A DNA stretch of 64,000 bases. Origin: Methanomassiliicoccales archaeon LGM-RCC1 (GTDB lineage: Archaea > Thermoplasmatota > Thermoplasmata > Methanomassiliicoccales > Methanomethylophilaceae). Below are positions 1 through 64,000 of this stretch, in pieces. Each line of letters begins with the position of its first letter. Position 1 is the stretch's first letter. A program made the position numbers and the translations under genes. The stretch spans positions 1,488,001 through 1,552,000 of the forward strand of contig CP115555.1 in assembly GCA_030168575.1 (NCBI GenBank), read 5' to 3'. The notes beneath the pieces were generated by a model. That model searched no databases and was not told where the DNA came from. It was given only the letters and a program-made list of their open reading frames with translations.

Positions 1-237
1 AAGGGAATCGGAAGGCAGGACGCCCACGAGATCATCAGGGAGTCATCCATGGTAGCAGAGGACCAGAAGAGGCATCTCAGGGATGTGCTCATGGAGAGGG
101 AGGACCTCAAAGGAGTGCTTACCAAAGAGGAGATCGTGGCCACCATGGACGCCGCCAACTATGTGGGTGGTGCAAGGGAGATCGTCGACAAGATGGTCGA
201 GGCCGCAGAGAACATCCTGGAAAAGAAGGTGGAGTGA
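1..237 (+). CDS. purB: Adenylosuccinate lyase, C-terminal end (partial)
   Basis: The reading frame is open from base 1 and ends in TGA at 235-237, so only about the last 78 residues are present. It begins with a GRQDAHEIIRESS-type segment, typical of the C-terminal helical domain of adenylosuccinate lyase, followed by a helical tail with the segment YVGGAREIVDKMV. The enzyme splits adenylosuccinate and SAICAR with release of fumarate in purine synthesis. The catalytic residues lie upstream of the window, so the call rests on the tail alone. The next gene starts in the stop codon (TGATG), which suggests co-transcription. Confidence 0.8.
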   Translation, partial: KGIGRQDAHEIIRESSMVAEDQKRHLRDVLMEREDLKGVLTKEEIVATMDAANYVGGAREIVDKMVEAAENILEKKVE

Positions 238-401
238 TGCATCCCCAACTTCGTTTCGGGCTTATCCTCGGTGCGATCGTGGGATTCATGCTCGCGCTGT
301 ACTTCTACATGGAGAACCAGAATCCGTTCAACTTCCTTCTTGTCCCGTTCGCGGCTCTTATGGGTGCCGGTCCGTGGTTTTTGAAGCCGAAGGACGAATG
401 A
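237..401 (+). CDS. Small hydrophobic membrane protein (54 aa)
   Basis: The ATG at 237 overlaps the purB TGA, implying translational coupling. The 54-residue product has a hydrophobic stretch (about residues 8-24), a short polar loop with MENQNP, a second hydrophobic stretch (about 31-48) and a charged KPKDE tail. This fits a two-pass helical hairpin. I recognise no family. It is followed by a strong GC hairpin, so purB and this gene probably end one transcript. Function unknown. Confidence 0.6.
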   Translation: MHPQLRFGLILGAIVGFMLALYFYMENQNPFNFLLVPFAALMGAGPWFLKPKDE

Positions 402-410
402 AAAACGATT

Positions 411-426
411 CCCCCGTCTCCGGGGG
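411..426 (+). terminator. Hairpin between convergent genes
   Basis: CCCCCG-TCTC-CGGGGG forms a perfect 6-bp stem 9 bases after the small membrane protein stop and 12 bases before the convergent split-barrel gene end. It could serve both directions. Confidence 0.6.
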
Positions 427-437
427 ATAAAACAATT

Positions 438-854
438 TCAAAGTTTCTTTCCGGCGTGATCGCCAGGTGTAACGTAGTAGATCTCCTCGACCTTCAGCTT
501 GATGAGGTTCTTGGCAGGATAGGTCTCCTTCTTGGAGTGAGCGATTGCCACAGCCTTCATGTAATCGTCCCCGGAGTTCTCGATGGTTGCCGATCCCTTG
601 ATCTGGTAGGACTCCGTGTAATCCCTAGTCCAGATGTAGAAAGCTGCCTTGGGATTCTCCTTCAGGTTGGCCAATGTCTTGTTCAGATAGTTGTCGACGA
701 GCCAAATGTTCCCGTCGTCTCCCATGAAGATCATACCTACCGGAACGACGTTGGGAGTTCCGTCCTTGGATGCCGTTGCGAAAGAGATTATGCCTGTGGC
801 CTTCATCTCCTCCAGCATCTCTGGTGTCATCTGCGCCATGCACTGAGAATCCAT
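438..854 (-). CDS. Pyridoxamine 5'-phosphate oxidase-like FMN-binding split-barrel protein
   Basis: The 138-residue product begins with a helix (MTPEMLEEMKATG) followed by IISFATASKDGTPNVVPVG, the classic first strands of the PNPOx-like split barrel, then LANLKENPKAAFYIW and a C-terminal YYVTPGDHAGKKL. Family members are flavin- or F420-binding oxidoreductases or heme-utilisation-like proteins. The substrate cannot be read from sequence. A box-A-like TTTAATAA on the minus strand (around 890-897) lies about 36 bases before the ATG at 854. A second in-frame ATG at 839 is a possible start. Confidence 0.8.
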   Translation of the reverse strand: MDSQCMAQMTPEMLEEMKATGIISFATASKDGTPNVVPVGMIFMGDDGNIWLVDNYLNKTLANLKENPKAAFYIWTRDYTESYQIKGSATIENSGDDYMKAVAIAHSKKETYPAKNLIKLKVEEIYYVTPGDHAGKKL

Positions 855-949
855 TTAGCACGATAAAACACCGTCGGAGACGATCCGGTTATTAAAGGGG
901 GTTAAGTCCCTTTCAGATGGCTGAAATAGCCCGAGCACGTGGACATTCC

Positions 950-957
950 TTTTTATT
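950..957 (+). promoter_or_regulatory. TATA box for isocitrate dehydrogenase
   Basis: TTTTTATT lies about 30 bases before the ATG at 986. Archaeal transcription starts about 25 bases downstream of the box, which would make the message nearly leaderless and rules out starts upstream of 986. Confidence 0.5.
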
Positions 958-985
958 GACGTTATCCATCACACGCACGATAACA

Positions 986-2209
986 ATGGTAGACGAGAAA
1001 GCAATCCAAGCGGCACAGGAGAAATTCGGTGCCCTGCTGAGGAAGCAGCTCGAGAGGGTCGAGGTTCTGAAGAACGAACCCGACTGGACAGACTACTCCA
1101 AACTGGACAAGCTGATCATAGGCGTTTGCGGTGGGGACGGAATCGGACCCTACATCTGCGCATCCGCCCAGAAGGTCATGGAGACACTCCTCGCTGACAA
1201 GATCAAGGCCGGCAAGGTCGAGATCAGGCAGATCGACGGTCTGACCATCGAGAGGCGTGTGGAGGTCATGAAGGCGATCCCCGATGACACACTGGCTGCC
1301 CTGAAGGAATGCCACGTGATCCTCAAAGGTCCCACGACCACACCCAAGAAGGGAGATCCCTGGCCGAACATCGAGAGCGCCAACGTCGCCATGAGGAAGG
1401 AACTCGACCTGTTCGCCAACGTCAGGCCTGTTTCGGTCCCCGAGCTCGGTATCAACTGGGTTTTCTACAGGGAGAACACAGAGGGAAGCTACGCCCTGGG
1501 AAGCGACGGAGTGAACGTCACCGACGATCTCGCAATGGACTTCTGCGTTGCCACTACACAGGGAACCGAGAGGATCATCCGTGCAGGTTTCGAGCACGCC
1601 AAGAAGACCGGGGTCAACTACGTTTCCCTTGTCACCAAGGCCAACATCATCAAGACAACCGATGGAAAGTTCCTCAGCATCGCCGAGAGGGTTGCGAAGG
1701 ACTATCCTGAGGTCCAGTGGGACGATTGGTTCATCGACATCACCACTGCGAAGCTGATTGACCCCGCAAGGAGGAGCAACTTCAAGGTCTTCGTACTGCC
1801 CAACCTCTACGGAGACATCATCACGGACGAGGCTGCCCAGATCCAAGGCGGTGTCGGAACAGCCGGTTCAGCCAACATCGGAAAGAGGTACGCCATGTTC
1901 GAGGCCATCCACGGTTCCGCACCCAGGATGGTCACAGATGGTCGTGCCCAGTATGCCGATCCCTGCAGCATGATCAAGGCGGTCGCCATGATGATGGAGC
2001 ATATCGGAGAGGTCGAGAAGGCCAAGAAGCTCAACATGGCCCTTGACATCACCACTCAGTTCGAGAAGAAGCTCGTCATGACCGGAAGGGACACTGGAGC
2101 AACCGGAGACGAGTTCGCCCAGTACGTCCTTGACACCATGGCCAGACCCGACATAGAGAAGGTCTGGCAGAACTACATCGACGAGTCCATCGCGAACGCG
2201 AAGAACTGA
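986..2209 (+). CDS. Isocitrate dehydrogenase (isocitrate/isopropylmalate dehydrogenase family)
   Basis: 407 residues from the ATG at 986. The frame is open further upstream to 917, but that would place the start before the promoter. The protein shows the family's FRENTEGSY substrate-binding segment, the signature NLYGDIITDEAAQ with a following glycine-rich GGVGTAGSANIG, and the HGSAP nucleotide-binding loop. It oxidatively decarboxylates isocitrate to 2-oxoglutarate, supplying glutamate synthesis in a methanogen with an incomplete citrate cycle. NAD versus NADP preference cannot be settled by eye. Isopropylmalate or homoisocitrate dehydrogenase activity is possible but less likely, given the 407-residue length and the C-terminal sequence. 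Confidence 0.8.
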   Translation: MVDEKAIQAAQEKFGALLRKQLERVEVLKNEPDWTDYSKLDKLIIGVCGGDGIGPYICASAQKVMETLLADKIKAGKVEIRQIDGLTIERRVEVMKAIPDDTLAALKECHVILKGPTTTPKKGDPWPNIESANVAMRKELDLFANVRPVSVPELGINWVFYRENTEGSYALGSDGVNVTDDLAMDFCVATTQGTERIIRAGFEHAKKTGVNYVSLVTKANIIKTTDGKFLSIAERVAKDYPEVQWDDWFIDITTAKLIDPARRSNFKVFVLPNLYGDIITDEAAQIQGGVGTAGSANIGKRYAMFEAIHGSAPRMVTDGRAQYADPCSMIKAVAMMMEHIGEVEKAKKLNMALDITTQFEKKLVMTGRDTGATGDEFAQYVLDTMARPDIEKVWQNYIDESIANAKN

Positions 2210-2221
2210 TCAAAATCCTTA

Positions 2222-2237
2222 CTCCCCTCCGGGGGAG
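2222..2237 (+). terminator. Hairpin after isocitrate dehydrogenase
   Basis: CTCCCC-TCCG-GGGGAG stem followed by ATCCTTTTC, 13 bases after the idh stop. The rest of the gap to 2418 is AT-rich leader and promoter sequence for the ABC importer. Confidence 0.6.
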
Positions 2238-2418
2238 ATCCTTTTCACATTCTTTCCGGGATCAAAACGCTGTAATCATGCTCTGCTGGCCCTTACTCGC
2301 GAGCGTATACTCGCCTTTATGACAGTTAGATATCTTGTTTCTGTCCGCTACTATTATTAGTTTAGAACAAATTTCTGCCAGTCATTCAATCCGCCTTAAT
2401 GGATTAGGTTGAGATAAC

Positions 2419-5400
2419 TTGAATACGAATCAGAAGATCAAATTCGTGGCTGTATTGCTCACATTGGTCGTATTGTTCGGACTGACAGCTATCGCCCAGG
2501 AGGACGATGCAGACCAGAGGTACACCATCGAAGTGGTCACGAACCCCGATTTCGCACCATATGAATACCTGGTGTCGGAAGAATACGAGGGAATCGATAT
2601 GGATATCTGGAAGGCGATCGCGCAGGCACTGGACTGCAACGTCAACTTCAATGTCATGGACTTCGATTCCATCATCAATGCGATCGAGGCCGGAAGGTTC
2701 GACGTTGGCGCTTCTGGATTCACCGTGACCGAGGAGAGGAAGGAACAGATTAACTTCTCCACGACATACTCCACGGCCCACCAGGTGGCTCTCGTCCTCA
2801 AGGACGGTCCACTCGCCAATGCCAAGACCGCCGACGAACTCATGAACAAATCTGTGGCCGTTGAGTCCGGAACCACCGGATACTACTTGGCTGCCGATGT
2901 TTTCGGAGAAGAGAATGTCACCCCGTACAACACATACACGTGTCATACAGGGCCTGGTCTCCGGATATGACCAATTCGCTGTACTGGATGACCTTGTGGC
3001 CGAATCCTTCGCCGACAAATACGGAACACTGAAGATCCTCGATGTCTCGATCCCTGGTGATGAGATAGAGGAATATGCATTCACGATCAACAAGCAGAAT
3101 GTCCAGATGCTCCAATACACAAACAGGGCGATGGAGTACCTTCAGGGAATGGGCGTCATCGATGATATCTTCGCATACTACGCGAGCATCAACTACGACC
3201 CCGAGCAGGTGGGTTACTTCTCTGCACACCCTGAGAAACTGGCAGAGATCGATGTCGTGGTCAAGTACCAACCGACCGACAAATACACAATCCAGGTCGC
3301 AACCAACCCTGATTTCCCTCCCTACGACTACACCGTATCCGGTGACTACGAGGGAATCGATATGGATATCTGGAAGGCGATCGGATATGTGCTTGACTGT
3401 AATATCAACTTCAACTTCATGGAGTTCGATTCCATCATCAACGCCATCCAGACTGGAAGGTACGAGGTCGGAGCTTCAGGATTCACCGTGACCGACGAGA
3501 GAAAGGAGATGATCAACTTCTCCAACACCTACGCGGTAGCCCACCAGAACGTCCTGATGTTGAAGGACAGCCCTCTGGCCACAGCCACATCGTGGGAGGA
3601 GCTCCAGAATGTCCTTGTTGCGGTCGAATCCGGAACCACCGGATACTATCTGGCCGCTGATGTTTTCGGAGACAGCTATGTCTACCCGTACAACACATAC
3701 ACCGATGTCATCGAGAGCGTCCTGACGAAATACTCGGCATTCGCTGTACTGGATGACCTCGTCGCCATATCATACGTAGAGGCTCACCCGGACGAACTTA
3801 TGATCCTCGATGTTGAGCTCCCCGGAGCCGAAGAGGAACAGTACGCCTTCGTATTCAACAAGTCGAACACCGAACTCCTTGGTTACACGAACAAGGCGAT
3901 GACGTACCTTGAAGAGAAGGGCATCATCGACGACATTTATGCTTACTACGCGAGCATCAGTTACGATCCTGAGGTAGAGGGGTACTTCTCCGCCCACCCT
4001 GAGGCTCTCAAGAAACTGGAGGTTCTCGTCCATTACGTCCCCGGACAGATGAAGGAGACCGTTCAAGTAGCTACCAATCCCGATTTCCCTCCCTATGACT
4101 ACATGGTATCCAGTAGCTTCGAAGGAATCGACATGGATATCTGGAAGGCCCTTGGAAAAACCCTGGACTTCGATGTGAACTTCAACTACATGGAGTTCGA
4201 CTCCATCATCAATGCGATAGAGTCGAAGAAATTCAACGTCGGTGCCTCTGGATTCACCGTGACCGAGGAAAGGAAGGAGATGATCAACTTCTCCGAGACC
4301 TATGCTGTCGCTTACCAGAAGGTACTGATGCTGAAGGACAGCCCCCTGGCGACAGCCACATCGTGGGAGGATTTGAAGAACGTCACCATAGCCGTCGAAT
4401 CCGGTACCACCGGTTACTATCTGGCGGCGGATGATTTCGGCGATTCCTACGTCCACCCCTACAACACGTACACAGAGGTCGTGCAGAGTGTCCTGTCTGG
4501 TCACGATGCTTATGCCATATTGGACGACCTCGTTGCGGTATCGTACGTAGAGGCTCACCCGGACGAACTGTTCATCCTCGAGGTCGCGCTCCCCGGAGCT
4601 GAGGCTGAGGAATACGCATTCGTATTCAACAAGGCGGACACCAGACTCCTCGAGTACATCAACACCGCCATGATCTACCTCAAGGACACGGGAGTCATCG
4701 ACGACATCTTCGCATACTACGGAAGCATCAGCTACGATCCTGAGGTCGTAGGATACTTCTCCGCCCACCCTGAGGCACTCGCTGCGATACAGGTCATCGA
4801 CCACTACACAGCTGAGGACCCAGGAAGCGGTACTGAAGGCAAAGGATGGCTGGAGTCGTTCTGGGACGAGATCATAAAGAACTTCGTCGAAAAGGACCGT
4901 TACCAGCTCATCATAATGGGTCTCCAGAACACGGTGTACATCACCATCATCGGATTGGCCCTCGGTCTGCTGATCGGTATCCTGAGCGCCATCGTGAGGT
5001 CGTTCCATGATCTGCGTGGCAACTTCAAGATCCTGAATGCCATTGTTAAGGTGTACATCACAATCATACGCGGTACTCCTCTGCTTGTGCAGCTGCTGAT
5101 CATCTACTTCATCGTATTCGCCTCATCCGGACTGAATTCGATCATAATCGCAGGTATAGCATTCGGTATCAACTCAGGAGCGTACGTGGCCGAGATCGTC
5201 CGTGCCGGAATCAATGCGGTTCCCAAGGGACAGCTTGAAGCCGCTGAGAGTCTCGGAATGAACTTCAACATGGCCATGTTCACGGTCATACTCCCGCAGG
5301 CCATCAGGAACATCCTGCCTGCACTGTGTAACGAGGGAATCTCGCTGCTCAAGGAAACCTCAATCGCCGGTTACATCGGAATCGTGGATGTCACCAAGGC

Positions 5401-5539
5401 AGCGATGCTTATCAGGTCACAGACCTACAGCGCGTTCGTACCGCTCATCGGTGTCGCGCTGATCTATCTGGTGATTGTCCTGATACTGCAGTACCTTGTC
5501 GGATTATTGGAAAGGAGGTTGAACGATGCCTACAGATGA
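2419..5539 (+). CDS. Polar amino acid ABC importer: three tandem substrate-binding domains fused to permease (frameshift at about 2940)
   Basis: TTG start at 2419, an N-terminal hydrophobic signal segment (about residues 8-26), then three type-II periplasmic-binding domains, each opening with a TNPDFxPYxY block and carrying GIDMDIWKA, FDSIINAIE and GASGFTVT. They begin near 2520, 3283 and 4060. A GlnP/HisM-type permease domain with about five membrane helices follows from about 4860, containing the EAAxxLG-type coupling loop (QLEAAESLGMN). The frame breaks near 2940 inside domain 1. Compared with copies 2 and 3, two bases are missing after PYNTYT; without the shift the product would be about 1,040 residues. 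Domains 2 and 3 and the permease stay intact. GlnP of Gram-positive bacteria has one or two fused binding domains, so three is unusual. The ATPase gene overlaps the 3' end. Confidence 0.85.
2520..4810 (+). repeat. Three tandem binding-domain repeats within one gene (unit about 770 bp)
   Basis: Three copies of about 770 bp begin near 2520, 3283 and 4060, and long stretches are nearly identical (for example the VESGTTGYYLAAD block in all three). The similarity points to internal duplication, perhaps maintained by gene conversion. Copy 1 is the most divergent and carries the frameshift. Confidence 0.85.
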
Positions 5540-6266
5540 AGTGTTGTTGGAAGTCAAGGACCTGCACAAGTACTTCGGGGACCTCGAAGTGCTGAAGGGA
5601 ATTACCACCGAAGTCAGGAAGGGAGAGGTGGTTGCGGTCGTCGGTCTGTCTGGATGCGGTAAATCCACATTCCTCAGATGCCTCAACCGCCTGGAGACAC
5701 CCACATCCGGAGAGATTCTGTTCGAGGGAAAGAACACCCTTGACAAATCCACGGATGTGAACAAGCTCAGAGAGAAGATCGGAATGGTGTTCCAATCGTT
5801 CAATCTGTTCCCGAACAAGACAGTGAAGGAGAATATCATGCTGGCGCCCGTCAAGCTTAAGGTCATGTCTCAAGCTGAGGCGTCTGCCAGGGCTGACGAA
5901 CTGCTAGCCAGGGTCGGATTGGCAGACAAGGCCAACGAGTATCCCCTGAAACTGTCCGGAGGACAGCAGCAGCGTGTCGCTATAGCTCGCGCGCTCGCCA
6001 TGAACCCCGACATCATGCTGTTCGATGAGCCCACCTCTGCTCTGGACCCTATGATGGTCGGAGAGGTCATGAGGATCATCAGAGAGCTTGCAGAGAGCGG
6101 TATGACGATGATTGTCGTCACCCACGAGATGGGTTTCGCCAAAGAGGTCGCCAACCGTGTGATGCTCTTCCACAACGGTGTCGTTGAGGCGGACTGCTCA
6201 CCCCAGAAGTTCTTCGGTGGACACGAGAACCCGCAGGTCAAGGAATTCCTCGCGCACCTGCTCTGA
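5526..6266 (+). CDS. glnQ: Polar amino acid ABC transporter ATP-binding protein (GlnQ type)
   Basis: 246 residues starting at ATG 5526, inside the last codons of the permease gene, with a good AAGGAGGT ribosome-binding site just upstream. Walker A is GLSGCGKST, the Q-loop follows in GMVFQSFNLFP, the signature is LSGGQQQRVAIARAL, and Walker B is IMLFDEPTSALD with the H-loop at VTHEM. It powers the adjacent fused permease. The length and the LFPNKTV segment fit the glutamine/polar amino acid ATPases. Substrate specificity is unknown. Confidence 0.93.
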   Translation: MPTDEVLLEVKDLHKYFGDLEVLKGITTEVRKGEVVAVVGLSGCGKSTFLRCLNRLETPTSGEILFEGKNTLDKSTDVNKLREKIGMVFQSFNLFPNKTVKENIMLAPVKLKVMSQAEASARADELLARVGLADKANEYPLKLSGGQQQRVAIARALAMNPDIMLFDEPTSALDPMMVGEVMRIIRELAESGMTMIVVTHEMGFAKEVANRVMLFHNGVVEADCSPQKFFGGHENPQVKEFLAHLL

Positions 6267-6274
6267 AACACAAA

Positions 6275-6300
6275 TGGTCCGGCCTCCGGGCTGGACCATA
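6275..6300 (+). terminator. Intrinsic-like terminator after glnQ
   Basis: An ATGGTCC...GGACCAT stem with an inner GGCC/GGGC pairing is followed within a few bases by a run of T. Confidence 0.7.
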
Positions 6301-6332
6301 CCTTTTTTCTCTATCTCGCAGATTCTCAGATC

Positions 6333-6698
6333 ATGAAACTGGAAGTGCTCCCGTGGCATCTGTCCGTCTGCAAGATCGATTCTCTGAAGTAGACAGAGCT
6401 TTGCAGCAAACCGTTCTTCCTAAGCAGGACCGACAACGAACTGTCCTTGGTCTGTCTGACCGAGAACGTGCCTGCCGATATCCTCAACGAAGAGAAAGGC
6501 TGGAGAGCGTTCAGGATCGAGGGGACATTGGATTTCTCCATGGTCGGGGTACTCTCCAAGATTACCGGGATTCTTGCTGGCGAGAACATCGGTATCTTCG
6601 CCATCTCTACCTTTGACACGGATTACATACTGGTCAAGGAAAAGGACCTGGAGAGCGCGCTGACCGCATTGAGGGACAATGGATATCAGGTTCTCTGA
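6333..6698 (+). CDS. ACT-domain protein with in-frame amber codon at 6390 (probable pyrrolysine)
   Basis: Read from ATG 6333, the frame gives MKLEVLPWHLSVCKID, then TAG at codon 20 (6390-6392), then continues without interruption as FFLSRTDNELSLVC, KGWRAFRIEGTLDFS, IFAISTFDTDYILVK to TGA at 6696. This matches, on both sides of the TAG, the compact two-ACT family (COG3603/ACT_7), whose members start with a xLPxxxxVCxxD strand and run about 120-135 residues. Here the full product would be 121 residues. A later start (TTG 6447) would remove the first ACT half. With no TAG used as terminator in this window, reading TAG as pyrrolysine is the favoured explanation. Family members are thought to sense amino acids, but no ligand is evident. 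Confidence 0.75.
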
Positions 6699-6714
6699 GT
6701 GAAGAATGGAAAAG

Positions 6715-6789
6715 TGGTGCGATGGCCGGGAATCGAACCCGAGTACCTACCTTGGCAAGGTAGGAGTCTAACCGCTAGCTCACCATCGC
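6715..6789 (-). tRNA. tRNA-Gly (anticodon GCC), CCA encoded
   Basis: On the minus strand the acceptor GCGATGG pairs with CCATCGC. The anticodon stem CTACC/GGTAG encloses loop TTGCCAA, giving anticodon GCC. The T arm contains GGTTCGATTCC. The discriminator A and 3' CCA are genomically encoded. A TTTAAA box lies about 25 bases upstream on the minus strand. Confidence 0.93.
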
Positions 6790-6847
6790 AGCAAGCCACT
6801 GATTGTATGATTCCATTTAAACCTTATTGGTATGCCTAATCCACATG

Positions 6848-6855
6848 TTTATAAA
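6848..6855 (+). promoter_or_regulatory. TATA box for DEAD-box helicase 1
   Basis: TTTATAAA is about 42 bases before the ATG at 6897, allowing a leader of roughly 20 bases. Confidence 0.6.
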
Positions 6856-6896
6856 GCCCGTTGCATAGGCCAAGATAACGTGGAGAATGTTCTATC

Positions 6897-8408
6897 ATGA
6901 CCGGTTTCGAGGATCTTGGACTGAACAAGAAGCTATGCAAGGCTGTTGCGGAGATGGGTTGGACGACCCCTACTCCGATACAGAGCAGTTCGGTCCCTGA
7001 AGGCCTCATGGGCAGGGATCTCTTCGGTGAGGCCCAGACGGGAACCGGGAAGACCGGTGCTTATGCACTCATCACGCTCGGCCGTACCAAGGCCAAATAC
7101 GAGAAGCCCTCCACGATCGTATTGGCACCCACAAGGGAGCTGGCAGACCAGGTATCCAAGGAGATGAAGAACATCTCACGCTACACCGGACATGTCGTCA
7201 CTGCGATCTACGGAGGGGCATCCTACGGAAAGCAGATAGATGTCCTCGAGAACGGATGCGACGTTGTCGTCGGCACTCCCGGAAGGATACTCGATCTTCA
7301 CGGAAAAGAGATACTGGACCTCACCAGCATCAAGGAGCTCGTCCTTGATGAGGCGGACAGGATGCTGGACATGGGATTCAGAGAGGATATCGAGAACATA
7401 ATCTCACTCACCCCGTCCTCCAGACAGACGCTCATGTTCTCAGCCACTTTGGATGACGAGATCCGTGAGATCGCCAGCAACTCCATGAGAGAACCGCTGG
7501 AGATATCGGTATCCCGCGATGCGATCGTCACCGACCTGGTGAAGCAGTACTACATCGAGACGCCCCGCAACAAGAAGATCGACATCCTCAGGGACATAAT
7601 GGCCAACGGCGATCCCAAGATCCTCGTGTTCTGCTCCACCAAGATCATGGTCGATGACCTCTACGAAGGATTCAGCAAGGAAGGGATGAAGATCGGAGCC
7701 ATCCACGGCGACATGCCTCAGCTCAGAAGGGAGAAGACCATCAAGGGCTTCAAGAACAACAGGATGAAGGTACTGGTGGCCACGGATGTCGCAGCCAGAG
7801 GATTGGACATCGATGATATCGAATGCGTCGTCAACTACGACGCGCCAATAGATCCGGAGACATACACCCATCGCATCGGACGTGCCGGACGCGCAGGCAG
7901 GACCGGAGTGTCGATAACGTTCATCTCTAACAAGGAGGACCGCAGGATCCCCGCATACGAGGAATTCATGGGCAAGAAGGTGGAGAGGGTCACCAGAAAG
8001 CAGATCCCGCACCTGAGGATAGACAACCCTGAGCTCAAGGCCCTCCATGCCGACGAGGTCATCAGGGAACAGCCTGCAGTCTCCCACAAGAAGAAGATCG
8101 ATGCCACCATCAAGAAGGATGTCACCATCAAAGCCGATATGGTAGTCCTCTCCCTGAATGTCGGTAAGAGCGCCGATATCAACCGTACGGAACTGGTATC
8201 GTTCATAACCGGTGTGGCGGGCATCCCTGAGGATATGGTAGGCCGTATCGGCATCTCCACCAAGGCCTCCTTCGTCGAAGTCGACGCATCCCGTGCCGAT
8301 GATGTCATCAGAGCTGTCAACTCCTCGAGGCTGGACGGAAAGAAGGTCAAGGCGGGCTACGCTCCCCAGAAGGAGAGATGCAAGGACAAGCTCGCCAAGA
8401 AGAAGTGA
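6897..8408 (+). CDS. DEAD-box ATP-dependent RNA helicase
   Basis: 503 residues. N-terminal Q motif (GWTTPTPIQ), motif I AQTGTGKTGA, Ia PTRELADQ, Ib TPGR, motif II DEAD (VLDEADRMLDMG), motif III SAT, then the second RecA domain with IHGDMPQ, VATDVAARGLDI and motif VI HRIGRAGRAGRTG. The C-terminal extension (about residues 400-503) has a DbpA/CsdA-like compact RNA-binding domain (VVLSLNVGKSADINRTELVSFI). It probably remodels structured RNA or ribosome precursors. It has its own TATA box. A paralogue follows directly, so the pair looks like a tandem duplication. Confidence 0.93.
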   Translation: MTGFEDLGLNKKLCKAVAEMGWTTPTPIQSSSVPEGLMGRDLFGEAQTGTGKTGAYALITLGRTKAKYEKPSTIVLAPTRELADQVSKEMKNISRYTGHVVTAIYGGASYGKQIDVLENGCDVVVGTPGRILDLHGKEILDLTSIKELVLDEADRMLDMGFREDIENIISLTPSSRQTLMFSATLDDEIREIASNSMREPLEISVSRDAIVTDLVKQYYIETPRNKKIDILRDIMANGDPKILVFCSTKIMVDDLYEGFSKEGMKIGAIHGDMPQLRREKTIKGFKNNRMKVLVATDVAARGLDIDDIECVVNYDAPIDPETYTHRIGRAGRAGRTGVSITFISNKEDRRIPAYEEFMGKKVERVTRKQIPHLRIDNPELKALHADEVIREQPAVSHKKKIDATIKKDVTIKADMVVLSLNVGKSADINRTELVSFITGVAGIPEDMVGRIGISTKASFVEVDASRADDVIRAVNSSRLDGKKVKAGYAPQKERCKDKLAKKK

Positions 8409-8440
8409 ATGGGGCATTTCAGCTCCGATTCCTCCTTTTA

Positions 8441-8456
8441 TTTAAATATTATAAAT
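8441..8456 (+). promoter_or_regulatory. AT-rich promoter element for DEAD-box helicase 2
   Basis: TTTAAATATTATAAAT follows the helicase 1 stop by about 30 bases. It predicts a transcript start near 8475-8480 and hence a 5' leader of about 50 bases before the ATG at 8527. Confidence 0.55.
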
Positions 8457-8526
8457 AGATGCGCCAATCAGAAAAGAAAGGTTGTCTGTGTCAGTCACAG
8501 GCAGTTGTTTCAGATCAGTGATTCAA

Positions 8527-9939
8527 ATGATCTCAAATTTCACAGAAATAGGCATACCGGAAGATATCGCGAAGGCAATGGACGCAATGGGATGGTCCGA
8601 ACCCACACCTATCCAAGTGAGCGCGGTGCCGATGGGTCTCGAAGGATTCGACATGTTCGCCCAGGCCCAGACCGGAACCGGAAAGACCGGTGCCTACGGT
8701 TCAATCGTATTAGGTACAATACCTGCGCAGAAGCAGGTGCCCTCAGCTATCATCCTCGTCCCCACCAGGGAACTGGCCAACCAAGTCGCTGAGGAACTGA
8801 CCAAGCTGTCCAAATTCACGAACCATGTGACACTCCCCATCTACGGTGGAGCAAGCATCGAGGGACAGATCAAGAAACTCCAACAGGGCTGCGACATCGT
8901 CGCCGGAACCCCCGGACGTGTAAGGGACATGGTCAACAGGGGAGTCCTCAACCTCACCGAGATCACCACAATGGTCCTCGACGAGGCGGACAGGATGCTG
9001 GACATGGGATTCATCGATGACATCGAGTACATCCTCAAGGCCATGCCATCCAAGAGGCACACGCTGCTCTTCTCCGCTACTATGCAGGAGAATGTCAAGC
9101 AGCTCGCCTACGACTACATGAACATGCCCAAGGAGATCTCCGTCTCTCAGGACGAGGTCGTTCTCGACAACATCAAGCAGTATTACATCTCCGTAGGAAG
9201 GAGGAACAAGTCCTGGGCTCTCTGCAGGATCCTGGATATCGACCATCCCAAGGCTCTCATCTTCTGTCAGACCAAGAAGATGGTCGACGTGCTGGAGGAG
9301 AGGCTCAAGGAGCTCGACTACAAGATCGAGGCGATCCACGGAGACATGCCCCAGTTCAAGAGGGAGAGGGTCCTGAAGGACTTCAAGGGAGACGGAGTGG
9401 ACGTCCTCATCGCAACTGATGTTGCGGCAAGGGGACTGGACATCGATGACATCACATACGTGATCAACTACGACATGCCCGATGACATCGACACCTACAT
9501 CCACCGCATCGGAAGGACTGGAAGGGCTGGAAAGGAGGGTACAGCGGTATCCTTCGTCACATCCGAGGAGCAGCACCTGGTAAAGGAGTTCGAGATGCGT
9601 ACCGGAATGGACATCCAGAAGAGGGATGTTCCCGAGGCCGAGGAAGGCACCAAGGACACCATCAGGAAGGTCGTGGATTACGACCAGATTTCCGATGTGT
9701 TCGGAATGTGCAAGTTCGAGATAAACCTCGGAAAGAAGGACGGTTTCAAGAAGGTCAGCCTTGCAGACTTCATCATCCGCAACGCCAGGATCAGAGACGT
9801 CTCCATCGGAAAGATCGAGCTCGGTGACGAGTCGTCCATCGTCGAGGTCCACAAGGATTTCGGTAACAGGATGACTATGGACCTAACAAAGGCCAAGTAC
9901 AAGTCCAAGAAGATCACCGTCCGCGTCATCCAGGACTGA
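8527..9939 (+). CDS. DEAD-box ATP-dependent RNA helicase (paralogue)
   Basis: 470 residues from ATG 8527; GTG 8518 or TTG 8482 would add 3 or 15 residues and cannot be excluded. All DEAD-box motifs are present: GWSEPTPIQ, AQTGTGKTGA, PTRELANQ, TPGR, VLDEADRMLDMG, SAT, IHGDMPQ, ATDVAARGLDIDDI, HRIGRTGRAGK. The C-terminal domain (KFEINLGKKDGFKKVSLADFI) matches the tail of the preceding helicase, so the two share a DbpA-like RNA-binding domain. Tandem paralogues suggest separate RNA targets or growth conditions. Archaeal helicases of this kind are often linked to cold or RNA-folding stress. Confidence 0.92.
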   Translation: MISNFTEIGIPEDIAKAMDAMGWSEPTPIQVSAVPMGLEGFDMFAQAQTGTGKTGAYGSIVLGTIPAQKQVPSAIILVPTRELANQVAEELTKLSKFTNHVTLPIYGGASIEGQIKKLQQGCDIVAGTPGRVRDMVNRGVLNLTEITTMVLDEADRMLDMGFIDDIEYILKAMPSKRHTLLFSATMQENVKQLAYDYMNMPKEISVSQDEVVLDNIKQYYISVGRRNKSWALCRILDIDHPKALIFCQTKKMVDVLEERLKELDYKIEAIHGDMPQFKRERVLKDFKGDGVDVLIATDVAARGLDIDDITYVINYDMPDDIDTYIHRIGRTGRAGKEGTAVSFVTSEEQHLVKEFEMRTGMDIQKRDVPEAEEGTKDTIRKVVDYDQISDVFGMCKFEINLGKKDGFKKVSLADFIIRNARIRDVSIGKIELGDESSIVEVHKDFGNRMTMDLTKAKYKSKKITVRVIQD

Positions 9940-9949
9940 ATATCATTTA

Positions 9950-9967
9950 CCGGTGCTCCGGCACCGG
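9950..9967 (+). terminator. Hairpin between helicase 2 and nth
   Basis: CCGGTGC-TCCG-GCACCGG stem followed by ATTTT, 11 bases after the helicase stop and 8 bases before the nth ATG. Confidence 0.65.
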
Positions 9968-9974
9968 ATTTTCC

Positions 9975-10604
9975 ATGAATTCTGAAGAAGCCGTGAAGGC
10001 CATCGATACCATCCTCGACCATTTCGAACTGAAGGATTTCGAGGGAATCGGCTATGAGGGATCCACCCCTTACCAGATCCTCATATCGACCATATTGTCG
10101 CAGCAGACTACCGAGCGCAACAGCAGGCTGGCTTCACAGAAGCTGTTCGCTGTATGTCCCGGCCCTCAGGAGGTCTATGACGCATCTCCCGAGAGGATCG
10201 AAGAGCTGGTGTTCAGCTCCGGATACTACAGGCAGAAGACCAGATGCATAAAGGCTGTCACTAAGGCCATCGTCGAGGAATTCGATGGCGATGTTCCCGA
10301 CAACGCTGAGGATCTGATGAGCCTTCCCGGTGTCGGCAAGAAGACCGCTGCATGCGTCATGAGATATGCTTACAACAAGCCTTCCGTAATCGTCGACACC
10401 CATATCAACCGTGTCTCCCAAAGGCTGGGGATCTCCGATTCGAAGAAACCGGAGGACACTCAGAAGGCCATCATGGAGACCGTCCCTCAAGATAGATGGG
10501 ATGATCTGGACATCGCATTCATAGTGTTAGGAAGAACATGCTGCCGTCCGAAGAATCCTGACTGCGGCAACTGCCCGGTATCTGACCTGTGCGAGAACTG
10601 CTGA
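9975..10604 (+). CDS. nth: Endonuclease III (DNA glycosylase/AP lyase)
   Basis: 209 residues, the normal length. The helix-hairpin-helix is LPGVGKKTAACVM, containing the catalytic lysine. The catalytic aspartate follows in VDTHINRVSQRLG. Four cysteines near the C-terminus in C-x6-C-x2-C-x5-C spacing bind the [4Fe-4S] cluster. It removes oxidised pyrimidines and nicks abasic sites in base-excision repair. The gene ends two bases before the convergent DUF1848 gene. Confidence 0.93.
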   Translation: MNSEEAVKAIDTILDHFELKDFEGIGYEGSTPYQILISTILSQQTTERNSRLASQKLFAVCPGPQEVYDASPERIEELVFSSGYYRQKTRCIKAVTKAIVEEFDGDVPDNAEDLMSLPGVGKKTAACVMRYAYNKPSVIVDTHINRVSQRLGISDSKKPEDTQKAIMETVPQDRWDDLDIAFIVLGRTCCRPKNPDCGNCPVSDLCENC

Positions 10605-10606
10605 CC

Positions 10607-11551
10607 TCAGAAATCGTCCAAGCTTATGAGATTCGGCCTCTTCTTCAAGAAGGAATCCTGATTCCCGTCCTGCACCTTGTCGCTCTCCTTTAGATGCCCT
10701 AAGAGCAACGGCGAATCCACGTCATGATCCTTGTAATTGTCTGATGCTCTCTTGGGATCCTTGTTGGCATAGCAATACTTGCATCCGTTCAGACAGGTGT
10801 CGTACCAGCCTATGTCCCTGCTCTCGATGCAATGGCATCCCTTCCTCATGCCCTTATGAGGGATGTTACGGAACTCCACTCCATTGGCCTCTCCCATCTC
10901 GTCCAAGGTCATGCAGGCCTTCTGACTTACTCCGAAGCGGCTAAGATCGAGTTCGCACAGGCATGCCTGTATCGGGAGATCGTTCTGCTCAGCTATCCGG
11001 CCCAGGCCCTCTGCTATACGCTCTCTGTCATCCCCTCTGAATGGGATTAGCTCGGGCATGTTGAACGGGACCTTGTCGTAATACTGTACGAAGCTGAAGA
11101 TGCATTTGCTGACGTATGGAGATAATTCCTTTGCCAACTGTCCGAATGTCTCCAGATGCCTCTCGATGGTGTACTTCTCTGTGAGAAGAACGGGATCGTA
11201 TCTCCACACCACCCTCTTCCTCCCTACCTGTTCCGATAGACGCTTCAGCGTACGGATGCTGTCCTCTATCGAAGGTACTCCCGGCTCCACGTCCTTGCCG
11301 TAGGCGGTTATGGTGTAGAAGAAGTAGGTGTTGAAGCGGTCGGTTATCTTATGGAGATCGTCAAGGATGGGTTCATAGTTCTTGGAGCAGAACACCACGC
11401 AGTCCACCTTTTCAGGAGTTAGCTCGTAACGGTTTACCGTATCCGGGAACCTTGGGTTCCTGGACAGAACATATCCTTCCTCGAACCTCTTCAGGAGCCA
11501 AGGGGTGAAGTACTGGACGATGTCAGTCCTTCCGCCGGTGTTGATTATCAT
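10607..11551 (-). CDS. DUF1848 family protein (cysteine-rich, radical-SAM-like tail)
   Basis: 314 residues from ATG 11551 (MIINTGGRTDI). The frame extends upstream to 11758, but that part overlaps the ValRS gene antisense and is not protein-like. Typical DUF1848 features are an N-terminal FTPWLLKRFEEGYVLSRNP, a TIM-barrel-like middle (VVWRYDPVLL) and a C-terminal CLNGCKYCYANK cluster in CxxxCxxC arrangement, like a Fe-S site. The family's function is unknown. It lies 34 bases downstream of ValRS, and its 3' end almost touches nth. Confidence 0.8.
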   Translation of the reverse strand: MIINTGGRTDIVQYFTPWLLKRFEEGYVLSRNPRFPDTVNRYELTPEKVDCVVFCSKNYEPILDDLHKITDRFNTYFFYTITAYGKDVEPGVPSIEDSIRTLKRLSEQVGRKRVVWRYDPVLLTEKYTIERHLETFGQLAKELSPYVSKCIFSFVQYYDKVPFNMPELIPFRGDDRERIAEGLGRIAEQNDLPIQACLCELDLSRFGVSQKACMTLDEMGEANGVEFRNIPHKGMRKGCHCIESRDIGWYDTCLNGCKYCYANKDPKRASDNYKDHDVDSPLLLGHLKESDKVQDGNQDSFLKKRPNLISLDDF

Positions 11552-11585
11552 AGAATATGCCGGGGTGTCCCCCGGCTGAAATGTT

Positions 11586-14195
11586 TCACTGCTCGATGAG
11601 AACGAGCACGTCGCCGATCTGGATGGTCTCGACGGACTTTCCTTCCAGCATGAGGGCCTTCTCCAGCTGGAAGAACTCGGCCGGAACGGTGAGAGTCTCT
11701 CCGTCCGCCTCGATCTCCAATGCGCCGGACTCGAGCCTTGCAGCTGCATCCTTGACATCCATCGCCGCGACTGCGGACACGATCGCTTTGGCCTGTCCCT
11801 TGTATGCGGGACCGAGCTTGGCGTGCACAGGCTTCACAGCGATGACCTCCTCGGACAGCTTCGCCTCGGCCTCGACCTTGACATCCTTGGCCTTGGTGGT
11901 GTCCTTCAAGTCCTGGACTGAGCTCTCGAGGAACTTCAGGTCCTTTCCGACGAACTCCACCATCGCGAGCTCCTGGTTGAGCGGGATCTTCTTCTCTCCC
12001 TTCCATGCACGGATCTGGGCGATGACCTCGGCCAGCTTCTCTCCGTCCGCCTCGGCCTGCTCGTCGATGAAGATGGATTTGGGCCAGCAGGTCAGGTGGA
12101 TTGACTTTCCGCCGTCGATCTGCCTGAGGTGCGACTGGTAGACCTCCTCCGAGATGAAGGGCATCATAGGGGCCAGGAGCTTCATGCTTCCTAGCAGGAC
12201 ATTGTAGATGGTGTACCTGACAGCGTCGTCGTCCCTTCCCTTGACCATCTCGATGTAGTTGTCAGCCAGCTCATGCCAGATGAAGTCCTCGAGGACCCTC
12301 ATGGCCTTGTCGAACTCGTAGACCTCCATGGAGTCGGTGACCTCCTTCACGGTCTTGGAGTACTTGCTGATGATCCACCTGTCCGAGAGCCTAAGCGAAT
12401 CGCACTTCTCCGGCACGTCGTGGATGAACTTGGATGCGAACTGGCCGATGTTGTAGACCTTGTTGCATATCTTGCTTCCGCGGATCACATCCTTCTCCCT
12501 GAAGGCCGTGTCCATTCCGAGGGAGCATGTGGTGACGTAGTACCTCAGAGCATCTGCTCCGTACTTCTCGAGGATCGGTATGGGGTCGATGACGTTTCCG
12601 ATCGATGAGTGCATCGGGGTTCCGTCTGGAGCCATGATGAATCCGTGGATCATGATGTTCTCCCAGGGGATCGAGTTCTCGATCTGGTCTGCCCTGAGTA
12701 TGGAATAGAATGCCCATGTCCTGATGATATCGTGAGACTGGGGCCTGAGGCTCATGGGGAACAGCTTCTTGTGCAGCTCCTCGTCCCTTCCCCAGAATGT
12801 GTTGTACAGGGATGATCCGGAAGAGTCCATCCATGTGTCGAACACATCGGTGCATCCGATCATCTTTCCGCCGCACTCGGGACACTTGTCCACAGGGGCA
12901 TCATCCAGTGTGGGGTCGCAGTAGCACATCTCCTCTGTAGCGCATACGGCATGGCCGCACTTCTCGCACTCCCAAACGGGGATGGGCGTGGCGAACACAC
13001 GCTGCCTGCTTAGGACCCAATCCCAGCTGAGGGAGTTGGTCCAGTCCTGGAGCCTGACCTTCATGAACTCGGGGAACCAGTTGATCTCGTCCGCCCTCTT
13101 GAGGACCTGCTCCTTGAAATCCGTGGTCTTCAGGAACCACTGGGGGACCTGCAGGAACTCGATGGGTGTGTGACATCTCCAACAGATGGAGACCTGCTGC
13201 GGGTTGTCCTCCTGCTTGACCATGAATCCCTGATCCTTGAGGTCCTGAATGGCGGCCTCCCTGGCCTCCAAAACAGGCATGCCGCAGTACTTGCCGGCGA
13301 GCTCGGTCATCTTGCCCTGCTCGTCGATTCCCTTCTCCATCTCGAACTTGTACTTCATGGTCCATTCGAGATCGTCCTTGTCTCCGATGGTACAGATCAT
13401 GACGTTTCCGGTTCCGTAATCCATCTTGACCTTGGGGTCGGAGATGATCTTGACCTTCCTGCCGAACAGAGGCGTTACCAGCTCCTTGCCGACGAGCTTG
13501 GACTTCTCCTTGTCGTCGGGGTGCACCGCCACGGCCTTACAGGTACAGAGCAGCTCGGGCCTGGTAGTGGCGATGAGCATGTACTCGTCCTTGTTGTCGG
13601 CGAAGTAGAACTTGATGTAATTCAGCTTGTTCACGTTGTCCTTGTACTCGACCTCAGCATCCGCCAGAGCGGTCATACAGCTGGGGCACCAGTTGACAGG
13701 GAAGTTAGCCTTGTAGACGAGTCCCCTCTTGAACAGGTTGACGAAGGAAAGCTGAGTGATCCTCCTGTAGTAAGGGGCGTCCGTCTGGTAGTAGATGCTG
13801 GGGTCCATGGATTCCCCGAGCATCTCATAATCGTGAGTCATCTGCTCGATGAAGCCGTTGGCGAACTCTTCGCAAAGCCTCCTGTACTCCTGTCTAGGAG
13901 TGTCGAGCTTGTTGATTCCGTGCTTCTTCTCGACCTTGACCTCGATCGGGGTTCCGTTGACATCGAAACAGAGAGGGAAGAACACGTTGAATCCGTTCAT
14001 CCTCTTGTAACGTGCTGCGAAGTCGATCATGGAGTATCCGGTCGCGTGTCCAAGATGGAGCGGTCCGGATGTGTATCTGGGAGGACAGTCGATGCTGAAG
14101 ACAGGCTTGTCTGATTTGGGATCGAAACGGTAGTGCTTGTCGTCCCTCCACACATCCTGCCAATGCTTTTCAATAGAAGCTGAATCGTATGCCAT
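11586..14195 (-). CDS. valS: Valyl-tRNA synthetase
   Basis: 869 residues from ATG 14195. A TATA box at 14224-14231 supports this near-leaderless start over one at 14243. The class Ia core has HLGH as HIGH motif, an editing domain with ATTRPELLCTCKAVAVHPDD, two zinc-finger-like cysteine sets (CPSC; CEKCGH; CPECGG), the ValRS signature VFDTWMDSS, SRQRVFATPIPVW, and a C-terminal anticodon-binding and tail region. The KMSKS position reads PMHSS (DGTPMHSSIGN), lacking both usual lysines. The C-terminal LGPxYKGxAKAI module also occurs in the GlyRS of this window. It charges tRNA-Val. Confidence 0.93.
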   Translation of the reverse strand: MAYDSASIEKHWQDVWRDDKHYRFDPKSDKPVFSIDCPPRYTSGPLHLGHATGYSMIDFAARYKRMNGFNVFFPLCFDVNGTPIEVKVEKKHGINKLDTPRQEYRRLCEEFANGFIEQMTHDYEMLGESMDPSIYYQTDAPYYRRITQLSFVNLFKRGLVYKANFPVNWCPSCMTALADAEVEYKDNVNKLNYIKFYFADNKDEYMLIATTRPELLCTCKAVAVHPDDKEKSKLVGKELVTPLFGRKVKIISDPKVKMDYGTGNVMICTIGDKDDLEWTMKYKFEMEKGIDEQGKMTELAGKYCGMPVLEAREAAIQDLKDQGFMVKQEDNPQQVSICWRCHTPIEFLQVPQWFLKTTDFKEQVLKRADEINWFPEFMKVRLQDWTNSLSWDWVLSRQRVFATPIPVWECEKCGHAVCATEEMCYCDPTLDDAPVDKCPECGGKMIGCTDVFDTWMDSSGSSLYNTFWGRDEELHKKLFPMSLRPQSHDIIRTWAFYSILRADQIENSIPWENIMIHGFIMAPDGTPMHSSIGNVIDPIPILEKYGADALRYYVTTCSLGMDTAFREKDVIRGSKICNKVYNIGQFASKFIHDVPEKCDSLRLSDRWIISKYSKTVKEVTDSMEVYEFDKAMRVLEDFIWHELADNYIEMVKGRDDDAVRYTIYNVLLGSMKLLAPMMPFISEEVYQSHLRQIDGGKSIHLTCWPKSIFIDEQAEADGEKLAEVIAQIRAWKGEKKIPLNQELAMVEFVGKDLKFLESSVQDLKDTTKAKDVKVEAEAKLSEEVIAVKPVHAKLGPAYKGQAKAIVSAVAAMDVKDAAARLESGALEIEADGETLTVPAEFFQLEKALMLEGKSVETIQIGDVLVLIEQ

Positions 14196-14223
14196 GGCTA
14201 ACGATTCCGCGTAACCTCTGTTC

Positions 14224-14231
14224 TTATATAA
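14224..14231 (-). promoter_or_regulatory. TATA box for valS
   Basis: TTATATAA, about 30 bases upstream of the valS ATG at 14195 on the minus strand. Confidence 0.6.
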
Positions 14232-14255
14232 GCATACGCGCACGTGAGACTGAGG

Positions 14256-14795
14256 TCAGTTGGTGCGGGACTTGGCCCAGTCCTTCCTGGACAGTACGGA
14301 TACGCAGGTCACCACTTCGCCTACGTACGGATTCTCGAAGACCCCCCTGTGGTCGAAACCGAATCCGCACTTCTCTTGGACCCTGGCGGATTGGGCGTTG
14401 TCATCAAGGGATTGACACCACACCTTCGAAACTCCCTCATCCTCGAATGCGAGACGCAGGACCTCCATGATGGCCTCGGTGGCGTAGCCGTGGTTCCAGT
14501 AGCTGCGTCCGATCCAATAGCCCAGCTCGGCGTCCTTGGGGCCTTTCCTGAGGATCTTCGGATCCTTGTCCAGACCTACGCACCCGATGGGCCTGTTCAT
14601 ATTGCGGAGAACGACTGCAAATACCAAAGGCTTCGCGAAAACAGTGTTGATGATCTCCCTGCTCTCCTCGATGGATTCGTGGGGCTTCCACCCTGCCAAC
14701 TCGCCTATCGAGGGGTCCCTTGCCATCTCATAAAGGGCCTCTGCGTCGGTGACGACCCAAGGCCTCAGGATCAGACGGGGGGTGCTGAGCTGCAT
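14256..14795 (-). CDS. GNAT family N-acetyltransferase (RimJ/RimL type)
   Basis: 179 residues. The start STPRLILRPW, the acetyl-CoA-binding segment ELGYWIGRSYWNHGYATEAIMEV and the late VWCQSLDDNAQSARVQEKCGF (split here as two adjoining family motifs) are hallmarks of RimJ/RimL-like acetyltransferases. These acetylate N-terminal amines of ribosomal proteins or small-molecule amines. The substrate is unknown. It sits upstream of valS on the same strand, but valS has its own TATA box between them, so separate transcription is likely. Confidence 0.88.
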   Translation of the reverse strand: MQLSTPRLILRPWVVTDAEALYEMARDPSIGELAGWKPHESIEESREIINTVFAKPLVFAVVLRNMNRPIGCVGLDKDPKILRKGPKDAELGYWIGRSYWNHGYATEAIMEVLRLAFEDEGVSKVWCQSLDDNAQSARVQEKCGFGFDHRGVFENPYVGEVVTCVSVLSRKDWAKSRTN

Positions 14796-14848
14796 GACAC
14801 CATCCAGTGTGACAGATGATATATCGTTTTGGTTCAGAAATAGGGGTT

Positions 14849-14864
14849 GCCCCCTTGCGGGGGC
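14849..14864 (-). terminator. Hairpin downstream of CBS/HPF-like gene
   Basis: GCCCCC-TTGC-GGGGGC perfect stem, 9 bases beyond the TAA of the minus-strand CBS gene. Confidence 0.55.
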
Positions 14865-14873
14865 TGAATAGTT

Positions 14874-16049
14874 TTACTTCCTTCTGTTGCGGAAGGATAC
14901 CTTTGATTCCTTCATGTCGACCACTGCTGCTTCCAGCTTCTTGATCAGGTCCGACATGGTCTTGGTGAGGTCGTATCCCACTTCCTTCATCATGATACCA
15001 GTGCCGTTCACGTAGAGCCTGGCGGTGATGCTGTACTTGGGGTTGCCTCCTACCTCGTTGTACCTCGAGACGTGGATGTTGAGGGACTCCGGCTTGTATA
15101 TCTTGGAGACCTTCGAGATCATGGCCTCGATGTCCTTGTAGATGGCGTCAGTGTAATCCTTCTCGTCATCCTCCAGACCGCTGATCTGCACGAAGAGCAT
15201 GTCCCTCTCCCTGCATGCGGAGATCAACTCTAGCACATCGTACTCGGTGATCACACCGACCAGTGCATTGCTCTCGACAACGGGCAGGGTGGAGAATCCG
15301 TTCTCCACCATTATCGAAACGGCCTCGGCCACGTCCGAATCCCACTCGATGGTCTTCGCACTGGTGGTCGCTATGGACTCAACGGTGATCTGCGATCTTG
15401 AGCTCTTCGCCAGGTCCCCGATGGTCTTGTTGTCCTTCTTCCAGTTGTTGTCGATGATCTCCTTCATTCCGACGACTCCGACCACACGGTCGGTCTCATC
15501 GATGACTGGCAGCGTTCTGATGTCCTCGTTGATCATCATGTCGAGCGCATCGTCCATGAGGTCATGGACCTTGACGGCCTCGACCGGGTTGGTCATGATC
15601 TCCCAGACCTTGATCTCCTTCAGGGCCTTGATGTCCCTGACGATATCGATGATCTTGTTCCTCTGAACCACTCCGATGATCTTCTTCCCGTTCATTATCG
15701 GGATCTGTCTGCAGTTGTTGCTTATGAACATCTCCGCGAGCTTGGTTATCTCGAGCTCTACGGTTGCAGTCTGGATGTTGCGTATCAGGTTCTTGACCTT
15801 TGCATCCAAAGACACGCTCTTCTTCCTGAGGATCGAGGAATATGTCACTACGCCGAGATAGGTTCCGTTGTCAACTACCGGGAGGTCCTGGTACTTGGTT
15901 TCCTTCATCACGGACAGTGCGTTCGCGATGGAGGAGTTAGAATCGATGGTCGGGAATTCTGTGGACATAATCTTCTCGACGGAAATGCCGTCGATCTGCG
16001 ATCTCAACATGGATAGCTTCTTCAGATCTTCTAGGTCCTTTACACCCAT
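14874..16049 (-). CDS. CBS-domain protein with C-terminal HPF/S30AE-like domain
   Basis: 391 residues. Four CBS motifs lie at about residues 23-75, 85-140, 147-200 and 228-278 (IMSTEFPTIDSNSSIANAL; IMTNPVEAVKVHDLMDDAL and similar), a pair of Bateman modules that usually bind adenine nucleotides. The last ~115 residues change character: a LNIHVSRYNEVGG strand, then YSITARLYVNG, then a lysine-rich helix (DLIKKLEAAVVDMKESK). Their strand-helix pattern resembles ribosome-hibernation factors. The C-terminal assignment is by eye only. A nucleotide-gated ribosome-binding protein is a reasonable hypothesis. TAA stop; the gene has its own TATA box. Confidence 0.75.
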   Translation of the reverse strand: MGVKDLEDLKKLSMLRSQIDGISVEKIMSTEFPTIDSNSSIANALSVMKETKYQDLPVVDNGTYLGVVTYSSILRKKSVSLDAKVKNLIRNIQTATVELEITKLAEMFISNNCRQIPIMNGKKIIGVVQRNKIIDIVRDIKALKEIKVWEIMTNPVEAVKVHDLMDDALDMMINEDIRTLPVIDETDRVVGVVGMKEIIDNNWKKDNKTIGDLAKSSRSQITVESIATTSAKTIEWDSDVAEAVSIMVENGFSTLPVVESNALVGVITEYDVLELISACRERDMLFVQISGLEDDEKDYTDAIYKDIEAMISKVSKIYKPESLNIHVSRYNEVGGNPKYSITARLYVNGTGIMMKEVGYDLTKTMSDLIKKLEAAVVDMKESKVSFRNRRK

Positions 16050-16081
16050 ATTTACACCTCGTATATTGAATCGTATTAACG

Positions 16082-16091
16082 ATAATATAAA
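16082..16091 (-). promoter_or_regulatory. TATA box for CBS/HPF-like gene
   Basis: On the minus strand TTATATTAT lies about 33 bases upstream of the ATG at 16049. Confidence 0.5.
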
Positions 16092-16205
16092 GGGTGGTGA
16101 AAGAAGGTCGATGCTGATCGTACGATAGACGAAAATGTAGATAAATCAACAAAAAAGGGGGTTTTGATCCACCAGGATCTATCGATCTCGGTGAATCATT
16201 AAATA

Positions 16206-17915
16206 TCAGAGCTGGTCGAAGGACTTCCCTGCCAGCAGTTCGTCGACGATCCTCGGGGCGTCCGCGATCTTGATGCGTTTCTGCTCCGTGGTGTCCCTGT
16301 CCCTTATGGTGACGGTATTGTCCTGCAACGAGTCGTAGTCGACGGTTATGCACCAGGGCGTTCCGACCTCGTCCATGCGGGCGTATCTCCTTCCGATGGT
16401 TCCCGATCCGTCATAGTATGCCTCGACCCTGCTGCTGTGGATGCTCTCGTAGATCTGCTTCGCAACGGTGTCCAGACCGTCCTTCTCCATGAGGGGGAAG
16501 ACTCCGACCTTGATCGGTGCGACCGCAGGGGCCAGCTTCAGGACGACGTAGTCCTCTTTCTCGTCGTAGGTGTACGCGTGCTCCAGGACGGAGTAGAATA
16601 TCCTGTCGAGCCCGTGGGACGGCTCAATGACGTGCGGGATGACCCTGTCGCCAGTGACCTTCTCGACCCTCTTGACGACTTCGAAGTACTCGCTCGTGAG
16701 CTCGATGTCCTCGCCGTCCACCGTGACCTTCAGCTTACCGTCCTGGATGGCAGAGGGCGGGAGTGCGCTGATGGCCTCGGAGATTGCCTTGGCCTTGCCT
16801 TTGAACGTGGGGCCCAGGAGCTTGCTGTTGGGGTTGATCTTCTCGACCTCCATCTCCTTGGGCTCGTCGTACTTCTTGAAATGCGAAAGGTCCTGTCCGG
16901 AGAACTGGGCATGCCTGGAGAGATCCCAGTTGCCCCTGTCGGCGATACCGACGATCTCGGTCCAACCGTAGGAGAGAAGGACCTCTGCATCCCAGCAGTC
17001 GGCCGCATAGTGGGCCATCTCGTCCTTCTCGTGCTCCCTGAACCTGAGCCTCTTCTCATCGATTCCCAGGGACAGCAAGAGCTGCTTTGTCGTGTACACG
17101 AAGTAAGCGAGAACACGGTTGGCGATCACGCCCTTCTCCACGGCATCCTTGACGGACATCGTCGTAAGCTTCAGCGTGGTGTTGGGGATGAGGTCCAGCA
17201 TCCCGTTCTCTATCTCGGGGAATCTGGTCCAGTCCTTGTCCTCAGGGTCGACGAAAAGCTCGACCTCCATCTGGTTGAACTCCCTCATACGGATCATACC
17301 CTGCCTGGGTGCGATCTCGTTCCTGTAGCTCCTACCGGTCTGGATGACTCCCATGGGGAGCTTCTCCCTGTTGTAGCGGTACAGGTTGGAGTAGTTGACG
17401 AATATACCCTGGGCCGTCTCCGGCCTCATGTATCCGACACGGGCGTTCCCGGGTCCGATGTTCGTCCTGAACATCAGGTTGAACTCCTCGACGGGTCCGA
17501 GCTCTCCTCCGCAGGCGGGGCACTTGATCTTGTGCTCCACGAACGCCTCCTCCAGCTGTTTGGGGGTGAGGATGTCGGGATTGTCGTAGAAATCCTTGAC
17601 CATCTGATCGGCCCTATAGGGGGCCTGACATTTCTGACAGTATGTGATCAGATCAGCGAAATTGTCCAGGTGACCGGAGGCCTTGAAGACCTCCCTGGGG
17701 TTGACGGTCTCGGAATCGATCTCGACGAAACCTTCCCTTCCCTTGTATATGGACCTCCACATCTCCACGATGTTGTTCTTCAGGGCGCAGCCCAACGGGC
17801 CGTAGTCATACATACCGGCGACTCCGCCATACATCTCGAACGAGGGCCAGATGAATCCCCTGCGCTTGCATACCGACATCAGATCGTTGCTGCTGTTGTC
17901 TGCCAAGGGAATCAC
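16206..17915 (-). CDS. glyS: Glycyl-tRNA synthetase (archaeal/eukaryotic alpha2 type)
   Basis: 569 residues, class II. It starts with a RRGFIWPSFEMYGGVAG segment, carries zinc-type CPACGG, motif 2 in RNEIAPRQGMIRMREF, the EVELFVDPEDK segment, and motif 3 HGLDR. The C-terminal anticodon-binding domain contains VGVFPLMEKDGL. An inserted LGPTFKGKAKAI module resembles the ValRS tail. It charges tRNA-Gly. Its ATG overlaps the upstream CBS gene stop by four bases (ATGA), making it the last gene of an amidohydrolase-UspA-CBS-GlyRS operon. Confidence 0.95.
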   Translation of the reverse strand: MIPLADNSSNDLMSVCKRRGFIWPSFEMYGGVAGMYDYGPLGCALKNNIVEMWRSIYKGREGFVEIDSETVNPREVFKASGHLDNFADLITYCQKCQAPYRADQMVKDFYDNPDILTPKQLEEAFVEHKIKCPACGGELGPVEEFNLMFRTNIGPGNARVGYMRPETAQGIFVNYSNLYRYNREKLPMGVIQTGRSYRNEIAPRQGMIRMREFNQMEVELFVDPEDKDWTRFPEIENGMLDLIPNTTLKLTTMSVKDAVEKGVIANRVLAYFVYTTKQLLLSLGIDEKRLRFREHEKDEMAHYAADCWDAEVLLSYGWTEIVGIADRGNWDLSRHAQFSGQDLSHFKKYDEPKEMEVEKINPNSKLLGPTFKGKAKAISEAISALPPSAIQDGKLKVTVDGEDIELTSEYFEVVKRVEKVTGDRVIPHVIEPSHGLDRIFYSVLEHAYTYDEKEDYVVLKLAPAVAPIKVGVFPLMEKDGLDTVAKQIYESIHSSRVEAYYDGSGTIGRRYARMDEVGTPWCITVDYDSLQDNTVTIRDRDTTEQKRIKIADAPRIVDELLAGKSFDQL

Positions 17916-18751
17916 TTCAGAAGGGCTTTGAGTACATCGACGTCGTAGATCATTCCCTCGAGCTCGTCCTTGGTTCCGTGAACCGGTACCTGTCCGAAGT
18001 CGTGGTTGAGCATGACTGTCGCCACCTCTGAGAGAGTGGTCTTCTTGAATATCGTCAGAGGATCGGAGACCATGAAGTCCTTGACCAGCTTGCCCTCCAG
18101 GAGGTTGGAGTCCGTGGCCGCATAGAACAGCGGCAGGACGTTCCTGTAGCCTGCGAGGTTGTCCTCATCTGTGATTCCGAGTGCCTTGAGGGCCTCGTCA
18201 TCCTTGATCTGGTCATCGAAGAGGTCACGGTCCGTGATGATTCCGACCAATACGCCGTGAGCATCGAGCACAGGAAGTGCGGTGACGTCGCTGACCCTCA
18301 TTGCGGGGATCGTGTATGTCAGAGGCTCCTCTTCGTAAGCTGTGACGCAGGTGGTGTTCATGACATCCTCTGCCGTGAGAGTGGTCTTCATGCCGCTGAT
18401 GATCTTCAGGAGGTCGGTGGGTGTGATGATTCCGACCAATTTTCCGTCCTCGACGACGGGGAGCCTGTGGAACCTTCTCTCGTAGAATATCCTGGCTGCC
18501 TCCTCGATGCTGGTGTCGGGAGTGATCGTGGTGATCTCCTTCTTCATGATGAGCGAGAGCTGGTCCTCCTCGAACTTGCGGAAGATGTCCCTCCTGGAGA
18601 CAATTCCCATGAGCTGTCCGTCCGACTCGCGGACGACCGGAAGACCGGTCAGCTTGTTCCTCACCATCATGTTGATGGCATCGCTGCGTGTTCCGGGTAC
18701 CTCGACCACGATGGGTGCGGGCACCATGATGTCTGCTACCGTTTTACTCAT
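17912..18751 (-). CDS. Four-CBS-domain protein
   Basis: 279 residues made almost entirely of four CBS motifs (beginning VADIMVPAPIVVEVPGT, then DQLSLIMKKEITTITPDTS, AEDVMNTTCVTAYEEEP and VKDFMVSDPLTIFKKTT). The two Bateman pairs probably sense adenine nucleotides or S-adenosyl compounds. There is no fused effector domain. It starts one base from the UspA stop and overlaps glyS by four bases, so the three are translated together. A role in linking energy state to translation or stress is an inference from context. Confidence 0.88.
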   Translation of the reverse strand: MSKTVADIMVPAPIVVEVPGTRSDAINMMVRNKLTGLPVVRESDGQLMGIVSRRDIFRKFEEDQLSLIMKKEITTITPDTSIEEAARIFYERRFHRLPVVEDGKLVGIITPTDLLKIISGMKTTLTAEDVMNTTCVTAYEEEPLTYTIPAMRVSDVTALPVLDAHGVLVGIITDRDLFDDQIKDDEALKALGITDEDNLAGYRNVLPLFYAATDSNLLEGKLVKDFMVSDPLTIFKKTTLSEVATVMLNHDFGQVPVHGTKDELEGMIYDVDVLKALLK

Positions 18752-19189
18752 TCAGTTAGCCTCCGGGGCTCTTACGACCATGACGGGGCATGATGCGGCT
18801 CTAACGACCCTCTCTGCCACGCTTCCCATGAGGAGCTTTGACATTCCGGTCCTTCCCAGAGTTCCCATCACGATTACGTCGTAGTTCGGAGATTCCTCGA
18901 GGATCACTTTGACAGGGGTTCCTTCCTTGACGGCCACTGTGACGGGGACGCCTGCTTCCTTCGCCTCATTGAGCACGAAGTCCACTGCCTCCTGTCCTTC
19001 CTTCTCCAGCGTCTTGTAGACGTTCATGACCGCTGTGTCCATCGGCATGTTCGTAAGGACTGTCTGGTCCAGAACATACAATGCTGTAATCTCTCCTCCT
19101 GTCAACTTGGCCAGCTCAACAGCCTGTTTGATCGCTGGCTTTGTGTATTCGCTTCCATCTGTGGGTACCAGGATCTTGCCGAATGCCAT
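18752..19189 (-). CDS. Universal stress protein UspA family
   Basis: 145 residues, the normal single-domain length. N-terminal KILVPTDGSEYT strand-loop, and the ATP-binding G-x2-G-x9-G(S) loop in MGTLGRTGMSKLLMGSVAERV followed by SCPVMVV (shown as consecutive family motifs). It probably binds ATP and acts as a homodimer. It directly adjoins the CBS gene, and the amidohydrolase gene ends one base downstream of its start. Confidence 0.9.
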   Translation of the reverse strand: MAFGKILVPTDGSEYTKPAIKQAVELAKLTGGEITALYVLDQTVLTNMPMDTAVMNVYKTLEKEGQEAVDFVLNEAKEAGVPVTVAVKEGTPVKVILEESPNYDVIVMGTLGRTGMSKLLMGSVAERVVRAASCPVMVVRAPEAN

Positions 19190-19190
19190 C

Positions 19191-20243
19191 TCAATCCACT
19201 CCTCTCTTGGTTATCGCACGGAACGCTCTTTCAGGTCCTCCCTCGGACATTCCGTTTTCCCAACTGGGAATGACGGTAAGATAGCTGTTCTGTGCTCCTT
19301 CCTCCATTTGTTTCGTGCGATATAATAACTTGCCCCCGAAGTTGGAAAGGGCCTTCCAAGCTTCGTTGGGATCGTACCCCTGGATGGTGAGGATCTTAGA
19401 CAGTTTCGATGCCTCCGAGACGAGATCGGGTTCGCAGAGCATCCCGTTGTCCGTTCCGAGCCCTATGTCAACTCCGTTATCGATCATCCTTCCCACCGGG
19501 GATTGCTTCCCGAAGTACCCGTTCGATGTTGGACACACAGCTATGGGCACCTCCGCCTCAGCGCATTTGGCCAGATCGCCATCGGTCGCCTCGCACATAT
19601 GGACGACGAACGCGGGATCCAATGACAGGATCGAATCGATGTCTTCCCTGACCCTTTCGCTCGCATGGATCGAGAATATCTTCCTATCCCTGCGGACATC
19701 GTCCGCGACCGATTCGATGTAGGACATCGGCATGTCGGAGATGCTGGGAAGACCTATTCCGTCTGCGACCTCCAGTATATCGTGGATCTCCTGCGGATCG
19801 TATTCCTTCGATACCGGTCTGCCGAGGATTACTGCGTCTTTGCTGCATGCGCGCAGCATCCTGCATCCCTCTACGCCTCCTTCCCTGAAATCTATGAACG
19901 AGGCGGAACCGTATGATGCCGACGCTACGTCGAATCTGGAGATGTTGTCCTTCAGACCGTCATCGGTCAGTTCGGCCAGATATCTGTGCTTCAGACCGTT
20001 CGGGGGAGCCACCAGTTCCTCGAGAGTCATCCCGGGCTTCACATCGAGGCCGTAATCACCGCAATGGGTGTGCACGTTGACCATGTCCTTGATGAACAAT
20101 GCTTTGAAATCGCATCTGTCGGGAATGGTGTGCTCAACCTTCGCCACACCTGATTCGCATATCACGGTGCACGGCTCGAACGTTCCGTGCTCCAGGATGA
20201 AACCTCCTGCGATGAAATCGGAAACGTTCCTGTCGATGCGCAT
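19191..20243 (-). CDS. Amidohydrolase superfamily metal-dependent hydrolase
   Basis: 350 residues. Metal-ligand motifs of the amidohydrolase fold are in order: NVHTHCGDYG (HxH), FSIHASE, FVVHMCEATD and GLGTDNGM (the last Asp). The N-terminal and C-terminal beta segments are short. It resembles the cytosine-deaminase/chlorohydrolase-like branch, which deaminates or dechlorinates nucleobase-like rings, but the substrate cannot be read. First gene of the operon with UspA, CBS and GlyRS. Confidence 0.8.
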   Translation of the reverse strand: MRIDRNVSDFIAGGFILEHGTFEPCTVICESGVAKVEHTIPDRCDFKALFIKDMVNVHTHCGDYGLDVKPGMTLEELVAPPNGLKHRYLAELTDDGLKDNISRFDVASASYGSASFIDFREGGVEGCRMLRACSKDAVILGRPVSKEYDPQEIHDILEVADGIGLPSISDMPMSYIESVADDVRRDRKIFSIHASERVREDIDSILSLDPAFVVHMCEATDGDLAKCAEAEVPIAVCPTSNGYFGKQSPVGRMIDNGVDIGLGTDNGMLCEPDLVSEASKLSKILTIQGYDPNEAWKALSNFGGKLLYRTKQMEEGAQNSYLTVIPSWENGMSEGGPERAFRAITKRGVD

Positions 20244-20281
20244 GAAGGGTCATCGCATAATTGGGATAAAATGTGAACGAC

Positions 20282-21217
20282 TCATGCCCAGTAGGGCTTC
20301 TTGACGAACTTGTAGGCCATCATCATTGCAGTGGTGGCCTCTCCGCAAGCGGTCGTTATCTGCTTGTACTTGCCCTCGTAGGAAACTACATCGCCGCAAG
20401 CGAATACGCCAGGGCGGTTTGTGGACATGTCGAAGCCGACCTTGACCAGACCGTCCTCCGTAAGCTCGATTCCCCATTTCTTGAGGTCGTCGAGGTCCGC
20501 AGATATTCCGATATTGATGACGACCATGTCCGTGGGGATAGTCATCTGCTTGCCCTCTTGGTCGAGGGTCACCGACTCGACGGAATCCTTTCCGTTGATG
20601 GACACGAGGTTCGCACTCATGATCGTCTTGACGTCGCTGCGAGTGAGCTCCTTCACGGTGGACTCGTCCGCCCTGAACTCCGCCCTGCGGTGCACGAGCG
20701 TGGTCTCCGCGACGCTGTTTGCGATGAGGGCCATGTCGATGGCGCTGTTTCCGCCTCCGAACATGGTGATCTTCTTCCCGACCAGCTCTTCTTTGGCCGG
20801 CAGAATGTAGGTCACTCCCTTTCCGAAGAGCTCATCCTCTCCCGGACATCCCATCTTCTTGGGCTTGAAGCTTCCCATTCCGATGGCGATAATCACGGAT
20901 TTGGCGTGATACTCTCCCTTGGCAGTGACTACGATGAGCTCTTCCTCTCCGTTGTTGATCTCCTCGACCTTCTCGTTCTCCCTGATGTCGCAGCCCATCG
21001 ATTCGGCCTGTGCATACAGCTTATCGGAGAGCTTCCTGGCCTGGATAGTCTCGAAACCAGGGTAGTTGTGGATACCTTTCTCCGGATAGAGGCTTACTAG
21101 CTGTCCACCGACACGGCCGGAATCCAGAAGCAACGTCTCCATGCCCTTAGATCTAGCATAGATGCCTGCTGTCAATCCCGCAGGTCCTGCGCCGATAATC
21201 ACAACGTCATAGCTCAT
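20282..21217 (-). CDS. TrxR-like ferredoxin/flavodoxin-NADP reductase (no CxxC)
   Basis: 311 residues with the thioredoxin-reductase fold: FAD motif GAGPAGLTAGIYA, NAD(P) motif GGGNSAIDMAL and FAD-binding FACGDVV near the end. The region that holds the redox CATC in true thioredoxin reductases reads YILPAKEEL here, with no CxxC. LYPEKGIHNYPGF and a C-terminal YKQITTACGEATTA resemble the YumC-type ferredoxin-NADP reductases. It probably exchanges electrons between NADPH and ferredoxin or flavodoxin. Annotation as trxB would be misleading. Confidence 0.82.
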   Translation of the reverse strand: MSYDVVIIGAGPAGLTAGIYARSKGMETLLLDSGRVGGQLVSLYPEKGIHNYPGFETIQARKLSDKLYAQAESMGCDIRENEKVEEINNGEEELIVVTAKGEYHAKSVIIAIGMGSFKPKKMGCPGEDELFGKGVTYILPAKEELVGKKITMFGGGNSAIDMALIANSVAETTLVHRRAEFRADESTVKELTRSDVKTIMSANLVSINGKDSVESVTLDQEGKQMTIPTDMVVINIGISADLDDLKKWGIELTEDGLVKVGFDMSTNRPGVFACGDVVSYEGKYKQITTACGEATTAMMMAYKFVKKPYWA

Positions 21218-21341
21218 TGTCCTGCTTAATAAAAATCACCGTATAAAATGGAGTAGGTCGGATGTCGGTCTCTTTTTATCCCTCCCAGAAGCACGCGGTT
21301 TATCTATCCCTAGAGCGATACCAAAACTACGGGGGATAAAC

Positions 21342-21707
21342 ATGGAAAGATCCGAGATTTACAGCGAGAAGTTGATGAACCTCATCCTAGACACCATCGA
21401 TGAAGTGATCGTGATACACGATGCAGACCACAACATCCTTTGGATGAATCATGCTGGTGAGCAGGCTTTCGGTATCAGGGTCGACAAGGCTCTGACCATG
21501 AAATGCCATGAGCTCTTCAAGAATTCCATCCCCTGTGCCGACTGCGACGCTGGAACCATCGTCATCGGTGAACCGACCAACCCCGTCAGGAAGAAGGTCA
21601 TTCCCACGACCGGGACCACCGTCGAATGCAAGACCGTTCCCTTCTACAAGGACGGCAAGATGGAGGTCGTTATCCAATGCCTCCGTCCAGTGAAAAACGA
21701 GGAGTGA
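21342..21707 (+). CDS. Single PAS-domain sensor protein
   Basis: 121 residues forming one PAS fold: TIDEVIVIHDADHNILWMN, AFGIRVDKALTMKCHELF, then C-terminal strands (TVECKTVPFYKDGKMEVVIQ). A CHELFKNSIPCADCD cysteine set fits the PAS variant seen in anaerobes and could bind metal or a redox cofactor. There is no fused kinase or output domain. It lies 5 bases upstream of a split-barrel flavoprotein gene, probably its operon partner. Confidence 0.82.
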   Translation: MERSEIYSEKLMNLILDTIDEVIVIHDADHNILWMNHAGEQAFGIRVDKALTMKCHELFKNSIPCADCDAGTIVIGEPTNPVRKKVIPTTGTTVECKTVPFYKDGKMEVVIQCLRPVKNEE

Positions 21708-21712
21708 ATCTT

Positions 21713-22111
21713 ATGGTAGCTATACCCGAACCCGTTGCAAGGATGATCAAACACCCGGACACGCATAAGGTCCTGACGACAGTGTCGCCCGATTCTAAGC
21801 CCCATGCGATCGTCTGTGCCAGCCTTGCACTCTCAGGAGACGATACCATATTGGTGGCCGAGGTTTTCATGCACAGGACGTGCGAGTACCTGAAGACCAA
21901 TCCCAACGTAGAGGTCCTGGTTTGGCAGGGAAAGAACGGTTATTCTCTCAAGGCCGTCACCACTGGAAGGCTGGTGGAGGGACCTGAGTTCGACAGGATG
22001 TCGGCAGCCATGGACAGGTACAACCTGGCAACCGTGGCCGTATGGGAGTTCAAAGTCCTGGAGATCTGGGATGAGAGCGCCTCGAAGAAGGCCGGGGAAA
22101 AAGTGGCCTGA
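21713..22111 (+). CDS. Pyridoxamine 5'-phosphate oxidase-like FMN-binding protein
   Basis: 132 residues from ATG 21713. It shows the split-barrel pattern HKVLTTVSPDSKPHAIVCASLAL, ILVAEVFMHRTCEYLKTNP and NGYSLKAVTTGRLVEG, characteristic of FMN-binding PNPOx-like proteins. It differs in sequence from the paralogue at 438-854. The middle gene of a three-gene cluster with the PAS protein and a small membrane protein. Function unknown. Confidence 0.8.
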   Translation: MVAIPEPVARMIKHPDTHKVLTTVSPDSKPHAIVCASLALSGDDTILVAEVFMHRTCEYLKTNPNVEVLVWQGKNGYSLKAVTTGRLVEGPEFDRMSAAMDRYNLATVAVWEFKVLEIWDESASKKAGEKVA

Positions 22112-22112
22112 G

Positions 22113-22319
22113 ATGGAACCTAGACAATACAAACTTCTGGCAGAGGTAATGATGCTAGTCGGCATCATCGCGGCCTTCTTCGGAGTCGTGCTGATGTACG
22201 GCCTCTCTATGAATACGGCCGGCGCTGTCTTACTGATCGTAGGTTGCGCACTCTGCCTGATCTCTCTTCCAGCTTTTATCATCCTGATGATGATCACGGC
22301 ATCAAAGGAATTGAAATGA
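22113..22319 (+). CDS. Small two-helix membrane protein (68 aa)
   Basis: ATG 22113 comes one base after the preceding stop. Two strongly hydrophobic helices (about residues 9-31 and 35-61) with a short SMNTA loop, and an ASKELK tail. No recognisable family. Its coupling to the flavoprotein suggests a membrane partner. Ends in a GGGGC-ATA-GCCCC hairpin. Confidence 0.65.
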   Translation: MEPRQYKLLAEVMMLVGIIAAFFGVVLMYGLSMNTAGAVLLIVGCALCLISLPAFIILMMITASKELK

Positions 22320-22323
22320 AAAT

Positions 22324-22336
22324 GGGGCATAGCCCC
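22324..22336. terminator. Hairpin between convergent small genes
   Basis: GGGGC-ATA-GCCCC, 5 bases after the membrane-protein stop and 9 bases before the end of the convergent zinc-protein gene. Confidence 0.5.
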
Positions 22337-22344
22337 GAATGGTT

Positions 22345-22524
22345 TCAGAACTTGGATCTGTCACGCTCGACAGGCTTGTGCTTGGAGAAGCAGTTCCTGC
22401 AATAGACTGGCCTTCCTTCCGTTGGTTTGAAAGGGACCTCGCATTCCTGTCCGCAATCTGAGCATGTGGCCTTGAAGAATTCCTTGGGCCTTTCCCTATC
22501 GTTTCTGTAACCGCCGTATGCCAT
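22345..22524 (-). CDS. CxxC-type zinc-ribbon protein (59 aa)
   Basis: Starts MAYGGYRNDRERPKEFF from ATG 22524, followed by CSDCGQECEVPF and VYCRNCFSKHK: two CxxC knuckles, 19 residues apart. This is the CxxC-x-CxxC domain (zinc-ribbon) family common in methanogens and anaerobic bacteria; members are short and probably bind zinc and nucleic acid. An upstream in-frame ATG at 22584 gives an unlikely N-terminus. Confidence 0.8.
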   Translation of the reverse strand: MAYGGYRNDRERPKEFFKATCSDCGQECEVPFKPTEGRPVYCRNCFSKHKPVERDRSKF

Positions 22525-22628
22525 GTGAATCACATCATTTACATCAGATTTGATGCCACATGTATCTGCGACCACGTATATCAATGTCTATCCGATTAGA
22601 CTAATTTCTAAAAGAATCGTAAAAAATT

Positions 22629-22646
22629 GCGGGGATCTATCCCCGC
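22629..22646 (-). terminator. Terminator of the PC4-like gene
   Basis: GCGGGGAT-CT-ATCCCCGC (the central CT can act as a tight loop with neighbouring pairs), followed on the minus strand by a run of T. Confidence 0.65.
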
Positions 22647-22661
22647 TTATTGGCCAGAGAT

Positions 22662-22883
22662 TCAGATATCTCTGGAATTAAGGGCTTTCTTGAGCACCTC
22701 GACCTCCTCGTCGGAGAGCGTGATGCCCTTTCCCATCTTGCTTCCATCAGGGGACCATTCCCTGATGTCATACTTGGGTTCCCTTCCATTCCAACTGATC
22801 AGATTCAATTCCTTTGTCCAGCCCTTGGATGATTCGGACAGGACAGCGATTTTCTCCGTAACTTCGTAACTAAAGTCTACCAT
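22662..22883 (-). CDS. YdbC/PC4-like transcriptional coactivator domain protein (73 aa)
   Basis: The product starts MVDFSYEVTEKIAVLSES. Then KGWTKELNLISWNGREPKYDIREW (as consecutive strands) and a final helix LSDEEVEVLKKAL match the YdbC family, which has the PC4 single-stranded DNA-binding fold. It is expected to be a homodimer that binds ssDNA. The in-frame ATG at 22907 lies against a TATA-like run (TTATTATATAAAA, 22908-22921), so ATG 22883 is the better start. Confidence 0.85.
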   Translation of the reverse strand: MVDFSYEVTEKIAVLSESSKGWTKELNLISWNGREPKYDIREWSPDGSKMGKGITLSDEEVEVLKKALNSRDI

Positions 22884-22954
22884 GAGATCAACTGAGCCTG
22901 TATTCATTTATTATTATATAAAATAAAAAGAACGCGCGCAAAATAAGGAAACCC

Positions 22955-23992
22955 TCACCAACCGTGACGGAAAGCCATCCATAAGGACATGTAGACATTG
23001 GCCCAGCGCGGTCTGCGCAAAATGGCGTATGCTCCCCTTAGAACAGAATAGCCTTTGGAGAGTGGCTTCACAGCGTCAACGATCTGTGGGCCTGTCCATT
23101 GTGAGAATTCCTCATGGGCCGCCATGTAGTGATGGTCGAAGATGACATCCTTGTTGACCCACCTCTGATATTGCGTCAGATCCCCTCTTGAGATGCATTC
23201 GGCAGCCTTCTTCCCAGTCAAAAGGGCTATGCCGATGCCTCCGAAGCAAAGAGGATTGGCAAGCATGCCTGCGTCCCCGACAAGACAGCAATTGCCGTCT
23301 ACGACCCTGCGGGAGCTCCCGGAGACGAAGAAACGGATCCCCCTCTCCGAATAGTCTCCGATATCATCGTTTCCTAAGGCATACCCCTTTGATCTGAGAC
23401 CATCCTTTGAAGGGAAATCCCATCTGTATGTGCCCGGATACTTATCCGAGACCTCGAAGATCAGGTCTTCCGTATCAGAGTCTCCGGATACCAGGTTGTT
23501 GACGATAGGGAAGCACATCTCAGGTCTGACATCGAACAGCTCCTTCCTTACCGCCGAGAAGGCCCCGTCAGCGCCTATTAGGTATCTGCACAGATACTCG
23601 CCATCGGCACAAGTAACCACGAAGCCCCTGGGGTCCTTTCTGACGCTCTTTACCGAATCTTTGACGAAGGATGCGTCGCTCAATCCCTTCAATGTACTCA
23701 GAAGGCTGTTGCGATCGATTATCCTCCCCTTCACAGGGACATTGATGACCGTGTCTCCGCATATCAGCCTGATCCTGCTGACAGCACGGACGATGCAGTC
23801 CTTAGGGATCTCTGATGCGTCGATCATCCTATCGCTAACAGCCTCGCCACATGTGCGATGGTAATGCGAATAGGCATCACCCGACATTCTTTCAATGACT
23901 ACAACGTCCTTCACGCCTGCCTTCGTCAGGCTATATGCGGCAGAAGCACCAGACAGACCGCACCCAACGATAAGGACATTGCACTCGATCAT
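22955..23992 (-). CDS. Geranylgeranyl reductase family FAD-dependent oxidoreductase
   Basis: 345 residues. N-terminal FAD motif VGCGLSGASAAYSL with the family's CGEAVSDRM segment, a GADGAFSAVRKEL block, and GDAGMLANPLCFGGIGIAL near the C-terminus, as in archaeal geranylgeranyl reductases and related menaquinone/lipid hydrogenases. It probably saturates isoprenoid chains of membrane lipids, using a low-potential donor. It may act on a different polyprenyl compound. Divergent from the methyltransferase gene. Confidence 0.8.
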   Translation of the reverse strand: MIECNVLIVGCGLSGASAAYSLTKAGVKDVVVIERMSGDAYSHYHRTCGEAVSDRMIDASEIPKDCIVRAVSRIRLICGDTVINVPVKGRIIDRNSLLSTLKGLSDASFVKDSVKSVRKDPRGFVVTCADGEYLCRYLIGADGAFSAVRKELFDVRPEMCFPIVNNLVSGDSDTEDLIFEVSDKYPGTYRWDFPSKDGLRSKGYALGNDDIGDYSERGIRFFVSGSSRRVVDGNCCLVGDAGMLANPLCFGGIGIALLTGKKAAECISRGDLTQYQRWVNKDVIFDHHYMAAHEEFSQWTGPQIVDAVKPLSKGYSVLRGAYAILRRPRWANVYMSLWMAFRHGW

Positions 23993-24042
23993 TAAGGTTC
24001 TAATATCGTTGGTTTATAAAATTGAATGCACATTATTGTACT

Positions 24043-25041
24043 ATGAATACAAAGCAGGAGATTGTGGACGCGATCAACCGCGAGAACAAAGGTGCTGCTC
24101 CGCCCGCATTATTCACGCAGACAGGAACCACTGAGATGATGTCGGTATGCGGATCATCTTGGCCGGAGGCGAACTACTCCGAGGATGCCATGATCAAGCT
24201 CGCTCTTCAACCCTCTGAACTGTTTGGCTTTGCCACCGTGAGGATTCCGTTCGACATGACGGCGGAGGCTGAAAGGCTTGGATGCGAGGTCTTCGAAGGG
24301 GACAACAGCAGACAGCCTTCTGTTTCCAATTCCCCTTGTAAGACTGGGGAAATAGGCGATCCGCCGGATCTCATGCCTGTAGACGAGTTCCTTTCCGGCG
24401 GAAGACCTGCGATGTACATCCGTACGGCCGAAAGGATCGCCAAAGAACATCCTGATCTCTTCCTTACCTCGTGTACCATCGGGCCCGTAGAATTAGCTGG
24501 CCTTATGGTCGGATTCGAAGAATTCATCATGGGGTCTTTCATGAATCCCGACGGGGTCATGAACTGGGTGAAGAAGATGACCCCCTATCAATGCGCCTAT
24601 GCCGAGGCGCTCTCGGAAGCCTCTGATAACGTCTTCATCATAACGGAGGGTGCAGAGGACGTCATGGATCCCGATACCTTTGGGACCTTCACACCTTACG
24701 AGGGGCAAGTCTTCACCAGTATCAAGAACTCTTTCTCCACAGCTCACGTGTGCGGAATAACCGAGAACATCCTAGAGAAGCTTGCAGGATTGGGATCCAC
24801 CATCCTCTCCGTTGAATCTCACGGAGATCCCCAGTCTGTGTTCGATCGTGTCGGGGACAAGGTTGTCCTGGCAGGAGGCATAGGAGCAATCAGCACACTC
24901 TTGCAGGGAACACCAGATGATATCAGAGATGCTGCATGGAAGGCTGTTGATGCCGGATACCCTGTAATCATGTCTGAATGCGGCGTGCCTCCTCAGACCC
25001 CTAACGTCAATCTCGAAGCCCTGGCCAAATACAGGGGGTGA
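24043..25041 (+). CDS. MtaA/MtbA-type methylcobamide:coenzyme M methyltransferase (UroD superfamily)
   Basis: 332 residues from ATG 24043. A TATA element (TTTATAAAA, 24011-24019) is too close to the ATG at 24022. The barrel fold and the zinc triad H235-x-C237 (AHVCGIT) and C313 (SECGVPPQTP) match the H-x-C...C metal site of MtaA/MtbA and methionine-synthase-like enzymes. Such enzymes move methyl groups from corrinoid proteins to coenzyme M. No corrinoid protein or substrate methyltransferase is adjacent, so the donor is unknown. A nitroreductase-family gene follows after 4 bases. Confidence 0.82.
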   Translation: MNTKQEIVDAINRENKGAAPPALFTQTGTTEMMSVCGSSWPEANYSEDAMIKLALQPSELFGFATVRIPFDMTAEAERLGCEVFEGDNSRQPSVSNSPCKTGEIGDPPDLMPVDEFLSGGRPAMYIRTAERIAKEHPDLFLTSCTIGPVELAGLMVGFEEFIMGSFMNPDGVMNWVKKMTPYQCAYAEALSEASDNVFIITEGAEDVMDPDTFGTFTPYEGQVFTSIKNSFSTAHVCGITENILEKLAGLGSTILSVESHGDPQSVFDRVGDKVVLAGGIGAISTLLQGTPDDIRDAAWKAVDAGYPVIMSECGVPPQTPNVNLEALAKYRG

Positions 25042-25045
25042 TCCA

Positions 25046-25711
25046 ATGGATTTCGATCAAGCGATCAAAGAGCGCCATTCTGTTAGACTCTATACGAATC
25101 AGAAGATTGAAGGGGATGTCCTCAAATCCTTGGAGGACGAGATAACTCGTGTAAATGAAGAGAGCGGGTTATCGATACGCCTGGTTCTGAACGAGCCCAA
25201 AGCTTTCAGCGGACTTCTCATGAAGACGGTGGTCAAGTTCAAGAATGCAGTGAACTACCTCGCAATCAGCGGACCCGATTCAGATAACCTGAACATCGAT
25301 GCAGGATACTATGGGGAGCGTATTGTTCTCTTCGCCCAGACTTTGGGCCTCGGGACCTGTTGGGCGCTGATGGCCGGAAAAAAGGAATCCAGCAAAGATA
25401 TTCCCTCTGGACATAGGACAGTCATCCTTATTTCCATAGGCTATCCTGAGGATCCTGGTCGCCCACATAAGAATAAACCTGTCTCTGAGATAGCTGACCT
25501 CGAAGATGCTCCTCAGTGGTTCGTGAAAGGTGTTGAGTACGCTATGCTTGCGCCCACCGGAATGAACAAACAGGGGTTCAAGTTCGAAAGGACCGACAAT
25601 AGAGTCAAGATGATCCATGGATCCAGCACCCTAGCAGAGATAGATGCCGGAATCGTAAAGTTCCATTTCGAGTATGGAGCCGGCAAGGAAAACTTCAACT
25701 GGTCTCAATGA
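25046..25711 (+). CDS. Nitroreductase family protein (TM1586-like)
   Basis: 221 residues. It begins IKERHSVRLYTNQKIEGDVL (a nitroreductase start), has the GYYGERIVLFAQTLGLGTCWALMAG substrate/FMN block in consecutive segments, and a C-terminal repeat-like half (GVEYAMLAPTGMNKQGFKFE) typical of the TM1586-type putative nitroreductases. It probably binds FMN and reduces an organic substrate. It immediately follows the methyltransferase paralogue, so the two likely share a job, though no pathway is evident. Confidence 0.83.
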   Translation: MDFDQAIKERHSVRLYTNQKIEGDVLKSLEDEITRVNEESGLSIRLVLNEPKAFSGLLMKTVVKFKNAVNYLAISGPDSDNLNIDAGYYGERIVLFAQTLGLGTCWALMAGKKESSKDIPSGHRTVILISIGYPEDPGRPHKNKPVSEIADLEDAPQWFVKGVEYAMLAPTGMNKQGFKFERTDNRVKMIHGSSTLAEIDAGIVKFHFEYGAGKENFNWSQ

Positions 25712-25766
25712 CCAAATCGACGCCTCCCATGGCGTCGATCTATCCATTATTTTTTAGAAAGTAAAA

Positions 25767-25844
25767 TGGCGAACAGGGAGGGATTCGAACCCTCGGCTTG
25801 CAGCTTAGGAGGCTGCCGCCATATCCAAGCTAGGCCACCTGTCC
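25767..25844 (-). tRNA. tRNA-Arg (anticodon CCT), CCA encoded
   Basis: On the minus strand the acceptor GGACAGG pairs with CCTGTTC (one G-U). The anticodon stem GCAGC/GCTGC with loop CTCCTAA gives anticodon CCT. The T arm contains GGTTCGAATCC. Discriminator G plus encoded CCA. Confidence 0.92.
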
Positions 25845-25904
25845 GTTGGATGCCACTATATGAGAGTCGCATAAAAGCATTTTGGTAGCTCACAGACGAC
25901 TGAA

Positions 25905-25965
25905 CATTGGAGAAAGACTCCCCACTTTGTAGGGAGTGGATGGGTGATGCACGCCCGGTCCTGAA
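25905..25965 (-). mobile_element. Possible IS200/IS605-type end (relic) with two hairpins
   Basis: The + strand has two adjacent hairpins: CTCCCCACTTTGTAGGGAG and, about 24 bases on, CCGGTC-CTGAA-GACCGG. On the minus strand the layout (a GGTCTTCAGGACC hairpin, then a TCACCCATCCACTCCC stretch and a closing hairpin) resembles right ends and omega-RNA scaffolds of IS605-type elements that I know from methanogens. No tnpA or tnpB remains nearby. An unrelated small RNA is also possible. The rest of the 25845-26142 gap is AT-rich promoter sequence. Confidence 0.25.
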
Positions 25966-26039
25966 GACCGGGTTAAGTGGTTTTGGATGCGTGTGCCTTT
26001 CGGCAAAAATCATATGCGCCTCCGCAATAAATAAACATT

Positions 26040-26060
26040 AAATTGTAATGATTGTAAATT
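26040..26060 (+). promoter_or_regulatory. Operator upstream of DUF6293 regulator gene (copy 1)
   Basis: AAATTGTAAT-N2-TTGTAA-ATT, partly palindromic (GTAAT...ATTAC continues to 26062). A nearly identical site, in opposite orientation, lies at 27024-27044 before the small-protein gene. Ten bases downstream is the TATA element. Confidence 0.55.
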
Positions 26061-26070
26061 ACGTAATAAA

Positions 26071-26081
26071 TGTTATTATAT
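26071..26081 (+). promoter_or_regulatory. TATA element of the DUF6293 regulator gene
   Basis: TGTTATTATAT, about 62 bases before ATG 26143. The same 11 bases recur at the 27047 promoter. Confidence 0.6.
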
Positions 26082-26142
26082 ACCTGCAATGTATTCATAC
26101 AGATAGGGATGCGCTTTGCAGTCTGGTCGTAAAGAAAGGATA

Positions 26143-26955
26143 ATGGTGGCTTGTGTTACCTTTGAGACAACCAAGGTTACCGATCCGATCTTATTCTATG
26201 AGATCAACAGGGCCCACATCATACACTATGTGAGGGACCCGACCAGCCAGAGCAACAACGTGTATCAGGAATTCTACGACCGCGTCAACGAGATCATCAA
26301 AGAGAAGTCGCCGCGCCCCGTAGAGATCGTTGAACACGTTGAGAAGGTCTCGGATTTCTCCCTGATGCTGAAGACCGTTCTGGACATCATCCAGACCGAA
26401 CACTCCACGGCCTTGGAATCCGGAGAGGAATGCGAGATCTATGTCAATATATCGTCCGGTGGGCCTGAATATGCGGCGGCTTCCGCTATCGCATCCATGA
26501 TGGTCCCCGGCACGATTCCTTTCTCAGTAGGCACCAAGACCTACACTGTGAACGATGAGGGTGTTCGCCGCAACTATTTCATCGACGGCAAACCGGTTGG
26601 CCTCACGAAGGAAACGTACGATCCAAGACAGCTGCCGAGCTATTCGATACAGATCCCTGATGAGCGTCTCGTTCGCGGACTTAGGATACTAGATACCCGC
26701 AACAACGAAAGGCTCTCCGTCACCAGTGGAAAGATGATCGCTGCCTTGAAGGAAGCGGGTGTTTGGTACAGAGATACCGAAATAAAGGACCCCAACCGCA
26801 AATCAACTCAACGCCAAACCGAAGCGGTGTATTATCAGAGGGATTTCATCTGGAAGTGGCTTGAGAATGGATGGGTCGAAAAGGATGATCTCAATTCCAA
26901 GTACGTTCTGACCAAAGAAGGACGCAACATCATCAGCACCTTCTACACCGAGTGA
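26143..26955 (+). CDS. DUF6293 regulator: CARF-like sensor domain plus winged helix
   Basis: 270 residues from ATG 26143, preceded by AAAGGA. The N-terminal half has a Rossmann-like pattern (IMVACVTFET start, ISSGGPEYAAASAIASM phosphate-binding-like loop) of the kind seen in CARF proteins. The C-terminal half (about residues 195-270) looks like a winged helix, ending VEKDDLNSKYVLTKEGRNIISTF. This matches the archaeal HFX_2341-type regulators (DUF6293). CARF domains usually bind cyclic oligoadenylates, but no CRISPR-Cas genes are in this window. The shared operator suggests autoregulation. Confidence 0.78.
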   Translation: MVACVTFETTKVTDPILFYEINRAHIIHYVRDPTSQSNNVYQEFYDRVNEIIKEKSPRPVEIVEHVEKVSDFSLMLKTVLDIIQTEHSTALESGEECEIYVNISSGGPEYAAASAIASMMVPGTIPFSVGTKTYTVNDEGVRRNYFIDGKPVGLTKETYDPRQLPSYSIQIPDERLVRGLRILDTRNNERLSVTSGKMIAALKEAGVWYRDTEIKDPNRKSTQRQTEAVYYQRDFIWKWLENGWVEKDDLNSKYVLTKEGRNIISTFYTE

Positions 26956-27023
26956 TCCTCGCCTTTTTTCTTTCCTATTGTAGCATAGGCTCTGAACACG
27001 CTCTCAATATACAATAATAACAA

Positions 27024-27044
27024 CAATTACAACAATTACAATTT
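27024..27044 (-). promoter_or_regulatory. Operator upstream of the 48-aa gene (copy 2)
   Basis: Reverse complement reads AAATTGTAAT-N2-TTGTAA-TTG, matching 18 of 21 positions of the site at 26040-26060, in opposite orientation. It abuts the TATA element at 27047. Confidence 0.55.
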
Positions 27045-27046
27045 GA

Positions 27047-27057
27047 TGTTATTATAT
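27047..27057 (+). promoter_or_regulatory. TATA element of the 48-aa gene
   Basis: TGTTATTATAT, identical over 11 bases to the element at 26071 and about 60 bases before ATG 27108. Confidence 0.6.
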
Positions 27058-27107
27058 TTCTTCGCCGATATAGTAATTGCAGCCCCCAAGACTGCAGGTG
27101 AAAAAAA

Positions 27108-27254
27108 ATGAGTAGCTACAAGCAGACCCTACTGTCCCCTCTTCCTGCAAGCAGGATCAGAGAGCAGAACTACATGAAGTACGACAAATACGGATGCCGT
27201 ATCGATCGTAATAGGAACAGAGAGCTGAACACCATAGTGGCGTTCTTCGACTGA
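27108..27254 (+). CDS. Small basic protein (48 aa), probable DUF6293 regulon member
   Basis: ATG 27108 follows a ribosome-binding site (CAGGTG) with an 8-base A-rich spacer. The product is rich in Arg, Asn and Tyr (for example REQNYMKYDKYGC and RIDRNRNRELN), has a single cysteine, and no membrane helix. I recognise no family. The gene has a clear promoter and operator identical in type to that of the DUF6293 gene about 1 kb upstream, which argues that it is real and co-regulated. Confidence 0.6.
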   Translation: MSSYKQTLLSPLPASRIREQNYMKYDKYGCRIDRNRNRELNTIVAFFD

Positions 27255-27315
27255 TGATGGATGGATCAAACTTGTTAGAAACTTGCCCTAAAGGGCGATA
27301 AAGAGTTTTGGGGGA

Positions 27316-27335
27316 GTTGGGGTGCAAACCCCAAC
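27316..27335 (-). terminator. Hairpin at the end of the FKBP gene
   Basis: GTTGGGGT-GCAA-ACCCCAAC perfect 8-bp stem directly after the minus-strand stop; it may also end the 48-aa transcript. Confidence 0.6.
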
Positions 27336-27336
27336 G

Positions 27337-28035
27337 TCACTCTTTCTTGTTTTCCTTCTTTGCAGAATCCCAGACCTGGACAAACTCGACGCGGTCGACT
27401 CCGAAGGCTGCCCTCAGGTCGGCGACGATCTTGTACTTGGCGATTGCCCAGTTCTGGTCGAACTTGCAGACCTCGGCCTCGGTAACGACGACCTTGTCCG
27501 CCTCAACTGCAACGGCGAATCCCTCGGATGTTCCGGAGGTGAGCTCGATGATTGCGAGTGCCTTTGCCACGTTGTCGGTGATCTCCTCGGTGACTGTGAA
27601 GGTGTACTTCAGGTCGTGACCAGCGAGCTGGTTGTTGAAATCGACCTTTACACGTCCTGCTGCGACGGACATGACGACTCCGTTCCTGTTTCCAAGGGAG
27701 ACACTCATTCCGGGGTAGGGGTTGATCTCCTGCTTGTAGAATTCCTTGAGGGGGTGGAGCTCGATGAGCTTAGGGTTCCTTGCTCCAGCTGCATCCTCGC
27801 AGGGGATTGTGATTGTTGTCTCCTTTCCGATCTCTGCCGACTCGATTGCTGTTGCGAGTGCGGGGAAGAGTGTGTTGGATCCGAAGAGGTATGCCATAGG
27901 GGCGTAGGTGACCTTCTCGTTGAAGATTCCAGCTTCCTTGGCTGCGTCTGCGTCTGTTGTGTCGTACAGTCTCTCGTCAGCGTCGGCGAGATATGCCTTA
28001 TAGGAAAGGCGAACGAGCTTCTTTGCGTCTGCCAT
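27337..28035 (-). CDS. Long FKBP-type peptidyl-prolyl cis-trans isomerase
   Basis: 232 residues from ATG 28035 (MADAKKLVRLSYKAYL). It has the archaeal long-FKBP order: FKBP strands around YDTTDADAAKEAGIF, an inserted flap domain with PYPGMSVSLGNRNGVVMSV and VKVDFNNQLAGHDLKYTFTV, then a C-terminal extra domain of about 75 residues. It catalyses proline isomerisation and acts as a chaperone. Ends at a strong hairpin. Confidence 0.88.
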   Translation of the reverse strand: MADAKKLVRLSYKAYLADADERLYDTTDADAAKEAGIFNEKVTYAPMAYLFGSNTLFPALATAIESAEIGKETTITIPCEDAAGARNPKLIELHPLKEFYKQEINPYPGMSVSLGNRNGVVMSVAAGRVKVDFNNQLAGHDLKYTFTVTEEITDNVAKALAIIELTSGTSEGFAVAVEADKVVVTEAEVCKFDQNWAIAKYKIVADLRAAFGVDRVEFVQVWDSAKKENKKE

Positions 28036-28214
28036 GATGTTCACCGTGATTGGTATTAACTACCTGCGCCGATAGCGTCGCCTATTAAATAAGTATCGTA
28101 TAAGGAAAACATCCGCTATGGACATGCTGGATGCTCCCGATGCTTTATCAATAACAATATTGGATTCTGTGCAAAGCCATATAAACAAGGTGTCTATACC
28201 ATGCAATACTACCT

Positions 28215-28291
28215 GCCGCCTTTGCATAGCCCGGTAGTGCGGCTGACTTGTAATCAGCAGGTCCTGAGTTCGAATCTCAGAGGCGGCTCCA
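28215..28291 (+). tRNA. tRNA-Thr (anticodon TGT), CCA encoded
   Basis: Acceptor GCCGCCT pairs with AGGCGGC. Anticodon stem GCTGA/TCAGC with loop CTTGTAA gives anticodon TGT. The T arm contains GAGTTCGAATCTC. CCA is encoded. An upstream ATATAAAC box lies near 28170. Confidence 0.93.
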
Positions 28292-28340
28292 CTTTCTTCA
28301 AATCCATCTGGGAACAGCTGGAGCCATCAAAAAAAAAAGA

Positions 28341-28356
28341 CCCCGGAGGACCGGGG
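28341..28356. terminator. Hairpin downstream of the two-domain Usp gene
   Basis: CCCCGG-AGGA-CCGGGG, 8 bases past the minus-strand TAA. The opposite strand has a run of A before it, so on the minus strand it is followed by T's. Confidence 0.65.
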
Positions 28357-28364
28357 AATTGGTT

Positions 28365-29156
28365 TTACCTCTCTCTGATGATCGTCACGGGGCATGATGC
28401 ATGAATCATGACCTTCTCGGCAATACTTCCGTTCAGGATCTTCTTCAGTCCAGAGCGTCCATCCGTACCCATGATGACCAGGTCATACATTCCGGATTTG
28501 GAGATGATCGTATCGGCAGCATCTCCGGTAGCGATCTCGGTCGCGACATTGACGCCTGCAGCTGAACATTTATCTGCAACTTCCTTTACCACGGACTCTG
28601 CATCATAATCGCCGTGCTTGACAGAGAATACTGTCAGCCTTCCATTGATGCGCTTGACGGTCTCGATTGCGATATCGATGGCTGCAGCGTGCGTTCCAGA
28701 GACGGGAAGAAGAACTTCCTCGATCCTCTTGGATCCTGATTTCAATGTCAGCACGGGGCAGTACGCACCCTCGATGACTTTTCTCGCAGTTCCTCCGACA
28801 CGGCCGTATCCAGAACTCTTTCCGGTGACTCCCATGATCAACATATCGACTTCTTTGGAGAGCTCGATTAGGATCTCTTCTGGAACGCCCTCGATGAGCT
28901 TGGTATCAACCTCCAGACCGGCCTGCCTTGCTACATGGGCTGCATTCTCGAGGAACATGTTACCTTCAGTCTTCATCCTGAATGAGATCATCGCCCCACC
29001 ATCGATGTTACCGAATCTGTTGTACTCTGTGACATCAACAACATAGACAAAGGTTATGTGAGAGGCGAAAGTGCCTGCAGAATGAACTGCCAAATCGACT
29101 GCCACCTCTGAAAGGGGGCTACCATCGATGGGGACCAATACGTTTTCGAATTTCAT
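28365..29156 (-). CDS. Two-domain universal stress protein
   Basis: 263 residues from ATG 29156 (MKFENVLVPIDGSPLSE). Domain 1 has a degenerate ATP loop (GVTGKSSGYGRVGGTARKV) with SCP replaced by YCPVLTL. Domain 2 has the full G-x2-G-x9-G(S) loop (GTDGRSGLKKILNGSIAEK) and SCPVTII. Fused Usp pairs form an internal dimer. Linked stress genes are absent here. TAA stop. Confidence 0.88.
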   Translation of the reverse strand: MKFENVLVPIDGSPLSEVAVDLAVHSAGTFASHITFVYVVDVTEYNRFGNIDGGAMISFRMKTEGNMFLENAAHVARQAGLEVDTKLIEGVPEEILIELSKEVDMLIMGVTGKSSGYGRVGGTARKVIEGAYCPVLTLKSGSKRIEEVLLPVSGTHAAAIDIAIETVKRINGRLTVFSVKHGDYDAESVVKEVADKCSAAGVNVATEIATGDAADTIISKSGMYDLVIMGTDGRSGLKKILNGSIAEKVMIHASCPVTIIRER

Positions 29157-29343
29157 CAGTTGACACCCCTGATAATCGATATCAGAACGTATATCGGATT
29201 GCGTTGCTACGCTTTTATACGTTGTTAAAACTGGATACATAATAGGTAACAGTTGATTCCAATAGATGCTACCTCATCGTAGAAATACTGAAACGGATAT
29301 GTTTCCAGCATGAATGGCATCTTTACCTCTGGGAGGGCCTGAG

Positions 29344-30012
29344 ATGGGTTGCAGCGGAGGATCCTGTTCCTCGTGTTCCTCATGCTCTACCGGTGACGGC
29401 AGGGACGACAACGAATTGCCGCCAGGCATGTTGGATAGGTACAGCCTTGACCAATCCGTAGCTGATGGCGCCCTTGTCTGGCTTGAGGTCTATCACTGCC
29501 CCGACGGGGCCAGGATATCGGATGCCAGCATGCAGGTACTCGACGAGGTATGCAGAATAAACAAGGGACGCACCTTCGCAGTGCTGTTCGGTGGGCCGGA
29601 ACTGAAATCGTTGTATCCGAAGATCTTCGGTTGCGGTGTGGGAAGCATTTACCACGTCAGAGACAAGGACTCTGAATGCTACGACTCCAACGTCTACTCC
29701 ATTACCCTCTGCGACATAATCGACCGCGTTTCGCCTGCGGTCGTTGCTATGGCAGCCACGGAAAGGGGTGACCAGCTGGGGCAGAAGATCTCTTCGATGC
29801 TGGGCGTGGACCTCAACGCTGGGTGCGCCAAGATTATGATGGACGGCAGGGCCTTGACCACCGAGCCGGCACCGCTCAACCAGTTCATGATCTCCAGAAG
29901 GAACAAGTTCCCTCAGGTTGCTACGATCAAGATTGATTCTTATCCTACGCCCGAACCGAAGGATGGTCAGGGTACAGCCATATATTGGCAGACCTGGAAG
30001 GATCATTCCTAA
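29344..30012 (+). CDS. EtfA N-domain protein with cysteine-rich N-terminus
   Basis: 222 residues from ATG 29344. The N-terminus MGCSGGSCSSCSSCS is a cysteine-rich tail. The body matches the N-terminal domain of electron-transfer flavoprotein alpha (ADGALVWLEV; VLFGGPEL; PAVVAMAATERGDQLGQKI; VDLNAGCAKIMMDG), but there is no C-terminal FAD-binding half and no adjacent EtfB. It could be an electron carrier or AMP-binding remnant in which the cysteine motif holds a Fe-S cluster. Function unknown. Confidence 0.7.
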   Translation: MGCSGGSCSSCSSCSTGDGRDDNELPPGMLDRYSLDQSVADGALVWLEVYHCPDGARISDASMQVLDEVCRINKGRTFAVLFGGPELKSLYPKIFGCGVGSIYHVRDKDSECYDSNVYSITLCDIIDRVSPAVVAMAATERGDQLGQKISSMLGVDLNAGCAKIMMDGRALTTEPAPLNQFMISRRNKFPQVATIKIDSYPTPEPKDGQGTAIYWQTWKDHS

Positions 30013-30024
30013 AAAAAAGGGGAC

Positions 30025-30040
30025 CGTGCCCGAAGGCACG
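30025..30040. terminator. Hairpin between convergent EtfA-like and reductase genes
   Basis: CGTGCC-CGAA-GGCACG, 12 bases past the TAA and 13 bases from the end of the convergent gene. Confidence 0.6.
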
Positions 30041-30053
30041 TAAATGATTGTTA

Positions 30054-30599
30054 TCAGAACCTACTTCCGATCTCGCCAGCCTTGGCAAGGATCTCGGGGT
30101 TCTGCTCAGCTGCATGCGGAGGGTTTGCGTCTACCATTGTCACGTTGCCGATGGGTTCGAACTTGAAGTATGACACCATGCGTCCTGTGATCTGGTTGGC
30201 CAGGTCCTCTGCTCCAGAGGATCCTGCGGTAACAATTACTGCAAGCTTCTTGGGTGTGATGTTGGGGTTGAAGGATCCGTCGATGAAACTGAAGAACCTG
30301 TCCTCCAGAAGCCTGTACTGTCCTGTGGGCTGTCCGAAGTAGACGGCTGTCGAAAGGATGACTCCGTCAGCTTCCCTGATGGCGTCGAGAACGGGGGTAA
30401 GCTCATCCTTGAGAACGCACTTTCCTGCCTTCTTGCATCCCATACATGCGATGCATCCCCTTCTGTCCTTGAGCGACGCAACGTTGAAGACCTGGACATC
30501 GTGTCCCTTTCCCTTCGCTGCATCGACCATGGCATTGAGGATTGTCTCGGAGTTGGCTCCTTTCCTGGGGCTCGAAACCACTGCTACGATCTTTGACAT
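30054..30599 (-). CDS. Flavodoxin-fold NADPH-dependent FMN reductase family protein
   Basis: 181 residues from ATG 30599. SSPRKGANSETIL binds the FMN phosphate, a CIACMGCKKAGKCVLKDEL insert gives the iron-sulfur-flavoprotein-like cysteine cluster, and STAVYFGQPTGQYRLLEDR follows. In methanogens related iron-sulfur flavoproteins (Isf) carry electrons, though the cysteine spacing here only resembles theirs. The ATG follows the UPF0280 stop by 47 bases, so it may be co-transcribed downstream of the homocysteine operon. Confidence 0.82.
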   Translation of the reverse strand: MSKIVAVVSSPRKGANSETILNAMVDAAKGKGHDVQVFNVASLKDRRGCIACMGCKKAGKCVLKDELTPVLDAIREADGVILSTAVYFGQPTGQYRLLEDRFFSFIDGSFNPNITPKKLAVIVTAGSSGAEDLANQITGRMVSYFKFEPIGNVTMVDANPPHAAEQNPEILAKAGEIGSRF

Positions 30600-30646
30600 A
30601 ATGTAACCTCGTCCTTTTGAGAACATGGAGGTATTTAGTTTTCCCT

Positions 30647-31342
30647 TTATGACTGGCCCACATTGACCTTGGATTTAATCATCTCAGGCACGTCTCCGAA
30701 CATCGCGACCTTGTCGCCCACACATGCGAGGCATCCTTTGACGCCTTCGATGGAACCAATGGTTTCTAGCGATTCCGCCAGAGACGTTTCGTCCTTAACG
30801 AGGTTGCCCAGTGCCGTTGCACAGCAATCCGCCAAGATGACATCGTCCGAGAATACGGTGCACACATTGGAGTTCCCAAGGGAGACCGACGGCCCGATCT
30901 TTGCGGATGAGGAGCATATGCCTGTTATCCCCTCGGATGATATGTTGAAAGCCACATCCTTGAGCACAGGGTGGTCGGCGAAGAGTCCTATGGGTACGGT
31001 CCTGTCCGAAAGGAATGCTATATCGCCTCCATTCTCGACAATGGCCTCGGAAGCCCCAGCGTCCCTCATCATCTCGACAGCATGAACAGCTACAGCACCG
31101 GCAACTCCGGCGAACGGCCCCACGCCCGAGAGAACGGATGCGGAAGACATCCTCCTTATCAGCTCATCATCCCCGGGATCGACTGGATAGGGGTCGTAGG
31201 TAAGCTGGAAGAAAGGATCGGCCGCGACCTTCGATTCAATGATCGACCTCGCCTCGAATATGGCATCCTTGGCGACCTTGACGGATTCTTGTTCACAGAC
31301 GATTGTGACGATCGTCTCCTTGTACCGGAATGTTGTCCTCAT
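30647..31342 (-). CDS. UPF0280 family protein (third gene of the homocysteine operon)
   Basis: 231 residues from ATG 31342; its ATG overlaps the ferredoxin gene stop by four bases. It matches UPF0280 (COG2122, ApbE-like): DPFFQLTYDPYPVDPGDDELI, GVGPFAGVAGAVAVHAVE, SDDVILADCCATALGNLV. Family members in methanogens sit beside DUF39 and NIL-ferredoxin genes and are implicated in sulfide-dependent homocysteine formation; a precise activity is not established. TAA stop. Confidence 0.86.
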   Translation of the reverse strand: MRTTFRYKETIVTIVCEQESVKVAKDAIFEARSIIESKVAADPFFQLTYDPYPVDPGDDELIRRMSSASVLSGVGPFAGVAGAVAVHAVEMMRDAGASEAIVENGGDIAFLSDRTVPIGLFADHPVLKDVAFNISSEGITGICSSSAKIGPSVSLGNSNVCTVFSDDVILADCCATALGNLVKDETSLAESLETIGSIEGVKGCLACVGDKVAMFGDVPEMIKSKVNVGQS

Positions 31343-31743
31343 ATGTGGAGGCTCAGAGCGTGGACGGAACAGGCGTTGATGCAGGATCCGCAGGAGATGC
31401 ACTTGCTGTTATCGATCTTGAGCTCCCAGGTGATAGGGTCCAATTCGAAACACATGACCGGGCAGATGGAGACGCATGCGCCGCAGCTCCAGCATTTGTC
31501 CTCGTCACGGGAGATGCGCTTTGCCATCTCGCTGATGGTGAAGCCTTCATCCCTGAGCCTGTTCTCTGCTGCCTTGAGCTTCGATTCGTCCCCCTCAAGG
31601 GCCAGGATCATGACTCCGCTTCCGTCTCCGTCGATCTCGGCCTTCAGGACGTTCGGCTTGAGGTCGAACTCCGTGACTAGAATGTAAGCGACGGACTGCT
31701 GGACGTTGGTGTCGTCGAACTCGATCTTGTACTTCTTATCCAT
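31339..31743 (-). CDS. NIL-domain ferredoxin, homocysteine synthesis (MA1822-like)
   Basis: 134 residues. An N-terminal NIL domain (SVAYILVTEFDLKPNVLKAEI; DESKLKAAENRLRDEGF) is followed by two 4Fe-4S motifs: CWSCGACVSICP and CISCGSCINACS. In Methanosarcina this protein partners a DUF39 protein to turn aspartate semialdehyde into homocysteine using sulfide. Its start is one base from the DUF39 stop and its end overlaps UPF0280, so the three are translated together. Confidence 0.9.
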   Translation of the reverse strand: MDKKYKIEFDDTNVQQSVAYILVTEFDLKPNVLKAEIDGDGSGVMILALEGDESKLKAAENRLRDEGFTISEMAKRISRDEDKCWSCGACVSICPVMCFELDPITWELKIDNSKCISCGSCINACSVHALSLHI

Positions 31744-31744
31744 T

Positions 31745-32896
31745 TCAGCACCCCCTCTCCTGTAGTTTCTTGAGCTTCACATCCGTTGGGAACGAAAGAC
31801 AGGGCTGGTTGAGCAGGAACTCGCCGTGCTCTATCCAATCCTTCAGCTTCGCCGCCACCTCCTTCGCGCCGGCGTAGGAGGACATGGATGATGTCCTGAT
31901 GGTCTTGCCCTCGTACTCCACCTTGCCCGACCTGAGCTGTGCGTAGCTGTATCTGGCCATGGGCGGCCTGTCGATGGGCTGGCTGTAGTCCACCATGTCC
32001 GCGAAGATCATGTCGTCGGATATGGCGCAACGCTCGATGATGCCTTTGTTGAGGATTGGTATCGGTACACCGATACCGACTGCCATGGAGACTCCGTATC
32101 CGGTAATGTCCAGTCCGCGGACGTACTTGGAGTCCATCTGCTTCATGTCGCCGATCAGAGCAAGCGTCCTGGAACCTGCGATCGGAACTCCGTTGACCTC
32201 CTCGACATTGGTCTTGAACTGTGTTCCGGGCCAGGCCACGTATCCCTCTCCTCCCCCTAGGAAGATCCTCGTTCCCATTCCGATGGTCTCCAGATGGGGA
32301 TCGTTCAGCAACGGGGACAGCTGTCCGGCGGAACTGTAGGAAGCGTTCTTCATCTTGGGAAGAAGCTTTCCCATATAGGTGTAAATGGTCTTGTCCGAAG
32401 TGTTGGTTGCCACCCCGTAGTTCTGATAACAGTTGCGGGGATTGTACAGGTATGCGTCGTTGATGTCATCGAGGGTGATGTAGGTATCGATATCCTTCCT
32501 CACATAGCAGTCGGTTCCAGGTCCCCACGCATGGAGATGGATCTTCTTACCTGCGATGAGGTCCTCGATGACGTGAGCTCCTCCGTACCCTCCGGCGGCT
32601 CCCGGTACCGTGGCTGTGGCACCGATGAACGTGTCCACTGCGGCCAGACCTCCGTCCACCTGGACGTCGTTGAGTCTTATCTCTGCCATGCGTATGGGCG
32701 GGGTTGCATGTCCGAAGTTGAGAAATGCTCCGGATGAACACATGGCGCCGAAGGTTCCGGTGGTTACAACATCTACCTCTTCAGCTGCCTTCTCGGATCC
32801 TTTCTTCCTAACGAGGTCGATGACCTCCTCTGCGGTGTAGACCACCGCCTTGCCGGAACGGATCTTCTCGTTAATCTGCTCATACGTCTTGGACAT
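31745..32896 (-). CDS. DUF39 homocysteine biosynthesis protein (aspartate semialdehyde sulfurtransferase)
   Basis: 383 residues of the COG1900 family. Conserved cysteines occur in GAMCSSGAFLNFGH (about residue 53) and GPGTDCYVRKD (about residue 130), matching the two active cysteines described for the Methanosarcina MA1821 protein. Other segments include YCQNY-like CYQNYGVATNTS and LGGGEGYVAWPGTQFKTN. It accepts sulfur and transfers it to the semialdehyde carbon to build homocysteine without O-acetylhomoserine. First gene of the three-gene operon. Confidence 0.9.
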   Translation of the reverse strand: MSKTYEQINEKIRSGKAVVYTAEEVIDLVRKKGSEKAAEEVDVVTTGTFGAMCSSGAFLNFGHATPPIRMAEIRLNDVQVDGGLAAVDTFIGATATVPGAAGGYGGAHVIEDLIAGKKIHLHAWGPGTDCYVRKDIDTYITLDDINDAYLYNPRNCYQNYGVATNTSDKTIYTYMGKLLPKMKNASYSSAGQLSPLLNDPHLETIGMGTRIFLGGGEGYVAWPGTQFKTNVEEVNGVPIAGSRTLALIGDMKQMDSKYVRGLDITGYGVSMAVGIGVPIPILNKGIIERCAISDDMIFADMVDYSQPIDRPPMARYSYAQLRSGKVEYEGKTIRTSSMSSYAGAKEVAAKLKDWIEHGEFLLNQPCLSFPTDVKLKKLQERGC

Positions 32897-32993
32897 ACGC
32901 TCACCTGTTACGGAAGTGTGTATCGCTGGACGTTATTATAATATTTTAGAACACAAGCCAAGCTATAAACGGTCCTTGCCCATTCCAGAGCGC

Positions 32994-33956
32994 ATGAAGA
33001 TCTACGAGGCCTACAGGATGGGCGTCGAAGCCGGGATGAAGAGGGACCTGCGTCCTCGGGAAGAAGTTCAGAGGATCCTTTCGGACGCCAGAGAATGCTA
33101 TGGGTCCATGTCCGACGGCTTCAAGGAGCTGTTCGACCAGGAAAGGCTGTGGAATCCCTATGCGGATTCAAGGTTCTCGGTCGGTGCCGAGAAGGCCAAG
33201 GAACTGGATGCCGAACGCTTCATGTGGGGAATCGACATAACTCCTTCCGAGATACTCCTAGCAGACAGGCTCAGGGAGAGAGGGGAAAGGATCGATGCGG
33301 TCGTCGCCCATCACCCGTTGGGGACCTCGAAGACATGCTTCCCCGAAGTCATGATGCAGATGACTGCCATGTTCGAGAACATGGGCGTACCGAAGGACAA
33401 GGCCTATGAACTGGTGAAGGACAGGATGGAACACGTCCTGAGAGGGATGCAGGGATACAACTACAACCAGGCCGCTGATGCGGCCAGAATACTGGACATC
33501 CCGCTGTTCAACATACACGCTCCCGCCGACAACATGGTGGAGGAGTTCATGGTCAACAAGATGAGGGAGGAACAGCCCGCAACCCTCGGAGATATCATCG
33601 ATTCACTTCTAAAGGAACCCGAGGCACGCGAAGCGGCCAGATGCAACAGTCCGCCCATCATACTGAGAGGATCTCCGGAGGATGAATGCGGTAAGATCAT
33701 GGTGAAGATGAACGGAGGCACCTCGTTCTCCAAAGAGACCTACAAGTCCCTCGCCGATGCAGGAGTTAACACCATCGTTGCGATGCACTATCCTGATGAG
33801 CATTACGATGCTGCCAAGGAGGCAGGCATCAACCTGGTGATCTCAGGCCACATGTGCTCCGACTCCATAGGTGTCAACCTAATATGCGACCTGTGGGAGA
33901 AGGAGGGCATCGAAGTGATTCCCTGCTCCGGCTTCACACGCTTCAGCAGAAACTGA
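32994..33956 (+). CDS. NIF3-like dinuclear-metal protein
   Basis: 320 residues from ATG 32994, 50-60 bases after a TATA element (TTATTATAATATT, 32932-32945). The NIF3 metal ligands appear as VVAHHPLG (two His) early, LDIPLFNIHAPADN in the middle, and VVSGH-like LVISGHMCSDSIG near the end. NIF3 proteins form hexamers with two metals and have been tied to GTP cyclohydrolase-like or nucleotide hydrolase activity; the physiological role is uncertain. The tRNA-dihydrouridine synthase gene follows after 4 bases. Confidence 0.85.
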   Translation: MKIYEAYRMGVEAGMKRDLRPREEVQRILSDARECYGSMSDGFKELFDQERLWNPYADSRFSVGAEKAKELDAERFMWGIDITPSEILLADRLRERGERIDAVVAHHPLGTSKTCFPEVMMQMTAMFENMGVPKDKAYELVKDRMEHVLRGMQGYNYNQAADAARILDIPLFNIHAPADNMVEEFMVNKMREEQPATLGDIIDSLLKEPEAREAARCNSPPIILRGSPEDECGKIMVKMNGGTSFSKETYKSLADAGVNTIVAMHYPDEHYDAAKEAGINLVISGHMCSDSIGVNLICDLWEKEGIEVIPCSGFTRFSRN

Positions 33957-33960
33957 TACG

Positions 33961-34983
33961 ATGTGGAAGATCGGAGATATCGGGATCGATGGCCCAGTGG
34001 TGCTGGGGCCGATGTCTGGATACACATCCAGCAGTTACAGGGACTTCATGAAACCCTTCGGGGTTGCCATATCTATGACGGAGATGACGTCTGCTGTCGG
34101 TCTTCTTAACTCTGATCTCAAAACATCCGAATACGTCGAGTTCGGAAGGAACTATCCTACTGGACTCCAGCTCTTCGGCCATTCCTCGGATGACATCGCC
34201 AAGGCTGCCGTCAAGGCCCTGGATCACAACGAGAACATTGATTTCTTCGACATCAACATGGGATGTCCGGTTCACAAGATACTGCGCAGCGGAGCTGGAT
34301 CGGTGCTGATGAAGGATCCGGAACTGTGCGGTGAGATCGTGAGGAAGGTGAAGGAACTCACCGGAAAACCGGTCACTGCGAAGATCCGCCTCGGTTCAGA
34401 CCGTGGACATATGAACTACGTGGATGTCATCTCGGAACTGGAATCCGCTGATGTGGATGCCGTCACCGTGCATGCTCGCACCAAAGACCAGGGATACAGC
34501 GGGAAACCTGATTTCGAAACCATCGCAGGACTGCAGGAACGTATGTCCGTGCCGCTGATCATATCAGGCAACATCTATCTGCTGGACGATGCCGTCGACG
34601 CGATGGAGAAGACAAAGGCCACTGCCGTGATGGTCGCAAGGGGAGGGGTCGGCAATCCCTTCCTCTGCACCCAGATAGACGAGTTCTACAGAACCGGGAA
34701 AAGGTTGGAGAATCCCACCGTCCACCAGCAGATCGAATGGTGCATACAGCTGGCGGATGCCATCATAGCGGAGAAGGGTGAGGATACCGGGATCAGGAAA
34801 CTTAGGAGCATAGCGCCGAAGTTCGTCTCCGGTTGCCACCGCTGCCGCGAATACAGGCTCAGACTCGCCACGGAGACCGATGACCGCGACAGCCTCGTCT
34901 CCATCCTCGAGGAGATCGATTCCAGGATGGGCCTTGAGAGGATCAACATGGACGGCAGACGCACCTACTACAACCTCGACTGA
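33961..34983 (+). CDS. dus: tRNA-dihydrouridine synthase
   Basis: 340 residues, FMN TIM barrel. PMSGYTSSSYRDF binds FMN, the catalytic cysteine is in INMGCPVHKILRSGAGSVLM, GKPVTAKIRLGSD and VTVHARTKDQGYSGKPDF follow, then GNIYLLDDAVDAM and MVARGGVGNPF near the end. It reduces uridines in tRNA D-loops. Starts 4 bases after the NIF3 stop, so the two probably form an operon. Confidence 0.9.
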   Translation: MWKIGDIGIDGPVVLGPMSGYTSSSYRDFMKPFGVAISMTEMTSAVGLLNSDLKTSEYVEFGRNYPTGLQLFGHSSDDIAKAAVKALDHNENIDFFDINMGCPVHKILRSGAGSVLMKDPELCGEIVRKVKELTGKPVTAKIRLGSDRGHMNYVDVISELESADVDAVTVHARTKDQGYSGKPDFETIAGLQERMSVPLIISGNIYLLDDAVDAMEKTKATAVMVARGGVGNPFLCTQIDEFYRTGKRLENPTVHQQIEWCIQLADAIIAEKGEDTGIRKLRSIAPKFVSGCHRCREYRLRLATETDDRDSLVSILEEIDSRMGLERINMDGRRTYYNLD

Positions 34984-35044
34984 TCCCTTCCATTTCCTTG
35001 GTCCAGCGACAACGGATTTATCCTGAATAGTTCATGCGGTTGTC

Positions 35045-36061
35045 ATGTTCCTGCTATCGAAGAAGCCCAAAACGGTCCAGAAAATCGTGGATATCAACAT
35101 CCACTGGTCCGGTGACGATCCTTTCACATTCGTCTCGCACCACCACGATGAGTATCCCAAGGGCAACGCACAGATGGCTCCCCCGCTGGAGATGATAAGG
35201 GGCAGGAACCTCGGCAGGGACTATCAGGAAAGGTACGGATTCAGGATGTACCACGGCAGGGTGGTTCCGGGATTCCCTATGCACGCCCACTGGGGCTACG
35301 AGACCATATCGATAGCGGAGAAAGGTTTCGTGGACCACTTCGATACAGAGAAGAACTATGGGCGCTACGGCAACGGAGACATACAGTGGACGTTGGCATC
35401 GAGCAGGTATGAGCACTGTGAGATGTATCCCCTTCTGGACCAGGAGAACAACAATCCGGTCCACATCACGCAGATCATGGTAAACATCCCGATCGACAGG
35501 AAGAACAAGGGCATCCAGGTGAATAACACATGGTCCGAATCCGTCCCTGTTATCGAGAAGGATGGCGTGACGGTGACTCTGTACTGCGGCGAATACTGCG
35601 GCAAATCCCTGTACTCTCCCAATGAGGGCTCCTGGGCCAAGGCGGAGAACTCCGTCAGGATCATGAAGGTCATCATGCAGCCCGGATCCGTATTCGAGCT
35701 GGATAAGCTGGATGGGGATATCGGACGCAACTTGTACTACCTTTCCGGAAAGACCATCGACCTGGACGAGACTCAGGTGAAGCCGAACCTCAGGTTCAAG
35801 ATGAAACCGAACACCGATCTGAGAGTGGTGAACGGCGAAGAGGAATCCGAGATCTGGATACTCGAAGGGAAACCCATCGGCGAGAAGCAGGCGGCATTCG
35901 GACCGGTCATCCTGGAGGATCTCGACACAGTCAGAAAGTCCATGGATGAGATCAGGATCAACGAATTCCAGGAATGGCCCTGGAAGATCATGGACGTCAC
36001 CAACCCCATAGAAATGGGCAGGGAACTGCACAGACCCGACGGTTCTGTTGAGAGGCCCTGA
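35045..36061 (+). CDS. Pirin-like cupin protein
   Basis: 338 residues. The N-terminal cupin has FPMHAHWGYETISIAEKG and GDIQWTLASSRYEHCEM, in which the H-x-H and H-x-E pairs match the iron-binding set of pirins. The C-terminal half holds a second, metal-free cupin. Bacterial pirins show quercetinase activity or bind partner enzymes; role here unknown. It has its own promoter region and no obvious partner gene. Confidence 0.78.
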   Translation: MFLLSKKPKTVQKIVDINIHWSGDDPFTFVSHHHDEYPKGNAQMAPPLEMIRGRNLGRDYQERYGFRMYHGRVVPGFPMHAHWGYETISIAEKGFVDHFDTEKNYGRYGNGDIQWTLASSRYEHCEMYPLLDQENNNPVHITQIMVNIPIDRKNKGIQVNNTWSESVPVIEKDGVTVTLYCGEYCGKSLYSPNEGSWAKAENSVRIMKVIMQPGSVFELDKLDGDIGRNLYYLSGKTIDLDETQVKPNLRFKMKPNTDLRVVNGEEESEIWILEGKPIGEKQAAFGPVILEDLDTVRKSMDEIRINEFQEWPWKIMDVTNPIEMGRELHRPDGSVERP

Positions 36062-36108
36062 ACCGACCTCACCCACCTAATATAAACTCCCTCCCTAATA
36101 CAGAACGC

Positions 36109-37644
36109 ATGAATGGGATGAACAAGACGATCTCATCGGTCGTCTCAGCAATTGCACTCGTGTATGCTGGACTCTGCTTCTTTCTGACGCTGCAGAACTA
36201 TGTGGTAGGGGACCACAGCATACATATCTTCATATTCGCGCCTATGGGCCTGGACAATCTGGGCATAGATCTGACCAAGGCACTTATCGATTCCTTATCG
36301 ATGGAGAAAGGCCTTTACGAAACTGTCTTGGACACCTTATTGGGCTATGTGCCTGGCCTCGGCGGTGTAGCGTTCTACATCAAGATGGTCATGATCCTCT
36401 TCGGATTCATTCTAGCCACGTTCGGTTTCATGTCCAAGTCGATAAATGACTGCAGCGGCGACACCAACCCGGCGCAGTACCTCTGGACCCACAGGCCCCG
36501 TGCGCTCCTCAAGTGCGTGCTTCAGCCCTGGGGACTCATCATCGGAGCTTGGAACAAGTCCAAACCGTTGGTCATACTGCCGATACTGCCCATATTCATA
36601 TACCTGCCCTGGTCGATCATGATCTCGATCTATCTCATCATCCCATTCCTGGTAGCGAAGATGGTGATCTCGTCGAAGATCAACACCTACGCCAAGAAGG
36701 AGGAGAAGGAGTACAAGAAGAACACCGAGTACGGTGTCTGCCCCCACTGTAAGATGGCCTTCGACAGGCCTATCGTGAAATGCAGATGCGGATTGCTGCT
36801 GGATTATCCTGTTCCTAACATCTATGGGTACAAGTATCACACCTGCAACAAAGGCCATGACATATCATGCGAGAGCGGAAAGAGAGGCAACCTCACTACG
36901 CTCTGCCCCCACTGCAGGAAGCAAATCCAGACAAGAGAGGCACTGCCCATAACCATCTCCTTCATAGGGGGAACAGGAACCGGGAAGACCTCGCTCATGC
37001 TGGCTGCCGTCGAGACGATAACGCATAACGCCAGGATCGTGGACATAACCGTGGACAGCCCGTCAGCGGGACTGTCCAAGGATGCCATAGCAGCCAAGGA
37101 CTACGCTCCGAGGACCGTCCCCGGAGAGCAGGATTCACAAGTCATATTCCTGAGGTCCCTAGGACTGCAGGACAGGGAGATCATCTTCAACGATATCTCC
37201 GGAGTCGAATTCCAGCCCTCGGTCAACAAGGTCATCTTCGAGGAGTACTACAACTACACCAACGGATTCATCTTCACATTCGATCCCATGTCCTTTAACA
37301 GGGAGGTCAAGAGGGAGATGCCCCACGACGTCTTCGACTGCTTCCATTACATCTACACAACCATCAGGAACATCGGTCCCGGCACCGTCACTGACGTTCC
37401 TTTCGCAGTCGTCGCGACCAAATCGGATCTGGTGAGCCCCAAGCTCGGTGACGATGATGTGCGCCAATTCCTCATAGACAACGGAGAGGAGAACTTCGTC
37501 CGCGTGGTTGAATCGCTGTTCACCGAGGTCAAGTACTTCTCGGTATGCTCACACGGCAGCAGCTGCGCCTCAGCCATGAAGCCCGTCTGGTGGATCGTCG
37601 GCCATGTCGACAAGAAGCTGACCGAAATCATCCCGTCGCCCTGA
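36109..37644 (+). CDS. Membrane-anchored zinc-ribbon GTPase-like protein (double-GTPase/TRAFAC type)
   Basis: 511 residues with three parts. Residues 1-190: about four membrane helices. Residues 205-275: two zinc ribbons (CPHCKMAF...CRCG; CNKGHD...CPHC). Residues 280-510: a P-loop GTPase-like domain with Walker A GGTGTGKTSL (about residue 287), G3-like NDISGVEF, and G4-like VATKSDL. The combination resembles the double-GTPase 2 domain known from bacterial defence and STAND-like loci. No effector gene is adjacent. It is followed by a parvulin gene 25 bases on. Function unknown. Confidence 0.7.
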   Translation: MNGMNKTISSVVSAIALVYAGLCFFLTLQNYVVGDHSIHIFIFAPMGLDNLGIDLTKALIDSLSMEKGLYETVLDTLLGYVPGLGGVAFYIKMVMILFGFILATFGFMSKSINDCSGDTNPAQYLWTHRPRALLKCVLQPWGLIIGAWNKSKPLVILPILPIFIYLPWSIMISIYLIIPFLVAKMVISSKINTYAKKEEKEYKKNTEYGVCPHCKMAFDRPIVKCRCGLLLDYPVPNIYGYKYHTCNKGHDISCESGKRGNLTTLCPHCRKQIQTREALPITISFIGGTGTGKTSLMLAAVETITHNARIVDITVDSPSAGLSKDAIAAKDYAPRTVPGEQDSQVIFLRSLGLQDREIIFNDISGVEFQPSVNKVIFEEYYNYTNGFIFTFDPMSFNREVKREMPHDVFDCFHYIYTTIRNIGPGTVTDVPFAVVATKSDLVSPKLGDDDVRQFLIDNGEENFVRVVESLFTEVKYFSVCSHGSSCASAMKPVWWIVGHVDKKLTEIIPSP

Positions 37645-37669
37645 TATACTAGAAGGGGATGCATGCATC

Positions 37670-37951
37670 ATGGTCAAATCAGTCAATGCATCACACATAC
37701 TGGTATCCAACGCCAGGGACGCAGAAGGAATCATGATTCGCCTTTCCAAGGGCGAGGACTTCGCGGGACTGGCGAAGAGATTCTCCAAGTGCCCCAGCAA
37801 GTCCAAGGGTGGCAACCTGGGATGGTTCGGCAAAGGCGAGATGGTCCCCGAGTTCGAGAAGGCATGCTTCGAAGGACAGAAAGGCCAGGTCGTCGGACCC
37901 GTCAAGACGGAATTCGGCTACCATATCATAATGATAAACGATCAGAAATGA
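37670..37951 (+). CDS. Parvulin-type peptidyl-prolyl isomerase (PpiC)
   Basis: 93 residues, a single parvulin domain with no signal peptide: SHILVSNARDAEGIM, LSKGEDFAGLAKRFS, GGNLGWFGKGEMVPEFEKAC and VKTEFGYHIIMI are the standard segments. It isomerises proline bonds in cytosol. A GC hairpin follows. Confidence 0.92.
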   Translation: MVKSVNASHILVSNARDAEGIMIRLSKGEDFAGLAKRFSKCPSKSKGGNLGWFGKGEMVPEFEKACFEGQKGQVVGPVKTEFGYHIIMINDQK

Positions 37952-37958
37952 TCATCTT

Positions 37959-37974
37959 CCGGCCATAAGGCCGG
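37959..37974. terminator. Hairpin after the parvulin gene
   Basis: CCGGCC-ATAA-GGCCGG followed by TCTTTC. Confidence 0.65.
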
Positions 37975-38008
37975 TCTTTCTATCATCAGACCTCATGATC
38001 TGAACATA

Positions 38009-38575
38009 TCATTGTTCCGATTCAGCCTCTGCTATCTGGTCCACATCGTATGTGAATCTGTATGTCTCGGCGGTGACGATCGGCCTATCGAAGATAAACA
38101 TGATCCAATCCTTCACTGGAGGGACATCCATCTCTGACGGTATGTAGAATCTCCTGACATGCGGGAGGAACATTATCAGCAGCACCATCACCGTCATTGC
38201 TACGGAGATCAGCAGACCGAAATTTAATGAGGACATGTACAATTCGAAGTACTTCAGGACCTCTACGAATATCGCGCTCAGCGTCATGATCAATGCCGAT
38301 CTGACAACCTTACGCCAAGACTGGGGCTTCGCCGATGTCAATCCTAGGAGCGCTTCAACCGCCAGAATTCCCATGATCGTCATATATCCTATGTTCAGGA
38401 AATTGAGGATCAGCTTGAACATCCCGACATCCTCAGGATACGTGATGAACAGGAAGTTGATAGCGTAACGGAACAGGATGAGGAACAGCAACAGCTGACT
38501 GAAGAACAGAATCTTTGGTGGCTTCATGCTTCTGAGCCTTTTTTCATCCTTGCTCTCGAGACTGAACATCGTCAC
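38009..38575 (-). CDS. Predicted four-helix membrane protein (188 aa), unknown
   Basis: Starts MTMFSLESKDEKRLRSMK, then hydrophobic segments near residues 22-50, 58-82, 88-112 and 118-140, and a soluble acidic tail with PVKDWIMFIF and VDQIAEAESEQ. It shares no motif I know. Divergent from another membrane protein across a 38-base gap that holds a palindromic TATA-like element. The two may be functionally paired. Confidence 0.55.
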   Translation of the reverse strand: MTMFSLESKDEKRLRSMKPPKILFFSQLLLFLILFRYAINFLFITYPEDVGMFKLILNFLNIGYMTIMGILAVEALLGLTSAKPQSWRKVVRSALIMTLSAIFVEVLKYFELYMSSLNFGLLISVAMTVMVLLIMFLPHVRRFYIPSEMDVPPVKDWIMFIFDRPIVTAETYRFTYDVDQIAEAESEQ

Positions 38576-38584
38576 TACGAACTA

Positions 38585-38600
38585 TTTTTATCGATAAAAA
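38585..38600. promoter_or_regulatory. Palindromic AT element between divergent membrane-protein genes
   Basis: TTTTTATCGATAAAAA, a perfect 16-base palindrome, lies 10 bases from one start (38575) and 14 from the other (38614). It could be a shared TATA or operator element for both directions. Confidence 0.5.
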
Positions 38601-38613
38601 CGATTGCTCGAAT

Positions 38614-39498
38614 ATGGGAAACGAGGCCGCTGACAGATTCCTTACCTGCATCATGAGGCGTACCGAGAAAGACAAGATCATGCGTGTAGGTAGCGTATTT
38701 CTGGTTGTCGCCATCGTTCCTATGTCCGTCATCGGTTTCCTACTTCTTTTCATGATCCTGCTGGATATCGGAGACATCGTGATAGACGGTAATGATTTTG
38801 CAGGAATCATCCTGTTCTTGGGCATCCTGGAGGCGTTTGTCGTCTTCAGGATGGTGGAAAGCTATTACAAACACCAGCTGCGTGATACCGAATGGACGCT
38901 GTCCCTGACGGAATATGCGAAATCCTACGGGCATGAAACCGCCAGGCTGGAAGAAATCGGCGAGGAGATGGTCAACAACAAGGCAGAAGTGCTCTCCAGG
39001 GCCTTCGGTGCATTGTTCCTCCTCATACTGGTAATCAACTCCCTACAGGCATTCTTCCTCAGCATCAATTCTTTGACTACAGAAGTGGTCGCGACGGCTT
39101 CCAGCATAATCTCCTTCTCCGTAACGATACTGCTCTGCATCGGGGGATCCTACGTATTCGTCTGTATCCGCAAGCATGACCGTCTGCAGTGCGAATACAC
39201 AACCGTATGGTCGGAATTGATGAAGTACGACCTCGAAGTGGAACCGATGGAGACCGGTATTAAGCGCAGAAAGCTCTGGCCCCATCTCATACTCATAGTG
39301 GTGACCCTCACCATCTATGCATTCATTTTTGCCGTCTGGTCCATCCATACGATGAATCTACACATCGCAAGGCAGCAGACATATGAAGATGGGCTGCTCA
39401 AGAAGATCAAAGATAAAGAGGGTGCAACTGGAGTCGAATTCACTCCTAGGCATTACGACAATGGGCTCAAAGGTCTCATAGAGCGCCTGTTCTTTTGA
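38614..39498 (+). CDS. Predicted five-helix membrane protein (294 aa), unknown
   Basis: Hydrophobic segments lie near residues 28-58, 63-82, 128-148, 157-182 and 217-242, separated by charged loops (YAKSYGHETARLEEIG; GFEVE-like DLEVEPMETGIKRR) and with a soluble tail (LLKKIKDKEGATG). No domain recognised. Divergent from the 188-aa membrane protein. Confidence 0.55.
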   Translation: MGNEAADRFLTCIMRRTEKDKIMRVGSVFLVVAIVPMSVIGFLLLFMILLDIGDIVIDGNDFAGIILFLGILEAFVVFRMVESYYKHQLRDTEWTLSLTEYAKSYGHETARLEEIGEEMVNNKAEVLSRAFGALFLLILVINSLQAFFLSINSLTTEVVATASSIISFSVTILLCIGGSYVFVCIRKHDRLQCEYTTVWSELMKYDLEVEPMETGIKRRKLWPHLILIVVTLTIYAFIFAVWSIHTMNLHIARQQTYEDGLLKKIKDKEGATGVEFTPRHYDNGLKGLIERLFF

Positions 39499-39522
39499 AA
39501 TCCAATTCTAAAAAAGATATGA

Positions 39523-39538
39523 CCGGCCGTTGGGCCGG
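39523..39538. terminator. Hairpin between convergent membrane-protein genes
   Basis: CCGGCC-GTTG-GGCCGG, 24 bases after the five-helix protein stop and 9 bases before the end of the convergent gene. Confidence 0.6.
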
Positions 39539-39547
39539 TAAAGGATT

Positions 39548-40027
39548 TCAACTGCTCTTTGTCACACCGGCAATGTTCATGATACCTGCAACGATGAGCA
39601 GGATACCGAAGACGATGAACACGAAGTCATTGCCCATGAAGGTTGCGATACCTGCAACGAGAATGACGATACCGACGATGATGCCGATGGTTCTTGCCTT
39701 GCCGTCAGGGTTGGTAGAAGCACCGTAGATCCACACGACTCCCAGCAGGATTGCGATGATTCCGATGAGCAGAACCGTGATGCCTGCGAAGAGTTGAGGA
39801 GCAGCAATCAAGATTATTCCAAGCACGATCATGATGAGTCCCATCAGATCAATGCTCTTGGCCGCAATCATGGGGATGATTCCCGCAATGATCAGGAATA
39901 CTCCTGCGATGATGAATCCCCAGGAGAGGGCCAGATCCTTATTCAGAACGAACAAGAGACCGACGATGATCATCAGAGCTGAGTAGATCATCGCAGTTGT
40001 CTTGTCCTGGTAGGCAATAACTTCCAT
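39548..40027 (-). CDS. DUF308/HdeD-like six-helix membrane protein
   Basis: 159 residues, almost wholly hydrophobic. Three helix pairs contain repeating GIILIAAPQLFAGITVLL and LIVGIVILVAGI-type segments (for example WGFIIAGVFLIIAGIIPMIA). The repeat pattern and length fit DUF308/HdeD membrane proteins, which respond to acid stress in enterobacteria. Role in this organism unknown. Confidence 0.65.
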   Translation of the reverse strand: MEVIAYQDKTTAMIYSALMIIVGLLFVLNKDLALSWGFIIAGVFLIIAGIIPMIAAKSIDLMGLIMIVLGIILIAAPQLFAGITVLLIGIIAILLGVVWIYGASTNPDGKARTIGIIVGIVILVAGIATFMGNDFVFIVFGILLIVAGIMNIAGVTKSS

Positions 40028-40079
40028 TAGAATTACCTCTGAACCCTGAATGGAATTACTGGTTAATAATCTGACTGAC

Positions 40080-40469
40080 TTAATTTACGGATGAAACAGC
40101 ATCTTCGAAGGTCTGCGAGTCGGTTATATCCTTGATACCGCGGGACTCGAGCGCTGATCTTGCATCCCCCAGAGACATGTATTTCACGTTCTCCATGATG
40201 CCGTCTGCCTTCTCCTTCCCGTAGTATGCCTCGATGTTTGCGAAGAAGATGTCGACCTGCTCCGCAGACTGGAAGAGCATGTGGGTGACGTTGCCCCTCT
40301 TGAGCTGCATAAAGAGGTGGAGCTGTGCGTTGCTAGTCTTGATGACATCGTGCTTTCCCTCGGCATCATCTATGACCATGACTCCGAAGGCCTCTATGTC
40401 TTTGGCCTTGACCAGTTCTGACTGGTCCTTCAGCAAGCTTCCGACCGTTGTGAATCCCAAAACTGCCAT
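40080..40469 (-). CDS. Unrecognised small soluble protein (129 aa)
   Basis: Begins MAVLGFTTVGSLLKDQSELVK, with an alternating strand/helix pattern (FGVMVIDDAEGKHDVIK; THMLFQSAEQVDIFFANIEAYYG) and a C-terminal ALESRGIKDITDSQTFEDAV. I recognise no family. It ends in TAA and lies 4 bases downstream of the EFR1 ferredoxin/flavodoxin gene, so it is probably the second gene of that operon. Confidence 0.6.
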   Translation of the reverse strand: MAVLGFTTVGSLLKDQSELVKAKDIEAFGVMVIDDAEGKHDVIKTSNAQLHLFMQLKRGNVTHMLFQSAEQVDIFFANIEAYYGKEKADGIMENVKYMSLGDARSALESRGIKDITDSQTFEDAVSSVN

Positions 40470-40473
40470 GCTA

Positions 40474-41289
40474 TCAGTACCTCATCCCGTTATCATACTT
40501 CTCGAAATCTTCATGCTTGTAAGGCGGGTTCACCCCGAGGCTCCACATGTAGTACTCCGGGTGGAAGTATCTTCCGCGTCCCTTTGTGCTCTCACCGAAG
40601 TGGAGAGCCTTCTTGGGGCACATGTTAAGACAACTCATGCACAAAGAACACTGCGCCTCGTCCCATACAGGCTTCCTGTGGTATACCTTGATGACCTGCT
40701 CCGGACATACGTTCTCGCATATCCTGCACTCGATACAGTTCTCGTCGACCCAGAATCCCTCGGTGTCCCTGAGCGCCTCATACGCCTCCCTGGCCTCCTC
40801 GAAGCCTTCTTGGGATGCCATCGTGCGGAAATCGCCCTTCTCCTTCTTTCTGATGGACTCTATGATGCTGTCGATCTTCTTGTCGGCTGCATCATTGATC
40901 TCCTTGGCCTCCTCCTTGCTGGGCACATCCTCGTAGAACACCGCGTTCTCAGGCATCAGGACATCGAAGCATGCATCGATCTTCACCTTCTTGCCGAGGA
41001 CTTCCTGAGCCTGGTCACATGCCCTTCCGGATCCACCTGCGCAGGTGGAGATGCAGTACACGTAACCAGGGTTCCTGATCTCAACTGTCTGGAGGAACTC
41101 CTCCATCACCGTCGGCAGACCTGCGAAATAAGTTGGGAACACGAATCCCACATCGCCGCCCTCAGCATTGTAGAAGTTGCGCTTGTATCTGACTGCGGCT
41201 GCGATGTCCACCATGTCGGTCTTGAAAGCCGCTGCTATGCGCTTTGCCGCGTGGTACGAGTTGCCTGTCCCGGAGAAGACGAAAATCAT
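40474..41289 (-). CDS. EFR1 family flavodoxin plus two 4Fe-4S ferredoxin domains
   Basis: 271 residues. An N-terminal flavodoxin-like domain (IFVFSGTGNSYHAAKRIA; VGFVFPTYFAGLP; STCAGGSGRACDQAQEV) is followed by two ferredoxin motifs, CIECRICENVCPEQV and CSLCMSCLNMCPKKAL. The architecture is that of EFR1-type ferredoxins, which carry electrons between low-potential donors and flavin enzymes. Divergent from fprA. Confidence 0.9.
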   Translation of the reverse strand: MIFVFSGTGNSYHAAKRIAAAFKTDMVDIAAAVRYKRNFYNAEGGDVGFVFPTYFAGLPTVMEEFLQTVEIRNPGYVYCISTCAGGSGRACDQAQEVLGKKVKIDACFDVLMPENAVFYEDVPSKEEAKEINDAADKKIDSIIESIRKKEKGDFRTMASQEGFEEAREAYEALRDTEGFWVDENCIECRICENVCPEQVIKVYHRKPVWDEAQCSLCMSCLNMCPKKALHFGESTKGRGRYFHPEYYMWSLGVNPPYKHEDFEKYDNGMRY

Positions 41290-41377
41290 GAACGTACTAT
41301 AGGGTCATCGGATATAACCATGCGGTCATCCTGGCCCGCCAAGAAGTACTTTTTATTAAGAAAACGATGACGGGAGC

Positions 41378-42592
41378 ATGGCAATCGCGAACGAGAATGA
41401 GATCAAGATCAAGGACGACATATACTGGATAGGCGGAGACGATAGAACAGCAGGACTGTTCGAGGGCTCCTTCCCCATACCAGAAGGTGTGTCGTACAAC
41501 TCGTACGTGATAATGGATGAGAAAACCTGTCTTATGGACACCTGCGATGCATCCATAGCATCCAAGTTCTGGAAGAACCTGCGCCACGTCCTTGGCGGCA
41601 GACCGCTGGACTACCTTGTGATCGACCATATGGAACCCGATCACGGCGCTGCCATCGTCCAGGTGCTGGAGACGTATCCTGACGTAACGGTCGTCGGCAA
41701 CAGCAAGACCTTCGACATGCTCCAGAACTTCTACCAGCTCAGTCCGAAGAACAAGCTGGAGGTCAAAGAGGGGGAAGAACTCTGCCTCGGAAAGCACACG
41801 CTCAGGTTCATATTCGCGGTCATGGTGCACTGGCCAGAGGTCATGTTCGCCTACGACAAGACTGACAAGATCCTATTCTCTGCCGATGCCTTCGGAACTT
41901 TCAAGACGCTCTCAGGCGCATTGTATGCCGATGAGGTGGATTTTGACAAAGATTACCTCAACGAAGCCAGGAGATACTACGCCAATATCGTAGGAAAGTA
42001 CGGTTCCAAGGTCCAAGCGGTGTTCGGAAAGCTGGATGGCGTCCCCATCGATATGGTGTGCCCGCTCCACGGACCTATCTGGAGAGGGGAGCACATCGGA
42101 TACATCATGGAGAAGTACTTCATCTGGAGCTCCTACGAGCCGGAGGAGAAGGGCGTGGTCATCGCCTACACATCGATGTATGGCAACACAGCTGCAGTAG
42201 CTGAACGCCTGGCGATACTCCTCAAAGGCAAGGGTGTCAAGAAGGTGAACATGTACGATGTCACCAGAACGCACCCGTCCTATGTAGTAGGCGATGCCTT
42301 CAGGTTCAGCAACATCGTCCTTGCCGCTCCCACGTACAACAACAATCTGCACCCTACGATGTCCGCAGTCCTCGAGGACATGGATATTATGACCGTCCAG
42401 AACAGGAAGTTCTCGGTAATCGGTAACGGATCATGGGCGCCTCAATCTCCCAAGATCATCGAGGAAAGACTGCTGGCCATGAAAGACATGATCAAGGTCG
42501 GGGAAACTTTCGTGATAAAATCATCGATGAAACCGGAACAGATTCCCGATTTGGAGAAGTTGGCAGCGGACATAGTTGCCTCCATGCAGTGA
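41378..42592 (+). CDS. fprA: FprA-type flavodiiron protein
   Basis: 404 residues. The metallo-beta-lactamase-like domain has HMEPDHGA, FAVMVHWPEVM, SADAFG and VCPLHGPIW, supplying diiron ligands. The flavodoxin domain starts near residue 258 with AYTSMYGNTAAVAERLA. In methanogens this enzyme (F420H2 oxidase) reduces O2 to water and protects against oxygen. A TATA element (TTTTTATTAAG, 41349-41359) precedes it. The nearby EFR1 ferredoxin gene may supply electrons in a related way. Confidence 0.93.
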   Translation: MAIANENEIKIKDDIYWIGGDDRTAGLFEGSFPIPEGVSYNSYVIMDEKTCLMDTCDASIASKFWKNLRHVLGGRPLDYLVIDHMEPDHGAAIVQVLETYPDVTVVGNSKTFDMLQNFYQLSPKNKLEVKEGEELCLGKHTLRFIFAVMVHWPEVMFAYDKTDKILFSADAFGTFKTLSGALYADEVDFDKDYLNEARRYYANIVGKYGSKVQAVFGKLDGVPIDMVCPLHGPIWRGEHIGYIMEKYFIWSSYEPEEKGVVIAYTSMYGNTAAVAERLAILLKGKGVKKVNMYDVTRTHPSYVVGDAFRFSNIVLAAPTYNNNLHPTMSAVLEDMDIMTVQNRKFSVIGNGSWAPQSPKIIEERLLAMKDMIKVGETFVIKSSMKPEQIPDLEKLAADIVASMQ

Positions 42593-42682
42593 CCTTCAAG
42601 TTAAGCACATAGCTTAACATTAATTGGGTTGGTACAGAATTCACCAGCAACCCTATTATAGCGGGCGGTGAATCCTCATCAC

Positions 42683-43687
42683 ATGGCCTTTAGCATAAGA
42701 CTCTGCCCCTACTGTGGTGGAGCCATCAACTCCGACGAGGCAGGCTACTACGTCTGCGAGGAGTGCGAGAAGCGTACGTACAGGTCCAGGACCAATTCTA
42801 TGGCGTATCTTCTCAACAAGCCATACGAGGAAGACTACAAGAAAATCCTCGATACGGCCGACATCAGTGCTGAGAAGGCCCTTGATATGATCGAAGAGAT
42901 CATCACCGAAGCAGAGGAACCGGACGCGGATATGTTCTTCACCCGCGGATTCGTATTCGCGAAGCTCGGAGAGGATGGTAAGGCCCACATAGACTGGAAG
43001 AAAGGGCTCGAGCTCCTCCAGGACGTACGCTTCATCGATGCGTACATCATCCCCGTGTGCAAGAGCATAATGGAGATCATGTACCTGAAGGAAACGGAAT
43101 TCATCGAATTCAACCCTCGCGAATACATCGATTCAATCTCCACGGAATTCTCACTGAAGTGCGAAGCGCCTACAAGGGGAATATTCTACATCACGACCTA
43201 CAGGATCTTCAGGATCGCCATCCAGGGAGGAACTCTGGAGAACGATGATGATGTCTACAGCACGATCATATCCAAACTGATCGGAAGGATCCTTGTTTAC
43301 GGCCGCAACTTCCGTACGGTATGTGACATCATAGAGGAGGCCTTGGAGGACTTCCACTACAACCCGGACACGTACATAGAGGATGACAACCTCAAGCTGC
43401 ATCTCTCGGACCTCCTCAGGCAGAAGTATCTGACCCTGTCAAAGGATTTCTCCGATGAGCACATCACCCGTATCTTCAGGCACTGGAATGACGAGAACAT
43501 GTATGAGCTGGAGTACTGGATGACCGAGCTCATCGATTCCCTGGAGGATGTCAGCCTGCTTCAGAAGCTCCACGACCTCGTGTCTTCAGAGAAGGAAGGC
43601 TACGACCTTGACCAGGCTGTTGAGGATTACGCAAGGAAATTCCTGCTTCTGGATAAGGATGGGAACGACCTGTCAAAGGAAGCCTAA
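42683..43687 (+). CDS. Zinc-ribbon protein with helical repeat body (334 aa), unknown
   Basis: ATG 42683 starts MAFSIRLCPYCGGAINS; the N-terminal CPYC...CEEC pair is a zinc ribbon. The rest is helical and acidic (for example EEIITEAEEPDADMFFTRGF; FHYNPDTYIEDDN), resembling TPR-like repeats, with no catalytic motif. I recognise no family. The 3' end overlaps the convergent mntP gene by 15 bases. Confidence 0.6.
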   Translation: MAFSIRLCPYCGGAINSDEAGYYVCEECEKRTYRSRTNSMAYLLNKPYEEDYKKILDTADISAEKALDMIEEIITEAEEPDADMFFTRGFVFAKLGEDGKAHIDWKKGLELLQDVRFIDAYIIPVCKSIMEIMYLKETEFIEFNPREYIDSISTEFSLKCEAPTRGIFYITTYRIFRIAIQGGTLENDDDVYSTIISKLIGRILVYGRNFRTVCDIIEEALEDFHYNPDTYIEDDNLKLHLSDLLRQKYLTLSKDFSDEHITRIFRHWNDENMYELEYWMTELIDSLEDVSLLQKLHDLVSSEKEGYDLDQAVEDYARKFLLLDKDGNDLSKEA

Positions 43688-44233
43688 GTGCTCCAACAGT
43701 ATCTTCGTGCCTATCACGATCAGTATTATTCCGCCGAAGAGCTCCGCCTTGCTGCTGTAACGATCGCCGACCACGCTGCCCAGCTTGACTCCGGCTGCCG
43801 ATATGAAGAAGGTAATCACTCCGATCAGCACGGCATCCATCAGGATGTCTGAACCGTCCATGGCCAAAGATATCCCAACAGCCAATGCATCTATGCTCGT
43901 GGCGATGGCCAACAGCAACATTATCCTGAAACCTAAGCTGTCGTCGATCTTCTCTTCGTCCAACGACATCGATTCACGGATCATGTTGAGACCGATCAAT
44001 ATGAGCAATCCGAATGCGATCCAGTGATCGACCTCGGAGATGTATGAATATAACGATTCTCCAAGGCAATAGCCGATTATCGGCATGATGAACTGGAAGA
44101 ATCCGAACCAGAAACCTATGATGATCACAGAAGAGGCCTTCGGCTTCCTCATAGCGAGCCCTTTGCAGATGGAGACGGCGAAGGCATCCATAGCGAGCCC
44201 GATACCGATTAGGGTCACCGTGAGTAGGTCCAT
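43673..44233 (-). CDS. mntP: MntP family manganese efflux pump
   Basis: 186 residues with six membrane helices and the two MntP signature DA motifs: GLAMDAFAVSICKG in helix 1 and ATSIDALAVGISLAMDG in helix 4. It probably exports Mn2+. Manganese pumps are often controlled by manganese-sensing DtxR/MntR regulators; such a regulator gene lies about 4 kb away (48547), but I see no shared operator. It overlaps the convergent 42683 gene by 15 bases. Confidence 0.9.
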   Translation of the reverse strand: MDLLTVTLIGIGLAMDAFAVSICKGLAMRKPKASSVIIIGFWFGFFQFIMPIIGYCLGESLYSYISEVDHWIAFGLLILIGLNMIRESMSLDEEKIDDSLGFRIMLLLAIATSIDALAVGISLAMDGSDILMDAVLIGVITFFISAAGVKLGSVVGDRYSSKAELFGGIILIVIGTKILLEHLGFL

Positions 44234-44364
44234 AGGCCGAAATGGAGAGGTTATAATTAATTGATTGTCGGAGAAAACTCGTCAAGAATATGACGAACCG
44301 TAATGAAAAAAGACAATATAAAATAGGAAAATGTCACCGCCATTATCAGCAATTTTATCCATCG

Positions 44365-44376
44365 TTGGATATCCAA
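44365..44376. promoter_or_regulatory. Palindrome TTGGATATCCAA (site 1)
   Basis: A perfect 12-base palindrome of half-site TTGGAT with its complement. The same half-site recurs at 44406 and in the 44464-44480 repeat. Confidence 0.5.
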
Positions 44377-44463
44377 TAGATGAATATTTTTCTTCAAAAT
44401 TTGCCTTGGATAATTCTCTTTTTGCCACCAGCGTACATTTTCATTATATACTTGGAAATGATG

Positions 44464-44480
44464 TTGGATGTATAATCCAA
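44464..44480. promoter_or_regulatory. Inverted repeat TTGGAT-N5-ATCCAA (site 2)
   Basis: Half-sites TTGGAT and ATCCAA are perfect complements around GTATA, placed 12 bases before the ATG at 44492 and downstream of a CATTATATACT box (44436-44446). The location, likely at the transcript start, suits repression. Confidence 0.55.
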
Positions 44481-44491
44481 TGGTGTGAGAT

Positions 44492-44893
44492 ATGCAAGCG
44501 AAGGAACTGACAGAGAAACGCTGCGGAAGGTGCGGGCATGAATGGACAAGCGGAATTGACATGCCTGCAAGGTGCCCTCACTGCGGCACTTATCACTGGT
44601 ACGGCGAATCCACATCCTACAGCTGTTTCGTTTGCGGACACACTTGGTTCTCCCGCACTACTAGGACGCCTATGAGGTGCCCGAAATGCAAAACACGTTC
44701 TTGGCAGAACGGACCCCGGAGGTTCAACCCCAAGAGCATCGACACCGAGGATAGCAATGTCAAGACGATCATCGACATGTACCTTCACGGAAAGGGCTGC
44801 GTATCGATCGCCATGAGTACCGGTGTAGCGCTGTCCAGCGTCATCGATGTGGTTAAGATAGCCGTATGCGACGGCCGTCAACCCAGGATGTAA
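44492..44893 (+). CDS. Two-zinc-ribbon protein with C-terminal HTH-like region (133 aa)
   Basis: Two zinc ribbons: CGRCGHEWTSGI...CPHCGTYHWYG, and CFVCGHTWFSR...CPKCKTRSWQ. A flexible link (PRRFNPKSIDTEDSN) leads to NVKTIIDMYLHGKGCVSIAMSTGVALSSVIDVVKIA (about residues 93-127), which looks like a helix-turn-helix. A zinc-ribbon DNA-binding regulator is likely. The TTGGAT repeats just upstream suggest it controls itself. TAA stop. Confidence 0.72.
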   Translation: MQAKELTEKRCGRCGHEWTSGIDMPARCPHCGTYHWYGESTSYSCFVCGHTWFSRTTRTPMRCPKCKTRSWQNGPRRFNPKSIDTEDSNVKTIIDMYLHGKGCVSIAMSTGVALSSVIDVVKIAVCDGRQPRM

Positions 44894-44919
44894 ATCCGCA
44901 AATCAAAAAAGAATAATCT

Positions 44920-44936
44920 CCCCGGAAAAACCGGGG
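44920..44936. terminator. Hairpin between zinc-ribbon and ribH genes
   Basis: CCCCGG-AAAAA-CCGGGG. Confidence 0.6.
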
Positions 44937-44947
44937 AATTAATGTTT

Positions 44948-46256
<1,309 letters not shown>

Positions 46257-46257
46257 T

Positions 46258-46965
46258 TCAAAGCTCCGGATGATCCTTCTTGAACTCTTTCCACTTCTCG
46301 ATGACCTCATCGCCATCGATGATCTGGATTCCATGGGCGTCCGCATATTCCTTGACACTGGCCTTGGGTCTCGAGCCGAAATCGTCCCCCATCATCTCAC
46401 AGATGGTTGCAGACGGCTTCACTCCCGCCATGTACATCAGGGCGGTGCACAGTTCAGTGTGGCCGAAACGGGACTCGAGGATCTTCTCCGAGGTATTCAG
46501 GAGGTGGATGTGCCCCGGTGCCCTGAAGTTCACTCCGATCTCCTTCTTTATTTCCTCGATGGGTTTTCCGGAGAACAGGATGTTGGCGTACTCACTGGCG
46601 GTCAAGGCACGGTCCTTGTCTGTGATTCCCGTATAGGTCTTCCTGTGGTTGATCGTCAGACCGAAGGACGACTTGGTCCTGTCATAGGGGATGTCCGTAG
46701 GCGCCATAGCCCTGAGGAGCGGGTACTTCTCGCAATCGTCCCAATAAACGTCGGACATGAAGGGCAGCCCCACATCCATCGCGGTCTTGTAGGGCGTCGT
46801 CACGCATATGAGCCCTCCTGCATCCTTCCTCATCATCTGGATGATCTCAGGGGTCACGAACTGTGAGGCGACTGTGAGGTCGCATTCCCTCTCCCTATCG
46901 TCGAAATCGTAGACGAGGATCGGTTTTCCTTTTCTGATATCCTCAAGGATACTCTCGAATTCCAT
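46258..46965 (-). CDS. ribB: 3,4-dihydroxy-2-butanone 4-phosphate synthase
   Basis: 235 residues from ATG 46965 (MEFESILEDIRKGKPIL). Catalytic acidic segment DFDDRERECDLTVASQF, then MRKDAGGLICVTTP, SFGLTINHRKTYTGITDKDRA, and C-terminal RFGHTELCTALMYMAGVKP. It forms the four-carbon unit of riboflavin from ribulose 5-phosphate. First gene of the four-gene rib operon. A TATA element lies at 46995-47006. Confidence 0.93.
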   Translation of the reverse strand: MEFESILEDIRKGKPILVYDFDDRERECDLTVASQFVTPEIIQMMRKDAGGLICVTTPYKTAMDVGLPFMSDVYWDDCEKYPLLRAMAPTDIPYDRTKSSFGLTINHRKTYTGITDKDRALTASEYANILFSGKPIEEIKKEIGVNFRAPGHIHLLNTSEKILESRFGHTELCTALMYMAGVKPSATICEMMGDDFGSRPKASVKEYADAHGIQIIDGDEVIEKWKEFKKDHPEL

Positions 46966-46994
46966 ATGAACACTACGGTTTGAATCTTTGGAGG

Positions 46995-47006
46995 CTTTAA
47001 TATAGG
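46995..47006 (-). promoter_or_regulatory. TATA element of the riboflavin operon
   Basis: On the minus strand CCTATATTAAAG lies about 30 bases before the ribB ATG. Confidence 0.55.
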
Positions 47007-47102
47007 GTGGGCATCTACAATTATTTTGGTAGAATAATTCAAATCTACTCATTTTTTGATAAATGTTCGACAATAGCTGACAAAACGGAGCTGTTCTGGA
47101 CC

Positions 47103-47111
47103 TTATTTAAA
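47103..47111 (+). promoter_or_regulatory. TATA element of glyA
   Basis: TTATTTAAA, about 46 bases before ATG 47157, in the divergent gap with ribB. Confidence 0.55.
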
Positions 47112-47156
47112 CGGAAGTTAGTTATTATCCCCACCTCAATACGGTCAGACGATAAC

Positions 47157-48443
47157 ATGGCACTAGAGGACGCCAAATTCATCAGAAACAACGTCAAGGC
47201 CCACAACAAGTGGTTCGAGGAGTGCATCCCCATGATCGCATCCGAGAACCTGATGAGCCCTCTGGCAAAGGAGATGCTGATCTCAGACTTCGCAGACAGG
47301 TACGCAGAAGGCCTACCTGGCAAGCGCTACTATCAGGGAAACATCTACGTTGACAAGGTAGAACTGAGAGTGCTCGAACTGGCCAAGAAGGTGTTTGAGT
47401 GTGGATTCGCTGACGTCAGGCCTATATCCGGTACGGTCGCAAACATGGCGGTCCTCATGGCATTCGCCAAGCCTGGAGATATCATAACAACCTGCTCTCT
47501 GGACCAGGGTGCGCACATCTCCACTTGCGAATTCGGTGCTTTCGGACAGAGGGGAGTTCACTCGGTCAACTACCCGTGGAACGAGTACGACATGAACCTG
47601 GATGTCGACGGAACCATCAAGGTGCTCAAGGCAGCCAAGCCCAAGGTCGCACAGTTCGGTCTCTCCGTCTTCCTGTTCCCCCCACCGCTCAAAGAGCTCG
47701 AGGACACGTTCAACGAGATCGACTGCCTCGTTTGGGAGGACTGCGCGCACGTCCTCGGACTCATAGCCGGAAAGAAATTCCAGGACCCCTTCAAGGAAGG
47801 AGTCAACATCATCTCCGCTTCCACCCACAAGACGTTCCCCGGACCTAACCACGGAATCCTCCTGGGCCAGAACATCACTGAGGAGGAGCAGAGCAAGCTT
47901 CAGCACGCAGCATTCCCCGGAGTCACCTCCAGCCACCACCTCCATGCGATGGCCGCTTTGGGAATCACGCTTGCAGAGATGGAGGTCTTCGCGAAGGATT
48001 ACGCAGCACAGGCATGCAAGAACGCACGTACTCTCGGTGAGGCCCTCTACGAGCTCGGAGTACCTGTACTGTGCCCGGACCACGGATTCACTAGATCCCA
48101 CGCAATCGCCGTCGACGTGTCTGAATTCGGCGGTGGAAAGAAGTGCGCCCAGCTCCTCGAGGATGCCAACCTGATCTGTAACAAGAACATGCTCCCCAAG
48201 GACACCAGCGCCGTCAACCCGTCAGGACTGAGGCTCGGATCACAGGAGATGACCCGTCTCGGAATGAAGGAGAGCGAGATGATGGAGGTCGCCGAACTCA
48301 TCGCCAGGGTCGTCAAGAAGAAAGAGGATCCCGCGAAGGTGAAGGAGGACGTCAAGGAGCTCAAGAAGAACTTCACCACCATCCAGTACTGCTTCAATGC
48401 GGGCGAGCCTGCATACAGCTACCACGACCTCGTGGACTTCTGA
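47157..48443 (+). CDS. glyA: Serine hydroxymethyltransferase
   Basis: 428 residues from ATG 47157. The start MALEDAKFIRNNVKAHNKWF, substrate segment NLMSPLAKEMLISDFADRYAEG in two parts, DQGAHIS, and the PLP lysine in SASTHKTFPGPNHG identify SHMT. It interconverts serine and glycine with a folate or methanopterin carrier. Which carrier this lineage uses cannot be read. The promoter (TTATTTAAA near 47103) sits divergent from ribB. Confidence 0.93.
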   Translation: MALEDAKFIRNNVKAHNKWFEECIPMIASENLMSPLAKEMLISDFADRYAEGLPGKRYYQGNIYVDKVELRVLELAKKVFECGFADVRPISGTVANMAVLMAFAKPGDIITTCSLDQGAHISTCEFGAFGQRGVHSVNYPWNEYDMNLDVDGTIKVLKAAKPKVAQFGLSVFLFPPPLKELEDTFNEIDCLVWEDCAHVLGLIAGKKFQDPFKEGVNIISASTHKTFPGPNHGILLGQNITEEEQSKLQHAAFPGVTSSHHLHAMAALGITLAEMEVFAKDYAAQACKNARTLGEALYELGVPVLCPDHGFTRSHAIAVDVSEFGGGKKCAQLLEDANLICNKNMLPKDTSAVNPSGLRLGSQEMTRLGMKESEMMEVAELIARVVKKKEDPAKVKEDVKELKKNFTTIQYCFNAGEPAYSYHDLVDF

Positions 48444-48453
48444 AACCATCAAA

Positions 48454-48476
48454 CCAGGCAGGGAGCCCCTGCCTGG
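48454..48476 (+). terminator. Terminator after glyA
   Basis: CCAGGCAGGG-AG-CCCCTGCCTGG, a strong stem 10 bases past the stop. Confidence 0.65.
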
Positions 48477-48546
48477 ACTTATCATTCAGTCAGTCTTTGG
48501 AATTCAGAGTGCTTTTTTTAATAATGCCAAGCCCATACAGGCTACG

Positions 48547-49203
48547 ATGACATCTGACAACCGCGAGGACTACCTCATCAGCATCCTGAGGCTGAGCGAT
48601 GGCGACAGGAACGTCAAGACTACCGAGCTTGCCTCGTTCATGAACGTTTCCCCCGCGAGCGTCACCGAGATGACCAAGACATTGGCCAACGACGGCCTGG
48701 TCATCTACGAGAGATACAAGGGCATCCGCCTTTCCGAAGAGGGAGCGACCGTTGCCCGTCAGCTCCGTAAAAAGCACCATGTCATCGAGCACCTTCTGAC
48801 AGATTGTCTCGGAATGGATCATCAGGATGCTCACGACGAGGCCCACAAGATAGAGCATTCCATATCTGACAACACCAGCATCAGGATCTGCAACATGATC
48901 GGCAACCCTGTCGATGAGGACTGCGCCTACTGCTCCGAGCCCTGCAAGCGCTACAGTCAGGGATCCACCAATATCGTCCAGTTGAACAAGATGGCGAAGA
49001 ACAAGGCCGGATCCATCGCATACATCAAGAGCGAAGACAGCGAGACCATCCGCAGGCTCAACTCTATCGGATTCGTTCCAGGAAGAGAAATCAAGATCGA
49101 ATCGATACTGCAGGACGGCGGCGACAGGGTCGTGAAAATCGGCGACAACATGATCGCCCTGAGTTACGACCTTGCTTCTGCGGTTTTCGTAGACGTGGTC
49201 TGA
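48547..49203 (+). CDS. DtxR/MntR family metal-dependent transcriptional regulator
   Basis: 218 residues from ATG 48547. N-terminal winged helix (ELASFMNVSPASVTEMTKTLANDGLVIYERYKGI, given as two segments), dimerisation helix with HHVIEHLLTDCLGM and EAHKIEHSIS (metal-ligand H/E residues), and a C-terminal FeoA/SH3-like domain (IRRLNSIGFVPGREIKI). Such proteins repress transport genes when Fe2+ or Mn2+ is bound. mntP in this window is a candidate target. Confidence 0.9.
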   Translation: MTSDNREDYLISILRLSDGDRNVKTTELASFMNVSPASVTEMTKTLANDGLVIYERYKGIRLSEEGATVARQLRKKHHVIEHLLTDCLGMDHQDAHDEAHKIEHSISDNTSIRICNMIGNPVDEDCAYCSEPCKRYSQGSTNIVQLNKMAKNKAGSIAYIKSEDSETIRRLNSIGFVPGREIKIESILQDGGDRVVKIGDNMIALSYDLASAVFVDVV

Positions 49204-49322
49204 TCCGATTTTATCTAGCTTTAGCTGATAGCTTTTATTTTAGCGAAATCAGCATTACTGGCTCAGATAGTATTTAAAAATGTTCTAAACCATACCCTTT
49301 TTAATATTAAGAGGGTGGGAAC

Positions 49323-51350
49323 CTGCAACTCGATATTACATCATCGAAAAAGTGCCTCAAAGGCACTCTAGCATTAGCGGTTATCGCATTCGCCTTGATT
49401 GCTGCAGTTGTACCTTCTGCTTCCGTTTCAGAAGATGTTGATGCAGTAGCAAGCGGCATCGAAGGAACGGCTCTCAAGTGGGAAGTAAGTACAACAAATC
49501 AGCTGAGCGTTTGGGTCGATGCTTCATCGTCATCCACGGTGACTTCGATCCCAAACTATACTGACAGTCAGACTAGGCCTTGGTACACGGCATACAAAGA
49601 CACTGCAACCAGCATATCCATCGGAACTGGTGTCACGGGCGTCGGAAACAATGCATTCAATGGCATGAACGCAGTGACGGAAGTTACATTCCCCAGCAGC
49701 ATCGCCACCATTGGAAATAACGCGTTTGCCAAATGTACAGCGCTTAGAACCGTCACATTTGTGGCCACGAGCGATAACGTAACAATCGGAGAGTACACAT
49801 TCAGTAATTGCTCTGCCCTCAACAGCATCAATCTGAACACAGCAACCCTGACAGGTCTGGGAAGTGGAGCTTTCTACAACTGCATATCGCTTGATCAGAT
49901 TACTATCCCCTCGGGCATATCAGCACTGCCCGCAGATCTTTTTGAGGGTTGTTCGAATCTCAAAAACGTATACCTGCCGACCGGAATCACAACCATAGGT
50001 AACCACGCATTCTCTGGATGTACAAAGATCTCCCAGATCAACTTTGGTAGCGTGCTTGCAACGATCTACCCCAGCACATTCGCGGGAATCAAATTCATGT
50101 CCAGCACTGGAGAGGTCGAACAGACAGTTGCCAACCTGAAGGGAAAAACCTGGATGGGATCCGGTGATGGAAAATTGTATGCTTCCGGTTCTACTGGAGA
50201 GTTCATTATCACATTCAATGCACAGGGAGGAGTATCCTCTGCTTCCACTATGGCGACCGTGGGAGGCAAACTACCTTCCCTGCCTACCGCCACTTACGGC
50301 ACCAAGCACTTCGACGGATGGTTCATGACCAGCACAGGCGGATCCATCATCTCTACTTCCACCGTATTCACCGAGAACAAGACTGTCTATGCTCTCTGGG
50401 ATACAGCGAAATCAGTAACCGGTGTAACACTCGACAAAGAATCGGCAACCGTCAACATGGGCGGTTCCCTTAAACTGAACGCAACTGTTTCACCTGCGGA
50501 TGCCACTGATCCATCAGTCGTATGGAGCAGCAGCGACAATACAGTCGCCACCGTAGATAACAGCGGAAATGTGACTCCGGTAAAGACCGGAACGGCCAGA
50601 ATCACCGTCACAACTAACGACGGCGGAAAGACCGCTACCTGCGATGTAACTGTCCAGCATGTGCCCATCGAAAGCGTGACTCTGAACAAGACGACCGCGA
50701 TCCTTTCAGTAGGGGACACAGTAACTCTGACGCCGACCGTAACTCCCACCACTGCCGATGTCAAGACAGTCACATGGGAGAGCAGCGCAACTACCATAGC
50801 GACCGTGGATCAGAACGGAGTCGTTACAGCTGTCGCCGCAGGTACCGCAACAATCACCGTCAAGACCGTTGTCAGTGAAAAGACCGCGACATGCACCGTC
50901 ACGGTAGCTACCAAAAGGGTCACAGGACTTACAATGGATGCCACCGCTAGCATGAACACGGGCGGAAAGCTCACACTGTCTGCTGTGATTGCCCCTGCCG
51001 ATGCAGATGTGAAGACCATCAACTGGTCCAGCAGCAATACGGACATCGCTACAGTCGATAGCAACGGACAGATTACAGCTCTGAAGGCTGGCGAGGTTAT
51101 CATCACTGCCGAGACCGTCGACGGAGGATTCACCAAAACCTGCACAGTTACCATCACTGACAGCGTCTTGAGCTCCACCACCATAATCATCATAGTGGTC
51201 ATCGTAGTGGCGCTGATCGCAATCGGAGCTGTGTTCTACCTCAAGAAATCCGGAACCCTCGGAGGCTCCGGAGGCTTTGGCGGAAAGAAGAAGAACGGTG
51301 GCAACGGTAAAACCGGAGTCACCCCTCTCAGACCGATCAACAAGCCTTGA
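49323..51350 (+). CDS. Surface adhesin-like protein: BspA-type leucine-rich repeats, InlB-type repeat, three Big_2 domains
   Basis: The frame opens after TAA at 49308. It gives a lysine-bearing region (SSKKCLKG) and a long hydrophobic signal segment (TLALAVIAFALIAAVVPSAS) upstream of the first TTG at 49395. The start is therefore probably CTG 49323, preceded by GAGGGTGGG; that gives 675 residues. Order: signal segment (about 18-45), BspA-like leucine-rich repeats (about 95-265, repeated GNNAF and LRTVTF segments), one InlB-like repeat (about 300-360), three Big_2 Ig-like domains (about 365-610), then a transmembrane helix (about 619-640) and a basic glycine-rich tail. Probably displayed on the cell surface. 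Confidence 0.82.
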   Translation: MQLDITSSKKCLKGTLALAVIAFALIAAVVPSASVSEDVDAVASGIEGTALKWEVSTTNQLSVWVDASSSSTVTSIPNYTDSQTRPWYTAYKDTATSISIGTGVTGVGNNAFNGMNAVTEVTFPSSIATIGNNAFAKCTALRTVTFVATSDNVTIGEYTFSNCSALNSINLNTATLTGLGSGAFYNCISLDQITIPSGISALPADLFEGCSNLKNVYLPTGITTIGNHAFSGCTKISQINFGSVLATIYPSTFAGIKFMSSTGEVEQTVANLKGKTWMGSGDGKLYASGSTGEFIITFNAQGGVSSASTMATVGGKLPSLPTATYGTKHFDGWFMTSTGGSIISTSTVFTENKTVYALWDTAKSVTGVTLDKESATVNMGGSLKLNATVSPADATDPSVVWSSSDNTVATVDNSGNVTPVKTGTARITVTTNDGGKTATCDVTVQHVPIESVTLNKTTAILSVGDTVTLTPTVTPTTADVKTVTWESSATTIATVDQNGVVTAVAAGTATITVKTVVSEKTATCTVTVATKRVTGLTMDATASMNTGGKLTLSAVIAPADADVKTINWSSSNTDIATVDSNGQITALKAGEVIITAETVDGGFTKTCTVTITDSVLSSTTIIIIVVIVVALIAIGAVFYLKKSGTLGGSGGFGGKKKNGGNGKTGVTPLRPINKP

Positions 51351-51360
51351 AACCTAAAAA

Positions 51361-51378
51361 CCGGGGGCGATCCCCCGG
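51361..51378. terminator. Terminator between surface protein and gltX
   Basis: CCGGGGG-CGAT-CCCCCGG followed by CTATTTTTTTG; strong and intrinsic-like on the + strand. Confidence 0.75.
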
Positions 51379-51422
51379 CTATTTTTTTGTTAAGAACCCG
51401 TCGATGACGGGATTGAAAATTA

Positions 51423-53102
51423 TCAGCGGTGAGAGAAGATCATCGATACGGACTTCTGATCCTTCTTCTCGACCCTGACGAAACCGATCCTCTCCAGCTG
51501 GACCATATCATTGGCCTCTGCGGAGATCGCGGTCTCGATCTTTCCGTTGAGTACATTGCCGTCAGGCATGACAAGAGATGCATCAAGACCGTCAGCGCCT
51601 ACCCACTGGACTGCACGTACGCCCTTCTTGAGGATCGATACATCGTTTCCATTGTACTTGGCGGGCTTTCCGAACTGCAGATTGCAGAGATCCTTGAGCC
51701 TGATCTGGCCGTCCTTCTCGAACAGTGCATAATCCTCTGCCGCAAGGCAAACGGTCCTGGGCGAAGCGATCCTGTAACCCCTGTTGCCCCTCTCGGGATG
51801 GTCGGGATGCTTGGGTGCGACTCCGTCGATCACATCGATTCCGTCGATATCGAACGAGACCGGGTCGCTGACGAAGAAGTATCTGTTGGCATCGGTGTCG
51901 ATGATGTCCCTGTTCATTCCGTACAGGTTCTGCCAGGAGAACTCTATGTCCACAGGTTTGATTCCGGATTCCACCCAGTATCTCCTGATGGCCTCCGGCC
52001 TTATTCCGCGCCTCTTCATGGCCCTGACGGTTCCGGTCCTGACATCGTCCCATCCGGTGTACTCTCCGTCCTTGATGCTCTGCTTGATGATCGATGTCTT
52101 CAGAACGGTGTCAGGGATGTTGACGAGACCGTAATGGTAGTACTCGGGCTTCTTCCATCCGAAGTAGTCGAAGATGTACTCCTGCCTGAATGTGTTGTTG
52201 AGATGGTCCTTTCCCCTGATGACATGCGTCATTCCCATCTCATGGTCATCGATGGCCACTGAGAGGTTCATCATGGGGTAAGCGATGTACTTCTGTCCGG
52301 TACGGGGATGGGGGGTCCTTACGAGCCTGAGTGCGACGAAATCCCTGACCGCAGGGTTGGGATGGCAGATGTCGGTCTTTACAACAACGACCGCCTCTCC
52401 GTCCTGGTAATCGCCGGCGAGGAACTTGTCGTACCTGTCCAGCTGCGTCTCCACAGGAAGGTCGTGGCAGGGGCACTTCTGCTTGTTCTCCTTCTTCTTC
52501 CTCCAGTCGTCACCGTCGCATGTGCAGACGTATGCGTGGCCCATCTCGAGGAGCTTCCTGGTGTAATCGTAGTACATCTCAAACCTGTCCGACTGGATGT
52601 ACTGCTTGTTGCACTTCACGCCGAGCCAGTCGAGATCCTCCGGGATCATATCGTAGGCGTCGGGATCGATCTTCTCAGGATTGGTGTCCTCGAACCTGAG
52701 GATGAGGTCTCCGCCGTACCTCTTGACATACTCATCGTTGAGGATGGAGACACGGGTATGACCGATGTGAAGAGGTCCAGAAGGTCCGGGGGCGATACGC
52801 ATCACGACCTTGCCGTTCACGTTCTCCAGGTCAGGGAGCTCGTATTTCCTCTCCTTCTTCTCCTTCACGAGCAGTGATGAGTCTATCTCCTCAAGGGCCT
52901 TCTTCTGTGCCTCGAAACCCATCTTGTTGACATCTTCCACGATCTGGTTGATTAAGGGTGTGATCTCTCCTGCCTTAGGCCTGAGCTCCGGGCAACTGCC
53001 CAGGATCTTTCCCACGACGGCTTTCGGATTGGCTGTACCTTTGAAGAACACCGCATTCTGCAGTGCGAATTTTCTGATCGTCTGCTCGATCTCGTCGGAC
53101 AT
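51423..53102 (-). CDS. gltX: Glutamyl-tRNA synthetase, archaeal type
   Basis: 559 residues, class Ib. N-terminal GluRS-helical domain, HIGH in PSGPLHIGHTRVSIL, an ATP-site loop TSIIKQSIKDGEYTGWDD in place of KMSKS, and a zinc-like CPCHD insert. It ends with beta-barrel anticodon-binding domains (LCNLQFGKPAKYNGNDVSIL). Archaeal GluRS may charge tRNA-Gln as well when GatDE is present. Confidence 0.94.
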   Translation of the reverse strand: MSDEIEQTIRKFALQNAVFFKGTANPKAVVGKILGSCPELRPKAGEITPLINQIVEDVNKMGFEAQKKALEEIDSSLLVKEKKERKYELPDLENVNGKVVMRIAPGPSGPLHIGHTRVSILNDEYVKRYGGDLILRFEDTNPEKIDPDAYDMIPEDLDWLGVKCNKQYIQSDRFEMYYDYTRKLLEMGHAYVCTCDGDDWRKKKENKQKCPCHDLPVETQLDRYDKFLAGDYQDGEAVVVVKTDICHPNPAVRDFVALRLVRTPHPRTGQKYIAYPMMNLSVAIDDHEMGMTHVIRGKDHLNNTFRQEYIFDYFGWKKPEYYHYGLVNIPDTVLKTSIIKQSIKDGEYTGWDDVRTGTVRAMKRRGIRPEAIRRYWVESGIKPVDIEFSWQNLYGMNRDIIDTDANRYFFVSDPVSFDIDGIDVIDGVAPKHPDHPERGNRGYRIASPRTVCLAAEDYALFEKDGQIRLKDLCNLQFGKPAKYNGNDVSILKKGVRAVQWVGADGLDASLVMPDGNVLNGKIETAISAEANDMVQLERIGFVRVEKKDQKSVSMIFSHR

Positions 53103-53263
53103 GGGACTTCCGAATCTTTAGGCAGTATATAGATATCATCGCGGGCGCGCCCGTTAGGGAAAGAACAGCAGGGATTCCAGCGGGATTAGTTTCGTTCTAA
53201 CGGGCAAAGGAAAGAATTAAGCCCGACCGACCTATTATGTGGCAAGCTCAAGGAAGTGAGAAC

Positions 53264-53548
53264 ATGGGTCTTATGGATCAGCTCAAACAAGGTTTCGACA
53301 AGGTAGATGACAAACTCGAAACGGTTGTCGATGGCGGAAAAGCAGAAGTCGACATCAACAAGGAAGAAGTCAAGATAGTCGAGAACACCCGTGACATCGG
53401 AAAGAAGATGGTCGAGGCGATGGACAACGGCTTGACCGTGGAAGATGAATCCATCAAGGAACTCTACAACAAGATTCTCGAGTCCCGCAAGAAGATCGAG
53501 GAGCTCAAGGGCCAACAGGAAGAGTACAAGAAGAAACTCAACGAATGA
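53264..53548 (+). CDS. Small coiled-coil protein (94 aa), unknown
   Basis: ATG 53264 follows an AAGTGAG site; ATG 53237 would add nine residues. The product is acidic and helical throughout (KVDDKLETVVDGGKAEVDINKE and KILESRKKIEELKGQQEEYKKKL), with heptad patterns but no known family. Ends in a GGGGG-ACAT-CCCCC hairpin. Confidence 0.6.
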   Translation: MGLMDQLKQGFDKVDDKLETVVDGGKAEVDINKEEVKIVENTRDIGKKMVEAMDNGLTVEDESIKELYNKILESRKKIEELKGQQEEYKKKLNE

Positions 53549-53550
53549 AT

Positions 53551-53564
53551 GGGGGACATCCCCC
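53551..53564 (+). terminator. Hairpin after coiled-coil gene
   Basis: GGGGG-ACAT-CCCCC followed after a few bases by CCTTTTC. Confidence 0.6.
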
Positions 53565-53631
53565 AAACATCCTTTTCATTCGGCAAAAGTCGGACTCTAA
53601 GTTATTATTTTGAAACGCCATCCCCCTCTCC

Positions 53632-54894
53632 ATGTCTGTCAAAGATTCGCTTTTCGGCGAAATCAAAACCGTCGAGTCACACATCGATCCCGACAAGGGA
53701 GATGCCACAGCCAAACTCTTGGAGGACCAGAACGCCACATATGTCTTCGAAGACCTCAACGGAGGAAGGGCCGCAGGCAACATATTCTCCACCAGAGAGA
53801 AGATCGCAAAGGCGCTGAACATCCCCAAGGAGGACATCGTCACACATCTCCTGGATGCCGTCAACTCTCCTAAGGGATGCGAGACCGTCGACAACCCGGT
53901 GTTCAAGGAGTGCACAGTCCCTACGGACCTCATGAAGCTCCCTATCCCGAAATACTTCCCGGGCGACGGAGGACGCTATGTGACATCTGGCGTGATAGTG
54001 ACCGACTACGGAGGGAAGAAGAACGTTTCCTTCCACCGCATGATGATTATGGATGACAGACATATCGCGGTCAGGTTGGTTCCCAGGCATCTCTTCACGA
54101 TATTCAACATGGCGAAGGAGAAAGGCGAGGAGCTGAAGATCTCCATCTGCATCGGTGCCCAGGCAGAGGTCCTGCTGGCAGCTGCGACTTCGATGGACTT
54201 CGGAGCAGACGAGCTCGAGGTCGCATCGGCCATGTGCATCAAAGGCCATGGAAGCCCGCTCAAGGTGGGAAAGTGCGACAACGGCATACTTGTGCCCGCA
54301 GACACGGATTACGTTCTCGAAGGAAGGATCACGCTGAAGGAGACCAAGGAAGGCCCCTTCGTCGACATCACCGGAACATACGACTTCGAGAGGCAGCAGC
54401 CGGTCATCGAGATTGACAAGATCTGGACCTGCAAGGATCCCGTATTCCATCTCCTGCTTCCCGGAGGATATGAGCACTTCATGCTCATGGGCCTTCCCAG
54501 GGAACCGATGATCCTCAAGACCGTCAGACAGGCGGTACCTAGGGTCAAGAACGTCCGTCTGACGGAAGGCGGATGCTGCTGGCTTAACGGAGTGGTCTCC
54601 ATCAAGAAGAACAAAGAAGGGGACGGCGTCAATGCCATTTTGGCGGCGTTCACAGGGCACCCGTCCATGAAGAGCGTCATCATTGTCGATGATGACGTGG
54701 ACATCTTCAACGACCGTGAGGTCGAATGGGCAGTGGCCACCAGGATGCAGGCGGACAGGATCATCAAGATCCCCGGAGCGGCAGGATCCTCGCTGGACCC
54801 GAGCTCCCACGGCAAGACCACATGGAAGGTCGGCTACGATGCTACCATCCCGATGGATGCCGATAGGTCCCTGTTCGAAAAGATTAAATTGTGA
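53632..54894 (+). CDS. UbiD family decarboxylase (prenylated FMN), candidate anhydromevalonate phosphate decarboxylase
   Basis: 420 residues. Standard UbiD segments include VRLVPRHLF, CIGAQAEVLLAAATSM, HGSPLKVGKCDNG-like CIKGHGSPLKVGKCDNGIL, and the C-terminal acid region DREVEWAVATRMQADR, holding the conserved Arg-Glu-Asp-type catalytic set. In archaea a UbiD homologue decarboxylates trans-anhydromevalonate 5-phosphate in the modified mevalonate pathway, and the compact length fits. Other UbiD substrates remain possible. No UbiX partner is nearby. Confidence 0.86.
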   Translation: MSVKDSLFGEIKTVESHIDPDKGDATAKLLEDQNATYVFEDLNGGRAAGNIFSTREKIAKALNIPKEDIVTHLLDAVNSPKGCETVDNPVFKECTVPTDLMKLPIPKYFPGDGGRYVTSGVIVTDYGGKKNVSFHRMMIMDDRHIAVRLVPRHLFTIFNMAKEKGEELKISICIGAQAEVLLAAATSMDFGADELEVASAMCIKGHGSPLKVGKCDNGILVPADTDYVLEGRITLKETKEGPFVDITGTYDFERQQPVIEIDKIWTCKDPVFHLLLPGGYEHFMLMGLPREPMILKTVRQAVPRVKNVRLTEGGCCWLNGVVSIKKNKEGDGVNAILAAFTGHPSMKSVIIVDDDVDIFNDREVEWAVATRMQADRIIKIPGAAGSSLDPSSHGKTTWKVGYDATIPMDADRSLFEKIKL

Positions 54895-55006
54895 CCTGTG
54901 GACAAAATCGGGGTCGCAATCTATAGAGCCTAGAAAGCTGACGATAGGTCAAATATTCGCATCCCGAATCATTCCCGCAGACCATGAAAATGGCTGCGGG
55001 TGATGA

Positions 55007-57763
55007 ATGATGAATAAAACAATGGCTTTGATAGCCGTGGTCCTAAGCATGGTCACGGCATTCTATCTGGTCGGCATGGATGTCACTGATGGTGCGGTCC
55101 CTTCAGGGTCAATGACCATCACGGATGCGGATAGCAACACCTATGCCGATTCGGATCTGACCAGCACCGTGATCTACATAGACTGCGCAAGTGTCTGCGA
55201 TGATGCCTTCAAAGGTTGCACCACAATTACCAAGGTATACCTCAGCGGCAACGTCAAGACGATAGGCAACAGCGCTTTCGAGGGATGCACGAGTATGACG
55301 TACATCGAAGGTACGGAGCTCACCTCCATCGGAGATTATGCGTTCAAACAATCCAAATTGAAGACGGCTGATTTCTCCAGCAAACTCACATCGATAGGCG
55401 CGTATGCCTTCGAGAGATGCAACTACCTGACCGAACCCCTGCTCACAGGCACCGGGGTGACGGCCATAGGAGAAGGCGTATTCAAGAACAGCGGCGTGCT
55501 GGTAGAGGACCTGAGGAACGTGACGAGTATAACAGACTCCGCATTCTCCGGATCCAGCCTGGTAGGTCAGATAATCAACAAGAATCAGACTGTCAAGGTA
55601 GCCGGTGTCGCCTCTATAGTCCTCACCGGTTTCACTCCCGGCACCATATTGTACACATCAATCAACAATAACCACAAGCTTCTTCTCGAAGCTCCTTCCG
55701 GTACGACGCTGACCTTTACTGACAGCAACGGGATAACAGAAGTGATGAGTTCGTTCCAGGGTCTGGCGGCTATGAACAGGGGATGCAGCATACCGCTCAA
55801 CGGGGAGGACATCGAGATCACACCTCGCGTTACGACGATACACTTCAACCCCGTGCTGAACATGGCTGATGTGACGCACATCAGCGGTTCCGGCACATAC
55901 ACTATCCCGGCACCTTCTATTGGAGCGGGGATGCTGGAGAAATGGGTGATCGGTAACGGTACCGATGCGGTCACTACGATAAAGGAGACCGATTTCCAGA
56001 CACTTGATAGGGAGTTCACGCTCAATCCTGTGTTCGCCACCAGGCATGTCTCCTACAGCCACACCCAGGTATCAGGAACAGCTGCAGCTTCGTCACTGCC
56101 TACAGGCATGGACTTTACCGTTGGTGACGCCTATGTCGCTCTGGATGACATGGAAGGATACGAGTTCTCCGGATGGGAGGTGAACGGCGTGTTCTTCGGT
56201 GCCGGAGATGCGATCACCACGTACTCCGACCATACAGCGATTAGCGTATGGAATTCGACCACCTGCTCTCTGAATATCATGTCTGCGGACGGAAACGTAT
56301 CATCCACCCGGACACTGTCCCCAGGCACAACTGTATCGCTGTCCTCACTCTCGGTGACCGAACCAGAGAGCAAGAGGCTGCTCGGATGGAGCCTCACTGA
56401 AAACGGGACCGTTCTGACCTCAGACCCGACGATCAGTTCTGATTCATCCCTGTACCCGATATTCGAGGACAGGACGGAGTGGACGGTCAGATTCATGGAT
56501 GGGCCAGAAGTGCTGGACACTATAACCGGATACGACGGCAGATCGATCGTCATAACGGTGAACAATCCTTCCGCGGAAGGGAAGACCTTCCAGGGATGGC
56601 TGGCAGAGGAAATAGGAACGAAATACTACAAGAACGACACCGTCCCGCTCAGCGGAGATGTATACCTGAATGCGGTTTGGGGAAATGTCATGCTCCGCCT
56701 CTCCTATCACCATGTGTACTTGGAGAACAGCAGCGTCGCGTGGGGGACCGTGGTCACTGTAGGGACGAACAATGCGGTGAAGGAGGGCTTCTCACTCACG
56801 GGATGGTCGAGGACCCTCAACGGTGCAGCGGAGGTCGGGGATGGAAGCTCTCTGCAGATCACAGCCGATACCGACCTGTATGCAGTCTGGACTGAGAACG
56901 GGAGATACACTGTTACGTTGCATTACTACAACGGCAGGACCACATCCACATCTGTCAGCCCCGGAGAATCTTACACCGTTCCCAACGGAATGGCCAGAGA
57001 ACAGGCGACCTTCAACGGATGGTCACTGACTTCGGGAGGCGATTCCAACTATGTCGCGGGAGACACCATCGCCGTCAACAGAAGCATAGACCTCTATGAC
57101 GTATGGACCGTACGGTCCTCATCCGTTGCAGCCCAGACAGAGATTTCAGAGACTCCTGTAATGCCGCAGAGCGCGGTCATCACCACGGTATCCCTGAGAT
57201 TGATGGATGGCAGGACAACCCTGAGCAACACCAATGTCCAATCCGGCTCGGACTATCAGCTGAGCTCCGTGTTCGTCCCCGAGAAGGAAGGGTACCGTTT
57301 GCTGGGATGGAGCAGCGACAGCACAGCTGAGATTGCCGAATACTCCATCAATGACGCGGTCGCACCCTCTCAGAACACCATCCTCTATACCGTTTGGGAG
57401 AGGATGATGCAACTGACGCTGCATGACGGCAGCAATGTCGAGAGCGAGTACCATCCGATGAACGAAACCGTGCAGCTGGATGAACTGGAGAAAGAGGGTT
57501 ACGCCTTCAAGGGATGGAGCACAGAAGCTGACGGGGAGATCGTGGACGACATGCTCCGGATAGATTCCGATATTGAGCTCTATGCCGTATGGGAGCCTCT
57601 TGGATCCAGCATGGTGGTCGTACCCGATTCCGACGATGGATTGCCGGTGTTCAGCGATACGCCCTCCGAAGGGGTCAGCAAAGGAACCTTGACGATAGGC
57701 GCTGCCGCGATAGTTGCGGTCGTTATATCGACTGTCCTCGTGATGCATATCCGTAGGGCTTGA
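55007..57763 (+). CDS. Surface adhesin-like protein: BspA repeats and about seven InlB-type repeats
   Basis: 918 residues starting MMNKTMALIAVVLSMVTAFY, a signal segment. BspA-type leucine-rich repeats (SIGDYAFKQSKLKTADFSSKL-like) occupy about residues 50-215. The central and C-terminal part carries about seven InlB/Listeria-Bacteroides-type repeats, each marked by a GWS/GWxxxx core and an LYAVW or LYPIF end. The C-terminus is a transmembrane helix (GTLTIGAAAIVAVVISTVLVM) with a short HIRRA tail. Probably anchored to and exposed on the cell surface. It may bind host or microbial surfaces, an inference from the repeats. Confidence 0.85.
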   Translation: MMNKTMALIAVVLSMVTAFYLVGMDVTDGAVPSGSMTITDADSNTYADSDLTSTVIYIDCASVCDDAFKGCTTITKVYLSGNVKTIGNSAFEGCTSMTYIEGTELTSIGDYAFKQSKLKTADFSSKLTSIGAYAFERCNYLTEPLLTGTGVTAIGEGVFKNSGVLVEDLRNVTSITDSAFSGSSLVGQIINKNQTVKVAGVASIVLTGFTPGTILYTSINNNHKLLLEAPSGTTLTFTDSNGITEVMSSFQGLAAMNRGCSIPLNGEDIEITPRVTTIHFNPVLNMADVTHISGSGTYTIPAPSIGAGMLEKWVIGNGTDAVTTIKETDFQTLDREFTLNPVFATRHVSYSHTQVSGTAAASSLPTGMDFTVGDAYVALDDMEGYEFSGWEVNGVFFGAGDAITTYSDHTAISVWNSTTCSLNIMSADGNVSSTRTLSPGTTVSLSSLSVTEPESKRLLGWSLTENGTVLTSDPTISSDSSLYPIFEDRTEWTVRFMDGPEVLDTITGYDGRSIVITVNNPSAEGKTFQGWLAEEIGTKYYKNDTVPLSGDVYLNAVWGNVMLRLSYHHVYLENSSVAWGTVVTVGTNNAVKEGFSLTGWSRTLNGAAEVGDGSSLQITADTDLYAVWTENGRYTVTLHYYNGRTTSTSVSPGESYTVPNGMAREQATFNGWSLTSGGDSNYVAGDTIAVNRSIDLYDVWTVRSSSVAAQTEISETPVMPQSAVITTVSLRLMDGRTTLSNTNVQSGSDYQLSSVFVPEKEGYRLLGWSSDSTAEIAEYSINDAVAPSQNTILYTVWERMMQLTLHDGSNVESEYHPMNETVQLDELEKEGYAFKGWSTEADGEIVDDMLRIDSDIELYAVWEPLGSSMVVVPDSDDGLPVFSDTPSEGVSKGTLTIGAAAIVAVVISTVLVMHIRRA

Positions 57764-57837
57764 AGACGTTATCCTGGCTGGTCCAGGATACCATGCAAAC
57801 GCTTTATACCCCCATTCCCTAGGGGACGCTGAGCGAT

Positions 57838-59769
57838 ATGGCAGCGATCAGACTGGGTAAGAACCACCTTAGGTGGTGCTTTGAATGCAACCTCCCCATC
57901 ATGGAGAAGGAGAAATGCCCGGTCTGCGGATCTGCCACGGAAGAAGTCGTTCTCACGCCCCCCGGGGATTCAAGACCCGCCTTCCAGCATGACATTGATC
58001 TTCTCAGGAGCATCCTGGATCGCGATTACGGACAGGGATGCGGCATGGCAGTCATCCCTGACGGACATGTGGTTATCCTGAGCAAGGCCCCGTCCCTGGA
58101 CAGGATGGATGAGGTCGTCATCGACGGTGCTGTCATAGCATCGTTCAGATACGACATGGGATCAGGATGGAAGTTCGTTGCCAGGATGCAGGGCGCATAC
58201 CGCATCGGGAAGAATTACTCCAAAGGATACGTCGTATGCGATCCCGAGGCCGTTCCGTTCATCAGGGAGAGCAAGAACCTCATGGCGCCTGGAGTGGTCG
58301 ATGCTGATCCCGATATCAAGTTCGGTGACGAGATAATCATCGTCACACCAGACAGGGAGGTCATCGCCACCGGAATGGCGAAGATGACAGGTCCTGAGAT
58401 GGTTGAATCCACTAAAGGTGTGGCTGTCAGGACCAGATGGTACAGACCAGAAGAGTTCCGCGACCTCACCGACAAGCCCAACTCATGGGATGCAGCGGTC
58501 AAAGCTAACGAAGGGGTCATCCAGAGAAGAGTCGAAGAGGCCACGAGTTTCATCAAGAAAACCATCGAGAAGAACGACCTTCCCGCCATGGTCTCGTTCT
58601 CCGGAGGCAAGGACAGCCTCGCATCGCTTTTGCTCACGCTGGATGCCGGATTGAAGCTTCCGGTTCTGTTCGTCGACACGGGTCTCGAATTCGACGAGAC
58701 CGTACAGCATGTCCACGAGGTCTGCGAGAGGCACGGCCTCGAACTGATCGAGGAGAAGGCTCCCACAGATGCCTTCTTCGGTAACCTGGTGTACTTCGGA
58801 CCTCCTGCTAAGGACTACAGATGGTGCTGCAAGACCAACAAGCTCGGCCCCACCGTGGGCGCTATCAACAAACACTATCCCGACGGTGTCCTGTCTTTCA
58901 TCGGCCAGAGGAAATACGAATCTGAACAGAGGAACTCCAAACCTAGGGTCTGGAGGAACCCCTGGACTCCGGGACAGGTAGGAGCGTCCCCGATCCAGAA
59001 CTGGAGCGCTATGCACGTATGGCTTTACATCTTCTACAAGAAAGAGCCCTACAACGTATGGTACACCAGAGGATTGGACAGGATAGGCTGCTTCCTATGC
59101 CCAGCCTCGGACCTTGCAGAATTCGATGCGGTCAAGGGCAACAGCAAAAGATGGGATGAGTGGGACAAGTACCTGGACGAGTACATGAACGACCGCGGCC
59201 TCCCCAAGGAATGGAAGGAGTACGGTCTTTGGAGGTGGAAGAGCGCCCCCAACTCGATCAAGGAGGAAGTCCAGAGGGTCTCAGGAAAGGAGGTATCGGA
59301 ATTGACCAAACAGACTAAGGCGCCCGAGAAGGGCCCCATAACGATCAAGGTGCAGGACGGTTACTCCCCCTGCGTCATCGGATACAGCATCGAGGCAGCG
59401 CTATCCAGACCGATCGACCTGGAGAAGGTCCGTCCGTTCTGCCACGCCATAACCTGGATCGTCCCCGACAAAGTGGAGGGCGACTACCTGGAGCTCGGCG
59501 GGGCCACCCTTTACGCGGAAGGATCCATCATCAGCAAGTCCGGATCCGAACTCGATGCGAGGAGAACGATAGACCACGTCTTCCAGCTGATCATGCGCGG
59601 AGAGCAGTGCGTAGGATGCGGACTGTGCGCTGCCAGATGCAGACCTAAAGCCCTCTACATGGAGGACGGAAAGGTCCACATACACGAAGACGAATGCATA
59701 TTCTGCAGAGAATGTTTCGGACCATGCCCCTCGGTGAACTTTGCCAGGGGAGAGGAGTTCGAGCAGTGA
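57838..59769 (+). CDS. PAPS-reductase-like PP-loop protein with zinc ribbon, PUA-like domain and ferredoxin
   Basis: 643 residues. N-terminal zinc ribbon (WCFECNLP...CPVCGS), a PUA-like region (about 110-200), the PP-loop SFSGGKDSLASLL (about residue 252) of the PAPS reductase family, a CFLCPAS and CC pair in the middle, and C-terminal ferredoxin motifs CVGCGLCAARCRPKAL and CIFCRECFGPCPS. The archaeal COG0175 proteins with this order may reduce or thiolate an adenylated substrate; tRNA or sulfate-related roles have been proposed and are unproven. AMP phosphorylase follows 8 bases on. Confidence 0.82.
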   Translation: MAAIRLGKNHLRWCFECNLPIMEKEKCPVCGSATEEVVLTPPGDSRPAFQHDIDLLRSILDRDYGQGCGMAVIPDGHVVILSKAPSLDRMDEVVIDGAVIASFRYDMGSGWKFVARMQGAYRIGKNYSKGYVVCDPEAVPFIRESKNLMAPGVVDADPDIKFGDEIIIVTPDREVIATGMAKMTGPEMVESTKGVAVRTRWYRPEEFRDLTDKPNSWDAAVKANEGVIQRRVEEATSFIKKTIEKNDLPAMVSFSGGKDSLASLLLTLDAGLKLPVLFVDTGLEFDETVQHVHEVCERHGLELIEEKAPTDAFFGNLVYFGPPAKDYRWCCKTNKLGPTVGAINKHYPDGVLSFIGQRKYESEQRNSKPRVWRNPWTPGQVGASPIQNWSAMHVWLYIFYKKEPYNVWYTRGLDRIGCFLCPASDLAEFDAVKGNSKRWDEWDKYLDEYMNDRGLPKEWKEYGLWRWKSAPNSIKEEVQRVSGKEVSELTKQTKAPEKGPITIKVQDGYSPCVIGYSIEAALSRPIDLEKVRPFCHAITWIVPDKVEGDYLELGGATLYAEGSIISKSGSELDARRTIDHVFQLIMRGEQCVGCGLCAARCRPKALYMEDGKVHIHEDECIFCRECFGPCPSVNFARGEEFEQ

Positions 59770-59776
59770 ATGTGAC

Positions 59777-61348
59777 ATGAAGCTTACCGCCCACACATCA
59801 GATATTTGGGTCTCCGAACCGACCGTGATGATGCACTCCGAGGACTGCCTGAAGCTCGGTGTCGGACCTGAAGACCGCGTACGTATCACCAGCAACCGTT
59901 CAGTGGTCACATCCGTCGTCATCACGGACACGTACATCCAGAAAGGCGTAGTCATGATGCCTGCGACCTTCATGAAGAAATGCGATGCGGAGGACGGAGA
60001 CGAGGTGGAGGTCGTTTACTCCCCGATGCCGGAATCCGCCCGTTCCATACGCAAGAAAATCAATGGTGGAAAACTGGACAGGGAGGAGATAGACTCCATC
60101 GTCCAGGATATCATGGACGGAGACCTTTCTGAGAAGGAGATAATCGCCTTCGTCTCATCATTCAACGTCAACAATTCGGACCTCTCTGAGGTAGCTTATC
60201 TGACCAGATCGATGGCGGCCACAGGCACCACGGTCGACCTCGGTTCCAAGACCGTTTTTGACTTCCACAGTCTGGGAGGGGTTCCTGGAAACAAGATCAC
60301 CCCCATAGTAGTTTCAATTGTGGCCAGCAGTGGAATGATCATTCCCAAATTCTCATCGCGTTCCATAAGCAGCGCTTGCGGAACATCCGATTACGTCGAT
60401 ACATTCTGCGACGTAGAACTCAATGACGAGGAACTGAAATCCGCTATGGCAAAGACCGGCGGAGTATTCGCCTGCGGTAACAAAGACTACGCTCCAGTCG
60501 GCGACTTCATCATCAAGGCCGAGCGTCCCATGGGGATCGACCCCAGACCGACCATGATGGCATCCATCATGAGCAAGAAGGTCGCCATAGGCACCACGCA
60601 TCTTCTCACAGATATCCCGACCGGAAAGGGAGCCAAGGTCCCTGATATGGAGACCGCGGAGAGTCTGGCCAAAGATATGATCGACCTCGGTACGATCCTG
60701 GGGATGCATGTGGAGTGCGCGATCACCTATGCGGACCAGCCGATCGGCAGCTGCATCGGCCCCATCCTGGAGGCCAAGGAGTGCATCAAGGTACTCGAGG
60801 ACAGGACTGTCGAAGGATCGGTTGCAGAGAAGGCCTGCGGCATCGCGGGCATACTGATGGAGATGAAGGGCTGCAGGGACGGAAGAGCTATGGCCGAGGA
60901 GATCCTCAGATCCGGTCGCGCCCACAGGAAATTCCTGGAGATCGTTGAGGCACAGAAGGGCCGCCCGGATCTGAAATCAGACGACCTGTCCCCTGGAAAG
61001 TTCGTCAAGGATGTCCATGCCAAGAGGAACGGCCGTGTCCAGTTCGTCGACAATTCAAGTATGGTGGCGATAGCGAAAGGAGCAGGAGCACCTGCGGACC
61101 TGGGGGCCGGCATAGAGATACTTCACAAGATCGGTGATGAGGTCAAGGAAGGCGATGTCCTGTTCCGCATCTATGCGGAGAACGAATCCAAACTCAACCG
61201 CGCCATCGATTCGGCAAGATCGCGCCGTCCAATGGAGGTCAGGGACCGTCCTGTGTCCAGCGTACCATCGGACATCATCCTCAGGAGAATACCTTCCAAA
61301 GAGATTCTGGACCTTATCCGCTACAGAGATCAGCAATCCTCTTGTTGA
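59777..61348 (+). CDS. deoA: AMP phosphorylase (thymidine phosphorylase family)
   Basis: 523 residues from ATG 59777. It has the archaeal N-terminal extension, then LTRSMAATG, the phosphate/base site SGMIIPKFSSRSISSACGTSDYVDTF (in adjacent parts), and SSTK-like KVAIGTTHLLTDIPTGKGAKV, with C-terminal ALGADL-like GAGAPADLGAGIEIL. It converts AMP with phosphate to adenine and ribose-1,5-bisphosphate, feeding ribulose-bisphosphate isomerase and type III Rubisco in archaea. Those partner genes are not in this window. Thymidine phosphorylase is less likely. Confidence 0.9.
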   Translation: MKLTAHTSDIWVSEPTVMMHSEDCLKLGVGPEDRVRITSNRSVVTSVVITDTYIQKGVVMMPATFMKKCDAEDGDEVEVVYSPMPESARSIRKKINGGKLDREEIDSIVQDIMDGDLSEKEIIAFVSSFNVNNSDLSEVAYLTRSMAATGTTVDLGSKTVFDFHSLGGVPGNKITPIVVSIVASSGMIIPKFSSRSISSACGTSDYVDTFCDVELNDEELKSAMAKTGGVFACGNKDYAPVGDFIIKAERPMGIDPRPTMMASIMSKKVAIGTTHLLTDIPTGKGAKVPDMETAESLAKDMIDLGTILGMHVECAITYADQPIGSCIGPILEAKECIKVLEDRTVEGSVAEKACGIAGILMEMKGCRDGRAMAEEILRSGRAHRKFLEIVEAQKGRPDLKSDDLSPGKFVKDVHAKRNGRVQFVDNSSMVAIAKGAGAPADLGAGIEILHKIGDEVKEGDVLFRIYAENESKLNRAIDSARSRRPMEVRDRPVSSVPSDIILRRIPSKEILDLIRYRDQQSSC

Positions 61349-61374
61349 AATCCGTCGGAATCGCCCATCAAACG

Positions 61375-61380
61375 TTATAA
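61375..61380 (+). promoter_or_regulatory. TATA core for cysE
   Basis: TTATAA is about 27 bases before ATG 61404, consistent with a leaderless transcript and against a start at 61389. Confidence 0.55.
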
Positions 61381-61403
61381 TCTGAACCGTGATACACCAG
61401 TTC

Positions 61404-62036
61404 ATGAAAGTAGACCCCGACGACCTTGCGGCGGCAATGGAGAATGATCCCGCTCTCATCGATGAGAACGACGCGATCAAATACCACACCGGACTCCAGG
61501 CAGTCAGCATGTACAGGGAGAGCCACGAGCTATGGCTGAAAGGCGAGAAGGAGAAGGCCAGAGAGATCAATTACAAGGCCCACCAGCTGACGGGATGCGA
61601 CATTCACCCCGGAGCCACCATCGGAAAGAGGTTCTTCATCGACCATGCGACCGGGGTCGTCATCGGAGAGACCACCATCATCGGTGATGATGTGTCCCTC
61701 TACCAGGGAGTCACACTGGGCGGAGTCTCCACCAACAAAGGCAAGAGGCACCCCACCCTCGGTAACCACATAGTTATCGGGTGCAACGCTTCCATTCTCG
61801 GAAATATCACCATCGGGAACAACGTACGTATCGGTGCGGGTTCTGTCGTCCTCAACGATGTTCCTGACGACTGTACAGTAGTTGGAGTTCCCGGTAAAGT
61901 GGTCAGGCACAAGGGAGTCAAGGTCAATTGCGAGCTCATGCACTGCGACCTTCCGGATCCGGAAGAGGATGAGATCGTCATGCTCCGCAAGGAGATCGAG
62001 GAACTCAAGAAGCAGATCGCCGAGCTCAAGAAGTGA
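61404..62036 (+). CDS. cysE: Serine O-acetyltransferase
   Basis: 210 residues from ATG 61404 ([15 protein letters not shown]); GTG 61389 would add five. Left-handed beta-helix hexapeptides run through [28 protein letters not shown] to [17 protein letters not shown], with the CysE-type catalytic DIHPGA and [10 protein letters not shown] segments. It makes O-acetylserine for cysteine synthesis. Short form lacking much of the bacterial N-terminal domain. The convergent sstT gene and the cysS gene nearby form a cysteine/serine group. Confidence 0.92.
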
Positions 62037-62054
62037 GTTCTAAAACAATAAGAT

Positions 62055-62081
62055 GGCCCGCCAGCGGACTGCTGGCAGGCC
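62055..62081. terminator. Shared hairpin between cysE and sstT
   Basis: GGCCCGCCAGC-N5-GCTGGCAGGCC, near-perfect, followed on the + strand by GGTTTAAT. Confidence 0.65.
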
Positions 62082-62088
62082 GGTTTAA

Positions 62089-63327
62089 TCATTCTGTAGC
62101 AGTTTCTTCAGCCTTGGCTGCCTTCTTCTTGTTGTTCGCGTCGACCGTGGCGGTGAACAGAACATCCGAAGAGGAGTTGAGAGCGGTCTCAAGGGAATCC
62201 TGGATGACTCCGATGATGAATCCGACTCCGACCATGTAAGCGGCCACATCGTCAGGCACTCCCAGGATGGCACAGGCCATCGGGACCAGAAGGATGGATC
62301 CTCCTGCGACTCCGGAACTACCGCATGCACAAAGCGTAGCGATGATACAGAGGACGATGGCTTGCTCGATCGGGACTGCGATTCCGATACTGTATGCCGC
62401 TGTGAGGGCCAGGATACTGATCGTGATTGCCGCACCGCACATATTGATGGCGGATCCCAGAGGGATCGACGTGGAATAGAAGTCCCTGTCGAGTTTCATC
62501 TCCTCGCAGAGTGCAAGGTTGATGGGCACGTTAGCGGCAGAACTCCTGGTGAAGAATGCGGTGATTGCGCTTCCACGGAGACAGGTGAGCAGAAGAGGAT
62601 ACGGATTCCTCTTTCCGGCCACTGCCACGATCAGCGGGTTGGTCACGAACATGACCAAGACCATGCTCAGTACGATGATCAGGATCAATGCCCCGTAATC
62701 GACGAACAGCTCGGGTCCGTTGTTGGACAGCGCCTCGTAGATCAATCCGAGTACTCCGAAGGGAGCGAACTGGATGAAGATCGAGATAACCTTCAACAGC
62801 ATATCCGTGATGTTCTGACTCAGATCAGCGGTGTGCTTGGTCGCGATCGGTTTCATGAGGATACCGATGAGCACGGCCCAGAACAGGATACCGAGATAGT
62901 TGGTGTTGGCCAACGCATCGATGGGGTTCACCAGGATCTTCCTGATGATGCTGTCCAGGAATGCTTCGAATGTTGTTACGGCTCCTACAGGTTCCTCAGA
63001 GATGACAGGAAGCGCGACGGGCATTATGTAGAACACGACGACCGATACCGCTGCCGCTATTACGCTGCTGAGGAAATACAAAACGATAACAGATTTGAAT
63101 CTGGAACCGAGACCTGTGCTCCTGGTGATCAGCGATGTGATGATGATCGCCATGATGAGGATCGGTGCCACTGACTTCAGGGACTGAACGAATGCCACTC
63201 CCAGAAGGTCTATGTAAGGGAGCCCGGGAATCAATAATCCCAAGGCGATACCTACCAGCAATCCAGCGATGATACGCAGAATAAGGCTGATAGAGGTCCA
63301 TTTTTCCCAAATAGCCTTGAAATCCAT
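62089..63327 (-). CDS. sstT: Serine/threonine:Na+ symporter, SstT type (dicarboxylate/cation symporter family)
   Basis: 412 residues, about eight membrane helices and two re-entrant loops. The start WTSISLILRIIAGLLVGIALG and SLKSVAPILIMAIIITSL, the RSSAANVPINLALCEEMKL motif, PLGSAINMCGAAITI and CACGSSGVAGGSILLVPMAC match SstT. It imports serine or threonine with sodium; serine is a substrate of the adjoining CysE, which may explain their convergence. Confidence 0.9.
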   Translation of the reverse strand: MDFKAIWEKWTSISLILRIIAGLLVGIALGLLIPGLPYIDLLGVAFVQSLKSVAPILIMAIIITSLITRSTGLGSRFKSVIVLYFLSSVIAAAVSVVVFYIMPVALPVISEEPVGAVTTFEAFLDSIIRKILVNPIDALANTNYLGILFWAVLIGILMKPIATKHTADLSQNITDMLLKVISIFIQFAPFGVLGLIYEALSNNGPELFVDYGALILIIVLSMVLVMFVTNPLIVAVAGKRNPYPLLLTCLRGSAITAFFTRSSAANVPINLALCEEMKLDRDFYSTSIPLGSAINMCGAAITISILALTAAYSIGIAVPIEQAIVLCIIATLCACGSSGVAGGSILLVPMACAILGVPDDVAAYMVGVGFIIGVIQDSLETALNSSSDVLFTATVDANNKKKAAKAEETATE

Positions 63328-63453
63328 GGATTGTAACGGTCTTATGCTATAATATAAACTTCCCCGTTGGCGGGTATAACAGATTCAGTATCTGGAACCA
63401 TCTCCTACCGTCAAATGAGTTATGTACCTCTTTCAGGATACCACATCGATCAG

Positions 63454-64000
63454 ATGTCTTTGATGATCCATAACACACTAACGAACTCCAAAGAGGAGTT
63501 CAAGACGATAGAACCGGGCAAGGTCAAGATGTACGTGTGCGGAGTCACCGTGTACGACGACATCCACATGGGCCATGCGAGGTGCATGATCGTGTTCGAC
63601 ACCGTTGTGCGCTACCTCAGATACCAGGGCTATCAGGTCACCCACGTCACCAACTTCACCGACGTGGATGACAAGATCATCAACAGGGCGGCCAAGGAGG
63701 GGATTGATCCCTTGGAGCTGTCGGCAAGATACATCGACAAGTACTTCGAGGACGCAGCCAAGCTGGGAATCAACAAGGCTGACATCTATCCTAAGGCCAG
63801 CGAGTGCATCGGAGACATCATCGAGATGGTCCAGAAGATCATCGACAACGGATTCGGCTACGTCACCAGCGACGGAAGCGTGTACTTCTCAATCGACAAG
63901 GTCAAGGACTATGGCAGGCTCGTGAAATCCAAACTCGAGGACATGTCGTCCTCTGGACGCGTCCAGATGGACGAGGAGAAGAAGAATCCCATGGATTTCG
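63454..64000 (+). CDS. cysS: Cysteinyl-tRNA synthetase, N-terminal part (partial)
   Basis: The frame runs off the window after 182 codons. ATG 63454 is followed by a second ATG at 63463 (MIHNTLTNSKEEF), which is the usual CysRS start. YVCGVTVYDDIHMGHARCMIVFD contains the zinc cysteine and the HIGH motif (HMGH), with TNFTDVDDKIINRA behind it. It charges tRNA-Cys. Its presence shows direct cysteinylation is possible here. Confidence 0.93.
   Translation, partial: MSLMIHNTLTNSKEEFKTIEPGKVKMYVCGVTVYDDIHMGHARCMIVFDTVVRYLRYQGYQVTHVTNFTDVDDKIINRAAKEGIDPLELSARYIDKYFEDAAKLGINKADIYPKASECIGDIIEMVQKIIDNGFGYVTSDGSVYFSIDKVKDYGRLVKSKLEDMSSSGRVQMDEEKKNPMDF

Follow-up and report, generated by a model that had tools for sequence, protein, structure and literature searches.

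The open reading frame (ORF) at 27108-27254 on the plus strand of the window, the whole stretch of 64,000 nucleotides from Methanomassiliicoccales archaeon LGM-RCC1 analysed here, encodes the product MSSYKQTLLSPLPASRIREQNYMKYDKYGCRIDRNRNRELNTIVAFFD. This locus raises the question of whether the ORF is a genuine gene, how its transcription is controlled and what its product does. A preliminary description had credited it with a promoter, an operator, a ribosome-binding site and a stop, and all of these were located in the window sequence. The features concerned are as follows.

25900-26017, minus strand: candidate structured, C-rich RNA with covarying hairpins, divergent from the regulator gene.
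26028-26057, minus strand: second locked operator with the TATA-like box GTTTATTTA, beside the regulator gene and leading into the RNA.
26116-26955, plus strand: gene for a CARF-winged-helix regulator of the HFX_2341/DUF6293 type, the 5' neighbour of the small gene.
27018-27041, plus strand: operator of three TWACA repeats with a 9-bp period, TAACAACAA-TTACAACAA-TTACAA, recognised from the sequence and a genome-wide pattern.
27048-27056, plus strand: TATA-type box GTTATTATA, the last repeat starting exactly 12 bp before it.
27077-27097, plus strand: leader hairpin with the arms TTGCAG and CTGCAG around the loop cccccaaga, about 20 nt after the TATA box.
27097-27101, plus strand: ribosome-binding site GGTGA, read from the sequence and abutting the leader hairpin.
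27108-27254, plus strand: gene for the small protein of 48 amino acids, with an ATG start and a TGA stop.
27255-27276, plus strand: conserved 3' flank that follows the stop immediately and contains GATGGATGGATC.
27337-28044, minus strand: gene for an FKBP-type protein, the 3' neighbour of the small gene.

As judged from sequence, ORF 27108-27254 is a genuine gene. A single-sequence search of 150 relatives (E ≤ 0.1) gave 30 matches, of which 26 fell in the 30 genomes of the genus, the window's own counted, while the four outside the genus (E 0.02-0.08) were weak and were discarded as chance. The 26 homologues were aligned (alignment A1) and used as the training set of a profile, which hence matches them by construction. 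When 102 genomes of the family were searched with this profile, 35 matches were obtained; five were weak (E 0.03-0.095) and likewise discarded, and the 30 strong ones (E ≤ 3.5e-12) were found in 28 of the 31 listed genus genomes and in G063 and G069, which carry copies of the G005 type. The matches in G161, G005, G063 and G069 were new beyond the 26 training sequences. Over 28 pairs of eight close sequences, pN/pS was 0.25, indicating purifying selection, and the variable columns numbered 14, 17 and 29 by codon position. Since there are homologues at the protein level and pN/pS is 0.25, a chance ORF was ruled out; the preliminary description had tied the fate of the gene to such conservation, and the gene stands. 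In G002, G001 and G028, the frame continues beyond the C-terminal motif (56, 167 and 521 codons), the stop having been lost or displaced (L039, L041 and L049).

The product is a basic protein from gut methanogens that is previously undescribed and forms a new family, again as read from its sequence. Searches with the window protein drew no match from Pfam (E ≤ 1), PADLOC or NCBIfam (both E ≤ 0.01), which bears out the earlier statement that it belongs to no family. When the 26 homologues were searched, the best values were E 0.036 in Pfam (one member, and none of the families fits), E 0.16 in PHROGs and E 5 among PDB sequences. No relative was detected in viral contigs by profile or by single protein, and none beside DUF6293 genes of other genera (best E 0.14 at 22 loci). 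The description of a distinct, basic protein under a promoter and an operator of its own was supported. Its single cysteine is present in the window protein as Cys30, but this residue occurs in just seven of the 26 aligned rows, the window's included.

The operator usually consists of two to four 9-bp repeats (TWACANNNN), and every one of the 30 small-gene promoters has its last TWACA starting exactly 12 bp ahead of GTWATTATA. TWACW repeats with a period of 9 bp occurred at least twice in 29 of these promoters and at least three times in 24, while 200 shuffled sets gave a mean of 0.36 promoters with at least two repeats and none with at least three; alternative periods from 6 to 15 bp were found in at most 4 of the 30. 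The locked pattern with a wider form of the TATA box gave 74 sites in 31 of 90 genomes against 0 in the reversed control. When a gap of 3-14 bp between repeat and box was permitted, 67 sites appeared in 30 of the 90 genomes (none in the reversed control), and all 67 were 30 bp long, corresponding to a gap of 7 bp. The spacing between repeats and box equalled 7 plus a multiple of 9 in 99 of 100 cases, at loci largely fetched by the pattern itself. The repeat pair TWACAANNNTWACA without the box was not enriched in the window's genome (5 sites versus 6 in the reversed control). Since the bare pair stays at control level, it is the TATA lock alone that gives specificity.

Rigid spacing next to the upstream side of the BRE is what one would expect of an activator that contacts TFB or TBP; a steric repressor would presumably not need it. 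EarA and Ptr2 are described as precedents for activators acting just upstream of the BRE (PMC5512572, in part). The operator appears to be of a new type, and no description of one of such a rigid kind was found in the literature surveyed.

Several other genes lie behind the operator; one representative per family was scanned, the others being assigned by eye, and for several sites no clear gene could be named. They comprise SIMPL genes (the window's genome, G007, G003, G012 and G014), PD-(D/E)XK genes (G013, G024, G003 and G009), DnaJ-like genes that match with E 8.6e-4, under Pfam's cut-off (G013, G024, G003 and twice in G012), genes for a HIRAN protein (G007), an SbcD-like metallophosphatase (G009) and an Eco57I-type methylase (G003), NYN and weak, sub-cut-off VWA genes (G017), and a zinc-ribbon transposase-like gene (weak in G012, by eye in G048). 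The SIMPL gene of G007 is divergent from the small gene, and an operator-bearing NYN-like gene of G048, identified by eye, is divergent from DUF6293. The small gene is the only near-universal operator-led member seen, the remainder being patchy. A gene for a TATA-binding-protein paralogue was also observed behind a locked operator in G003 (L125:1400-1972, minus strand; PF00352, E 1.4e-31).

The regulator encoded upstream matches PF19810 (E 9.1e-13) and PF22665 (E 3.6e-6) in Pfam and CARF3 (E 3.8e-100) in PADLOC. It has the N-terminal CARF domain and C-terminal winged helix of its family, as seen from Pfam, PADLOC, the AlphaFold2 model (pLDDT 83.3) and the match to Csa3; the best PDB match of the model was Csa3 with cA4 (6wxq, E 2.4e-6), with a TM score of only 0.33-0.42. 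DUF6293-type regulators are present in 72 of the 150 relatives. A second DUF6293 paralogue, 37% identical, lies in the window's genome outside the window (L062:2617-3486, minus strand), near a 5'-nucleotidase-like ORF identified by eye.

In 23 of the 26 genomes of A1, the regulator gene is followed on the same strand, after about 100-700 nt, by the small gene. The distance grows to 2.7 kb in G012 and 7.8 kb in G007; in G003, the remaining exception, the small gene is 190 bp from a contig end and the sole DUF6293 match is distant and partial. The regulator is presumed to bind the operator of the small gene. The suggested tie to a CARF-like sensor held in that the two genes are linked, but the statement that they are controlled together was inexact: the operator on the regulator side has its lock with a box on the minus strand, ahead of the divergent RNA, and not with a box of the regulator's own. 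Autoregulation was rejected as well, the inverted sites upstream of the regulator being those locked to the minus-strand box.

Another transcription factor might instead use the operator, with the DUF6293 neighbour as a bystander. Operators are present in G010 and G017, genomes 89% and 66% complete, with no DUF6293 match, and many DUF6293-bearing genomes outside the genus have no operator, both of which agree with this explanation. Against it, the operator lies beside or near DUF6293 genes in the genus (g1) and in g10 (G038 and G048) and beside a paralogue in G022, and the same three genus genomes, G010, G016 and G017, have neither a small-gene nor a DUF6293 match. On balance a bystander seems unlikely. 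At the G022 locus, L207:1020-1502 (minus strand), the distant DUF6293 paralogue is followed by a further operator-led ORF, repeating the layout of regulator plus target.

The nature of the signal, a cyclic oligoadenylate included, was approached through cas genes, the search in the window's genome being confined to Cas1 and Csm1. Among 41 genomes, 25 of them from the genus, none had a Csm1 above the cut-off, and G093 and G021 each gave a sub-threshold match; Cas1 was present in 14 of the 41 genomes and had no match in the window's. Because of these results a Csm-type CRISPR system of the window's genome is an unlikely source of the ligand, if there is one. The small gene as a CRISPR-associated ancillary gene was rejected on the lack of Cas1 and Csm1 matches there, and a CRISPR link of the circuit is not supported. 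In a 2014 survey, genomes with CARF proteins numbered 145, and just 9 of them lacked both cas1 and cas10 (PMC4012209), a figure that speaks for a general CRISPR tie of CARF proteins.

The small protein itself carries two conserved ends. In A1, the consensus is YxQT[LV][LI]xPxP at the N-terminus and N[ST]I[LIV]AFF[DK] at the C-terminus, with P11, N41 and I43 invariant in the 26 rows. The basic linker between them, rich in Arg and Asn, differs among the homologues in both length and sequence and shows the least conservation. AlphaFold2 gave a model with a pLDDT of 61 and one short helix (residues 44-47), too poor to support a fold search, and on account of these values the protein is probably disordered when alone. 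The two end motifs would favour protein docking over RNA binding.

The PIP-box consensus has Gln at position 1, an aliphatic residue at position 4 and aromatic residues at positions 7 and 8. In the small protein, position 1 is M, I, L, V or A in all 26 rows of A1, so that Gln is missing throughout, while position 4 is I in 26 of 26 and aromatics occupy position 7 in 26 and position 8 in 25. Fen1 tails (PF00867 matches) were readable at 18 of 30 loci, 15 of the genus and 3 from another genus. Those of the genus read KQ[RK]SLDxW[FM], with L at position 4 and W followed by F or M at the aromatic positions, and the three others end in [QR]RLDMF or MRLDMF. The tail of the small protein thus resembles the Fen1 tail of the genus save for the leading Gln. 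An HbYX-type tail, as known for the proteasome, was also considered and rejected: since the frames of G001, G002 and G028 extend past the motif, a free C-terminus does not appear to be needed.

The regulator ends in a similar pattern, raising the alternative of a feedback microprotein that would imitate the regulator's C-terminal tail, bind the regulator and damp or adjust its activity. The C-terminus NIISTFYTE of the regulator was the only one of the hydrophobic-x-x-aromatic-aromatic kind among 53 ORFs of the window (at least 120 amino acids, chosen greedily, unannotated), FY occurs near the C-terminus of all 28 regulators compared, and the small gene and the regulator are conserved as a pair. 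The shared pattern is short, however, and in the regulator I-x-x-F-Y lies within an ordinary helix of the winged helix (H267-275 in the model). Derivation of the small protein from a regulator domain was not supported, since hhalign gave E 0.27 with the alignment elsewhere. Feedback of this kind is rated rather improbable. Because the regulator shares the I-x-x-F-Y end, such an ending does not single out clamp binders; resemblance to Fen1 or to the regulator may each indicate the partner, and neither is proof.

The possibility that the small protein binds RNA, either the hairpin of its own leader or the C-rich RNA on the divergent side, draws on its basic Arg/Asn-rich middle and on the structured RNAs of the locus. 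Over 30 leaders the mean folding z-score was -2.4 (range -4.7 to +0.2), and the mean energy was -9.9 compared with -4.5 for the 53 window ORFs, the leaders being related and the p-value consequently optimistic. There are 19 distinct stems among the leaders, so the form of the hairpin is kept while its sequence changes. Own arms paired in 100% of cases and swapped arms in 46%; because arms had been selected for pairing, the first figure is uninformative, and it is the contrast with swapped arms and the energies that carry weight. The hairpin is weak or interrupted in G018, G022, G026 and G027. From the position of the TATA box, it would start close to the expected transcription start.

In the divergent RNA, which adjoins the small gene's locus behind its own locked operator, 7 pairs were changed on both sides in five genus sequences compared with 2.6 in shuffles, 2 of 500 of which reached 7; the structure tested was derived from the same five sequences. 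The RNA model R1, which matches these five by construction, found one independent copy, in G012 (E 0.002) next to a DUF6293 fragment, with a G015 match at E 0.099 uncounted. A second RNA clade has another set of hairpins with CCCATCC in a loop and an unfavourable RNAalifold covariation term (+1.81). Rfam gave nothing at E ≤ 1 on 25900-26017, and over the window only three tRNAs reached gathering scores. RNA binding by the small protein is opposed by the distribution of conservation, with its ends conserved and its basic linker least so, and by seven genomes (G001, G002, G006, G018, G025, G026 and G029) that carry the small gene and have neither a copy of the RNA model nor a repeat chain upstream of the regulator. 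In 8 of 9 genomes, the RNA and the mRNA of the small gene were complementary only to the extent expected by chance. We regard an RNA-binding partner as distinctly improbable.

Some further complementarities were observed. Unpaired GTGCATCACCCAT and CCCATCC-type stretches of the RNA could pair with ribosome-binding sites. Directly 3' of the small-gene stop, GATGGATGGATCAAACTTGTT (27255-27276) shows strong conservation across seven close genomes, and the stop is followed by GGATGG in G014, G015 and G023 as well. Pairing of this flank with the CCATCC in the divergent RNA is conceivable, at pairing lengths that are mostly at chance.

The earlier suggestion of an antitoxin-like role, or a toxin-antitoxin pair, which took up the small size and basic nature of the protein and the adjoining DNA-binding regulator, is very hard to maintain: the gene is a stand-alone unit with its own promoter, lies apart from the regulator in G007 and G012, has no PADLOC match and shows no toxin-like partner beside it, its neighbours in the window being the regulator and the FKBP-type gene rather than an adjacent, co-transcribed toxin.

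An effector role, also put forward in the preliminary description, is plausible. The reading that we prefer, with a probability of roughly 0.45, is that the small protein is a largely disordered adaptor and the core output of a CARF-winged-helix regulon. The neighbouring CARF-winged-helix protein would bind the repeats with its winged helices side by side in a row, touch TFB/TBP at the BRE and turn transcription on when its ligand is present; the ligand would probably be a nucleotide signal and probably not one from a type III CRISPR system. The small protein would then act stoichiometrically, docking on a cellular partner via its C-terminal I-x-x-F-F tail, and the N-terminal QT[LV][LI]xPxP may form a second contact. 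Since the tail resembles the clamp-binding Fen1 tail of the genus, the sliding clamp PCNA is ranked first among candidate partners, as a long shot nonetheless, and the regulator comes next, with odds that are if anything slightly lower. A doubtful extension of the adaptor reading is a CRISPR-independent second-messenger circuit in which a CARF-winged-helix activator, working through TATA-locked repeats, would have the two-motif microprotein and the C-rich RNA as outputs, the former re-targeting or restraining the clamp or the regulator and the latter acting on translation. Binding of the small protein to either of these partners, if real, would make it a signal-induced microprotein of archaea. 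With a rigid operator that can be scanned for in genomes and a small target gene that is near-universal, the DUF6293 family would become testable for its footprint, regulon and ligand.

HFX_2341 of Haloferax mediterranei and the window regulator are of the same family by PF19810 and PF22665. The former is reported to act on many genes, mostly as a repressor, and to be conserved in haloarchaea whether or not they have CRISPR (PMC11434293); when the main text of that report was searched by word, neither an operator nor a binding site came up, and no small-protein partner was seen. MM_0565 of Methanosarcina mazei is described as a dimeric CARF-winged-helix regulator, judged to be an activator of many genes, that prefers AT-rich promoter DNA; in the part of the report concerned the authors give no distinct binding motif (PMC7465815), whereas the window system shows a rigid repeat array. 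EarA of Methanococcus maripaludis has four short sites immediately upstream of the BRE and activates perhaps via TFB recruitment, according to part of PMC5512572; the window promoter is alike in design, and the same part describes no small-protein output for EarA. Csa3 of Saccharolobus (PDB 6wxq and 2wte) shares the CARF and winged-helix fold with the window regulator. Csa3 is tied to CRISPR, whereas neither Csm1 nor Cas1 is matched in the window's genome. A precedent for a small archaeal clamp-binding protein is TIP, which inhibits PCNA in Thermococcales, and its likeness to the small protein of the window is a functional analogy only.
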